Assembly (NCBI RefSeq): GCF_000455225.1
Contig: NZ_HF954535.1
Location: 19,481 to 59,162, forward strand
DNA length: 39,682 nucleotides
DNA from: Megasphaera massiliensis
GTDB taxonomy: Bacteria; Bacillota; Negativicutes; Veillonellales; Megasphaeraceae
Reading direction: 5' to 3'
The position numbers were made by a program, and so were the translations under genes. Positions 1 to 39,682 of the stretch are shown here, piece after piece. The notes under the pieces were generated by a model, which saw only the letters and a program-made list of their open reading frames with translations, ran no database searches and was not told where the DNA came from. Each line of letters begins with the position of its first letter. The stretch's first letter is position 1.

Positions 1-48
1 AAGGTCAATATATGCGATATCCAAGCCGATTATATTGTATCAGGTCCC

Positions 49-69
49 AAAATAGGGCCAAAATAGGGC
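49..69 (+). repeat. Arm-type decamer repeats, left end
   Basis: Two direct copies of AAAATAGGGC start at 49 and 60, exactly 11 bp apart. The same decamer, in both orientations and again with 11-bp spacing, lies just beyond the integrase gene at 39478-39553. Sets of short repeats phased by one helical turn at both ends of a prophage are typical of arm-type binding sites of tyrosine integrases. That role is inferred; the repetition is seen directly. Confidence 0.6.
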
Positions 70-95
70 AAATTTAAACGGATGCACCCAAAAGC

Positions 96-136
96 ACGGG
101 AAAAGCACCATCCAAAAAGGATGATGCTTTTCCCGT
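96..136 (-). terminator. Intrinsic terminator of the CRISPR-repeat RNA
   Basis: Inverted repeat with 18-nt arms at 96-113 and 119-136 (ACGGGAAAAGCA paired with TGCTTTTCCCGT, then one C/A mismatch, then CATCC paired with GGATG), with a 5-nt loop. On the minus strand it is followed by GCTTTTGGG, a short T run. On the plus strand there is no T tract, so it points leftward. It sits directly 3' of the solitary CRISPR repeat, where a spacer would be in an array. Confidence 0.7.
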
Positions 137-140
137 ACAT

Positions 141-173
141 GTTTCAATCCGCGCACCCCTCACGAGATGCGAC
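141..173 (-). CRISPR. Solitary type I-C-like CRISPR repeat (one copy, no array)
   Basis: Minus-strand reading: GTCGC at 173-169, stem arm CGCATCTC (171-164), GTGA loop (163-160), stem arm GGGGTGCG (159-152), tail CGGATTGAAAC (151-141). The stem is 8 bp with three G·U pairs. This matches the general form of I-C repeats (GTCGC, stem, then GCGTGGATTGAAAC or similar). The 11-nt tail equals the 5' handle left by Cas5c cleavage in known I-C systems. I find no second copy in the window. The family match is from memory of the consensus, not a database search. Confidence 0.7.
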
Positions 174-210
174 TACATCTCGAATGATCGAGATGCCCTT
201 GCTTAACTTC

Positions 211-238
211 ATTATATCATGATTTTTATTTTTGTCAA
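211..238 (-). promoter_or_regulatory. Near-consensus sigma-70 promoter of the CRISPR-repeat RNA
   Basis: Minus strand: TTGACA at 238-233, a 16-bp spacer, and TATAAT at 216-211. Both hexamers are perfect. The -35 box begins immediately after the stop codon of the zinc-ribbon gene (240-746), so this promoter serves only the short RNA to its left. A strong constitutive promoter suggests expression on entry and in lysogeny. Confidence 0.85.
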
Positions 239-239
239 A

Positions 240-746
240 TTACTTTTCAAATGGGGCTTCTTCCGGTGGTCGTTTTCGCTTTCCCCTTTTGTAGTTTACT
301 CGTTGGTAATATATCGCCTCCATTTTTTTTCTACATTCGTCACTGCATAGCTTTTTGTTATCATTGTATATCGGGGCTCCGCATATTATGCAGTGACGAT
401 CTTTTCTTTTATAATTTTTCCGTTTCCGGTCGTTAATTTTTGGCCTATTTTCTCGGCAATACTGCCGAGACTGTGCCGCGTCAACAGCCTTATAGGCTTC
501 AGGCGCACACCTTTTGCAGTATTTTTGATTGGGCGATTGAACGATATATTCAGCGCCGCAAACCTCGCATTTGCGGCGAGAAATTCCAATCTTTACCGCT
601 ATTCCCATCTTTTGGCGAGCTAAAGATCGTGTTTTATATTCTTTTTTTTTAATTTCTCTACATGCGGGGCAGTACCAAGCCCGCGGCCCTCCTATGAAAA
701 TACCCCCGCACCTGCGGCAGGTGCGCTCTATCATGTTATTCGCCAT
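240..746 (-). CDS. Small basic protein with three zinc ribbons
   Basis: A 168-aa Lys/Arg-rich protein with three successive Cys4 clusters: CRRC with CPAC (about residues 10-29), CEVC with CKRC (about 59-80) and CIIC with CSDEC (about 118-136). Each resembles a zinc ribbon or treble clef. The rest is basic and probably contacts nucleic acid. Its ATG overlaps the end of the preceding gene (736-1101) by 11 bp, so the two are probably co-translated from the promoter near 1152. Two A/T runs of 8-9 bases inside the gene remain in frame. No catalytic motif is visible. Function unknown; a DNA- or RNA-binding regulator is a guess from composition. Confidence 0.8.
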   Translation of the reverse strand: MANNMIERTCRRCGGIFIGGPRAWYCPACREIKKKEYKTRSLARQKMGIAVKIGISRRKCEVCGAEYIVQSPNQKYCKRCAPEAYKAVDAAQSRQYCRENRPKINDRKRKNYKRKDRHCIICGAPIYNDNKKLCSDECRKKMEAIYYQRVNYKRGKRKRPPEEAPFEK

Positions 747-1101
747 CTTTGCCGCACGCCCTTTCTATCAATACCAGTCGCTGTCCCGGCGTTAATCTTT
801 CGATTTTTTGGGACAAGATATTTCTTTCGGCGTCTGATCCCGCCTCAGAATACCGCACATCGATATGTAACGACTCTACGGTACGCGCGGTTACATAATC
901 GCTAGATACCACGGAATTAACGATGACAAGATCTTCCGGGGAAAATTCAGGGATTGGTTCAAGGTCAAGCAAAATTCCGTACCTTTCGACAATTTCTCCC
1001 AGGCGGCGGGAGAATCCCCCTTTAAAGCTATCCATTTTTTCGGAAAGCTTTACCAGCGGGTCATTCATGTATATATTTTTTCTTTTAGTAACTTTATTCA
1101 T
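736..1101 (-). CDS. Unknown accessory protein
   Basis: A 121-aa protein beginning MNKVTKRKN. This start is chosen because GGGGAGA lies just upstream; an in-frame upstream start at 1149 overlaps the promoter region and has no good ribosome binding site. The N-terminal third is basic and helical; the remainder is acidic with a possible short helical bundle. It is first in a two-gene unit with the zinc-ribbon protein, downstream of an extended -10 promoter and separated from the late operon by terminators. I recognise no family. Its place in the moron zone suggests expression in the lysogen. Confidence 0.75.
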   Translation of the reverse strand: MNKVTKRKNIYMNDPLVKLSEKMDSFKGGFSRRLGEIVERYGILLDLEPIPEFSPEDLVIVNSVVSSDYVTARTVESLHIDVRYSEAGSDAERNILSQKIERLTPGQRLVLIERACGKDGE

Positions 1102-1129
1102 TACTTTTCTCCCCCTTATCAATGCGTAT

Positions 1130-1160
1130 AAATCAACAATATTATACACACATTATAGCA
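1130..1160 (-). promoter_or_regulatory. Extended -10 promoter of the two-gene accessory unit
   Basis: Minus strand TGCTATAAT (TATAAT at 1157-1152 preceded by TG) is an extended -10 element; the -35 match (TTGTAG) is weak. Immediately downstream, overlapping the expected start site, is TGTGTGTATAAT. This shares the TGTGTAT core with the repeats around the promoter at 1621-1649, suggesting one regulator for both units. Confidence 0.55.
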
Positions 1161-1227
1161 TTACCGGGGATATGTCTACAAGCCCTTAACAGTTGCTAAG
1201 TGTAGGCATTAATCATCGATTATAAAA

Positions 1228-1247
1228 GGCGGCCATTTCTGACCGCC
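1228..1247 (-). terminator. Terminator after the acidic accessory gene
   Basis: Inverted repeat GGCGG/CCGCC (1228-1232 and 1243-1247) with a 10-nt loop. It is followed by TTTTAT on the minus strand and by AGTTTTTC on the plus strand, so it may work in both directions. It separates the 90-aa gene from the next promoter. Confidence 0.65.
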
Positions 1248-1264
1248 AGTTTTTCTTCATTTTT

Positions 1265-1537
1265 TTAGTAAACAAAAGGTGCGTCGCTATCGTAGATGTC
1301 GTCCCATTCATTCGGTTCTTCCGGTACTTCATCCCGGCGGGGATAACCGACGAAAATAGTTTCAATATCGTCTTCGTCTTCGATTTCAGAGCCAATCAGT
1401 ACGGCACTGAAGTATGAAGTTTCTCCATCAAGCGTGTAATGCGGGTCGAGGTTGATATTCAACATATATTCTTTCCCCTCGATTTCTTCCGTCCAGTTAA
1501 AACCATGTTTTCTTGCGATTTCCTTTGTTAATTTCAT
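1265..1537 (-). CDS. Very acidic 90-aa accessory protein
   Basis: A 90-aa protein with 24 Asp/Glu and only 7 Lys/Arg, including the cluster EIEDEDDIE near residues 50-58 and an acidic C-terminus. AGGAGG lies just before the ATG. It is a single-gene unit with its own consensus promoter (1621-1649) and its own terminator (1228-1247), outside the late operon. Small acidic phage proteins of this sort are often DNA mimics (anti-restriction or anti-CRISPR proteins), but I see no homologue and the role is inference. The central YFSAVLIGSE segment looks like a beta strand. Confidence 0.8.
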   Translation of the reverse strand: MKLTKEIARKHGFNWTEEIEGKEYMLNINLDPHYTLDGETSYFSAVLIGSEIEDEDDIETIFVGYPRRDEVPEEPNEWDDIYDSDAPFVY

Positions 1538-1620
1538 TTTAGTTCCTCCTTTGCGACCTTCCTATTGGCGGTTGCGTTAAAGATTAGTTCGGGAGTTCTT
1601 GTTTCCCCTTCCTTGATTAT

Positions 1621-1649
1621 ATAATACCATAGTGTGTGTATATTGTCAA
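1621..1649 (-). promoter_or_regulatory. Promoter of the acidic accessory gene
   Basis: Minus strand: TTGACA at 1649-1644, a 17-bp spacer, TATTAT at 1626-1621. The spacer contains ACACACAC. Just upstream, on the minus strand, AGTGTGTATT occurs twice (near 1688-1679 and 1665-1656), about 23 bp apart, and an inverted ACACAC element lies in the spacer. This arrangement looks like operator repeats. The transcript leader of roughly 75 nt before the ATG shows no obvious structure. Confidence 0.75.
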
Positions 1650-1714
1650 TACTTAATACACACTTATTTTAAAATAAATACACACTTTTATAGGGGCTAG
1701 AAAATAAAAAAATA

Positions 1715-1756
1715 GAGCCCCGCAGCATCGGCGTAAAATACCGACCCGCAGGGCTC
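1715..1756 (-). terminator. Strong terminator of the late operon
   Basis: Long hairpin on the minus strand: GAGCCCTGCGGG at 1756 onward pairs with the arm ending TGCGGGGCTC at 1715, with inner TCGG/CCGA pairing. It is followed by TATTTTTTTATTTT. It lies immediately after the last late gene (1770-2054) and sets the boundary between phage morphogenesis and lysis genes and the accessory zone. Confidence 0.9.
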
Positions 1757-1769
1757 CTATAATACTATA

Positions 1770-2054
1770 TTATTGTTTAGGCTGCTGGACACTCTTATTG
1801 AGTGCCAACTTGGCCGCCCATAAGCATCCGGAGATGATAAGCGGCAAAATGACTTGATCGCGTACCTTGGTCCAGCCGCGTTCATCCTTGGCCTGAGCCT
1901 GGATCTGCCCGACAAACTTGTTGGCGACGGCCTCGATGGCCGGCAGCCCGTTATTGATTAAGTTGGTGGTCAGCTGCTGCTTAACCTCCTCTGTTACGTT
2001 ATCGACGTCTAATACCTCTAATACGCTGTCTCTTATGTCTACCCATTTACTCAT
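1770..2054 (-). CDS. Small protein with one C-terminal membrane helix
   Basis: A 94-aa protein. The N-terminal part is helical and acidic; residues about 68-87 (QVILPLIISGCLWAAKLAL) form one plausible membrane segment, with a short polar tail. The start codon overlaps the stop of the methyltransferase gene (ATGA), so translation is coupled. It is the last gene before the late terminator. Its position beside the lysis genes allows a holin-like or spanin-like role, but no family is recognised. Confidence 0.75.
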   Translation of the reverse strand: MSKWVDIRDSVLEVLDVDNVTEEVKQQLTTNLINNGLPAIEAVANKFVGQIQAQAKDERGWTKVRDQVILPLIISGCLWAAKLALNKSVQQPKQ

Positions 2055-2809
2055 TGTAATTCCTCCTTAGCTTGTAATGCTGCTATAATCTGCTCTTCTT
2101 CCGGGGACAATTCCCAGACAATGGGTTTTGCCTTCGCCGCCTGCATTGCCTTCGCCGCCTGCATTGCCCCCCCCCAGGGGACAAGCATACCACCGCCAAA
2201 TATTGTTTTTTTGTGCGGCCTTTGGGCGTCCAGCCTCCCGACCCATACGCCGTCAGACTCGTATGTCACTCCATACCTACTATAATTAGCCAATTTACTG
2301 GACGTCATCAGCGCCTCCGGATAGATGTACTTAGGGAGCTCTTTTTTATTGCTTTTCCCCGTTTTTTGGATGTCCTCTATCAACTCGTACAACTCCGGGC
2401 AACTTCTAACGATGGGCCCTTCCGAGGCCACAAAACTAGTCTGGACGATGGCCCCATTATCGTAAGTAATATTACAGCCCACCCCTATATGACACGTAGC
2501 AGCCTTAATAGATAATAACGTTAGATGCGGCGCAAAAAGAAAATAGTCGATTCCCCGCTCCTTATAGGTCCTGGCTATCCGGCTGATAATCGAGAATGGC
2601 GGATTGTCAATGACGACGCAATTCTCCGGATAATTGTAGTGCTCATAGTCTCCGCCCGGGTAAAAAGGACGCACAATAGCGCGTCCTTCCCAGTGGTATT
2701 CTTTTATGGCCCAGTTTTTTACTGCCTCATAGATTTCAGGCGGTGTATAGCAATCGTCGGTTGTTAATTTAGGCTTGAATTTGTCCACAAACGCCTCGTA
2801 ATCGTCCAT
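2051..2809 (-). CDS. DNA adenine-N6 methyltransferase-like protein with poly-G tract
   Basis: A 252-aa protein. VVIDNPPFS (residues about 65-73) is motif IV of N6-adenine methyltransferases, and TTDDCYTPPEIY near the N-terminus recalls EcoRI-methylase-like phage enzymes. The usual FxGxG SAM motif is not obvious; RPFYPGGDYE may take its place. It probably methylates phage DNA late in infection, protecting it from restriction. The C-terminal 40 residues contain a tandem AMQAAK repeat (an 18-bp duplication, 2130-2165) directly next to a nine-G run at 2167-2175. Slippage there would replace the C-terminal tail. It follows the amidase and is coupled to the 94-aa membrane protein. Confidence 0.75.
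   Translation of the reverse strand: MDDYEAFVDKFKPKLTTDDCYTPPEIYEAVKNWAIKEYHWEGRAIVRPFYPGGDYEHYNYPENCVVIDNPPFSIISRIARTYKERGIDYFLFAPHLTLLSIKAATCHIGVGCNITYDNGAIVQTSFVASEGPIVRSCPELYELIEDIQKTGKSNKKELPKYIYPEALMTSSKLANYSRYGVTYESDGVWVGRLDAQRPHKKTIFGGGMLVPWGGAMQAAKAMQAAKAKPIVWELSPEEEQIIAALQAKEELQ
2130..2175 (-). repeat. 18-bp tandem duplication plus nine-G tract inside the methyltransferase gene
   Basis: Two exact 18-bp copies (2130-2147, 2148-2165) encode AMQAAK twice. They are followed on the plus strand by one G and nine C (2167-2175), read as Trp-Gly-Gly-Ala on the minus strand. The gene is in frame with nine G. Both elements are slippage-prone, so this end of the protein is expected to vary between isolates. 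Confidence 0.75.
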
Positions 2810-2822
2810 TAGCAGGCCTCCT

Positions 2823-3404
2823 TTACTGCATACATTGATAGTCTGTTACGCCGCGGGCGATAGCTCGGGCGATGTCGTCCCAGTTGTTGACTAAGAGCGC
2901 GGCATCGGCATCATTATCGATAAATGCGACCTCCACCAAGACAGCCGGCATTGCGGTGTGCTGCAATGCCAGCAAGTCAGGACGCTCCCGGACTCCCCTA
3001 TCGATAGTATTGATAGAGCTTACAAGTTGGTCCTGGATGCACTGGGCGAGCGCACCACCGTTACTCATCCGGCTGTAGCACTCTGTTTCCGTGCCGCGGG
3101 CCGAGCCGTTGAAGGCATTGCAGTGAATGCTGACAAACACGTCAGCTCCCCAGTTATTGGCCGTCTCGGTGACGGTGAGGCCCTGCCGGTCGGAGTACTG
3201 ACTGCGGCCGACGATTGACGGTGCTAAGTTGTCGCTCTGCATTAAGCAGCACTCGCAGCCGGCAGCCTCAAAGTAGCGCTTGACGGCCTCACCAATCTGG
3301 AGAGCGACATCGCACTCTCTCAGGTCGACGTTGCCATTGGCGTCAAGGTGTACGGCACCGCTGTCGTACTTGGTGTCGTGCCCAGGATTGAGAAATACCC
3401 TCAT
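2823..3404 (-). CDS. Endolysin: N-acetylmuramoyl-L-alanine amidase (Amidase_3)
   Basis: A 193-aa zinc amidase that cuts the bond between MurNAc and L-alanine in peptidoglycan at host lysis. The family signature is complete: NPGHD with zinc ligand His9, Glu30 (LRECD), SIHCN with His94, and VEVAF with catalytic Glu158. There is no signal peptide and no recognisable wall-binding domain after residue about 185, so it is a minimal catalytic enzyme and needs the holin to reach the wall. Its ATG overlaps the holin stop (ATGA). It is followed directly by the methyltransferase. Confidence 0.92.
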   Translation of the reverse strand: MRVFLNPGHDTKYDSGAVHLDANGNVDLRECDVALQIGEAVKRYFEAAGCECCLMQSDNLAPSIVGRSQYSDRQGLTVTETANNWGADVFVSIHCNAFNGSARGTETECYSRMSNGGALAQCIQDQLVSSINTIDRGVRERPDLLALQHTAMPAVLVEVAFIDNDADAALLVNNWDDIARAIARGVTDYQCMQ

Positions 3405-3577
3405 AACTTATCGTCTCCTCTCTTGGCGGTCTTATTAACCGAGCCGCCTACGTAACCTAATAAGCCGCTGGCGATACTAGTGGCCAGCTCATTCAGGCCG
3501 TTATACATGGCCAATAGTAAGGCTACGACGAGCCCGACCAATACAATACAATCAGTGATGTTGACTCTCTCAATCAT
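3401..3577 (-). CDS. Putative holin
   Basis: A 58-aa protein starting MIERVNITD at 3577, chosen because AAGGAGG lies just upstream; a longer in-frame start has no ribosome binding site. Residues about 8-27 (DCIVLVGLVVALLLAMYNG) form a strong membrane helix. A second weakly hydrophobic stretch (ATSIASGLLGYVGGSV) follows, then a basic tail KRGDDKL. The short length, membrane helices and place directly before the amidase, overlapping it, fit a holin. Confidence 0.75.
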   Translation of the reverse strand: MIERVNITDCIVLVGLVVALLLAMYNGLNELATSIASGLLGYVGGSVNKTAKRGDDKL

Positions 3578-3590
3578 AGTTACCACCTCC

Positions 3591-3803
3591 TTAGATGGAC
3601 TGCAAAAAAGCCGTGAGGATACTGGCAAATATCCCCACGACCGTGACGGACGTCCCTAGCGTCCAGCAAATCGACCTTTTTAGGTCGTCGATGCGGTGGT
3701 GAGCCGACCGGCTCGACTCGATGGCCTTGACGACTTCCCGGTTGAGCGTCGTGAGCTGGGCGTCGATGCGGTCCAGCTTAATACATAATTCATGCTCGTT
3801 CAT
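3591..3803 (-). CDS. XhlA-like membrane-associated lysis protein
   Basis: A 70-aa protein with an N-terminal coiled coil (residues 1-45, LDRIDAQLTTLNREVVK) and one C-terminal membrane helix (about 47-67, CWTLGTSVTVVGIFASILTAF). This is the layout of haemolysin XhlA-type proteins, which act with a holin and amidase in phage lysis cassettes of Bacillota. It is directly upstream of the holin. Family membership is judged from architecture and position. Confidence 0.75.
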   Translation of the reverse strand: MNEHELCIKLDRIDAQLTTLNREVVKAIESSRSAHHRIDDLKRSICWTLGTSVTVVGIFASILTAFLQSI

Positions 3804-3816
3804 AGCATTCTCCTAA

Positions 3817-4300
3817 CTATAATTTCATGATGTACGAGATAACGTAATAGGGCGGCATGGTAGATAACGTCTGAGACTCGGTATAAGCAACACGGACAGA
3901 GCCATTTGTAGAGCTACTATCTTTGTATGCTGTCATTACATGGGTATTATTAAATACCTTGCTCCCAAAAGCTGGTTCGTTGGTATTCCCTCCATAGCCA
4001 AAAAATACGCCATTATCGTCGAAACCCATAGCCGTTAAATGGGCATGCGTTACATTGTCACTTCCGCCGGTATCCCCGGTATTGCCGCCATTACCTGCCA
4101 GCAGAAATTTGCCTCGGAGGTCGGGCGTCCCTTGCGTCCCGTCGCAGAGGTGCCATTCCTTATCTGGCTTACCGGTGTTCCGATCGATGGGATAGCCCGC
4201 CTCAAAAGTACCAGAAAACGGCACTATGACGCCACTTATTACCCCCCCCCGATTTTGTAATAACGGCGGTTACACTACCGTCTTTGAATGTTGTTGGCAT
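3817..4300 (-). CDS. Tail fibre / tail collar protein, frameshifted at a nine-G tract
   Basis: The true start is ATG at 4300 (MPTTFKDGSVTAV), with AAGGAGG 7 nt upstream. Reading is interrupted at nine G (4242-4250): with nine G the product ends after 32 aa at a TGA at 4202-4204. With eight G the frame joins the downstream reading SGVIVPFSGTFEAGYP and gives an intact 160-aa collar protein ending in YYVISYIMKL. The C-terminal part contains the tail-collar pattern (CDGTQGTPDLRGKFLLAGN), a receptor-binding fibre-tip fold. Alone, the downstream part could start at a GTG (4224), but that has no good ribosome binding site. Either phase-variable, slippage-decoded, or a homopolymer sequencing error. 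Confidence 0.75.
4242..4250 (-). repeat. Nine-G homopolymer tract in fibre gene
   Basis: Nine consecutive C on the plus strand. It is the exact point at which the 4300-3817 collar gene changes frame. Removing one G restores the frame (484-1 nt = 161 codons including stop). Confidence 0.85.
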
Positions 4301-4313
4301 TGTTATTGCCTCC

Positions 4314-4670
4314 TTATTTCTGCTTTACTGCATACAATGAAAATCCAATAGACAACGACGCCCCGCTAGGGTTATGGACGTAGAAGATAATATTTTTTTC
4401 AGCATTATCCCATATTCTATCAGTGACATAAGCATCTTCAGACCCGCTGCAATGACATGCTGGATACGTTGTAATAACCTTATAACCAATGGGCACGTTA
4501 ATATGTAAATACATGCTAAAACCGCCTTTTATTGACGTTTTTGTCATGGCAGATAATTCAATAATATCCGACGACGCTAGTTTAGAATCAACTATCTTAG
4601 CCAACTCCTCTATTCGCCGATAAGCGTCTTGCAGAGACCGCACCTCGGCGGTCATTGTACCGTCTTGCAT
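4314..4670 (-). CDS. Small fibre- or baseplate-associated protein
   Basis: A 118-aa protein between the two fibre/collar genes, with AAGGAGG before the ATG. Residues 1-35 are helical (EVRSLQDAYRRIEELAKIVD) and could trimerise as a coiled coil. The rest is rich in beta-type and aromatic residues (MYLHINVPIGYKVITTY, NIIFYVHNPSGASLSIGFSLY), like a small receptor-binding or knob domain. No named family is recognised. Its position suggests a virion tail-tip component. Confidence 0.75.
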   Translation of the reverse strand: MQDGTMTAEVRSLQDAYRRIEELAKIVDSKLASSDIIELSAMTKTSIKGGFSMYLHINVPIGYKVITTYPACHCSGSEDAYVTDRIWDNAEKNIIFYVHNPSGASLSIGFSLYAVKQK

Positions 4671-4681
4671 AATATCCCTCC

Positions 4682-5146
4682 TTAGGCGTAGCAGATATAG
4701 TACTTAACTGTATAAGATTTGGGCTGTACCGTGTCGGATGCGCCGTATATAGGATTAGACTTTGAGGCGTCAAAACCAACACCACCATATAGATCGGAAG
4801 TAAGTGTTGTTAACGTATTTTCTACTAGTGGAACATGTATTTTTGTGCCTTTTCTAAACAGATGGCCATCAGCTTTTAATGCTCCTGCCGCGTTATCTGT
4901 AATCGTCGGGATTGTCGTCCATCTATTAGGCGCGTGTAATCCATCAATACCGGTAATGTTCGGCAGCCCCGCGCCCTTGGCCGTCCCCGCCGTTGTACTG
5001 CCCTCGAGGAAGCGGCCGTCGTTGAGATTTGGCAACCGGCCATCTGAAAAAATCTCAGCTAACTGTGGATAGCGTGCCCGGTCGAAGCTACTGCCGTCTG
5101 CCAGCATCAAATACTCATACGTTTTAGGCTCTCCGACTTTGGGCAC
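4682..5146 (-). CDS. Tail fibre C-terminal part (tail collar domain), out of frame with its N-terminal part
   Basis: This frame encodes a collar-type fibre tip: YLMLADGSSFDRARYPQLAE, then LPNLNDGRFLEGS, ending in KYYICYA. The possible GTG start (5146) is not convincing because the same frame stays open upstream to about 5225 and encodes a natural lead-in (NNFGSIKFVVKN, then HEVGDIVPK). It therefore looks like the C-terminal half of the fibre gene 5212-5943, displaced by one base at the seven-G tract 5215-5221. With eight G the two halves would form one protein of 420 aa. A ribosomal -1 slip at G GGG GGG would have the same effect. Confidence 0.75.
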   Translation of the reverse strand: MPKVGEPKTYEYLMLADGSSFDRARYPQLAEIFSDGRLPNLNDGRFLEGSTTAGTAKGAGLPNITGIDGLHAPNRWTTIPTITDNAAGALKADGHLFRKGTKIHVPLVENTLTTLTSDLYGGVGFDASKSNPIYGASDTVQPKSYTVKYYICYA

Positions 5147-5211
5147 GATGTCGCCGACCTCGTGCCGACACCTTAAATTTTTAACGACAAACTTAATACT
5201 TCCAAAGTTAT

Positions 5212-5943
5212 TTACCCCCCCATGTTACTTTTTATCGTCTGCCAATCAGGTTCCGTGCTGCCAGTCGTACCGGCCTGCGTAACAATGATGATATACCCGG
5301 GCGGCAGGTTAGGCGATTGGAGGACGTCGCCGACTTGATACGCGGTGTTACGTTGGATATAATGGCCGTCGTTAACGTGCTGTACCTTAGTCAGATACGT
5401 GTCCTCTACCTCTTGGGCATCGGCCTTTTTGCCGAGACTGGCCGCGACGGTCGCCGCGAAGTTGGGGTCGTTGCCGAGGGCCTTGGCCAGCTCATCGAGC
5501 GTATTAAGGGTCTCTGGGGCCGAGTTAACCAAGGCCGCGAGAGACCGCGCCACAAACTCCGTGTTGGCAATAGCCTTGCTACTATTGCCCTGATTTGCGG
5601 TGGGGACCGAGGTAACGCCCGTCATCGTGACGTCCCCGGATAATGTTTTGTCCCCGGTAATAGTCTCGGTGCCCGTCCGGCGTACATAGCCAGCAGTGTT
5701 AACGGAGTCCCGCAGATTATTGATATCCGTCTGTAAGGCCTCGTCCGTCTGCTGCAAGGCGGCAGCCGAGTCGTCTAATGAGGCCGTAGCCTCGTGCAGA
5801 GCCTCAAAATTGTTAATGATGTGGTCGACAACGCCCTCATTGTCGGCAGTCGCAAACGGGGTATGCTTGTTGTATACCCCGGGGCGTATGATATTGTCGT
5901 TTTCGTCCCGGATTTCTCCGGGCTGGAATGCTTGTCTTTTCAC
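5212..5943 (-). CDS. Tail fibre N-terminal part
   Basis: A 243-aa product. Start ATG at 5943 with GGAGGT upstream. The N-terminus is an attachment-type segment (MKRQAFQPGEIRDENDN), then a coiled coil (about residues 48-85), then a repeat common in phage tail fibres (SSKAIANTEFVARSLAAL, then TLDELAKALGNDPNF). It ends at a TAA directly after seven G (5215-5221). Reading in the -1 frame continues into the collar domain encoded to 4682. Probably binds the host surface together with the downstream fibre proteins. Confidence 0.85.
   Translation of the reverse strand: MKRQAFQPGEIRDENDNIIRPGVYNKHTPFATADNEGVVDHIINNFEALHEATASLDDSAAALQQTDEALQTDINNLRDSVNTAGYVRRTGTETITGDKTLSGDVTMTGVTSVPTANQGNSSKAIANTEFVARSLAALVNSAPETLNTLDELAKALGNDPNFAATVAASLGKKADAQEVEDTYLTKVQHVNDGHYIQRNTAYQVGDVLQSPNLPPGYIIIVTQAGTTGSTEPDWQTIKSNMGG
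5215..5221 (-). repeat. Seven-G tract at the break in the fibre gene
   Basis: Seven consecutive C on the plus strand; on the minus strand ATG GGG GGG TAA, i.e. a G GGG GGG heptamer aligned with the zero frame and abutting the stop codon. A -1 slip or one additional G joins the two fibre halves. 5943 to 4682 is 1262 nt, and 1263 is a whole number of codons. Confidence 0.8.
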
Positions 5944-5954
5944 GGTCTACCTCC

Positions 5955-8900
5955 TTACTGCAATGTATATGGCACGGTGTTGGGGTCCGTCGCGAGGAAC
6001 ATAACCTTCCCCCGCTTAAGGACTGTCTCGCTGGACGTCGAGTACGAGATGGAGACAAGGTCCATGTACCCCGTGTGGGCACGACCATTCATATAGTCGC
6101 CGGGAACGCTGTCATGACTGGTGTAGTACATGCGGAATGTAATCGGCGTGTTTGCCGGAAAGGATACGTCGCCCGTGAAGGTGGCTTCTCCCGGAGTAGC
6201 CTTACCATCTCTCCATCGGATTTCGCAGGACATACCCAAAATAGCCCCATAATTCCGGTCCCCATTTTTGGTGCTTATTGTCAGGTACCACTCACCCGCA
6301 GCCCCCCAGTCCTTATCGTTAAATTTAACGGGATCTATGTGTCCGCGAACCGTAAATGTTAGGCGCGACGCACCTGCCGGCGGTGTGTATGTATAGCTGC
6401 CATCATCTCGCCAGACTGTATTAGTCTTGACATAGCGCCCAGTTTTGGTGGCGTCCCATGTCCAGAGGCGTCTATTAACGGGCGTATCGGTTGCACTGGA
6501 CCCGCCGCCGAGGATGCTCTTACACTCGACCCGGAAGCCGTTGGCAGAGATGTCATACGCTTGGATGCGCTGATAGATATTGACGCGCTCGTAGTTTGCG
6601 TCCGCCGTCTGGATCTCGATGGGGACCAGCATGACGCGCGGTGTGACGTCCCAGGGCGCGTTAAATTTGACATACTGCCCGTCCGTCGCAGTGCCAGTAC
6701 AGAAACGGCCAATTCCGGCAAATGCCGTACCGTTGCTATCTATATATCGCATACCCAACGTATTAAATGTTACGGCCGACCCGTTATCCATCCGAGTCGT
6801 CAGGCCGTCCTCGCTAAGCGTTACGGCCCCGCCGATGATCCGGAGGGCTCTCTCTAGTGCGATGTCTCCGGCGTACAGCTTGTCTGCCGTGACAGATCCG
6901 GCCGCCAGCATCCCCTTGGTAATAACATTATTATCAATCAGTGTATCGCCGGTAATGTGGATAAGATTACTGGCTATCGTAATCGTCTCCGGCGACATGT
7001 TAATTTTGCTAATGAGATGATTCTCGGTATCCTCAACACGGGCTTCCATGGCGTCCTGTAACTGGACCAATGCAGAGTACTTGTTGGCACCGTCCTTATT
7101 ATTAAGGTCGCCTACTAACGATATAACGCTCTTTTTGGCCTCGACCCCGCTCTCAATGGCCTCTTTCAGAGCCTTATCAACCTTATCAAGAGACACGGCC
7201 TCCGCGTCAAGTAAGCTCTCGTCAATCATAGCCTTAACCACGACCGAGTCCGCCGGAGATTTACGGCCCTCCCCAAAGAGGTCGTAATAGGCAATGCAGA
7301 CATTATACACACCGGCATCGCAGGTGTATGATAGTGCGTTATTGACTGTCTTGAGACTGACGTCCTCGTTGATATAGACGATCATGCCAATACAGCCATT
7401 AGGGATTGCCTCAGCGCGGACGCCAAAACCGCGGAGCATCGTCGTCAGCGTCGGCACTTTAGGTGTCGGCGGAAGCTCCTTATGGTAGGTCAACACGGCC
7501 GGATTACTGTACTTGCCAAGCGCGTTACGGGCGTAGAGGTAGAGCGTCCCGGATCGGCTTAACAGTGTTACATGAGCTGATAGGCTGTTAGTCGTCACCA
7601 AGAGGCCCGTAAGATCGCCTGGGTTGGTGTTATCGCGTACCTCATAATACGCGATATCGCTGTTAGTGACCTCATTCCAGGACACAACGGCCGTAGCCCC
7701 AAACTCGACGGCAAAACCGTCCGGTACGTTGGGGATCGTCGTTTTCATGGCGACCCGGATATCGACTGACGGCGCCATATCCGGAGACGTAGACGCCCCC
7801 CACTCGTCCTTAGTACAGACGCAGATACGATAGGTGTCGCCTACGATAGCCTGCGGGATGACGACCTGATCCTTACCGGATCCGCCGAAAATCCACTCAC
7901 CATCATAGCCCATCTGGTCGGCAGGCGTGCCCTCTTTGATGACGATGTACTCGGCCTGCTGGTGGTCGGTCTTGTACCAGACCTCACCACTTAGGTAACT
8001 CTGTAGGTCCGGCGGCGTCCAGGTAACGACAATGTCATGCCGCGATACGCCGTCCTGCATCTGACGATAGCGGTTATAGGCCCGGAGCTCCTTGACCGCG
8101 GGAATGTAATACGGCAGGATCGTGTACTCGTAGGCCCGGACGTCGGCCAAGCTCTGATTGCCGCTGCCGAAAATATTGTAAGACGGAAATTTTAGCCAGA
8201 TTTTTTTGCCGATATCCTCCTTGCGGTAGGGTAATCGGAGTAGGGCGCTATCCATCCGGGCAAATCCCGCGCCGGTGGAGTGACTGCGGGCGGTCGTGTT
8301 GTACTGGCCGCGCCGGCATCCGGTAAACTGGTAATGCCCGTTATTAAGCAGGTTAGCGACCTCATAAGAGATGCACTCCCCATCAAGCCAACATAAGGTA
8401 TTGCCCCGGTCTGCATCTTGTGCAGTCCCGGACAGAAATGTGCCGTCAGTGGCTACCTCGATAGTGGTGTTTGTTGCATTAACGGCTACGGCTAACGTCC
8501 CGATGCGGGCCGTCGTCGTGATTTGGCCGGCTATGCGGTAGTGGGCATTGTCGTCACTGACATATACGTCGCAGCCGCCCCACATGTCGCCGGAACCCTT
8601 GGCGCCGATCCACACCTCGCACCCGACCGACGTAATGTCTGCCGGCGGCTGCAAGATGACCGGCTTGGCAATATCCGGTGCCGTGACGTTATAGTTAATA
8701 TAAGGCCTGTCAGTATCATGGACGTCATACGTTGCCGCGCTGTAGTTGCCGGCCGGCCGCGAAATCGCCGTAAATGTGAGCAGTCCGTCTGTGCCCTCGG
8801 TAACGCTGTCGATGAGTACGACCTGCCGGTCAAGGCCGCAGTTAGCGTCGGTCAGTGTTACCAGGTCCCCGACTTCGAGCCGGCAGAAGGACCAATCAAG

Positions 8901-9989
8901 CTTAAAAGTATACTTGTTGCGCTCGTACTTACCTTTACGCGCTAACGACTCGGCGAGTTTTACGGCCCGCTCCTTAGTGTAGAGGTAATGGGCCTGTGTC
9001 GTATTGGCCTGCCTGAGGCCGTAATCTGCAATGTCCTGTGTAACGGCGTAACTGACGGTCTCACGCTCATAACCGTTTGCGCGGTTAATAAATTCGACGG
9101 GGTACTGATTGTAGACTTCCGCCGAGTCCTTGCGCTGGTACGTGACAAGGGCCCCGCCGCTTTGAGGGATAAAGTCATCGGCGGTAAGGTCATATAATAC
9201 TGTGCGGTTAGGTGTCCAGCCGTTATACGACCGGTCGTCGAGGGGTATAATTTTAAACTGGTCATTGGACCAAAATACATAGGCATTGGTAAGTGTCGCA
9301 ATCTCATTGATGATATCGCGGGCCGTCTTGGATGCGGTATCGTCCGACGGCGTCGATATCAAGAGATCAGCGGCCTTGCAATACTTGCGATAGTTATCGA
9401 GGCCTACAATCTCGACGTTATTGAGGCCGACGCGGTCCAGTACATACCGGATGTAGTCGGCAGGGTTGACGTCGACGCCGTCACCGGTTTCCAGCAATTT
9501 GCCGGCGACCTCAAAATTATAGTTAGGTACGGACCCGCTATCCCCGAGGTCGATGACGCCGGCTACGTAAGCAAGTCCAGAGTATGATAATGCCTTGTCC
9601 GGATGCTTACCTTGCGTGTAGGCCCAGGGAGCCTGATTAGTGGTCCCCTTATACAGTGTTAACTGGATAGCGTCATCAGGGTAGTTATAGATGTCCTTGC
9701 CTACCCAGACCCGCTTGAGGCCGCTGATAGGCCCCTCGCAGAGCCCCATAAGCAAGGCGACCGTGTACGTGTAAGAGACGGTAACGGTCTTGCTCTTACC
9801 GCCCTTGCCGGATCGTTGTGTCTCCCGATGCTCGTGGGCCGTAAAATCGTCATAATAGATAACGTTACCGCTCACGCGGGTAGTACCTAAGATTTCCGGC
9901 ACCGTCGCACCGTACTCGGCCGTGCCAACGGTAAAATCCGATATCTTGTTGCCTCTAATTGTCGTCGTGTGCCCACGGAATAAGCCCAT
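5955..9989 (-). CDS. Tail tip / host-specificity protein J-like
   Basis: A 1344-aa central tail-tip protein. The N-terminus (SKTVTVSYTYTVALLMGLCE, then GPISGLKRVWVGKDIY) and the region about 200-420 (ARDIINEIATLTNAYVFWSN, later FCRLEVGDLVTLTD) match the phage-tail_3/J-type hub found in lambda J and gene transfer agents. Fibronectin-III-like segments follow at about 600-870 (VTWTPPDLQSYLSGEVWYKT; AVVSWNEVTNSDIAYYEVRD). A helical/coiled-coil part lies at about 920-1010, and the C-terminal 350 residues are beta-rich and probably surface-exposed. It connects the tail tube to the fibres and determines adsorption. It lies just after the NlpC/P60 protein. Confidence 0.9.
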   Translation of the reverse strand: MGLFRGHTTTIRGNKISDFTVGTAEYGATVPEILGTTRVSGNVIYYDDFTAHEHRETQRSGKGGKSKTVTVSYTYTVALLMGLCEGPISGLKRVWVGKDIYNYPDDAIQLTLYKGTTNQAPWAYTQGKHPDKALSYSGLAYVAGVIDLGDSGSVPNYNFEVAGKLLETGDGVDVNPADYIRYVLDRVGLNNVEIVGLDNYRKYCKAADLLISTPSDDTASKTARDIINEIATLTNAYVFWSNDQFKIIPLDDRSYNGWTPNRTVLYDLTADDFIPQSGGALVTYQRKDSAEVYNQYPVEFINRANGYERETVSYAVTQDIADYGLRQANTTQAHYLYTKERAVKLAESLARKGKYERNKYTFKLDWSFCRLEVGDLVTLTDANCGLDRQVVLIDSVTEGTDGLLTFTAISRPAGNYSAATYDVHDTDRPYINYNVTAPDIAKPVILQPPADITSVGCEVWIGAKGSGDMWGGCDVYVSDDNAHYRIAGQITTTARIGTLAVAVNATNTTIEVATDGTFLSGTAQDADRGNTLCWLDGECISYEVANLLNNGHYQFTGCRRGQYNTTARSHSTGAGFARMDSALLRLPYRKEDIGKKIWLKFPSYNIFGSGNQSLADVRAYEYTILPYYIPAVKELRAYNRYRQMQDGVSRHDIVVTWTPPDLQSYLSGEVWYKTDHQQAEYIVIKEGTPADQMGYDGEWIFGGSGKDQVVIPQAIVGDTYRICVCTKDEWGASTSPDMAPSVDIRVAMKTTIPNVPDGFAVEFGATAVVSWNEVTNSDIAYYEVRDNTNPGDLTGLLVTTNSLSAHVTLLSRSGTLYLYARNALGKYSNPAVLTYHKELPPTPKVPTLTTMLRGFGVRAEAIPNGCIGMIVYINEDVSLKTVNNALSYTCDAGVYNVCIAYYDLFGEGRKSPADSVVVKAMIDESLLDAEAVSLDKVDKALKEAIESGVEAKKSVISLVGDLNNKDGANKYSALVQLQDAMEARVEDTENHLISKINMSPETITIASNLIHITGDTLIDNNVITKGMLAAGSVTADKLYAGDIALERALRIIGGAVTLSEDGLTTRMDNGSAVTFNTLGMRYIDSNGTAFAGIGRFCTGTATDGQYVKFNAPWDVTPRVMLVPIEIQTADANYERVNIYQRIQAYDISANGFRVECKSILGGGSSATDTPVNRRLWTWDATKTGRYVKTNTVWRDDGSYTYTPPAGASRLTFTVRGHIDPVKFNDKDWGAAGEWYLTISTKNGDRNYGAILGMSCEIRWRDGKATPGEATFTGDVSFPANTPITFRMYYTSHDSVPGDYMNGRAHTGYMDLVSISYSTSSETVLKRGKVMFLATDPNTVPYTLQ

Positions 9990-10442
9990 CTAAGTCACCT
10001 CCCGGAAGCGGTATACGCCACGGAGCCGACTCGCTCCATGGCCGTCCAAAAACATGATGTCGGTAAGGTCTGATAAGATAACGCCCTGGTCTACTACTGC
10101 ATGGATGATGCGGCCCTGGCCAAGGTAGATACCAGCGTGAGACACACACCGGCCGAATTGATAGAGCAGGAAGTCTCCGGCAGCCATATCAGCCTCGCTG
10201 ATGCGGTCGCAGTACTGCCGGACGTAGCTTAAAAACCACTCCTCGGAATGATGTAAGTGCCACTCATTGGAGTATGGTGCTATCTTGATAGCGTCCCGCT
10301 CGACGATGCCAGCGTCCTCCAAGGCGCCTATTAAGAGCATCCCGCAGTCTACGCCGATGCCGCGGACGCGGGCCTGATTAACGTGAGGCGTCCCCAGCCA
10401 CGGCAAGGCAGCCTTTGCGATACGCTCCCCGGTACTCATCAT
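9990..10442 (-). CDS. NlpC/P60-type tail-tip peptidase
   Basis: A 150-aa cysteine peptidase. Start at 10442 (ATGATGAGTACC), chosen because it overlaps the upstream stop as ATGA with AAAGAGGTG before it; an in-frame start at 10484 would overlap the upstream gene further. Motifs: GVDCGMLL with the nucleophile Cys, and VSHAGIYLGQGRIIHA with the catalytic His. Family members cleave peptidoglycan stem peptides (gamma-D-Glu-meso-DAP). In GTA-like and related siphophages this gene sits between the DUF2163 protein and J, as here, and locally opens the wall for DNA entry. Confidence 0.85.
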   Translation of the reverse strand: MMSTGERIAKAALPWLGTPHVNQARVRGIGVDCGMLLIGALEDAGIVERDAIKIAPYSNEWHLHHSEEWFLSYVRQYCDRISEADMAAGDFLLYQFGRCVSHAGIYLGQGRIIHAVVDQGVILSDLTDIMFLDGHGASRLRGVYRFREVT

Positions 10443-11023
10443 ATAAGCACCTCTTTCCGCGGCACGAACGGCGCGATAAGGCAAGTATCGTCGGTATCTC
10501 TCGACGATATAACCTGGCTCTTATCGTTAGCCGAGTACGTCCCCTGAGGGTAGTAGCGACGCACGGGGAATTGCATATTAAGGCCCTGCGTCTTAGCTTT
10601 GACGCTTAACTGGAGCTTGATACCGCCGGCACTCTTAACCTCAGCCGTCCCGCCGAAAAGGGAGATGCTGCCGATAATGGTCTTGTCGCGGAAAAAGCAC
10701 CGCCGCAACTGGATGTGCGCCCGGTCCAGTAGTCCGTCATGGGCCGCCTGGAGTACTGGCGTACTGCCGAGCTTATCCCGCGTATCGGCGTTGATGGTAA
10801 CGGTCATCGTATCAACAACGACGCTGCTGTTAAGCTTGATCTGGTTACGCTTAATCAATAACATGTCATGCCGGTAGATATGGCCGTCATAGCTTATATC
10901 CATATCAGTATCGGCATAATAGTAGCGAGTACCGTTATATAAGGTTAGCTCATAGAGGTCGCAACATGTTATATTTTTCTCCGTATTGAGATATGTTTCC
11001 AGTTCTTTCGATACTGTTTTCAT
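10439..11023 (-). CDS. Tail assembly protein, DUF2163 / GTA Orfg13-like
   Basis: About 194 aa; the ATG at 11023 is preferred over an in-frame GTG at 11032 because GAGGTG is well spaced before it. Features: LYELTLYNGTRYYYADTD, then ISYDGHIYRHDMLLIK, a beta-rich hub domain, and a C-terminus ending in PFVPRKEVLI. The gene order (DUF2460, this gene, NlpC/P60, J) is that of the distal tail module of Rhodobacter gene transfer agents and many siphophages, where this protein forms the hub. Assigned by order and general sequence style. Confidence 0.7.
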   Translation of the reverse strand: MKTVSKELETYLNTEKNITCCDLYELTLYNGTRYYYADTDMDISYDGHIYRHDMLLIKRNQIKLNSSVVVDTMTVTINADTRDKLGSTPVLQAAHDGLLDRAHIQLRRCFFRDKTIIGSISLFGGTAEVKSAGGIKLQLSVKAKTQGLNMQFPVRRYYPQGTYSANDKSQVISSRDTDDTCLIAPFVPRKEVLI

Positions 11024-11028
11024 GCCAC

Positions 11029-11595
11029 TCACCTCACTGTTGTAAGCTTAAAACTTTTAGTTTTGCTAATTTTTTCAAAAATGCGTTCCGTCGTTATGCC
11101 ATCATCCTTGAACATGACCCGCCACCAATACCGATAATCGGCTGTGACGACGGCCGTCGAGACCGGGGCCGCCTTAAATACGATATAGCCATTGTTGACG
11201 GTGTACTTTGTCGGGCTCTGCTCTACGCCATCGACGTATACGCGGACCTGGTCAATGTACTCGACGGGCTCTACGTAAGGGCCTAGCCTCATAACTGCCT
11301 GATACGTCCCGGGCGTCACCATTGGCAATGCGCTCCGGGTCTCCTTTTGGTCGTCAGGATCGAGCCACAAAAACGGCTCAAAGGCCCCCTTGACGAGGGC
11401 CACAAAGCCGAATAATTTACGGTACTCATCATCGGTTAAATATGCAAATTTTGTTTCAATGGTCCAGTTGGGCAGCAGTTGGTTGGTCATCGTGCGTACT
11501 TTACCGCTGCCCGATGTCTGCACTTCCGTATTCCACTTCATGCTTTTTGAGCTGGACCATGCGAGCTTATTTATCTCAATCGGGAATTTCCGCAT
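11029..11595 (-). CDS. Distal tail protein, DUF2460 / GTA Orfg12-like
   Basis: A 188-aa beta-rich protein beginning MRKFPIEINKLAWSS. The NQLLPNWTIETKFAYLTDDE, FEPFLWLDPDD and C-terminal RYWWRVMFKDD segments are typical of the DUF2460/distal tail protein group that caps the tail tube. Its start touches the stop of the tape measure gene. Together with the next three genes it forms the tail tip. Confidence 0.75.
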   Translation of the reverse strand: MRKFPIEINKLAWSSSKSMKWNTEVQTSGSGKVRTMTNQLLPNWTIETKFAYLTDDEYRKLFGFVALVKGAFEPFLWLDPDDQKETRSALPMVTPGTYQAVMRLGPYVEPVEYIDQVRVYVDGVEQSPTKYTVNNGYIVFKAAPVSTAVVTADYRYWWRVMFKDDGITTERIFEKISKTKSFKLTTVR

Positions 11596-14500
11596 TAGAA
11601 TACACCTGCCTCAGTGCCGAAGTTACGGTCGTTTTCAAAAATGGCCTGCCGGATGGTATCAAGTCCCCCGTTACGCAAGAAATCGACGAAGGATGCGGAG
11701 TCCAGGGCGTTCACGTTAAGCGACACGTTATTGACCGCCTTGGGGTCCTTGTCGATAAGGCCCAACTGCTCAAACTTATCGCGGGATAACGGCAGGACGG
11801 CCTCATCGTGACGGCCCTCGCCGATCATGGCGACTGTCGAGCCCTTAGTGATACCGCCGGTAGCAAGCTTCGGGAGGTTGTTCCACGGCGCTCGCTGTAA
11901 GGCGGCCTGTTTACCGGACCACGTACCGCCGGCCAAAGCTCCCGCCATAGAGGTGCCCAAGGCTGCCGACGTACCCGTCGACAAGAGCCCCATAGCCACG
12001 CCGGCCGAAGCCGGGCTAAGAACGAGTTTGAAAAATGCTGCCGGGCCGAGTGCCGCCGACATGGCCGCGCCTTCCGCGGCTGTCTGTGCTACCGCTGCCG
12101 ACGATTGAGCCTTGGCCATAGCGCTATTGACCAACATACCGGCCAACTGTTTTGCGTAAAATTGGACGACGACCTGGATAAGCGACTTGCCGAGGGCCTG
12201 GAAGGCATCGCCGAGGCTCTTAGTGCCCATGATCGTGTCAGTGATAGCACTGCTCAGGCCGTCAAAGGCCGTACTATAGAGACTTGCCACCATTTGAGCC
12301 GTCGAGGCATGCGCCGCCAGGTACGTCTCTTGGTAGGTGTCCAGCATCGCCTTCTGCGCCTCGTAGTCACTGAGACGGATTGCGTTAGCGTCGGTAAGGA
12401 CCTCTTGCAATTTTTCGAGCGACATGAGGTTTTTAGCCTCATCGATATCGGCCTCGATGTCCTTAGCCTGCTGATAATAAGCCGTTTTCTCGTCGAGGTA
12501 CGCCTTATACTGGGCCAATTCCTCGGCATACATCTGCCGCGCGAAAGAGAGCCGCCCATCGGCGGCCAGCTCATACGCTACGCCCTCATCATCCAAGGCC
12601 TTCAAAAATAGGGCCTTTTGCGACTCGGTCATATTGGTATAGTCTACGGCGTACTGCTGCCACCTGGTCCGGATAGACTCAATGGCCTTATCGTAGTCGG
12701 CCTCCATCTTAGACAGTGCCTTAGTGCTGGCCGTATCAGTGACGGCCGGAGCATTGGTCTTGATGTTACCGGCAATCTCCTGAGCCTTCGCCCGCAGCTG
12801 CTGTTCTTTCATGGCATCCTCTTCGACTGCCTTGAGGTGTTCCTGGGCGTACATCTCGTCCAATTTTGCCTTGTCCTTGGCATAGTTGGCATTAAATGCC
12901 TTGGTTTCCTCGAGTTTTTCGCGCTCCTTATCATACTTCCGGTCAACTAATTCCGCCTGTGTCGCCGTAGACTGTGCATAACTGTCGTCAATCTGCTTAT
13001 GCGTCTGGATAGCCTGTTCTGCCATCCGTTTCTGATACTGGGCCTGCTGCTGGACAAAATTACCGCCGGAGCTTGCGCCCTCAGCTTGCACCTTGCCATA
13101 ATTGGCCTTGACCTTGGCAGCATAATCGGCCTTATCGGCGCCGCCGTAGTAATCGGCTACGCCTGCCCAGGTGTCGCCGCCGTTGGCGTCAATCTTATCC
13201 TTGAGCATGGCAGCACCGGCCATAGCATTGCTAAGTACGTCGGTCTGATAATTCTGATAGAGGTCGCCGATGCGGACGCGGCCGCCGTTACCGTCGGAGA
13301 TGTCCTGGTCGGGGCTCAGGATTTGCATCATTCCTCCCCCGTTACCGCCGGCCATCGTAAGACCGCCGATAGTATCGCCGCCGCTCTCACGCATGGCTAC
13401 GGCCAAAAGTAAGGCCGGATCCAGATTGTAAGACGTAGCTGCGGCCCGGATTGCCTGCGTGTACTCACTGCGATCCCAATTAAATTGCGGCCGCTGGCTC
13501 ATACTGCGGCCGGAGTCCTGAAAGCCCGCATATTCGGCCATACTGATGTAGCCGTAGACGTCAAAAGCGTCCCGGTGGTCCGTGTTATAGTGGGCAGATA
13601 CGCCCTTGGAGCCGCCAGCGGCATAATAGCCGGTGCCGTTCTCATCGATCATGATGACATGGCCCTGCGGGTCACCCTCGCCGTCGTTAGTGATAGCAAC
13701 GTCGCCAGCTTTCGGTACGTACCCGGAGCCGGCAGCGTGAAAAGCGCCTCCGGCGTTCTGGGCCCAGTAATTGGCGTTCGGACCGAGGTCCCAAGCGTTG
13801 CTTACACCGGCTTGTGCCCACGCATTTTCAATGTACGTTGTGCAGACCACTTGACCTTCACCGGTGCCGTAGCTAAGACCGGTTAACGCCTGGGCGTTGT
13901 AGATAGCTCCCTCACGAGGGTCGTAGTTATTGGTCTTACTGGATGCACTGCCACCCTTGCCGATAGCCTTCCCACCGTCAGCGCCATCAGCATCGCCAGC
14001 ACTCTTAAACTGGGAATAGTCCGGTGTTCCGTGGTCAGTATCATCGTCGGCGGTCGTCTGGGCGTTTTGGTAGGTATCCTGATTAGCCTGCCGGCGTGCA
14101 CGCTCTTCCGGTGTCATCTTATTACCCGCATTGCTCAATGCGTTATTGGTCTGGAATATCTTATTGATGAGCTTATTAAGCCAGCCCATGGCCGTCTGCA
14201 CAAAGCCCTTGATGGTCTTGAGCCCGTCACTAGCCCATGCCGGCAGGATGGAGTCGGCCATATTACTCAAGGCATCGCCAACCTTACCGAGGGCCGTCGC
14301 CACCTTGTCATATAACATGTTAAATGTGGCGATAACGGCGGTAATAATGGTCGACACCATCGTAAGCCACCAGGACAGGACCGTAACTACAACGTTAATG
14401 ACGGCGATGATTGCATATATAGCCGCGGTAAATACGGTCGCTAAGACAGTAATAAGCGGAGCTGCTGCCGATACCAAGTTGGCAATCGCCTGGCCAAGCT

Positions 14501-15833
14501 CTCCCCATAAACGTTTCAGGGATTCGCCTGCCATCTTAACGGCATCCATCGTCCCCGGCACGACATTAAGTAAGCCCTCCATCTTGTGCCCGGAGGACAA
14601 AAACGCCGCAATAGCGATACCAACGGCGCCGATCGCGATGCCGACCGGACCTAAAGCAATCAGGAAGCGGCCAAAACCGGTAATGAGCTGCGGCAGAGAC
14701 GACAAGCCTGCCTTAAGACTGGTTCCAAGGCCCGCCATACTCGTGCCGGCACTGGATGCAGCCGCCTTAAATAGGGTCAAACTGGACGTTGCCGCAGCTA
14801 CTCCCGGCGGAATCGCGAGAAGCCCCGCCTTAATCGCCGATAAGCCCTTGCCAAACGACCCGAGAAGCGGCACGGCGGCAAGTCGCGCCTGGAGGCTAAA
14901 CTCCATAATTGCCGGAATCGTCGAGACTGTCAGGACGGTCGCAAGGCCCGCCGCGGCGATCTGCACCTCCGGCGGAATCATCTTAGACAAGGCCGCAGGG
15001 ATGCCCTCATCCTTAACGAGGGCCGCAAACTCTTGCAGGGAATCACCGATTGTGGAAAAGAGGTCGGGCAGGTTAAGGGCATCAGATAACTGCAAGCCTA
15101 ACGCAATGGCAGACTGGCTGATGCCGTCCATCATGTTGGACCACGAGCCCATAACTTGCTTAGACTGGGCGTCCATCATCCCGCCGAAACGCTCCTGCAT
15201 CCCGCCGACAAGTGCCTGGAGGCCGGTCTGAGCATCAATCGCGCCATCCTTTACCATATCCATCGCCTGAGGTACCGATGTACCGATCTTGTCGGCCAGC
15301 ATCTGCCAAGCGGGGATACCCGCCTCAGTCAGCTGGAGCATTTCGTCGCTCTGGACTCTTGCCTTAGCGGCCATCTGGCCAAGTGCAATCGTGATGCGGT
15401 CGATGCCCTCTTTGCCAAGGCCGACGCCGGCAGCGGCATCGCCAACCGCACGAAGCGTAGGGATGACTTGGTCCGCGGTAAATCCGAAGGCTAGGAATTT
15501 CTGGGTCGCACGGGTCACGTCGTCAAATTCAAACGGCGTTTTGGCGGCAAAATCCTGCAACTTACCGAGTAAGTTCTGGGCCTCCGCTGCACTTCCCAGC
15601 ATGTTTGTCATGGCGGTCTCTACCTGTTGGAAGCCGCCGGCCGCCTGGACCATCTTAGCACTCAAGGCCAAAAAACTAGCCCCGACGGCCGCAATACCCG
15701 CGGCCAGGCCTCGGGACAAGGCTAGGGATTCCCCGAACGAGGACTTAAGCTCGGCGTTGGTACGCCGCAGCTCGCTCCTTAATTGGGAGCTATTAGCCCC
15801 AATCCGTACTATAATACTGCTAATCGTCGCCAT
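11595..15833 (-). CDS. Tape measure protein with embedded CHAP/NlpC-like and lytic transglycosylase domains
   Basis: A 1412-aa protein that sets tail length and is ejected with the DNA. The N-terminal 250 residues match the tape-measure signature (QTGLQALVGGMQERFGGMMD). Several membrane-like segments lie at about 380-420 and 455-500. Residues about 640-750 form a cysteine-peptidase-like domain (VVCTTYIENAWAQAG with Cys near 662; GHVIMIDE with His near 724). Residues about 790-910 form a lysozyme-like SLT domain (LLLAVAMRESGGD with catalytic Glu near 816, then GGGMMQI). A long coiled coil follows (about 920-1150). Two different wall-cutting activities in one tape measure imply local digestion of both glycan and peptide during infection. 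Confidence 0.93.
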   Translation of the reverse strand: MATISSIIVRIGANSSQLRSELRRTNAELKSSFGESLALSRGLAAGIAAVGASFLALSAKMVQAAGGFQQVETAMTNMLGSAAEAQNLLGKLQDFAAKTPFEFDDVTRATQKFLAFGFTADQVIPTLRAVGDAAAGVGLGKEGIDRITIALGQMAAKARVQSDEMLQLTEAGIPAWQMLADKIGTSVPQAMDMVKDGAIDAQTGLQALVGGMQERFGGMMDAQSKQVMGSWSNMMDGISQSAIALGLQLSDALNLPDLFSTIGDSLQEFAALVKDEGIPAALSKMIPPEVQIAAAGLATVLTVSTIPAIMEFSLQARLAAVPLLGSFGKGLSAIKAGLLAIPPGVAAATSSLTLFKAAASSAGTSMAGLGTSLKAGLSSLPQLITGFGRFLIALGPVGIAIGAVGIAIAAFLSSGHKMEGLLNVVPGTMDAVKMAGESLKRLWGELGQAIANLVSAAAPLITVLATVFTAAIYAIIAVINVVVTVLSWWLTMVSTIITAVIATFNMLYDKVATALGKVGDALSNMADSILPAWASDGLKTIKGFVQTAMGWLNKLINKIFQTNNALSNAGNKMTPEERARRQANQDTYQNAQTTADDDTDHGTPDYSQFKSAGDADGADGGKAIGKGGSASSKTNNYDPREGAIYNAQALTGLSYGTGEGQVVCTTYIENAWAQAGVSNAWDLGPNANYWAQNAGGAFHAAGSGYVPKAGDVAITNDGEGDPQGHVIMIDENGTGYYAAGGSKGVSAHYNTDHRDAFDVYGYISMAEYAGFQDSGRSMSQRPQFNWDRSEYTQAIRAAATSYNLDPALLLAVAMRESGGDTIGGLTMAGGNGGGMMQILSPDQDISDGNGGRVRIGDLYQNYQTDVLSNAMAGAAMLKDKIDANGGDTWAGVADYYGGADKADYAAKVKANYGKVQAEGASSGGNFVQQQAQYQKRMAEQAIQTHKQIDDSYAQSTATQAELVDRKYDKEREKLEETKAFNANYAKDKAKLDEMYAQEHLKAVEEDAMKEQQLRAKAQEIAGNIKTNAPAVTDTASTKALSKMEADYDKAIESIRTRWQQYAVDYTNMTESQKALFLKALDDEGVAYELAADGRLSFARQMYAEELAQYKAYLDEKTAYYQQAKDIEADIDEAKNLMSLEKLQEVLTDANAIRLSDYEAQKAMLDTYQETYLAAHASTAQMVASLYSTAFDGLSSAITDTIMGTKSLGDAFQALGKSLIQVVVQFYAKQLAGMLVNSAMAKAQSSAAVAQTAAEGAAMSAALGPAAFFKLVLSPASAGVAMGLLSTGTSAALGTSMAGALAGGTWSGKQAALQRAPWNNLPKLATGGITKGSTVAMIGEGRHDEAVLPLSRDKFEQLGLIDKDPKAVNNVSLNVNALDSASFVDFLRNGGLDTIRQAIFENDRNFGTEAGVF

Positions 15834-16188
15834 AGCCGGCCTCCTCTCTCTGCTGGCGGAATCGCGCCAAAAACTCTTCTTTTTCCCGGCGTAATTCGCC
15901 GGGCGTCTTATCGTGTAAAAACGGCTTGACCAAGTCCTTAGGCTGTATTGGTCGCTTGGTGTGGACGCTCATCATATTACTGACGTACCAAGCGCATACA
16001 TACATATGGTCCTCCCGACGCACCTTATAGCCGTCTATCAGCTTGTTAAGCTCCATCGGTGTAAGCCGATAGAATTCCCAGGGCTTAAGGCCTAAGGGCC
16101 CGTAAGCTTGTTCCTCGGCCCATTCTAACCATTCAAAAAAAGACGGAGGCGGCTTGTCGTCGCCTCCCTCCGCCTCTAATCTTTTTTT
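15820..16188 (-). CDS. Tail assembly chaperone, -1 frameshift extension (gpT-like)
   Basis: This frame is open from the slippery A run to 15820 and continues the chaperone gene 16176-16553 after a -1 slip. From the slip it reads KRLEAEGGDDKPPPSFFEWL, then KPWEFYRLTPMELNKLIDGY, and ends QREEAGYGDD. The full frameshift product is 244 aa (734 nt + 1 = 245 codons with stop). An internal ATG (16056) exists but has no convincing ribosome binding site. In siphophages the short and long chaperones coat the tape measure during tail assembly, and this pair sits directly before the tape measure gene, as in lambda G/GT. Confidence 0.85.
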   Translation of the reverse strand, partial: KKRLEAEGGDDKPPPSFFEWLEWAEEQAYGPLGLKPWEFYRLTPMELNKLIDGYKVRREDHMYVCAWYVSNMMSVHTKRPIQPKDLVKPFLHDKTPGELRREKEEFLARFRQQREEAGYGDD

Positions 16189-16553
16189 TCATCGGCCACT
16201 TCCTCAGCCGCTTTTTTGGTCATCTCTTCCGGGAATGCTGCATAATAGGCTGCCTTTCCGAGGATACCACTGCCGGCAATGGCCTTAACTGCCGGAACAT
16301 AGAGGTCCTCCTCGAGGCTCATCCCGTCATCGAGTAACTCCTGGATACGCTGCGCGTACCACAAGGCATTGCGCTTTTTATGGTGCGCCAAACCAATAAC
16401 AAGGATATGCGTTAATACCGTTAAATTAAGCTCCTGCTTACTTACGATTTTGCTGATACCCTCGCCGCAAGCCTGCTCAAGCTGCATGAGCCGCGCAATG
16501 TTAAAATACATATACTGGCCTTCGCCAAAGACCTCAAAAGGTACTTTTTTCAT
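16176..16553 (-). CDS. Tail assembly chaperone, short form (gpG-like)
   Basis: A 125-aa helical protein (MKKVPFEVFGEGQYMYFNIA, then IQELLDDGMSLEEDLYV) ending in a Lys-rich tail and TAG. Position between the tail tube gene and the tape measure gene, and its size, fit the short tail assembly chaperone. The end of the gene (GAA AAA AAA GAT TAG) carries a perfect A AAA AAA slippery heptamer in the zero frame, giving the extended form encoded to 15820. Confidence 0.85.
   Translation of the reverse strand: MKKVPFEVFGEGQYMYFNIARLMQLEQACGEGISKIVSKQELNLTVLTHILVIGLAHHKKRNALWYAQRIQELLDDGMSLEEDLYVPAVKAIAGSGILGKAAYYAAFPEEMTKKAAEEVADEKKD
16182..16189 (-). promoter_or_regulatory. Programmed -1 frameshift slippery site (A8)
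   Basis: Eight A on the minus strand, read as GAA AAA AAA GAT TAG. The last A of GAA plus AAA AAA make the heptamer A AAA AAA in the correct frame, six bases before the zero-frame stop. The -1 frame is open through 15820. A GC-containing stretch (GGCGGAGGGAGGCGACGAC) just downstream could help pausing, including through its Shine-Dalgarno-like GGAGG. Confidence 0.88.
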
Positions 16554-16566
16554 TCGTCAGGCCTCC

Positions 16567-17034
16567 TTATTTAGCCGGTGCCGGCTGCAATTCAGACAGC
16601 GGGCCATTGCCGGACAACGTTCCTTTGATGGTAGCGGCATCGTCGTATTTAGTCGATAAGCTGAGGTCCGTGATAGCCGCCCATCCGGAGCGATATTGTC
16701 CGTCCGGGTACTCAAACTTAACTTGCACCACCTGGCCATCATTGAAGGCGTCCTCCAGGAATAATGCGCCGGCATCGTTGAGGATAACAACGGACTCAAG
16801 GTCAATCGACCATTCACGGAGCCCCGCAAGCGTCGACTTCCAGCCGCCGGACGTCTTATTACTGGTGTCGATGGAGTCCGCCTTACGAGACAAGTCGCCG
16901 CTGCGCTGGCCGCCTAAAAGCGTCCAGGTCGGTGTTGCCTCCGACGTGCCCGTATTGAGATAGATGAGATAGTCCTTGCCTACCGTTGCAATAGCTCCGG
17001 TGTCAGTAGGTTTTGCGTAAGTACGTGTTGCCAT
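16567..17034 (-). CDS. Major tail tube protein
   Basis: A 155-aa beta-rich protein (MATRTYAKPTDTGAIATVGK, then WTLLGGQRSGDLSRKADSID, KSTLAGLREWSIDLESVV) of the TP901-1/HK97 major tail protein type. LEDAFNDGQVVQVKFEYPDG and AAITDLSLSTKYDDAATIKG are typical strands of the tube fold. It is positioned between the tail terminator and the chaperones. It polymerises around the tape measure to build the non-contractile tail. Confidence 0.85.
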   Translation of the reverse strand: MATRTYAKPTDTGAIATVGKDYLIYLNTGTSEATPTWTLLGGQRSGDLSRKADSIDTSNKTSGGWKSTLAGLREWSIDLESVVILNDAGALFLEDAFNDGQVVQVKFEYPDGQYRSGWAAITDLSLSTKYDDAATIKGTLSGNGPLSELQPAPAK

Positions 17035-17046
17035 TATTTAGCCCTC

Positions 17047-17451
17047 CTAATCTGCATAGTTAACTATAAACGAGAATATAGCCAGCCCAATATTAACAAT
17101 ACCGGCCGGCGTCGCAAATACGACCTTATCGACGTTACTGTCCTCAGCCCAGCCGTCGATGGTCGCGTTTTCGGTGAGAACGTCCTTGACCTCCATCGCG
17201 AGGTCCTCAAGGTATTGCGCGTCCATCTCTTTGCCCCTGGGATTGGGGCAGATAAGCTCAATCGTAAATGTTGCCGATGCCTGCCGCCGTGTCTTGTGAC
17301 ACGGCTCAAACGTGATTGAGTCGCAGCAGATATACCCGGTAAGCTCCTTAGGGTATGTCGGGCCGAGGACGGCCGTCCGCCATACGACGTCTGGGAATTC
17401 CTCGGACAGGATCGCCTGGATTTCATCGGCAATTCTTCGGAATCTGTTCAC
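17047..17451 (-). CDS. Tail terminator / minor tail protein
   Basis: A 134-aa protein (MNRFRRIADEIQAILSEEFP, then YLEDLAMEVKDVLTENATID). Size and place, after the gp10-like and connector genes and before the tail tube gene, fit the tail terminator (tail completion) protein that caps the tube on the head side. No catalytic motif. Its stop region overlaps the start of the next gene in the cluster by one base pattern. Assignment is mainly from synteny. Confidence 0.65.
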   Translation of the reverse strand: MNRFRRIADEIQAILSEEFPDVVWRTAVLGPTYPKELTGYICCDSITFEPCHKTRRQASATFTIELICPNPRGKEMDAQYLEDLAMEVKDVLTENATIDGWAEDSNVDKVVFATPAGIVNIGLAIFSFIVNYAD

Positions 17452-17837
17452 TAGCCGCGGGATAGCCTAATTACCCCGACTCCCCCCTTCCCGCTGCCGT
17501 CGATGCCGTCAATGGCCATATCCTTATACGTCAGGCGGCTCTCAAGGTCCTTAGCCAATTGGACGTACATCTTATACTTTTGGTAATAGATGTCCTCCGA
17601 GCGGCTGCCGTCGACCATGACAGTCGTATCAGAGCCCACCATGGCCGCAGCACATTCCCGGCAGGCAATAGCCTTGCCGAGCTGCTGGACCACAATAGAC
17701 GGTGGGAGTTGTATCTCATCATCGCTAAGGCCAAAAGAGACGGCCAGGCGATGGAGGTAAGCGTTGGCGTACGCGATATCACTATCCCTACATGTGAGGA
17801 TATTATCCGTAATGTCGACTTGCCCGATAAACTCCAT
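17451..17837 (-). CDS. Head-tail connector protein
   Basis: A 128-aa helical protein (ANAYLHRLAVSFGLSDDEIQ, then VVQQLGKAIACRECAAAMVG, ending in a Gly-rich segment). Length, helical content and location two genes after the capsid fit a head-tail adaptor of the gp6/gp15 type, which docks on the portal. Sequence similarity alone is not decisive. The C-terminal part contains six consecutive G/C bases (17482-17487) that stay in frame. Confidence 0.6.
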   Translation of the reverse strand: MEFIGQVDITDNILTCRDSDIAYANAYLHRLAVSFGLSDDEIQLPPSIVVQQLGKAIACRECAAAMVGSDTTVMVDGSRSEDIYYQKYKMYVQLAKDLESRLTYKDMAIDGIDGSGKGGVGVIRLSRG

Positions 17838-17839
17838 CG

Positions 17840-18301
17840 TTACACCTCCCCAACGGCCCGTTCAATCGCCCGCTCAAACCGCGTAATAACGCGACGTTGC
17901 TCACGATGAGCTGCGTCAAACAAAAACGGGTCCTTATCGGTGCCCGGATGATTGACCCGTTTTGCAAACACAAAATCGCCGCCGGCTGTCCAGCGCAGGG
18001 CAAGCTTACGCCTCGGCTGGATGCGGTGCCGCGGCGTGCCCTGGTGCAGAAATATCGTAACCTTACGAGTTGTACCCACTGTACCCACAAGACTATCACG
18101 ACCCGACTTGATAGCCGTCTTAATGGATCGTTCGGCGTCGCCTCCGCGCGTGATGAACTTATGATGCTCCCGTGCCGACGTCTGGATATAACTTACGGCA
18201 TCGCCCATAGCCTGCCTAAGCTGCTTTTTGGCCCCGGGCGTGATGCGGTCAAGCCGAGACATAACCTCATCAAGCCCGCGGACGTCTACGCTGAGCTGCA
18301 T
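17840..18301 (-). CDS. HK97 gp10-like minor head/tail protein
   Basis: A 153-aa protein. VRGLDEVMSRLDRITPGAKK followed by AMGDAVSYIQTSAREH and a C-terminal KDPFLFDAAHREQRRVITRF are the hallmark layout of the HK97 gp10 family (neck/tail completion). The middle contains a basic beta segment. It lies directly after the capsid gene and before the connector gene. Assembly role: joins the capsid vertex to the tail. Confidence 0.8.
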   Translation of the reverse strand: MQLSVDVRGLDEVMSRLDRITPGAKKQLRQAMGDAVSYIQTSAREHHKFITRGGDAERSIKTAIKSGRDSLVGTVGTTRKVTIFLHQGTPRHRIQPRRKLALRWTAGGDFVFAKRVNHPGTDKDPFLFDAAHREQRRVITRFERAIERAVGEV

Positions 18302-18305
18302 AGGC

Positions 18306-19160
18306 TTATGCGCCCGTAGCGGTTGCCGATGCCGTCATGCAAGCCAGCGCACCCGGCTGGACGACCTGAGCGCCATACACAAAGAGCCCCTTAATCGCGT
18401 CACAAAACGACTTTTCGGGACGGAAGGCCTCCGTTTTGGCAATCTGAGACGCATAAGAGATAGCGTCGGTTGTGCCAGCGAGAATCTTATACTTACCCGC
18501 CGTATTCGGGACATTGTTGGACTGGTAAATATTAAATCCCGCAGCCGTGCCAATAAAGCCATTAGTAAGGACTGCATCCGTCTTAGCCGTTCCGGCAGCG
18601 ACGAAACGGTCATCCTTAAGCATCAGGCCGTAAAACCACGACGGCACGACGACAAAACGACCATCGGCGCGAACGTTCTTGTCGTCGAGTGCCCCGCGAA
18701 GGTCAACGAGGGACTCATAAGCCTGAGCTGCCGAGGTCAGCGCCAACGGCTTAGCGTCGGTACCAAGGCCCGTAGTTACGCCGGCCTTGGTGTGAAATGC
18801 CGCGATATACTGATCTACGACGTCACGGACCGCATACGATGCTCTCTGCATCGCACTGTCAATCAAATTGACGTTAGCCTGGGCCGCGTCAACGTCATCG
18901 ACCTTAAATCCAAAGTATTTCTGCTGATCCACGACCAACTGCGTCGGCGTGCCGTCTACGTCGTCCAAGGTAATATCCTTAGTCTTATCGTAATCGCGGA
19001 CTGCAACATCCCCGATTTGATTGATAATAACCGTGTCGCCTGCCTGGCTGATATTGCCCTCGTAATCGCGATTGCACAAATTTCCATATACAAGAGCTTT
19101 ATCGAGATGAGCCAAAAGTCTAGCTTCCCAAATGGTCGGAATAAACGTTTTAATAGCCAT
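18306..19160 (-). CDS. Major capsid protein
   Basis: A 284-aa protein (MAIKTFIPTIWEARLLAHLD; GDTVIINQIGDVAVRDYDKT; VVDQQKYFGFKVDDVDAAQA) with the P22-coat-like / HK97-fold phage capsid pattern, including the internal VVPSWFYGLMLKDDRFVAAG segment. The upstream neighbour is the scaffold protein, whose stop overlaps this start (TAATG). It is the most abundant virion protein. A strong ribosome binding site (AAAGGAGGACAATA) precedes the ATG. Confidence 0.88.
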   Translation of the reverse strand: MAIKTFIPTIWEARLLAHLDKALVYGNLCNRDYEGNISQAGDTVIINQIGDVAVRDYDKTKDITLDDVDGTPTQLVVDQQKYFGFKVDDVDAAQANVNLIDSAMQRASYAVRDVVDQYIAAFHTKAGVTTGLGTDAKPLALTSAAQAYESLVDLRGALDDKNVRADGRFVVVPSWFYGLMLKDDRFVAAGTAKTDAVLTNGFIGTAAGFNIYQSNNVPNTAGKYKILAGTTDAISYASQIAKTEAFRPEKSFCDAIKGLFVYGAQVVQPGALACMTASATATGA

Positions 19161-19840
19161 TATTGTCCTCCTTTGCTAATTGCGTCCCAGTTGGCGTTAA
19201 TATCCTCCCGAGACATGGTCTTAAGATCATCCATTGTGTACTTCTTAGCGCCGGCACTGGATCCGCCAGCCGCCCCGCTGCCTGCCTGGCTGTCGTTTTT
19301 CACGGCCCAGGGATTGGCCTTAAGCCATCCCGCAACGCCATCGGCAATAGACAGCTCTCGATCACCGTCTTTATAGGTCAGGCTCCCGTCGTCGTTCGCG
19401 GCAACGTTACCCAGCAATACCTGGGCAAATACGTCCGGCTTGACCGCCTTGCCGTCGGTAAGGGCTGTCAGTACTTGAGACTTGATAGCCTCCTGGATGC
19501 GTTTCTGCTTTTCCTCGGCCGCCAGTTTTTCGCTTGCCGTGTACTTGTCAGTAAGCTCCTTAACCTGTTTTTGCAGGGACTCGACTTGGGTCCCTAATGC
19601 GGTCGGGTCACCGCCGGCCGCCTGTAATGCTGCCAAAGTGGCCGCTAAGTTTTTGAGGTTCCCGTCCTGGTCACCTCCGTTACGCAAGTTCAGCGCGTCG
19701 AGAATTTTGTTTTTCTCGATGCGGTTTTTAGCGGCTTCTTCGCGAGTGCCGCGGATTACGTCCTGTAAGTCTGCGACCATCGTGCCGCCGTTCTCGATTT
19801 TGCTTAACGCTTCGTAGATTTGTTCCAATGTGTAGGGCAT
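19160..19840 (-). CDS. Capsid scaffold protein
   Basis: A 226-aa protein starting MPYTLEQIYEALS at 19840, with GGAGG eight bases upstream; an in-frame extension to a TTG at 19870 is unlikely. It is highly charged with a long coiled coil (about residues 80-130: ALGTQVESLQKQVKELTDKY, then AEEKQKRIQEAI) and a Gly/Ser/Ala-rich linker (AGSGAAGGSSAGAKK) before a helical C-terminal capsid-binding tail. This is the usual phage scaffold (GP20-like) layout, directly before the capsid gene. Confidence 0.85.
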   Translation of the reverse strand: MPYTLEQIYEALSKIENGGTMVADLQDVIRGTREEAAKNRIEKNKILDALNLRNGGDQDGNLKNLAATLAALQAAGGDPTALGTQVESLQKQVKELTDKYTASEKLAAEEKQKRIQEAIKSQVLTALTDGKAVKPDVFAQVLLGNVAANDDGSLTYKDGDRELSIADGVAGWLKANPWAVKNDSQAGSGAAGGSSAGAKKYTMDDLKTMSREDINANWDAISKGGQ

Positions 19841-19933
19841 GTCATATACCTCCGGCCCTTTCGGGCACAAAAAAAATAGCCGTTCTTTAGTGTCTGCGGC
19901 CCCGCGTCATGCGGGAAAAAAGACAAGTCAATA

Positions 19934-21052
19934 TTATGTTTTTAAGCGACTGGTCGCCGTCTCGGCGGACCAATTACGCATGTGGGCACGCCAGTCGTCG
20001 CCTTGTGCCCACGCCTTAGCGCCCTCGACGCCAAGGACGTCGCGCCGCTGTCCCTTGTTAAGAGTATGCAGCCAGGCGTCTCCTCCGGTCTTGATATGAT
20101 CCTGCGGGCGTCGATTAAGCTCCGAGGCATATACCGGCACTAGATGACATAAGCAGTGAGGATGTACCGGCAGCATCGGGGTCTTATCCTTAGGGTATAA
20201 GCCCCTGCCTAGTCCCCATAGATTGCTCTGCGCGTACATGTCGCAAATGTCAAAACGAGGGTGCCGGCTTGATAGTCTCCATCGGTAGGCGACTACGTCG
20301 TCATCATCGTCATACTGGGCATGGAATCCATCGGCCCAGGCCCTGGCGGCCTCAGTCCTTGCGATGCGCTCGGCTACATACCGGCTGCGCTCCTCAACTG
20401 CGGTGCGAATAGCCATATGCAAGGCCTCGTCATCAAGCTCCATTACGCCGTCCAATAGCTTGCGATAAGCTGTCTTAAGGGCCTGATTAGGTGCATCGTC
20501 CTGCCCCAGCCGCGCGACTTGCCTGCGGGCCTGTCGTATCTGTCGGAGTAATAACTCACGATCAGCAGCCGTCAAGTTGGACCGCCGCGCAAAATCGACG
20601 ATAGACTGCATATACTGTGGCAACTCCTGCCGGCGGATAATGCGTTGACCGCTGTTATAGCCGTCGTACAACGCTCTTGCCGCCTGCATTGCGTGCCGAC
20701 TAAGTCGTTGCTGGCCTTGTATCGTTGCAATGATATTGCGCCTCATTTCCCGCTCAACGCCGTGCAATTTCTCCGATAGGATCATGCCGGACGGGTCCCA
20801 GGCGTCCGTAAGCTCCGGCAGTAAGGGTATTGCCGGCACGCCTTGACCAATGGCCACGGAGTCCATAATAGCCCGATGCACTGCGTCCCGGAGAAATACC
20901 GCTACGCCTGCGACCTGCATCGCCTTATTAACGGCCTCGGCTGCGGGATAGCCGTCCGCCAGGTAGCTTGCTACTAGTGCAGCGACCATCTTACTTTTTT
21001 CGCGGTAGAGCGCCGAAAAACCGGCTAATACAGATTGGATAGGGCTGCTCAT
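19934..21052 (-). CDS. Phage Mu F-like minor head protein
   Basis: A 372-aa protein. The N-terminal two-thirds is helical; the C-terminal third carries the MuF signature: RIARTEAARAWADGFHAQYD, then SSRHPRFDICDMYAQ and PVHPHCLCHLVPVY with conserved His/Cys. MuF-type proteins associate with the portal and are packaged in the head. Its ATG overlaps the portal stop (ATGA). There is no toxin domain after the MuF part, unlike some longer members. The roughly 90-bp gap to the scaffold gene contains only short hairpins. Confidence 0.85.
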   Translation of the reverse strand: MSSPIQSVLAGFSALYREKSKMVAALVASYLADGYPAAEAVNKAMQVAGVAVFLRDAVHRAIMDSVAIGQGVPAIPLLPELTDAWDPSGMILSEKLHGVEREMRRNIIATIQGQQRLSRHAMQAARALYDGYNSGQRIIRRQELPQYMQSIVDFARRSNLTAADRELLLRQIRQARRQVARLGQDDAPNQALKTAYRKLLDGVMELDDEALHMAIRTAVEERSRYVAERIARTEAARAWADGFHAQYDDDDDVVAYRWRLSSRHPRFDICDMYAQSNLWGLGRGLYPKDKTPMLPVHPHCLCHLVPVYASELNRRPQDHIKTGGDAWLHTLNKGQRRDVLGVEGAKAWAQGDDWRAHMRNWSAETATSRLKT

Positions 21053-22371
21053 GCCTCATCGCTCCCTCCGGGCGGCTCACTGTGCTCCTCATCGGCGCGG
21101 CTGGTCTCCATCTCCGAGACCAGCGCGTCGAAGCGGTCGTCGGTTAGATCTGGGCAATACGCGCCCAGGACCTTTTTTAGGACCTCTTCCCGCAGGCCGT
21201 CAGTCAGCCCCATATCGAGGACCATCTGCGCCTGTGTGAGCTCGTTGGCGACGTCCACAATGCCAAAGTCATCGGGATAAGTGACGGTGTAGTCGATGCT
21301 ACCGTTAACCCAGCCGGCTACAAGGTCGACCATAGCCTCCTCGGCCTTAGCACATTGCAACGCAAAATTGGCAAGCTGCTGGTTGGTCCGCTCAAATTCC
21401 CACTGCCGCGCGATGCCCGAATTATTGTTCTGCGTCGTCGAGATGACAAAAGACAGATTGGCCATCCGGTACATCTCTTGGATGAGGGACCCTATCTGCG
21501 TTTGCAAAATGGCTGCGGGGTCCGATGGAGGCGCGATGAATGCCGGCGAATGAGCACTATCAGGGCTATAGCCTAGTGCGTTGTTAGTCCCGACGACTAG
21601 ATCATTGGCGTCCAGTGTCGGGATCGTCAGCAGCGGAAACGTCTGATTGCGGAGAATCTCGCCGAGCCAAGAGCAATGATTGTATAACGCTTTGGCTGTC
21701 CGGGCGATCGGCATCAGCTCCGGTGTCGGCAGCATGGTCTGCTGCTCAAGCATCCGGGAAAATAACGGTACGACAGGAACGCGGCCAAGGTTATGCTTAC
21801 CCGATGCCCGGCCCAGGTCATCGCCCCACACGGCCCAGCCATCCCGGTCATAGCGGGTGTAACGATACTGGACGCGGCCGTCCTGGATACTTGATACCTC
21901 CTGGAATTGGATATATAAGAGTGCGCCTATCTTGTCGATGCCGTACTCGACGACGCTCTCCGGCCCCATGATGTAGGCGTAAGGCAACTCCCGGTGCTGG
22001 ATCATTTCTGCCAGCGTCCGGGCCTGCTGATCGCGGACGTTATCCACGACCAGGAATGCGACGCCGTACACCTTGGCCATAATCGCAGCACGCTTGAGAA
22101 ACATGTGGATGCCCGTGCCGTTGGTGTCGACGTCGTCCAAAAACGCCTTGACGGCGCTCTCGGCGGGTCCGGAGTAGTCGCGGAGCGGTTGCCGCTTAAA
22201 TATCGGGTCAACGAGAGCATTGACGATAGGCGCAAAATAGTTAAGGTAATAAGCGTTCTCGCGCCGGAATTGATAGTCCTCGTTAGACTCCCTCTTATGC
22301 TTATTGAGGTAGCTCCCTGTCGCAAATCCACCGGCGCCGTAATATGCATCTCTAAGTAAGTTGTAGTCCAT
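21049..22371 (-). CDS. Portal protein (DUF4055-like)
   Basis: A 440-aa protein located directly after the large terminase gene. The N-terminus YLNKHKRESNEDYQFRRENA, the segment YLNYFAPIVNALVDPIFKRQ, AEMIQHRELPYAYIMGPESV and the helical C-terminus fit the DUF4055-type portal. It forms the dodecameric ring through which DNA is packaged and to which connectors and the MuF protein bind. The C-terminus is acidic and probably flexible. Confidence 0.82.
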   Translation of the reverse strand: MDYNLLRDAYYGAGGFATGSYLNKHKRESNEDYQFRRENAYYLNYFAPIVNALVDPIFKRQPLRDYSGPAESAVKAFLDDVDTNGTGIHMFLKRAAIMAKVYGVAFLVVDNVRDQQARTLAEMIQHRELPYAYIMGPESVVEYGIDKIGALLYIQFQEVSSIQDGRVQYRYTRYDRDGWAVWGDDLGRASGKHNLGRVPVVPLFSRMLEQQTMLPTPELMPIARTAKALYNHCSWLGEILRNQTFPLLTIPTLDANDLVVGTNNALGYSPDSAHSPAFIAPPSDPAAILQTQIGSLIQEMYRMANLSFVISTTQNNNSGIARQWEFERTNQQLANFALQCAKAEEAMVDLVAGWVNGSIDYTVTYPDDFGIVDVANELTQAQMVLDMGLTDGLREEVLKKVLGAYCPDLTDDRFDALVSEMETSRADEEHSEPPGGSDEA

Positions 22372-22381
22372 AATTGCCCTC

Positions 22382-23632
22382 CTAATAGTTGATGCGCTTG
22401 GCTACGACCTTATCGCGGGTCATTACCTCTGACATGGCGTAGCGCACGGCGTCGATAGCATGGTTGTTAGCGTCAGGGTACGCGGATATAAATTGCCCGT
22501 CCTTGTTACGCTCGTACTCGTAGCCGACAAACTCCTTGTACGTGTTCGGGCATCGGCGCTTATCGATGTAGATGTGCGCCCGATTTTGCAGCCACCTCAT
22601 CCCAAAGGGCACGCTGTCCGGCCCCTTCCGGGCTCCCGATATCCGCAGCCCATAATCGGCCATCTCGGCGATGCTCTTAGGCTCCGCACTATCAGCTAAT
22701 AGCCGGCCGCCATTGATGCGGCTTAGGATCTTGCGAGACGCTTGGCTGCTAGTCAGTTTCTGCTGATACAGCTCATCGTAGATATACAAGGCCTCGTGCT
22801 TAGCGTCGTAATGCGTGGCTACGTAGGCCAGCGGGTCGACGGCAAACCCAAAGTCAAGGCCGTAATATAACCGGTCAAACTGGGCTACCATGTCATCCGG
22901 CATCGGCAAGTCCTCGACATTGTCAAATACCGCGCCACCGGTGCCAGTTACCTCACCGAGGTACTCATGGCGATAGGCTGTCTCGTTTTTGGCCTTGAGT
23001 TTCTCGGCCTCCAGCAAAAACTGGTCGCCGAGCCACTCCAGCGGTACGTCCAGGTAGGTCGTCCGGTGCACCATCCGGTCAGGGTAGTCGATAAGGACCT
23101 CCTCGTTAACCCAATTATTGCGGGATTTAGGCGGATTGTACGATGAGAATACCCAATACTTATCGCCGCCGCGAAGTAGCGACTGATTGAGGTTACGTAT
23201 CTCTTCCATGCCGCTAAACTGGTCAAGTTCCTCGTACCAGACGATGCCGATATATCCAAACGGCAGCTTGATAGACTTGACCTTCATGGGATCGTCGACG
23301 CCGAAAAACAGTATTTTCTGGCCGGTATCCCGATAAATAATCTCTTGCGGCGACGTCAGGCATCGGAAACGACCAATCACACCGAGCTGCTCAAGTCCCC
23401 ATTGTATTTGTGGGTACACGCTATTTTTGATGGTATTGCCAACCTTGCGTAATACGACCGCATGACACTCCGGATGCTGCATCAATAGCAGCGGCACCTC
23501 GATGCCGACAAAAGACGACTTCGTCGATCCACGGCCGCCCGGAAGCCAGTAGAAGGTATGTCCCTGGGCCTGCACATCCCAGAAGACAACATCGAAGGAC
23601 GGAGCGATATGATCTGCAATATTAAGCTCCAC
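22382..23632 (-). CDS. terL: Terminase large subunit
   Basis: A 416-aa packaging motor of the PBSX/XtmB type. ATPase: Walker A GGRGSTKSS (about residues 32-40), Walker B with catalytic acid GIVWYEELDQF, then the coupling segment WVFSSYNPP. Nuclease: RNase H-like acids in YGLDFGFAVDPLAYV, LADSAEPKSIAEM and NNHAIDAVRYAM. Starts with GTG after GGGGGAG. It cleaves concatemers and pumps DNA into the prohead. cos or pac type cannot be told from this sequence. Confidence 0.95.
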   Translation of the reverse strand: MELNIADHIAPSFDVVFWDVQAQGHTFYWLPGGRGSTKSSFVGIEVPLLLMQHPECHAVVLRKVGNTIKNSVYPQIQWGLEQLGVIGRFRCLTSPQEIIYRDTGQKILFFGVDDPMKVKSIKLPFGYIGIVWYEELDQFSGMEEIRNLNQSLLRGGDKYWVFSSYNPPKSRNNWVNEEVLIDYPDRMVHRTTYLDVPLEWLGDQFLLEAEKLKAKNETAYRHEYLGEVTGTGGAVFDNVEDLPMPDDMVAQFDRLYYGLDFGFAVDPLAYVATHYDAKHEALYIYDELYQQKLTSSQASRKILSRINGGRLLADSAEPKSIAEMADYGLRISGARKGPDSVPFGMRWLQNRAHIYIDKRRCPNTYKEFVGYEYERNKDGQFISAYPDANNHAIDAVRYAMSEVMTRDKVVAKRINY

Positions 23633-23644
23633 ACATATCTCCCC

Positions 23645-24301
23645 CTATCGTCGGAATACAAACGATACTGCATCCCCGGTATTGCCGGTTTGCAGGTCCG
23701 CGACTTCGGCCTTGAGTTTCTCGATCCGCAGGCGCTGCTCTTCGTCCGCGAGTCCCTGCCGGCACATCTCGTCATATTGCTTAATCATCGAGTTAAGTGT
23801 TGCCATTGCCCGGGCCTGGGCCATCAAGAAATTAGCCTGCCGGTTGTCCGCAAACTGGACCTCAAACTCTATTTCCTTCGTCGAGTCCCCGTATTTCTTG
23901 CGACGTACCAACATGCTATGGTCTTTTTCGTTATCGACATACATGATCTTCTGGGCTCGAATAATAGCCGCATACTTGATACAGATATTTTCCCATAGAA
24001 TATCTATCGCCGATTTTTCCTCCAGAGCCTCAACTAGCTCCCGCGTTTCGTCCGGCAGATACTTAGCATATAGCCCATGCACAAGCGCATTCTGATTGCC
24101 CTTATGGCTCTCACCGGAGCCGACGGCGTTATTATTGTAATAAGGTGCACCCGTTTTTTTGTGTGCACCCTTCTTACGGGTCCATTTGTATCGCCGCTGC
24201 CACGACTTGACGGTGTTGAGCGATACGCCGTGTTTTTTCGCGATATCCTTATATTTCATGCCCTTAACATAATCGTTATAGGCTTTTTCCTGCGTTGTCA
24301 C
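23645..24301 (-). CDS. terS: Terminase small subunit
   Basis: A 218-aa protein starting with GTG after GGAGGTGGTGAG. The N-terminal helix-turn-helix (YKDIAKKHGVSLNTVKSWQR, residues about 17-36) is the DNA-recognition part. A basic segment (RRYKWTRKKGAHKKTGAPYY) and helical oligomerisation region follow (YAAIIRAQKIMYVDNEKDHS; MAQARAMATLNSMIKQYDEM). The family is the PBSX/YqaS-like small terminase, which binds the packaging site and presents it to the large subunit encoded next. Confidence 0.88.
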   Translation of the reverse strand: MTTQEKAYNDYVKGMKYKDIAKKHGVSLNTVKSWQRRYKWTRKKGAHKKTGAPYYNNNAVGSGESHKGNQNALVHGLYAKYLPDETRELVEALEEKSAIDILWENICIKYAAIIRAQKIMYVDNEKDHSMLVRRKKYGDSTKEIEFEVQFADNRQANFLMAQARAMATLNSMIKQYDEMCRQGLADEEQRLRIEKLKAEVADLQTGNTGDAVSFVFRR

Positions 24302-24348
24302 ATACTCACCACCTCCGGCCGTCGTTGTTTGTTCCGTAATCCACGCCC

Positions 24349-24519
24349 TTACTTGATGACTCTATTCCGGCTGCCAGGATACACCGGCCCATGATTGATA
24401 GACGTTCGGCGGTCTATTGGCTTGCGATAAGACTTACAAGGCGTAGGCCCGCCGTTAAGATCTGCCTCGATAACACATGCCCCGCGCTTATTGTGGGTAC
24501 AGTCATACGATCTACACAT
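24349..24519 (-). CDS. Small cysteine-rich protein
   Basis: A 56-aa protein, MCRSYDCTHNKRGACVIEAD onward. The ATG at 24519 is chosen because AAGGAGG stands seven bases upstream; an in-frame extension runs into the tRNA and terminator and is not credible. Four Cys (2, 7, 15 and one near residue 28) could bind one zinc. It lies between the terminator of the tRNA unit and the small terminase. Similar CxxxxC peptides are common in this position in phages of Bacillota, but no function is known to me. Confidence 0.65.
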   Translation of the reverse strand: MCRSYDCTHNKRGACVIEADLNGGPTPCKSYRKPIDRRTSINHGPVYPGSRNRVIK

Positions 24520-24546
24520 CGCGCAGCCTCCTTCCGGGCACGAAAA

Positions 24547-24576
24547 AAGGAACCTAGCACGTTGTCTAAGTTCCTT
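24547..24576 (-). terminator. Terminator downstream of the tRNA genes
   Basis: Minus strand: AAGGAACTTAG pairs with CTAGGTTCCTT (11 bp, one G·U) around an 8-nt loop, followed by at least four T. It lies 13 bp past the 3' end of the tRNA-Trp gene, so it ends the tRNA transcript; the late genes downstream would need antitermination or another promoter. Confidence 0.85.
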
Positions 24577-24588
24577 AAATATTTTTTG

Positions 24589-24664
24589 TGGCAGGACCGG
24601 AAGGACTCGAACCTTCAACCGCTGGTTTTGGAGACCATCACTCTACCAATTGAGCTACAGCCCT
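24589..24664 (-). tRNA. tRNA-Trp (CCA anticodon)
   Basis: A complete 76-nt tRNA on the minus strand: acceptor AGGGCTG/CGGTCCT, D arm GCTC/GAGT region, anticodon loop TCTCCAAAA with CCA, T arm with GGTTCGAGTCC, and an encoded 3' CCA. All arms pair normally. It decodes UGG. Phage tRNAs often match codons rare in the host or replace tRNAs damaged by defence nucleases. Confidence 0.92.
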
Positions 24665-24708
24665 ATGCACCCTCCCCTGTTGTAAAGATTGCGGATAAGG
24701 GAGGGAAA

Positions 24709-24786
24709 AAGCCGGGGCCGGACTTGAACCGGCGACAGGTGAGGGCCTATAACCCCTCAAGCTCTAGCCAACTGAGCTACCCGGCC
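24709..24786 (-). tRNA. Atypical tRNA-like gene, anticodon probably UAU (Ile, AUA codons)
   Basis: Minus strand. Acceptor GGCCGGG/CCCGGCT (7 bp with a terminal G·U), TA at 8-9, D arm GCTC/GAGC with AGTTGGCTA loop, T arm GCCGG TTCAAGT CCGGC: all normal. The anticodon arm is abnormal: TGAGGG/CCCTCA gives 6 bp with an 8-nt loop GTTATAGG, instead of 5 bp and 7 nt. If the first T is U33 the anticodon is UAU. The variable region is CCTGTC, about one base longer than usual. No CCA is encoded. It may be functional with altered reading properties, or a decayed gene. Confidence 0.7.
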
Positions 24787-24911
24787 ATGACGGCCCCTAA
24801 GGGCCTGTGACAGTGTGTGGGATGGCGGCAATCAGCGCTTAACGTTGTGTACTGGTGCGTATCACGAGCCGCCGCTCATCCCCAACTCTCTACAATACCA
24901 GTATACTCCTT
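24787..24911. other. Gap between late regulator and tRNA genes
   Basis: Contains a small GGCCC/GGGCC hairpin (24792-24805) next to the tRNA and a possible minus-strand -10 (TATACT, around 24905-24900) without a good -35. An activator-dependent late promoter driven by the adjacent ArpU/RinA-like protein would be expected about here, but I cannot identify it with confidence. Confidence 0.3.
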
Positions 24912-25352
24912 TTAGAGGTCACATTGAGTTACCTTTTGGAGGAAATCCTTATGTATAGCCGTGAACGATTGGAGTGCCCGCCCGTGTACCCTGAAAATAT
25001 ACTTAGGGTTATAATGTTGCTCCTCTGCGATATCATCCCAATCCATGTTATTGATATACCTCGCGTATAAGATATCTTGATAGGTAGCCTCGGGCAGCAT
25101 GTCAATGCGGTTTTTAGCTGCTATCCTCATATCAATAAGGACGTCCCACTCGTCGTTGACCCGGTCAAGATATCGCTCTAGCTTGATATACTTATCAGCA
25201 ATATCAGAGATCTTAGACCCGGACACTCGCTCCGTCAGGCTAGCAGCCTTAAGCGTCAATATATCCGCCTGGACCTCAAGCAATTCCCGTTTAACCTGTT
25301 GTAACTTATAGCGCTGGCGCCTGATGCGCCCCAAGTACTCTTTAGCTGTCAT
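24912..25352 (-). CDS. ArpU/RinA-like late transcription regulator
   Basis: A 146-aa protein starting MTAKEYLGRIRRQRYKLQQV; ATG at 25352 preferred over an adjacent TTG, with AAGGAAG upstream. The N-terminal part is a coiled coil (DUF1492-like) and the C-terminal part is sigma-70 region-4-like: YQDILYARYINNMDWDDIAE, then a recognition-type segment YNPKYIFRVHGRALQ. Proteins of this type in phages of Bacillota activate the packaging, head and lysis operon. Its position at the end of the early region and immediately before tRNAs and terminase agrees. Confidence 0.8.
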   Translation of the reverse strand: MTAKEYLGRIRRQRYKLQQVKRELLEVQADILTLKAASLTERVSGSKISDIADKYIKLERYLDRVNDEWDVLIDMRIAAKNRIDMLPEATYQDILYARYINNMDWDDIAEEQHYNPKYIFRVHGRALQSFTAIHKDFLQKVTQCDL

Positions 25353-25364
25353 CAAGTCACTTCC

Positions 25365-25547
25365 TTACAGCAACACCATAATATAATGGGGGCTTTGCGC
25401 GACCTTGTAGCCCCATTCCTCGACCGTCTGCATGACGGCAGTGTCGACGTCCTGGTCGCCAGTCTTTCTTATTCGAGCCGAGTAGTACCCTTTTTTAATC
25501 GCATTTTTCACTTTGTTCTCAACGTACTGTTTTGTCAGCATTATCAT
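25365..25547 (-). CDS. Small protein of unknown function
   Basis: A 60-aa protein starting MIMLTKQYVENKVKNAIKKG (25547). A longer in-frame start would overlap the previous gene and lacks a ribosome binding site; GAGGGACGTGGG before the chosen ATG is only moderate. Basic N-terminal helix, then DVDTAVMQTVEEWGYKVAQS, with a short hydrophobic C-terminus. Neighbours are late-early small genes and the ArpU-like regulator. No family recognised. Confidence 0.65.
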   Translation of the reverse strand: MIMLTKQYVENKVKNAIKKGYYSARIRKTGDQDVDTAVMQTVEEWGYKVAQSPHYIMVLL

Positions 25548-25560
25548 ATTCCCACGTCCC

Positions 25561-25818
25561 TCATTGTTCCCGGCTAAGCAAGTCCAGTGCATACATAACG
25601 GAGTCTGCTACGGATTCGAGATTGTCCAAACTGTCATACAATTCGTCCGTATCCCAGTCCATCAAGCCGGCGTCGCCAAGCTGGTCCGTTAGTGTCATCG
25701 CTTCGTCGCCCAAAGCCCCGTAAAACGTCCGTTTCATCGTCGTGCGCCCGATTTCTTTATCGCCTTCTTCGACAACTATGGTGTATCCATTCTTATTGAT
25801 AATTACTTTTATTTCCAT
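25561..25818 (-). CDS. Small acidic protein of unknown function
   Basis: An 85-aa protein: three beta-like segments at the N-terminus (MEIKVIINKNGYTIVVEEGD) followed by an acidic helical part (DWDTDELYDSLDNLESVADS). AGGAGGTAATGAC precedes the ATG. Part of the minus-strand early/middle operon between the NLTPH-type protein and the 60-aa protein. Function unknown. Confidence 0.7.
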   Translation of the reverse strand: MEIKVIINKNGYTIVVEEGDKEIGRTTMKRTFYGALGDEAMTLTDQLGDAGLMDWDTDELYDSLDNLESVADSVMYALDLLSREQ

Positions 25819-25833
25819 GTCATTACCTCCTAA

Positions 25834-26535
25834 TTAATCACCATAAGGGGTATATTTCAAGCCCTCTATACGGCTTAACAAAAGCTCTACCTCATGTTCT
25901 TCCAGCCATCCAATAACGTCGTCTGTGATTTCCGTGGAATAGCATATTTCCCCATGTTTTAATACGGCCAGTTCCCACATGCCTTCGGGGCCGCCATATG
26001 TACGAGGCCCCCGGCTAACGTTAGCGCCGTAATTGTTGTCAAACCGGAAAATATTGATCTCGTTGCCCGTATCCTGGTCAATATATGCGTGTATTGACTT
26101 ATATCTGCCAAACTTTTGAGGGATGATATCCTTTGGCAGATCTCCCACGATCGCCAGTCCCTGACAGCCACACGGCTGGCCGTTGGCATCCCGGACCAGT
26201 GGCCCGGGAACGAGGAAATCAGTACGTTGTGGAAGAGCCTCTGCAACGAGTCGAGATACAACATAATAGGTGCCTTCTTCCGGATACGGCACATTTTCGA
26301 CGGCTCCGGCAAAATCCTGATAGGTAATTGTAATACCATCAATATACCCCGCGATAGTCGACTCCTGATGGCATCTAGGGATAGGCCTGTCAGATACGGG
26401 GATATCTCTAAGATGACGGTGCCCGTCGAAAATATTAATTATGTGGGGCGTTAAATTAATAATTTTTACCTTGTATTTATCAGGGTCAAACGGTTTCATC
26501 CTTTTTAATTGCCCATTTTCAAATTCTTGCTGCAT
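25834..26535 (-). CDS. Conserved phage protein of the 'INLTPHxI' type
   Basis: A 233-aa protein starting MQQEFENGQLKRMKPFDPD at 26535, with AGGAGG seven bases upstream (an upstream in-frame ATG at 26568 overlaps the previous gene). Recognisable blocks: KIINLTPHIINIFDG (residues about 24-38), YYVVSRLVAEALPQRTDFLV, PGPLVRDANGQPCGCQGLAI. These blocks recur in a widespread but uncharacterised family of phage and accessory proteins. The C-terminal 90 residues (GPRTYGGPEGMWELAVLKHG onward) seem specific to this protein. No catalytic motif is evident; function unknown. Confidence 0.75.
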   Translation of the reverse strand: MQQEFENGQLKRMKPFDPDKYKVKIINLTPHIINIFDGHRHLRDIPVSDRPIPRCHQESTIAGYIDGITITYQDFAGAVENVPYPEEGTYYVVSRLVAEALPQRTDFLVPGPLVRDANGQPCGCQGLAIVGDLPKDIIPQKFGRYKSIHAYIDQDTGNEINIFRFDNNYGANVSRGPRTYGGPEGMWELAVLKHGEICYSTEITDDVIGWLEEHEVELLLSRIEGLKYTPYGD

Positions 26536-26554
26536 TTTTAATCCTCCTGTTTCG

Positions 26555-26791
26555 TTATAATTTTTCAAAACGTTGTTCCATCTTTTTTAGTTCGCGCTCC
26601 AGGCTATTAATATACATCGCGCGTGTCTTATCCTTGATACCTTCCGGCAAATACCAATAATCCTCGACCTCAAAACCATCGATATGGATCGCTGCCCCAT
26701 TATGCAGACATTCAAGTAAGCTTTTGACTCTATCAATATCTTCCGTTAATTTCTTTCCAATTTCATACCTGTTTAATTCATTTCTCTTCAT
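26555..26791 (-). CDS. Small helical protein
   Basis: A 78-aa charged protein, mostly helical, with a C-terminal amphipathic helix (YINSLERELKKMEQRFEKL) that could form a coiled coil. AAGGAGGATTG lies before the ATG. It precedes the NLTPH-type gene and overlaps its alternative start. Function unknown. Confidence 0.7.
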   Translation of the reverse strand: MKRNELNRYEIGKKLTEDIDRVKSLLECLHNGAAIHIDGFEVEDYWYLPEGIKDKTRAMYINSLERELKKMEQRFEKL

Positions 26792-26818
26792 TTTTTCAAT
26801 CCTCCTTATCTTCCGCCC

Positions 26819-26902
26819 TTATAGCGGCGGCCTGTACTTGATAGTCGTCTTGCGTGCCGGCAGCGGCTGCCAATATTGATTGTCCGAATGGACCGCTGCC
26901 AC
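26819..26902 (-). CDS. Possible very small ORF (27 aa)
   Basis: In the 146-bp gap between 26792 and 26938 the minus strand has GTG at 26902 leading to a 27-aa reading (MAAVHSDNQYWQPLPARKTT onward) that ends at 26819. It has protein-like composition and lies in the same frame as, and directly beyond, the stop of the 26939-27463 gene. It could be a real small gene, the decayed end of that gene, or chance. Low confidence. Confidence 0.25.
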   Translation of the reverse strand: MAAVHSDNQYWQPLPARKTTIKYRPPL

Positions 26903-26938
26903 GCCTTCCGCATTATGTAGTGCCGTTTCCCGGCGTGC

Positions 26939-27463
26939 TTATCTCGCATACTCTCGTAATCTCCCTTGCTCTAAGTCTCTTTCTGGGATGACGCGGCCCT
27001 TGCGCTCATCCTCCCGGAGCCGACGCAATAACGGCAGCAGCTGGTCGACATAATCGTTGAGCGGCTCCTTGGTCTTGTTGTATTGCTCAAGACTGTCCCA
27101 TCCGTGACCGCCGATAATGGGCCGGATGACATAGCCATAGGTCTCATCCTTAACTAACTCGCAGCCGTTGCCACGCAATACGCAGAGTATCGTCGCCAGG
27201 TCCTCGTCGATGATAGCAGCCTCCAGAAATAGCCAGGCCCATTGCCATCGGTCTTCCGGATGATACGGCTTAAAGTCATCCGTATACTCAAGGACCGGCC
27301 AGTTTTCGGGCTTCCGGGCATTCTCGACATGTTGGACGATATTCTCGACGAGGCCCTTAATGTCAGGGTCCCGCTGGAGTAGCTGCGCGTTAGGCTTGCC
27401 CATGGCCTCGAGTACCTCACGGAAGGCCGACCGGGCCCGCTCAATCATCTCCTGCCGTCCCAT
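26939..27463 (-). CDS. Phage protein of unknown function
   Basis: A 174-aa protein starting MGRQEMIERARSAFREVLEA (ATG 27463; AGGAGG is eight bases upstream, better than the GTG at 27472). Predicted mostly helical; a central PYHPEDRWQWAWLFLEAAII segment and a charged C-terminus. It follows the RusA gene in the early/middle operon. No family identified. Confidence 0.7.
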   Translation of the reverse strand: MGRQEMIERARSAFREVLEAMGKPNAQLLQRDPDIKGLVENIVQHVENARKPENWPVLEYTDDFKPYHPEDRWQWAWLFLEAAIIDEDLATILCVLRGNGCELVKDETYGYVIRPIIGGHGWDSLEQYNKTKEPLNDYVDQLLPLLRRLREDERKGRVIPERDLEQGRLREYAR

Positions 27464-27475
27464 ATTGCTCACCTC

Positions 27476-27880
27476 CTACATGTTAATCATTTCCTCGATT
27501 TGCACGTATATCCCAGGTGTCGGTGCGTAAAATTTCTGGATGGCTTCCGACGCCACCTGGGCATCGTCCAGCCAAAAGCCTAGGTCAGTCAGGACGTCCT
27601 TAAGCAGCTTGACGAGATTATCCGTATCGGGCTTGGTTGTCTTCCAGGTATTTTCAGGGTGTTTAGTTGTTGGTGGGTACACCCATTTTGTCACCAACCA
27701 TATAGGGCCTTCCATCGGATGCTCCGGTCGATATTTTGCAAAATTAGCCATAAACATCGCCCGCACCTCTTTGACGGCCGGCGGCTCATATACTACCGGC
27801 TTACCATTCCGTACCGTAACCTTTTTCATTTGGTGCGTCGCCGACGGCATTTTATCCACCGGCAAAAAAAAGTGAATCAT
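27476..27880 (-). CDS. rusA: RusA-type Holliday junction resolvase
   Basis: About 134 aa. The catalytic signature KPDTDNLVKLLKDVL followed by GFWLDDAQV supplies the conserved Asp residues that bind Mg2+ and cleave four-way junctions. MIHFFLPVDKMPSATHQMKK at the N-terminus is the usual first strand. Preceded by AAGGAGGTAGTTAGTG; the start may be the GTG (27883) or the ATG (27880). It resolves recombination and replication intermediates before packaging. The upstream gap (27884-28142) contains strong inverted repeats. Confidence 0.88.
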   Translation of the reverse strand: MIHFFLPVDKMPSATHQMKKVTVRNGKPVVYEPPAVKEVRAMFMANFAKYRPEHPMEGPIWLVTKWVYPPTTKHPENTWKTTKPDTDNLVKLLKDVLTDLGFWLDDAQVASEAIQKFYAPTPGIYVQIEEMINM

Positions 27881-27911
27881 CACTAACTACCTCCTTTTTT
27901 TCTCCCCGCAC

Positions 27912-27991
27912 GGTGCTGATAGGGGAAATAATACGTAAAAGGAAAATGGTGGCGTTCGCACCATTTTTCTAGTATTATTTTCCCCAGCACC
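27912..27991. repeat. Large 80-bp imperfect inverted repeat
   Basis: Successive paired blocks: GGTGCT/AGCACC (27912-27917 and 27986-27991), GGGGAAATAATAC/GTATTATTTTCCCC, and GAAAATGGTG/CACCATTTTTC around a 7-nt loop. An extended hairpin of this size in a gene-free gap next to the primase gene could be part of a replication origin, a structured RNA or an attenuator before rusA. There is no T tract directly after it on the minus strand, so it is not an ordinary terminator. Confidence 0.7.
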
Positions 27992-28008
27992 ACACGGATT
28001 TTTTATAC

Positions 28009-28045
28009 GGAAGGAAATCCATATATATATAACGGATTTCCTTCC
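28009..28045. repeat. 12-bp perfect inverted repeat with AT loop
   Basis: GGAAGGAAATCC (28009-28020) and GGATTTCCTTCC (28034-28045), separated by an AT-rich 13-bp loop. It shares the GGATTTCC core with the 18-bp palindrome at 28124-28141. The surrounding stretch 27992-28123 is very AT-rich and encodes nothing credible. Confidence 0.75.
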
Positions 28046-28123
28046 CAATTTCCCTATTTTTATACAGAAATACAAACGTTTTTCCGTTTTAATATTCACG
28101 GCTATACATAATAGAGAAATTGA

Positions 28124-28141
28124 GAAATCCGTACGGATTTC
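28124..28141. repeat. 18-bp perfect palindrome next to the primase gene
   Basis: GAAATCCGTACGGATTTC, perfectly self-complementary, ending one base before the primase stop codon region. It contains two GGATTTCC-type half sites. Directly adjacent (28144-28153) is TATTTCCGTC, identical to the core of the repressor operators at 36785-36848. It could be a protein-binding site of a replication origin. Confidence 0.7.
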
Positions 28142-28142
28142 C

Positions 28143-30149
28143 CTATTTCCGTCTTTCTACGATACTTTTATTAAAGGTAAATTCAGAGCTGCTTTTTATG
28201 TAACTTCTAATCGTTTTTTCAGTCATTCCCATATATTCCGCCATATCTTTTACAGTTACTTGTCCATTGATTAGACAAGCATTATAGACACTCTCTAATT
28301 GCTGTTTCCGCGCTTCCTTGCGTTTCCGCTGAGTTTCTTGCCCATTTTGCCAAGGGGCCTTATCGGCATGGGGCTTAAAGGCTGCTAGGGCACCGTCTGT
28401 GTCGACCTCATGGACAGGGTAGTTAAATAGTACGTTTACCGGCTGGAAGGCCTTAAACTCCCGCAGCGTGCCTTCTATCCGCCAGGCCGTGCCGGCGATA
28501 TCGTCGGCGCCCTCAGTGTCGAGCTCAATGAGATCGAGTAGAGCGTCGGCGTCGCGGGCAAATACACCGGAGCCGCTAGCCCGGTCCATGGATCGTTTGG
28601 CGCCCTGGTTGCCCTTGCTGTGATGATGGCAGTAGATGACGGCGCAGCCAAGCTCGGTACATACCCTGTCAAACTGGTTGCAGAAATGGGCCATTTGGTC
28701 GGCGCTGTTTTCATCGCCCGTGATAATCTTATAGATCGGGTCGATGATAATGGCGGTATAATTTTTCTTGGCCGCCCGCCGGATGAGCTTAGGGGCTAAC
28801 TTGTCCATGGGGATGGACTTGCCCCTAAGCTCCCATATGTCGATATCGGCAATGTTGTTGGCCGGGTATCCCAGGGCGTCGTACACATCCTTAAATCGAT
28901 GCAGACAGCTAGGCCGGTCAAGCTCAAGGTTAACATACAGGACGCGGCCCTTAGAGCAATACCAATTGAGCCACTTACGGCCCTCTGCAATAGCTATGGC
29001 CATCTCGATAAGGGCAAAGGACTTGCCGGCCTTACTGGGGCCTGCCAGCATCATTTTGTGCCCCTTGCGGAGTACGCCGTCGATGAGCGACGGCGCTAGT
29101 GGCGGCAGGTTATTCCAGACGTCTTTCAGGGTTTCGGGGTCCGGCAAGTCATCGTTGACGGCCTCAATCCATTCCCGCCATTCGGCAAAGCCGTCCTTGC
29201 CGATATTGGTGTCGATAAGATACTGCTTTTTACCGTTCCGGAGGACGCCCGGCATCCGGGACAGCCTTGAGGGGTTTCGGTTTTGTTGGTCAATGGCAAG
29301 GCCATTCTTCCGGCAGATGGTGTACAAGTAGTCGACGCGCTTGCGGTACTCCTCATAATTGCCGGCGTCGATGTGGACAATGGCATGGATGCTTTTCCCG
29401 CCGCTGTAGACGAGTGCTGCGACGGGCAGCTCCAGCTGCCGTATGACCTCGTTTTGTTTTTCGAGGTCCATGCTGTCGGACTCAACCAATGCATACCGGT
29501 ATTCCGTAACGTTTTCATTTCTAACCCCCTTGCCGTCGAGGGGGTTGAAACGGATCCACGCGCCGACCTCCGGCTTATAGTCGCCAAGTACGGCGCCGAT
29601 GTCCCCGTCGCAGACAGTCAGCTCCTCAATGAGTTCGCCGGCGGTACGTCTGTAATTGCCCTTTGTGGGCATGTACTTCCCGTCTTTCTCCCAGGACTCT
29701 GTGACATACCCGACGTAGTCGGTACTGTCATAGAGCGTAGATAAGTACTTGATGAGGTCGTTGACGGGATTCCAGTCGCGGGGCTCGACGAGCTCCTTGC
29801 CCTCTAACCAATTTTGGTCGACGATGACGCGCTCGTCTTTCTCGGGGATGACGTCATCCCAATCATAGACGACGTCAGGACCTGCGGACGGCATCCACCC
29901 GCCCTGCTTAGCCATCTCGACGACTGTGGCCCCCGTCACAAGTGTGGAGGCCGTCCCGTCGAATGTACGCCACTTCTGGGCACACTCCCCGGCATGGTAG
30001 CGGCTGGCATCGCGGAGACTCCAGGCGTCCCAGTCCTGGGCGCTATAGCCCTCAAGCTTAAGCGCCATCCCGACATTGACCCACTCTTGGTAGGTGCAAA
30101 ATGCGGGATCTATGTAATCCAGTAATGGGACTAAGTTAATACCGTCCAT
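28143..30149 (-). CDS. Replication primase/helicase (PriCT-2, primase-like and RepA-type ATPase domains)
   Basis: A 668-aa protein. N-terminus (residues 5-85, YIDPAFCTYQEWVNVGMALK, DWDAWSLRDASRYHAGECAQ) is a PriCT-2 domain. Residues about 150-290 resemble an archaeal-eukaryotic-type primase (RFNPLDGKGVRNENVTEYRY; VYSGGKSIHAIVHIDA; NRNPSRLSRMPG). Residues about 345-570 are a RepA/AAA_25 helicase: Walker A LAGPSKAGKSF near 370, Walker B AIIIDPIYKI, then IYCHHHSKGNQG. The C-terminal 60 residues form a helix-turn-helix (MAEYMGMTEKTIRSYI). It is the main replication initiator and opens and primes phage DNA. The inverted-repeat gap downstream may be its origin. Confidence 0.9.
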   Translation of the reverse strand: MDGINLVPLLDYIDPAFCTYQEWVNVGMALKLEGYSAQDWDAWSLRDASRYHAGECAQKWRTFDGTASTLVTGATVVEMAKQGGWMPSAGPDVVYDWDDVIPEKDERVIVDQNWLEGKELVEPRDWNPVNDLIKYLSTLYDSTDYVGYVTESWEKDGKYMPTKGNYRRTAGELIEELTVCDGDIGAVLGDYKPEVGAWIRFNPLDGKGVRNENVTEYRYALVESDSMDLEKQNEVIRQLELPVAALVYSGGKSIHAIVHIDAGNYEEYRKRVDYLYTICRKNGLAIDQQNRNPSRLSRMPGVLRNGKKQYLIDTNIGKDGFAEWREWIEAVNDDLPDPETLKDVWNNLPPLAPSLIDGVLRKGHKMMLAGPSKAGKSFALIEMAIAIAEGRKWLNWYCSKGRVLYVNLELDRPSCLHRFKDVYDALGYPANNIADIDIWELRGKSIPMDKLAPKLIRRAAKKNYTAIIIDPIYKIITGDENSADQMAHFCNQFDRVCTELGCAVIYCHHHSKGNQGAKRSMDRASGSGVFARDADALLDLIELDTEGADDIAGTAWRIEGTLREFKAFQPVNVLFNYPVHEVDTDGALAAFKPHADKAPWQNGQETQRKRKEARKQQLESVYNACLINGQVTVKDMAEYMGMTEKTIRSYIKSSSEFTFNKSIVERRK

Positions 30150-30162
30150 AATAACCTCCTAC

Positions 30163-31752
30163 TTATTGAGGCTGATACTCTGCGGGGTTGATATCCCGCG
30201 GAGTCCGCCAGCCGCTGGCTGCAATCCGTGATATTAAGGCGGACGCAGCCGCAAAACTCCATGTACCCACATGTTGGAATCCTCTACCCTCTAAGAGTCG
30301 TATCTGCCGGGCTGTCGCAAGGCCTAGCTCCTTGCGCTTGATAAGCTTATCCAAGATGACCTTGGCTTTGCCGGCGCTGTCAATGTCGTCGGGAAAAATC
30401 CCGAATTTTTCAAGGGCCTTGAGTTGCTTATCGGTCGGCGGCATCATCTCCCAGCCAAAACTTGGGATATAGCTGCTGAGGTCCTCGGCCTGGATGGACA
30501 ACTCAAATTGCAGAGGGTCGACTAACTTACGTTTACGCTTTTTCATGGCTGCTAACTGTTCGGCGAGTGCGGCTTCCCGATCGGCGACGACGTCGTTGGC
30601 TGCTTCCGCTTCCATGACTTCGAGGTCTTCCGGCTCTCCCGATTCGGCCAGTTTTTCCGTCATTTTCTCCTCGACGTCCTTGCTTTCGGCAATCAAGCAA
30701 GCGGGCCGGCACAATTCATGCTTTTCGGTGTTCCATAGAAAATCTAATAGCAATACGTTGTCTTTCCCGGGATGCAGCCGGGTCCCGCGCCCTACCATTT
30801 GGCTATAGAGCGAGCGGCTTTTCGTTGCCCGGAGGACGATGACGCAGTCCACGCTAGGGCAGTCCCAGCCCTCTGTCAGCAGCATCGAGTTACATAATAC
30901 GTTGTATTTCCCGGCGTCAAAATCTTGTAGGACCTGCGCCCGGTTATCACTGTCGCCGTTGACTTCGGCGGCCCTAAAACCGCGTACATTGAGTAATTTA
31001 CAAAACTTCTGACTGGTCTTAACGAGCGGCAAAAAAACGACTGTCTTACGTCCTTGGCAATAATGCTGCATCTCTTCCACAATTGCCGGCAGGTACGGGT
31101 CGAGGGCTGTACCGAGTTCGCCGGCCTTATAGTCTCCGGCAGCCATTCCGACGCCTGAAATGTCTATTTTAAGGGGCACTGTCTGCGCCATAATCTTGCA
31201 GAGGTAGCCGTCCCGGATAGCCTCCGGCAGGCTGTACTCGTAAGCCAGGGAGTCGTAATAACTCCCCAGGTTACGCATATCAGATCTATCAGGTGTCGCT
31301 GTTACACCGAGGACCCTTGCGCCGTCAAAATACTGTAATACGTGTTGATAACTATCGGAGATGCTATGATGGGCCTCGTCGATAATTATCGTGTCAAAAT
31401 AGTCAGGCTGGAATTGATGGAGACGCCGATCACGCGTCAGCGTCTGCACGCTGCCGACAACGATGCGCAGCCACGACCCGATGCAGGTCTGTTCCGCCTT
31501 TTCGACGGCACTTTTTAGCCCGGTAGCCTTGAGGATTTTGTCGCCGGCTTGCTCCAGTAATTCGCCGCGATGGGCCATAATAAGGACCCGCTCACCGAGT
31601 CGCACGCGATTCTCGGCGATTTTGGCGAATACAATTGTCTTGCCGGTGCCCGTCGGCAGCACCAGCAAAGTCTTATTATTGCCGCTATCCCACTCATGCA
31701 GGACGGCCTCGGCGGCCGCCTGCTGATAGGGACGCAGCGTAATGCCGCCCAT
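30163..31752 (-). CDS. DEAD/DEAH-box helicase (SF2)
   Basis: A 529-aa helicase. Q-like motif LRPYQQAA, motif I LPTGTGKT (about residues 31-38), motif Ia MAHRGELLEQ, motif II DEAHH, motif III TATPDRSD, motif V-VI VIVLRATKSR and QMVGRGTRLHPGK. The C-terminal 100 residues carry a helical domain (PPTDKQLKALEKFGIFPDDI, also seen in phage helicases of this type). Start ATG overlaps the stop of the DUF669 gene region. Together with the ATPase, Sak4-like and DUF669 proteins it forms a recombination/replication cassette. Confidence 0.93.
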   Translation of the reverse strand: MGGITLRPYQQAAAEAVLHEWDSGNNKTLLVLPTGTGKTIVFAKIAENRVRLGERVLIMAHRGELLEQAGDKILKATGLKSAVEKAEQTCIGSWLRIVVGSVQTLTRDRRLHQFQPDYFDTIIIDEAHHSISDSYQHVLQYFDGARVLGVTATPDRSDMRNLGSYYDSLAYEYSLPEAIRDGYLCKIMAQTVPLKIDISGVGMAAGDYKAGELGTALDPYLPAIVEEMQHYCQGRKTVVFLPLVKTSQKFCKLLNVRGFRAAEVNGDSDNRAQVLQDFDAGKYNVLCNSMLLTEGWDCPSVDCVIVLRATKSRSLYSQMVGRGTRLHPGKDNVLLLDFLWNTEKHELCRPACLIAESKDVEEKMTEKLAESGEPEDLEVMEAEAANDVVADREAALAEQLAAMKKRKRKLVDPLQFELSIQAEDLSSYIPSFGWEMMPPTDKQLKALEKFGIFPDDIDSAGKAKVILDKLIKRKELGLATARQIRLLEGRGFQHVGTWSFAAASALISRIAASGWRTPRDINPAEYQPQ

Positions 31753-32229
31753 TTAAAATGCTCCTTGCGTATAGGTTGGCCGCTGCGTTTCGGCAGCTTT
31801 TGGGGGCTCTTGCTGCGGGGCGTCATCCTTGTCGTAAAATCGCTTGACCTCGTTGTAGTCCTTGCCGTTATACTGGCGGATTTTGACCTCCATCCGGCCC
31901 GTCGAGCCGATGAGGCCCGACCAGTTAATCCGGAACGTTCCATCGCCGCGGTGCATCTGCCCAATGGCGCAGGCAAAATTAGTAAGCTGCCATTGACTTT
32001 TAGAGTGTAAAAAGAGATTCTGCCGGATGCGGCCACGAGTCCCGTTAGGGGTTTCGACCTCATACGTGATTTTAGCTTGTGGGCACGCGGGCATTTTCTC
32101 ACTGCCCTCAAATTGAGCCCGTTCAAATTCCACAATTTTAAAATCATAATCGCCTGCCGGAACAATTTCAAAAGAGTCAGAAACTTCCGTAAATTCATCG
32201 TCCCATCTAAAAACTTTATCTTCTGCCAT
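31753..32229 (-). CDS. DUF669 protein, likely ssDNA-binding
   Basis: A 158-aa protein: FEIVPAGDYDFKIVEFERAQ, then CPQAKITYEVETPNGTRGRI, LHSKSQWQLTNFACAIGQMH, SGLIGSTGRMEVKIRQYNGK. These are the conserved blocks of DUF669, an OB-fold-like phage protein found beside Sak4-type recombinases and helicases and believed to bind single-stranded DNA. The C-terminus is Pro/Gln-rich and disordered (QQEPPKAAETQRPTYTQGAF), as in SSB tails. Confidence 0.85.
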   Translation of the reverse strand: MAEDKVFRWDDEFTEVSDSFEIVPAGDYDFKIVEFERAQFEGSEKMPACPQAKITYEVETPNGTRGRIRQNLFLHSKSQWQLTNFACAIGQMHRGDGTFRINWSGLIGSTGRMEVKIRQYNGKDYNEVKRFYDKDDAPQQEPPKAAETQRPTYTQGAF

Positions 32230-32248
32230 AATTGATTACCTCCTATTA

Positions 32249-33277
32249 TTAAAACGGTACATTATTCAAGTTGTTAATGACTTCCAACATTTGTGGGAAG
32301 GCCGCGACCAGGCAGCCAGCCACAAAGTCGGCCGGATATGCCCGGACGGGCATATCTTCCGGGAAATACCCCTTATGAGCTACGGCCCGCTGGATGTCGC
32401 TCTCTGTTACGTTGTTAGCGGCCATCAGGTCAGCCAGCTCTTTTGGGATACCCGGATCGAGTTTCTCCTGGGTATCTTTTGCCGGCTCTTCGGCCGGTGT
32501 TGCCTCTTTTGGCTGCTGCTTTTTAGGCTGTGGCTTTTCGGCTTCCGGTGTCGATGCCCCTGGGATGCAGTGCTTGATGGCCGAAAAATCAAAAGGCAGC
32601 TCTTCCGGAAGTCCATGGCGGTTTTTGGCGTCCCAGCAGGGATTGTGTAACGTATACATAACACGTTTCCCACCTTGAATCTTCCGTTTACCGTCCTTGG
32701 TCGAGACGACCATCTGGCGGTAATTGGAAAAGAGGACCATATCGGCCCATTCCTTGGCCAGGGCCGCACACTGGTTGCCGGCCTTGTTGCCAAGTTTTAA
32801 CTCATAGCGGTCGTAAGCTCCCGTTTCTTCCGGCAACTCAAACTTCCGGATGATACTGTGGGCGGTAAGGACTACGTTGAGGCCTGCCTCAATTAAGTCA
32901 GACAGCCCATCGAGAAGGCGGCCAAACTCCTCCTTGACGTAGGTATAGCCCTTGCCGTAGCCAAAATCCTCGATGCCGGTTTTTCCGTATTTGTGGCAGA
33001 CGGCCTCCTCGCAGAGCCGTTCCGCCCAGTCCGCCGTGTCGATGACGATAGTTTTATAGGTCATAGGGTCCGTCTTGAGGTCCGTGATATACTGCCGTAG
33101 CATCTGCCACGACGTAGGCCGCGGCAGCCGGTCAACGGATAACTGCCCCGTGCTCCCCTCGGTATCCACAAATAAGGGAGCTGGGAAGGATGCGGCGAAG
33201 GTCGATTTGCCGATGCCTTCCGGCCCGTAAATGACTACCTTTTGGGGTCTCTCTATTTTTCCGGATATAATTTGCAT
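32249..33277 (-). CDS. Sak4-like RecA-type recombinase / AAA_24 ATPase
   Basis: A 342-aa protein. Walker A YGPEGIGKSTFA (about residues 18-29), LFVDTEGS, Walker B TIVIDTADW, then VLTAHSIIRKFELP. This matches AAA_24 phage nucleotide-binding proteins of the Sak4 group, which anneal ssDNA together with a dedicated SSB (here the DUF669 protein). Residues about 245-285 are a Pro/Lys/Glu-rich linker, followed by a small C-terminal domain (ELADLMAANNVTESDIQRAV). RBS AGGAGTATCATA before the ATG. Confidence 0.88.
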   Translation of the reverse strand: MQIISGKIERPQKVVIYGPEGIGKSTFAASFPAPLFVDTEGSTGQLSVDRLPRPTSWQMLRQYITDLKTDPMTYKTIVIDTADWAERLCEEAVCHKYGKTGIEDFGYGKGYTYVKEEFGRLLDGLSDLIEAGLNVVLTAHSIIRKFELPEETGAYDRYELKLGNKAGNQCAALAKEWADMVLFSNYRQMVVSTKDGKRKIQGGKRVMYTLHNPCWDAKNRHGLPEELPFDFSAIKHCIPGASTPEAEKPQPKKQQPKEATPAEEPAKDTQEKLDPGIPKELADLMAANNVTESDIQRAVAHKGYFPEDMPVRAYPADFVAGCLVAAFPQMLEVINNLNNVPF

Positions 33278-33292
33278 TATGATACTCCTTTC

Positions 33293-34600
33293 TTAGAATG
33301 TCCCTGCCTGCCATTTCTTCGCCGGCTCTTCTGGCTGCGGCTCTGTTTTTTCAGGCTGGTCGGCAACGTAGCCGTCCTCAATGATGACACTGCAAGAGTC
33401 GTCGTCTCCGACTCTTGTGGCGATGACTTGCAGCCCTTCCGCTTCCAGCCAGGCGCCAAAGTCCTGGAGTGTTTCCCGGTCCATCTGCTCGAGCTTATCG
33501 AGCAGCACGAAGCCGCACTCCGGATTGAGCTTACGTACGATAGCTGTGGCCACGCGGAGCTGCTCCGACGAGCTCATGCAGTCCCATTTCTGCCCGTTGA
33601 AGGTAAGCTCCCCATCTTCGACGGATAAGCCCTTGACGGGCATGTCAGCGCTATCCAGCAAGCTCATGCGCTGTGACTGGATATTGTTTATTTGCCCGGT
33701 AAGGTCCTCGTACTGACCGGCCAACTCATCTGCCTCGGCTTGGACGCGCTCCTTTTCGACGTTGGCCCGGACCTTGGTATTAATGGTGTCGATATTGGCA
33801 ATGTCCTGCTCGATTTCGGCAGTGCTCTCGTCTTGCCAGTTGTCTGATACCGATTCCGCTCTGTTAATAGCGTCAGTAAGTGCAGTTAACTCATCAACAA
33901 GGATTTTCTTTTGTTTTTCAAGGTCTTTGAGCTTGACGTTTGTAATAATATCAGCTTGCTGCTTCATATCCGACAAATTGTCGCGGTTGCGTTTATTTTC
34001 CGCATTTTTCAGCAGTATAGCTTGCTGGCGCTTGATAAGGTCCGACGCGCTAACAGGTTCCGCAGGTACATCCGGATACCAAGGCAATTCCTCCGCATGC
34101 TTCTTCTTCCGGTCGGCGATGCGCCCGACCTCGTGACGCTGGTTATAGAGTGACTTTTCGGCCTGCTCCAGCTTGCCAAGCTCATCACCGACGCCGATGA
34201 TCTGGAGTAATAACTCACTCTTTTCCTTGCTCGAGGCGGCCAAAAATTTCGGCAGGTTAAGAGCGAGTTGGCCGATAAAACTGTCTAAGAGCTGCTGCCC
34301 GACCTTCTGCCCGGAAGGGTCGATGACATGGAGTGCAGACGACTTGCCCCGGCGCTCTACGACGAGCCCATTACTGAGCTCGATGTGTATCATCGGCGGT
34401 GCTGCGCTGCCGATCCGTGCCGGCTCCGAGGGCTTGAGCTTATTGCCGCCCAAAGCCCAGGCAATGGCATCCAATACGGATGTCTTGCCCTGGCCATTGC
34501 GGCCGCCTAAGATAGTCAGACCGTTTTCGGCCGGCGTCAGCACGACGGCCTTGATTCTTTTGACGTTCTCAATTTCAAGTTGATTAATTTTTACAGCCAT
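33293..34600 (-). CDS. SMC/RecF-like ATPase (SbcC-type)
   Basis: A 435-aa protein. N-terminal IEIENVKRIK-type strand and Walker A GGRNGQGKTSVLDAIAWALG (about residues 32-51), a long central coiled coil (about 130-330), and a C-terminal signature MSSSEQLRVATAIVRKLNPE with FVLLDKLEQMD in the Walker B position, where Lys replaces the usual acidic residue. The layout is that of phage ATPases that act in recombination beside a recombinase and helicase. Starts at ATG 34600 after AGGAGACAC. First gene of the recombination cassette. Confidence 0.85.
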   Translation of the reverse strand: MAVKINQLEIENVKRIKAVVLTPAENGLTILGGRNGQGKTSVLDAIAWALGGNKLKPSEPARIGSAAPPMIHIELSNGLVVERRGKSSALHVIDPSGQKVGQQLLDSFIGQLALNLPKFLAASSKEKSELLLQIIGVGDELGKLEQAEKSLYNQRHEVGRIADRKKKHAEELPWYPDVPAEPVSASDLIKRQQAILLKNAENKRNRDNLSDMKQQADIITNVKLKDLEKQKKILVDELTALTDAINRAESVSDNWQDESTAEIEQDIANIDTINTKVRANVEKERVQAEADELAGQYEDLTGQINNIQSQRMSLLDSADMPVKGLSVEDGELTFNGQKWDCMSSSEQLRVATAIVRKLNPECGFVLLDKLEQMDRETLQDFGAWLEAEGLQVIATRVGDDDSCSVIIEDGYVADQPEKTEPQPEEPAKKWQAGTF

Positions 34601-34645
34601 TTTTTGTGTCTCCTATGGTATAATCAATATAAGTAGTTTGGTTTG

Positions 34646-34676
34646 GGCCGCTTCCCTGTTGGCGCAGGGGGCGGCC
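34646..34676. other. GC-rich hairpin between early gene blocks
   Basis: GGCCGC (34646 region) pairs with GCGGCC, with an inner TCCCTG/CAGGGG pairing. On the plus strand it is followed by TTTT; on the minus strand it lies in the leader of the ATPase gene. It may be an RNA stability element or attenuator of the early transcript, or a terminator for antisense transcription. Direction cannot be decided. Confidence 0.45.
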
Positions 34677-34678
34677 TT

Positions 34679-34948
34679 TTATAATGCCTCGATAGCCGCT
34701 AACATAATTTTTTTGATGCCGTCACGGGCGTCATGATCGTCGTCATAGCCATCTAGTATGACCTGTATCGCAGTCAGGATAAGCGCAAAAACTTCAATAT
34801 TCCGTCCCCTGATAGCATGGACTTCTGACTCGTCCTGCCCATCGTCAAGCGACGCCAGCAAGATAAGAGCATCGTTTTTGCCAAACTTAGCTTTCTCGAT
34901 GTCGCCTTGGGTTTTCCGCAGTCGTTTGCGGAGTTTCTGGGTGTCCAT
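34679..34948 (-). CDS. Small early protein
   Basis: An 89-aa protein starting MDTQKLRKRLRKTQGDIEKA at 34948, with GGGAGGTGACGG upstream. The N-terminal region is basic and helical; the C-terminal region is a helical bundle (NIEVFALILTAIQVILDGYD). It overlaps the end of the preceding gene by 62 bp in another frame. Function unknown. Confidence 0.7.
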   Translation of the reverse strand: MDTQKLRKRLRKTQGDIEKAKFGKNDALILLASLDDGQDESEVHAIRGRNIEVFALILTAIQVILDGYDDDHDARDGIKKIMLAAIEAL

Positions 34949-35216
34949 TGCCGTCACCTCCCTCAATAGTTTCAGCGGCCTCAATAATAGACTGCTTAGC
35001 GATAAGCTTGTCTTCTGGGGGTAACCCATTGACGATATGGATAAGTAAGTCCCTTAATGTTGGGACCAAGACGGCTGAGTCTCCGTTAAATAATTGGATG
35101 ATACGGTCCTCCTTTTCAGAGGCTAAGATCATAACGATGCCCTCATGGTCGTTGACTGATATTTTATGGACTTTTTTAATGGCCTGGGCGATTTCCTGAT
35201 ATTCTTCGTGCGTCAT
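34887..35216 (-). CDS. Small early protein
   Basis: A 109-aa protein starting MTHEEYQEIAQAIKKVHKIS at 35216 (GGAGGCGGAG upstream, start overlapping the previous stop). It has an N-terminal helix, a beta segment (NDHEGIVMILASEKEDRIIQ) and a helical middle; the last 20 residues (NGHPETPQTTAENPRRHRES) are polar and lie in the overlap with the next gene. Function unknown. Confidence 0.7.
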   Translation of the reverse strand: MTHEEYQEIAQAIKKVHKISVNDHEGIVMILASEKEDRIIQLFNGDSAVLVPTLRDLLIHIVNGLPPEDKLIAKQSIIEAAETIEGGDGNGHPETPQTTAENPRRHRES

Positions 35217-35515
35217 TTCTCCGCCTCCTCTTCGGTCCATGGCGTCAACCGCAAGCCGGTTTTAATTCCCATATATTCCTCTGATTCTGCGATTAAATTG
35301 TTGATATAGCTCTGTATTTCTGACATATCCATTTTCCAGGCAAGCATGTCGACTAATGCGTACCCGTAGCCGCGGGCTTCAGCAGCTTTTATAATAGCTA
35401 CATGTAAGGGTTTTAAATTGTACCCACTTTCTCGTTGCGTGGCCTGGGCCTTTAGAGCTTCGCGGCAGTGAGCCCTAAATTCAGTAGTTAGCCGTGCTTG
35501 TTCGTTTTTGGTCAT
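35213..35515 (-). CDS. Small early protein
   Basis: A 100-aa, mainly helical protein (MTKNEQARLTTEFRAHCREA; GYALVDMLAWKMDMSEIQSY) with AGGAGGAAGAACC before the ATG. The stop overlaps the next start (ATGA-like). No recognised domain; one of a run of small early genes. Confidence 0.72.
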   Translation of the reverse strand: MTKNEQARLTTEFRAHCREALKAQATQRESGYNLKPLHVAIIKAAEARGYGYALVDMLAWKMDMSEIQSYINNLIAESEEYMGIKTGLRLTPWTEEEAEK

Positions 35516-35526
35516 GGTTCTTCCTC

Positions 35527-35814
35527 CTATAATTGATTAATTATTTTCATAATGTCTTCTATAACTTCTTTTTGTTTTTCCTCCGGATACGCCCCCACAA
35601 AACGCCTTAATAGGATGGCTATTAATTGGATAATAGTAGCGGGATTCCCCTTGGCGTATATAAGGGCATTATCTATCTCCTTGATATTTGTGGCCACAAT
35701 AACTCCACTATCCCCATCCCAGTCTAGGTCCTCGGCCCTTTTAGTGGCAGATGATAATTGGTTATATAGCCGCTCTTGTTTGGCCCATCTAACAAGTTCT
35801 TTCCATTGTCCCAT
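35527..35814 (-). CDS. Small early protein
   Basis: A 95-aa helical protein (MGQWKELVRWAKQERLYNQL; NPATIIQLIAILLRRFVGAY) preceded by AGGAGGACAAAG. Composition suggests a compact helical domain. It resembles the neighbouring 89- and 109-aa proteins in size and style, possibly a family of early host-takeover proteins. No function known. Confidence 0.72.
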   Translation of the reverse strand: MGQWKELVRWAKQERLYNQLSSATKRAEDLDWDGDSGVIVATNIKEIDNALIYAKGNPATIIQLIAILLRRFVGAYPEEKQKEVIEDIMKIINQL

Positions 35815-35828
35815 TCTTTGTCCTCCTA

Positions 35829-36083
35829 TTACTTAATAACGATTTTTTGACCCGGCTGGATGACGGCGTCGATGCCAAGATCATTGTCAGCGATAACCTG
35901 ACAGATGACGTCCCGGATGTCGACGCCGCGGGCATCAGCTATAGGCCTGGCTATATCCCATAGCGTGTCGCCTGACTCGACGACGTACACCGTCGGGGAT
36001 GCCTCCGCCGCCGGCCGATCATGGTAGCCTAGCAGTCCTCCGGTTATGGCTAGTACGGTTAGCATGCCTATTAGTCTTTTCAT
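35829..36083 (-). CDS. Secreted LysM-domain protein in the early operon
   Basis: An 84-aa protein. MKRLIGMLTVLAITGGLLGY is a signal peptide with a likely cleavage after AEA (about residue 28). The rest is one LysM domain (VYVVESGDTLWDIARPIADA ... LGIDAVIQPGQKIVIK), which binds N-acetylglucosamine glycans of the cell wall. It contains no catalytic domain. In an early operon this is unusual: the protein would be exported soon after induction or infection, so a role in masking the wall (superinfection exclusion) is possible. That role is inference. Confidence 0.85.
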   Translation of the reverse strand: MKRLIGMLTVLAITGGLLGYHDRPAAEASPTVYVVESGDTLWDIARPIADARGVDIRDVICQVIADNDLGIDAVIQPGQKIVIK

Positions 36084-36095
36084 TTCTGGCCTCCT

Positions 36096-36311
36096 CTACA
36101 CAACGCTTTTAGTCCGCCAAAACGCCTCAAAATCCGCAATGTTGACGCGGACCATTCTGTCATAGGCAATGACACTGGGCCGCCACTTTTTGCTGGCCCT
36201 CATTTCATCGATAAGCGCCCGGGTGCAGGTCATGCCCAAGTCGTACAGTTCGGCCAAGTGTTTCGGACTGGCATAGAGCTGTTCCAGCCTGACGACTTCC
36301 ACTTCTTTCAT
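36096..36311 (-). CDS. Possible excisionase-like protein
   Basis: A 71-aa protein: HLAELYDLGMTCTRALIDEM resembles a winged-helix/MerR-type DNA-recognition segment, followed by RMVRVNIADFEAFW, a typical end of Xis/helix-turn-helix 17 proteins. Size, position in the early operon and the presence of an integrase on the other side suit an excisionase. Sequence alone cannot separate it from other small DNA-binding proteins. Confidence 0.55.
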   Translation of the reverse strand: MKEVEVVRLEQLYASPKHLAELYDLGMTCTRALIDEMRASKKWRPSVIAYDRMVRVNIADFEAFWRTKSVV

Positions 36312-36538
36312 GTTCTCACTCTCCTCTGTAACCAGTAACGAGCCATCCCAGATCTTAAACTAACATTGTAATGGAGTCCGATTGCATCGCATACTCGAGC
36401 CGCCTCGTCATCAATATCACCTAAGTCTAAACACACGTAACCTCTTCTTAACAGTTCATACAAGCGATTAGCGACTTCATATTTTCCAGACTTCGCTAGT
36501 TTCCAGTGGGCAGTTATTACTAAGGACTTTACTAACAT
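36308..36538 (-). CDS. Small early protein
   Basis: A 76-aa basic protein (MLVKSLVITAHWKLAKSGKY; LLRRGYVCLDLGDIDDEAAR) starting three bases from the stop of the HTH gene, with AAGGAGGCG upstream. Its own stop overlaps the next start (ATGA). Two Cys and a Trp are present but no zinc pattern. Function unknown. Confidence 0.7.
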   Translation of the reverse strand: MLVKSLVITAHWKLAKSGKYEVANRLYELLRRGYVCLDLGDIDDEAARVCDAIGLHYNVSLRSGMARYWLQRRVRT

Positions 36539-36540
36539 TT

Positions 36541-36762
36541 TTACGCCTCCTTACTTGTATTTCCGTCATTCCGTTTCAAAAAATTTAAGTCAATCCCTAG
36601 CACTTCGGCTAATCTGGATAAGACCTTTAAGCTGGGCGTGTATCGTCCCCGCTCTACATCAGCGTAGTAGGCCCGACTAACACCTACTAGGGTGGCCAGT
36701 TCTTGCTGAGTAAGTCCCGCTTTTTCGCGGGCCTTTTTTAGTACATCTCCAATTTGATTCAC
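36541..36762 (-). CDS. Cro-like HTH regulator of the early operon
   Basis: A 73-aa protein starting with GTG at 36762 (VNQIGDVLKKAREKAGLTQQ), with AAAGGAGGTGG upstream; an in-frame TTG at 36804 would lie in the promoter. It is an HTH_3/XRE domain: LTQQELATLVGVSRAYYADV, then RGRYTPSLKVLSRLAEVLGI. First gene of the leftward early operon, opposite the repressor, the position of Cro. Its 3' end contains a further operator copy (36556-36568). It probably represses the repressor promoter once lytic growth starts. Confidence 0.85.
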   Translation of the reverse strand: MNQIGDVLKKAREKAGLTQQELATLVGVSRAYYADVERGRYTPSLKVLSRLAEVLGIDLNFLKRNDGNTSKEA

Positions 36763-36885
36763 GTATTGCCACCTCCTTTTTACTGGTATTTCCGTCCACA
36801 CCAATAGTGTATAGTATTTCCGTCATTTTGTCAATGGTATTTCCGACAAAATTATATTATAATATCTTTAATAGACGGAGATACC
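36556..36885. promoter_or_regulatory. Repressor operators (GTATTTCCGTCA type)
   Basis: Five close copies of a 13-bp site: 36556-36568 (inside the Cro-like gene), 36785-36797, 36813-36825, 36836-36848, all as (G/A)GTATTTCCG(T/A)C(A/C) or nearly so on the plus strand, and 36873-36885 on the minus strand (GGTATCTCCGTCT). One lies in the early promoter spacer, one after its start site and one just upstream of its -35, the expected arrangement for a phage repressor. The binding protein is presumed to be the 36919-37533 repressor and/or the Cro-like protein. Confidence 0.8.
36806..36834 (-). promoter_or_regulatory. Leftward early promoter
   Basis: Minus strand TTGACA at 36834-36829, 17-bp spacer, TACACT at 36811-36806. 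The spacer carries operator 36813-36825. It drives the leftward early operon starting with the Cro-like gene. The divergent rightward repressor promoter is not clear; TATAAT at 36858-36863 is a candidate -10 without a good -35. Confidence 0.8.
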
Positions 36886-36918
36886 TTACAATGTATTTTT
36901 TTAAGGGAGGCGAAAAAA

Positions 36919-37533
36919 ATGAAAAGTATTGGGGAGAAAATTAAGGAAGCCAGGAAACTTGCAAAAATGACTCAAGTTGAGCTTGCTAAAGCGGTTGATC
37001 TATCAAGGTCATATATCGGAGATATCGAAAAAGACCGATATAACCCAAGTATAACTACACTGCGGCTAATTGCTAACGCTACAGGGGTCCCGCTGGAGTC
37101 GTTATTGTCATCGGCAGATCAGCGACCTGCCGGACGCGGCATCCGCATCCCGGTCCTCGGTCGAGTGGTAGCCGGCGTGCCGATCGAAGCCGTCGAAGAA
37201 ATATTAGACTATGAGGAAATAACGCCGGCACTGGCAGCTACGGGTGACTTTTTTGCGCTCCAGGTACGAGGCGACTCAATGCAGCCAAAGCTTGAGGAAG
37301 GTGATATCGTCATCGTTAAGCAGCAAGAAGATGTAGAGTCTGGAGACATTGCAATTGTATTAGTTAATGGCAATGATGCCACGATCAAGCAGGTCAAAAA
37401 GCTGGAAGGCGGCATTATGTTATATGGATTTAATCCAGACGTATATGAGCCACATTTCTATTCTAACCAGCAAATTATCGACTTGCCGGTTAGAATATTA
37501 GGCAAGGTAATTGAGAGTCGTAGAGCTTGGTAA
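36919..37533 (+). CDS. CI-like repressor with S24/LexA-type self-cleavage domain
   Basis: A 204-aa protein. XRE HTH at residues about 6-60 (MTQVELAKAVDLSRSYIGDI). S24 peptidase domain at about 75-200: cleavage site Ala85-Gly86 in GRVVAGVP, catalytic Ser120 in VRGDSMQP, Lys157 in NDATIKQVK. RecA-stimulated self-cleavage after DNA damage would release the early promoter. GGGAGGCG lies before the ATG. It is followed at once by the membrane-anchored protein, whose RBS touches its stop codon, so both are expressed in lysogens. Confidence 0.93.
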   Translation: MKSIGEKIKEARKLAKMTQVELAKAVDLSRSYIGDIEKDRYNPSITTLRLIANATGVPLESLLSSADQRPAGRGIRIPVLGRVVAGVPIEAVEEILDYEEITPALAATGDFFALQVRGDSMQPKLEEGDIVIVKQQEDVESGDIAIVLVNGNDATIKQVKKLEGGIMLYGFNPDVYEPHFYSNQQIIDLPVRILGKVIESRRAW

Positions 37534-37548
37534 GGGAGGTATATTATT

Positions 37549-38268
37549 ATGGATATTATGATCGTAATAGGACTTGTCGAGATTGCTGTTATCATTTGGT
37601 ACATATTAGCCAAGAAAAATCCACAAAAGTATGCTCCATTTCTTCGGGCACCATACGGCAAGAAACGAGGTCTAATCTGCCTCGGCGTGTTATTCATATG
37701 TGGTTTGATCGGTATGGCTGCCGCGCCGCCGGCTCCCTCTTCTGCTCCTGCTCAGCAGCAGGAAGCCAGTCAGCCGGAAAAACAAGACGCTGCCCCGGAA
37801 AAGCCTAAGGACAGCGTAGAAATGGACGCTTACAAGAAATTTGTCGCGCTGCCGATGGGCAGCGACTACAACACTGTCCGGAATGCCCTGGGCGTCGATG
37901 GCGAGCTCAAACACGAGAACCAAGTCGGCGACACTAAGACACAAGCATATCAATTCCGGGTTGGATCCGCTGTCGCTATGATGACGTTCCAGCGCGGGCA
38001 ACTAACCAATAAGGCAATGGATAGCCTTACATTCTACCGGCAAAACGGCGAGTCGATTACCATGGACCAATTTAACCGTGTGCAGACGGGCATGACATAT
38101 GACCAGGTTAAGGACATATTCGGCCGACATGGCCTCCTGAAATCCGAGACCAATATAGGCGGTCATGACTCTCGCCTGATGTCCTGGATCAACTCCGACG
38201 GCTCCAATGTCATCATTACATTTAGCCAGGGCACCGTTAGCTCTAAGACGCAGACGCGCCTAAAATAA
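37549..38268 (+). CDS. Membrane-anchored protein with tandem BLIP/DUF3862-like repeats; candidate superinfection-exclusion protein
   Basis: A 239-aa protein. Two N-terminal membrane helices (about residues 3-20 and 41-57), then a Pro/Ala/Gln/Glu linker (APSSAPAQQQEASQPEKQDA), then two similar domains: residues about 98-165 (FVALPMGSDYNTVRNALGVD) and 176-239 (FNRVQTGMTYDQVKDIFGRH). The MxYxxVxxxxG pattern twice is typical of BLIP/SmpA-like tandem domains of Bacillota cell-surface proteins. It is transcribed with the repressor, so it is present in the lysogen at the membrane. This recalls surface lipoproteins such as Ltp of Streptococcus phage TP-J34, which block superinfecting DNA and are encoded between repressor and integrase. 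Function is inferred. Confidence 0.8.
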   Translation: MDIMIVIGLVEIAVIIWYILAKKNPQKYAPFLRAPYGKKRGLICLGVLFICGLIGMAAAPPAPSSAPAQQQEASQPEKQDAAPEKPKDSVEMDAYKKFVALPMGSDYNTVRNALGVDGELKHENQVGDTKTQAYQFRVGSAVAMMTFQRGQLTNKAMDSLTFYRQNGESITMDQFNRVQTGMTYDQVKDIFGRHGLLKSETNIGGHDSRLMSWINSDGSNVIITFSQGTVSSKTQTRLK

Positions 38269-38302
38269 CGGGCAAAAAATATGCTGAAGGGAGGTAAAAT
38301 GT

Positions 38303-39429
38303 ATGTGGATTGAAAAAGTAAAGACTGGATACGCTTTCCGGGAGTGGTACGTCGACCCGCTTACCAACAAAAAAAGAAAGTGTCTGTAACGATGCCGTCA
38401 AAGACAAACTCATCAAAAAAAGCGGCATCGGAAAAGCTCAAAGAGCTGATAGCGGAAAAGCTCAAGTATCAAGGTACTGACTTGTTATTTTTCGACATGA
38501 TCCAGGCGTATATCGATAACCAGAAGGACTTTGTCAAAGAATCTACGGTACTTGGGTACAAGGCCGTAAAGAAGCGGCTGCGTGAGTATTTCCCGGAAGC
38601 AGCCAAGGCGGACTTAGTGACGCCGGCCTACCTCCAAGACGTCATAAACAAGTTGGTAAAACGATACTCGCATAGTTATGGCAAAAAGGCTTATGTACTA
38701 ATTAAGGCCTCGTATTCACTGGCTGAGCGCCTGGGGACTGTAGCTTCATCAGATGTTATACGCCGGGTATCAGTCCCCAAACCGAGACAATCCGTCGAAG
38801 AGGTAGAGCAGGCGCGGGAAAAATTTTTGTCCCGCGAAGAGCTTACCGAGGTCCTTGAATTGATCAAAGCTGAGTCGCCATCTGTCTCCCTAATATGCGA
38901 ATTCCAATCCCGCACGGGGCTCCGTATTGGTGAGCTGGCAGCTCTCCGAGACGAGGACTATGACGGCACTGAGATATATGTTAATGCTACACTTGTGTGG
39001 GCACGCAAAATGGGAGATAAGCCGCATCGAGGCGATCCCAAAAACGTATACTCTATCAGGCATGTCAAGCTTGATAAGAGGTCTAAGGATATCGTTAAGC
39101 TCTTCCAGCTCCGCAATAAGAGGCGGAGACTCTGGGAGCCAACCAAGCACGATAGAGATGGCGAGACTTATATATTTGCATCAACTGAGGGAGCACCTAT
39201 TGACCTGGCATACATCAATAGAGTACTGCGCCGGATACAATACCATAAGCATCTGTCTACGCATATTTTCCGGCATACTCACATAAGCCTGCTGGCTGAG
39301 GCCGGCGTCCCCATCAAGGCTATTATGCAACGCGTCGGCCATAATGAGCCGTCAACGACATTGGCCGTATATACCCATGTTACGCAGCAGATGGCTGATC
39401 AGGCCGTCGAGGCCCTAGAAAAAATATAA
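38303..39429 (+). CDS. int: Tyrosine integrase, N-terminus displaced by a frameshift at seven A
   Basis: The natural start is ATG 38303 with GGGAGG eight bases upstream. It encodes MWIEKVKTGYAFREWYVDPL and then TNKKRKCL followed by a stop (38387). The catalytic reading frame continues one base out, from the seven-A run 38369-38375: with eight A the protein is 375 aa and reads ...PLTNKKKKVSVTMPSKT, exactly the arm-binding N-domain expected. Read alone from GTG 38344 the product is 361 aa. Core-binding SAM-like domain about 65-150; catalytic domain with RTGLRIGELAAL (Arg), HIFRHTHISLL (HxxR) and VGHNEPSTTLAVYTHV (His, nucleophile Tyr). It integrates and, with Xis, excises the phage. Confidence 0.9.
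38369..38375 (+). repeat. Seven-A run at the integrase frame break
   Basis: AAC followed by seven A and G. Codons in the start frame are AAC AAA AAA AGA; the catalytic frame is -1 relative to this. One added A restores a single reading frame. A ribosomal or transcriptional slip is also possible, although the heptamer is not a perfect X XXY YYZ in the start frame. Confidence 0.75.
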
Positions 39430-39433
39430 AAAT

Positions 39434-39474
39434 AAGCCCCGCAAACGTGATGGCTATGCGCGTTTGCGGGGCTT
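39434..39474 (+). terminator. Terminator after the integrase gene
   Basis: Perfect 14-bp inverted repeat AAGCCCCGCAAACG / CGTTTGCGGGGCTT (39434-39447 and 39461-39474) with a 13-nt loop, followed by TAT. The arms are GC-rich and the T run is short; both directions are possible. It lies five bases past the integrase stop. Confidence 0.85.
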
Positions 39475-39477
39475 TAT

Positions 39478-39553
39478 GCCCTATTTCGGCCCTATTTTTG
39501 CCCTATAAAAAAATAAGCCGCCCTAACGGATGCCGATAGGGCAAAAATAGGGC
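39478..39553. repeat. Phased decamer repeats: putative integrase arm sites, right end
   Basis: Five copies of the AAAATAGGGC decamer or close variants: three in minus orientation at 39478, 39489 and 39500 (GCCCTATTTC, GCCCTATTTT, GCCCTATAAA) and two in plus orientation at 39533 and 39544. Within each set the spacing is exactly 11 bp. With the two copies at 49-69 this makes seven. Together they resemble arm-type sites on both sides of an attachment core. Confidence 0.7.
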
Positions 39554-39572
39554 TAATTGTCTCGGATTATAC

Positions 39573-39672
39573 GATACTTGGCGATACTCAAAATATGCCC
39601 GAAGCACGAAAAAAGCCCTATATGATAAGGCTTGACGTATCGTCATGTATCGCCACGTATCATATAAGGCTT
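39573..39672. repeat. Nested inverted repeats at the right end (putative attachment region)
   Basis: GATACTTGGCGATAC (39573-39587) is complementary to GTATCGCCACGTATC (39647-39661) at 14 of 15 bases, and AAGCCCTATATGATA (39613-39627) to TATCATATAAGGCTT (39658-39672) at 14 of 15. The GTATCG core also occurs at 39637. Position beyond the integrase and its arm repeats suggests the attachment core or Xis sites lie here. I could not find an exact core repeat at the left end. Confidence 0.55.
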
Positions 39673-39682
39673 ATCTGTTTAG

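Follow-up and report, generated by a model that had tools for sequence, protein, structure and literature searches.

Campylobacter phages are a known case of receptor-binding proteins switched by poly-G runs: passages of PMC10877375, PMC8713573 and PMC10579305 that draw on Sorensen et al. 2021 (Cell Rep 35:109214) describe phase-variable, poly-G-containing receptor-binding proteins in Fletchervirus phages. In both those phages and the stretch analysed here (the window, 39,682 nucleotides of a Megasphaera massiliensis contig), a G run lies inside a tail gene, the length of the run sets the reading frame, and there is more than one such gene per phage. In contrast to the Campylobacter phages, for which the same passages report variation within populations and an effect on host range, neither was seen here, and the Megasphaera phage belongs with a host of another phylum, is temperate by gene content and carries tail genes of another family. 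A technical counterpart is the homopolymer error of 454 pyrosequencing; in the part of PMC1564139 consulted, nearly all errors fall within same-base runs, and more than 95% of the error-associated runs, in an A/T-rich plastid genome, are A/T.

On the minus strand of the window, positions 4242-4250 are nine G (nine C on the plus strand) in a collar-type tail gene that starts at ATG 4300, preceded by the ribosome site AAGGAGG (4309-4315), and reaches a stop after 32 codons (N-terminal piece, 4202-4300, minus strand); in all these points the sequence bears out the first-pass annotation. The C-terminal piece (3817-4224, minus strand; an ORF of 135 aa) lies in another frame that remains open back as far as the nine-G run, the point at which, by sequence reading, the gene is shifted out of frame. 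It had also been claimed that one G fewer would yield an intact gene; arithmetically this holds, the shortened run giving a 160-aa reading frame, and L023 and L024, phage contigs other than the window, hold uninterrupted collar-type homologues that read through the equivalent place. The N-terminal piece is identical to the N-terminus of an intact homologue at 8 of 17 residues, and the C-terminal piece shows 46% identity to both homologues. The two pieces belong to one gene because the intact homologues span an N-terminal-like start through the C-terminal part. A separate gene starting from GTG 4224 was ruled out, since the intact homologues start with the N-terminal piece. Neither homologue carries a G run at the place of the break (0 of 2). 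The proposed tail-collar identity of the gene stands in part: there are PHROG matches to tail fibre and tail collar families (E values of 5.4e-7 to 1.3e-4), but the C-terminal piece gave no match in a Pfam search, the homologues match Gp10_C below threshold only, and we treat the collar label for the gene at 3817-4300 as weak. Structure prediction for the C-terminal piece gave no usable model (mean pLDDT 35).

The neighbouring fibre gene is a second tail gene with a break at a G run, a new observation, and its one-base deviation has the opposite direction. The N-terminal part (5212-5943, minus strand; best PHROG E value 5.6e-23) ends in a stop right after a run of seven G (5215-5221, minus strand), where the frame is lost, and the C-terminal part (4682-5146, minus strand), in another frame, has a weak Collar-domain match under the Pfam cut-off. 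Four fibre homologues cover the run site: L024 and L168 (Acidaminococcus massiliensis) carry eight G and read through in frame, and L023 and L066 encode Gly-Gly-Val there without a long G run. The breaks in the fibre and collar-type genes sit at corresponding Gly-Gly-Val places. Both proteins may bind a receptor, to judge by their similarity to tail fibre and collar proteins.

The damage to two adjacent tail-tip genes at corresponding places, next to core phage genes that are whole, and the sharing of the fibre run by half of the homologues speak for real slipped-strand variation, for which the Campylobacter phages provide a precedent. On this account, the G runs would gain or lose a base in replication, the fibre and collar-type proteins would switch independently, and a phage population would produce virions with differing tail tips. 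Selection would not be required for the frame to be lost, since drift would suffice in a prophage tail gene that has such a run and is not expressed. We put the chance of such variation somewhat short of even. The phase-variation switch proposed in the first-pass annotation thus retains part of its support, namely, one gene broken at its run, the same defect in the neighbouring tail gene and G runs laid out as in phase variation in surface genes of the genus (see below). It is weakened by the finding that no run-length variation was seen in the tail genes, and a selected switch is further called into question by the lack of the run in both intact collar-type homologues. A protein scan for near-identical phages with other run lengths returned three loci, the window among them, and no such phage, the fibre homologues with eight G in frame or no run being more distant; a search with the flanks gave 28 stretches for the collar flank and 7 for the fibre flank, of which only the window and L024 (recovered as L430) lie within these genes.

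The gene content of the window is that of a temperate phage, with an integrase, a CI-like repressor, a large terminase, a portal, a tape measure, a primase, an endolysin and a haemolysin/holin-like gene. N runs adjoin both window ends (L248:18560-19480 and L249:1-469) and make its chromosomal junctions unreadable. Between the repressor and the integrase, positions 37549-38268 match a PHROG labelled beta-lactamase-inhibitor protein BLIP (E value 3e-32). PADLOC, applied to four proteins of the window, turned up no match relevant to the G-run breaks. The presence of two broken genes in one module would also be expected from fixed decay, that is, a defective prophage in which both tail genes are permanently frameshifted; we regard this as very improbable, given that the integrase, repressor, large terminase, portal, tape measure, primase and endolysin genes are all uninterrupted and that both breaks fall exactly at G runs.

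Runs of the same base favour slippage, and full-length proteins could in principle arise if the ribosome shifted frame, or transcription slipped, on the G runs; in the fibre gene, a -1 shift at the run of seven would lead into the second frame. Such recoding is the least probable of the explanations that we weighed: the two tail genes would need opposite shifts, and the intact homologues use no recoding at these places.

A third G run, again of nine (2167-2175, minus strand), is in frame near the C-terminus of the ORF at 2051-2809 and is absent in L434, the sole homologue found. The only family match of this ORF is phrog_21498, a short direct repeat follows the run, and the ORF contains a DNPPF motif like that of DNA adenine methylases. 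In the entire genome of 2,735,444 bases, there are three runs of at least eight G, two of them in the window, and 11 runs of at least seven G (overlapping matches merged), three of them in the window within 3.1 kb. The controls conflict as to how exceptional this is. In dinucleotide shuffles of the window, the mean number of overlapping 8-mers is 2.27 compared to the 4 observed, a value reached in 25 of 100 shuffles, so that by this measure the runs do not stand out, which counts against slippage. Runs of nine are rare under codon models, which counts in its favour: for 37.5 kb, codon chains predict 0.04-0.13 runs of at least nine, with 2 observed, and 0.15-0.51 runs of at least eight, again with 2 observed (P for at least two, 0.003-0.07). 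Synonymous shuffling of 29 intact genes, a set that includes one of the two long runs, gives P of 0.29 for one run of at least eight and 0.11 for at least nine, neither of them significant, and runs of at least five are fewer in these genes than in the shuffled sequences (14 against a mean of 24). Taken together, the G runs in the window are mildly unusual.

The lengths of the runs as assembled are a separate matter. The first-pass annotation had dismissed indel noise on the grounds that long A/T runs stay in frame. These runs (323-330 and 642-650) indeed lie within an uninterrupted ORF, but the argument built on them is not supported: murD is split at a G run, and the assembly is in line with a 454-only one. 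The murD gene, essential in bacteria, is present here in a single copy (L018:230-1597), with no second copy in the genome; ORFs in different frames match successive parts of TIGR01087, and the break falls at a run of seven G where both close relatives (G013 and G010) have six. The gene is split again about 0.85 kb downstream. This assembly thus has the wrong length for at least one G run. The genome consists of 28 contigs with N gaps. In the part of PMC3910696 consulted, Megasphaera massiliensis NP3 is described as 28 scaffolds sequenced by 454 GS FLX Titanium only, at 19-23x, and assembled with Newbler; from the number of scaffolds, the N gaps and kinship, we infer that the assembly is the NP3 genome. 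The same source gives 2,661,757 bases as against 2,735,444 here, a difference that we guess to be N, and this inferred strain identity is a weak point of any explanation through sequencing error.

The comparison with relatives covered 148,865 bases of the genome. A screen for split genes (331 pairs of a relative's ORF with the own sequence) gave 8 split pairs at six places, compared to 1 split in 330 pairs in the reverse control. Five candidates were dropped on inspection: at L271:16893, the relative G010 shares the own length; L310:4085, L313:10202 and L251 near 16480 lie, by eye, outside real coding frames; and L251:8226 adjoins the murD stop and was judged without realignment. The two shifts in murD are thus the only own-specific coding frameshifts kept in about 149 kb. 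Over the same sample, two of the four comparable G/C runs of at least six differ from every compared relative, one in murD and the other at a place without a long ORF, as do 13 of 186 A/T runs of at least six, for few of which coding was checked. There are 140 six-G sites in the genome, and 20 of the 30 such loci examined are spanned by an uninterrupted ORF under a strict rule. The eight runs of at least seven G outside the window include those of nadB and mraY, in frame, and those of murD and a YadA-like adhesin gene, out of frame; the other four look intergenic or leader (partly by eye). In L016, a seven-G run (1501-1507) lies in the leader of a gene, by eye shortly before its ribosome site and ATG, and a switch at the level of transcription is possible there.

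The explanation that we favour, at close to an even chance, is that the frame breaks in the tail genes are miscounted G runs in the assembly. The organism itself would have two unbroken tail-tip genes with about eight G in each run, and the assembly would have given one run a base too many and the other a base too few, owing to the poor performance of pyrosequencing on long same-base runs. This would account for the opposite one-base deviations around eight. The fibre homologues that possess the run carry exactly eight G, between the assembled seven and nine, and the homologues are intact at both break places; the murD error and the deviation of half of the comparable G/C runs come from the same assembly. 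As in known 454 error, the deviations are of one base, at same-base runs and in both directions, and murD shows them too; such error is demonstrated here for murD, not for the tail genes, to which the same kind of error would extend. Several observations tell against miscounting. With only murD shifted in about 149 kb, the general noise of the assembly is not severe; two wrong tail genes, while the terminase, portal, tape measure and primase are whole, look suspicious for random error; and the 454 errors in the cited part of PMC1564139 were mostly in A/T runs. Miscounting and real slippage are not mutually exclusive: eight-G runs would also be prone to replication slippage, and both could coexist. 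Given the G-run error in murD, which weighs against slippage as well, the OFF state of the tail genes is untrustworthy.

Part of the case for real slippage comes from the host genus, in which long start-proximal G runs, often out of frame, recur. Runs of at least eight G are present in 14 of 15 same-genus genomes (own included). We examined 39 distinct runs, consisting of the loci returned by the scan and 20 stretches (16 from G012), a chosen part and no census; 18 of these 39 lead straight into an open frame of at least 200 codons, nine of these frames have no start codon before the run (in L383, only 26 bases precede it), and three of the examined runs end a contig. A Pfam scan of ten such genes, nine from relatives and one own, identified a TonB plug in three (L326, L332 and L341), YadA domains in three (L329, L385 and the own L017), S-layer homology in L330, a DNA methylase in L396 and Bactofilin in L382, with no match for L335. 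In a TonB-receptor-like family of G012 with eight members among the examined loci (L326, L380, L383, L386, L387, L388, L391 and L392), the run directly follows the leader; in the seven members with both flanks, the runs are 11, 12, 13, 10, 13, 13 and 10 G long, and the frame stays open from the shared leader end AESPV across the run in the 12-G member alone. For the eighth member, the contig ends at the run. L329, L330 and L341 look in frame; L335 (G013), L332 (G004), L327 (G007), and L382 and L385 (both G012) are long ORFs with start-proximal runs of 8-13 G that apparently are out of frame.

In the methylase gene (L396:1-1921, G001; N6_N4_Mtase), nine G lie close to the start and the frame changes, as judged by the longest upstream frame; a switch of methylation is possible. 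In the own YadA-like adhesin (L017:130-1678; C6 near 407699), seven G and a shift of frame follow a signal-peptide-like start; N runs lie on its flanks and a ParA-like gene adjoins it (by eye). In G012, a twelve-G run lies in a transposase-like gene (L389, by eye) and reads through. Judging by their sequences, the G-run genes of the genus (TonB receptors, YadA adhesins and a DNA methylase) seem to have the layout of phase variation, and the own adhesin, which loses its frame at a G run past the N-terminus, would fit in with slippage. Among titles and abstract openings in the literature on Megasphaera and phase variation, and in a wider set, none dealt with poly-G switching there. As in bacterial poly-G contingency genes, represented here by the same-genus genomes, the phage runs lie in the coding part, and in-frame and out-of-frame members occur together; the contingency genes differ in being host genes with start-proximal runs, whereas the fibre run is deep inside the phage gene and the runs of the phage, at 7-9 G, are shorter.

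The most far-reaching interpretation is that a temperate Megasphaera phage carries two independent poly-G switches in adjacent tail-tip genes, while its host genus likewise switches TonB receptors, YadA adhesins and a DNA methylase through poly-G runs. One of the phage switches would then sit at a site that has kept a G run in phages of related hosts as well, and phage and host would share the same contingency game; we consider this full picture rather unlikely. Should the breaks prove to be artefacts, they would be a warning against inferring switches from 454 assemblies. If they are real, the range of phase-variable phage tails would grow beyond Campylobacter to include phages that infect common gut Negativicutes, and this would suggest poly-G switching in phage and host alike.
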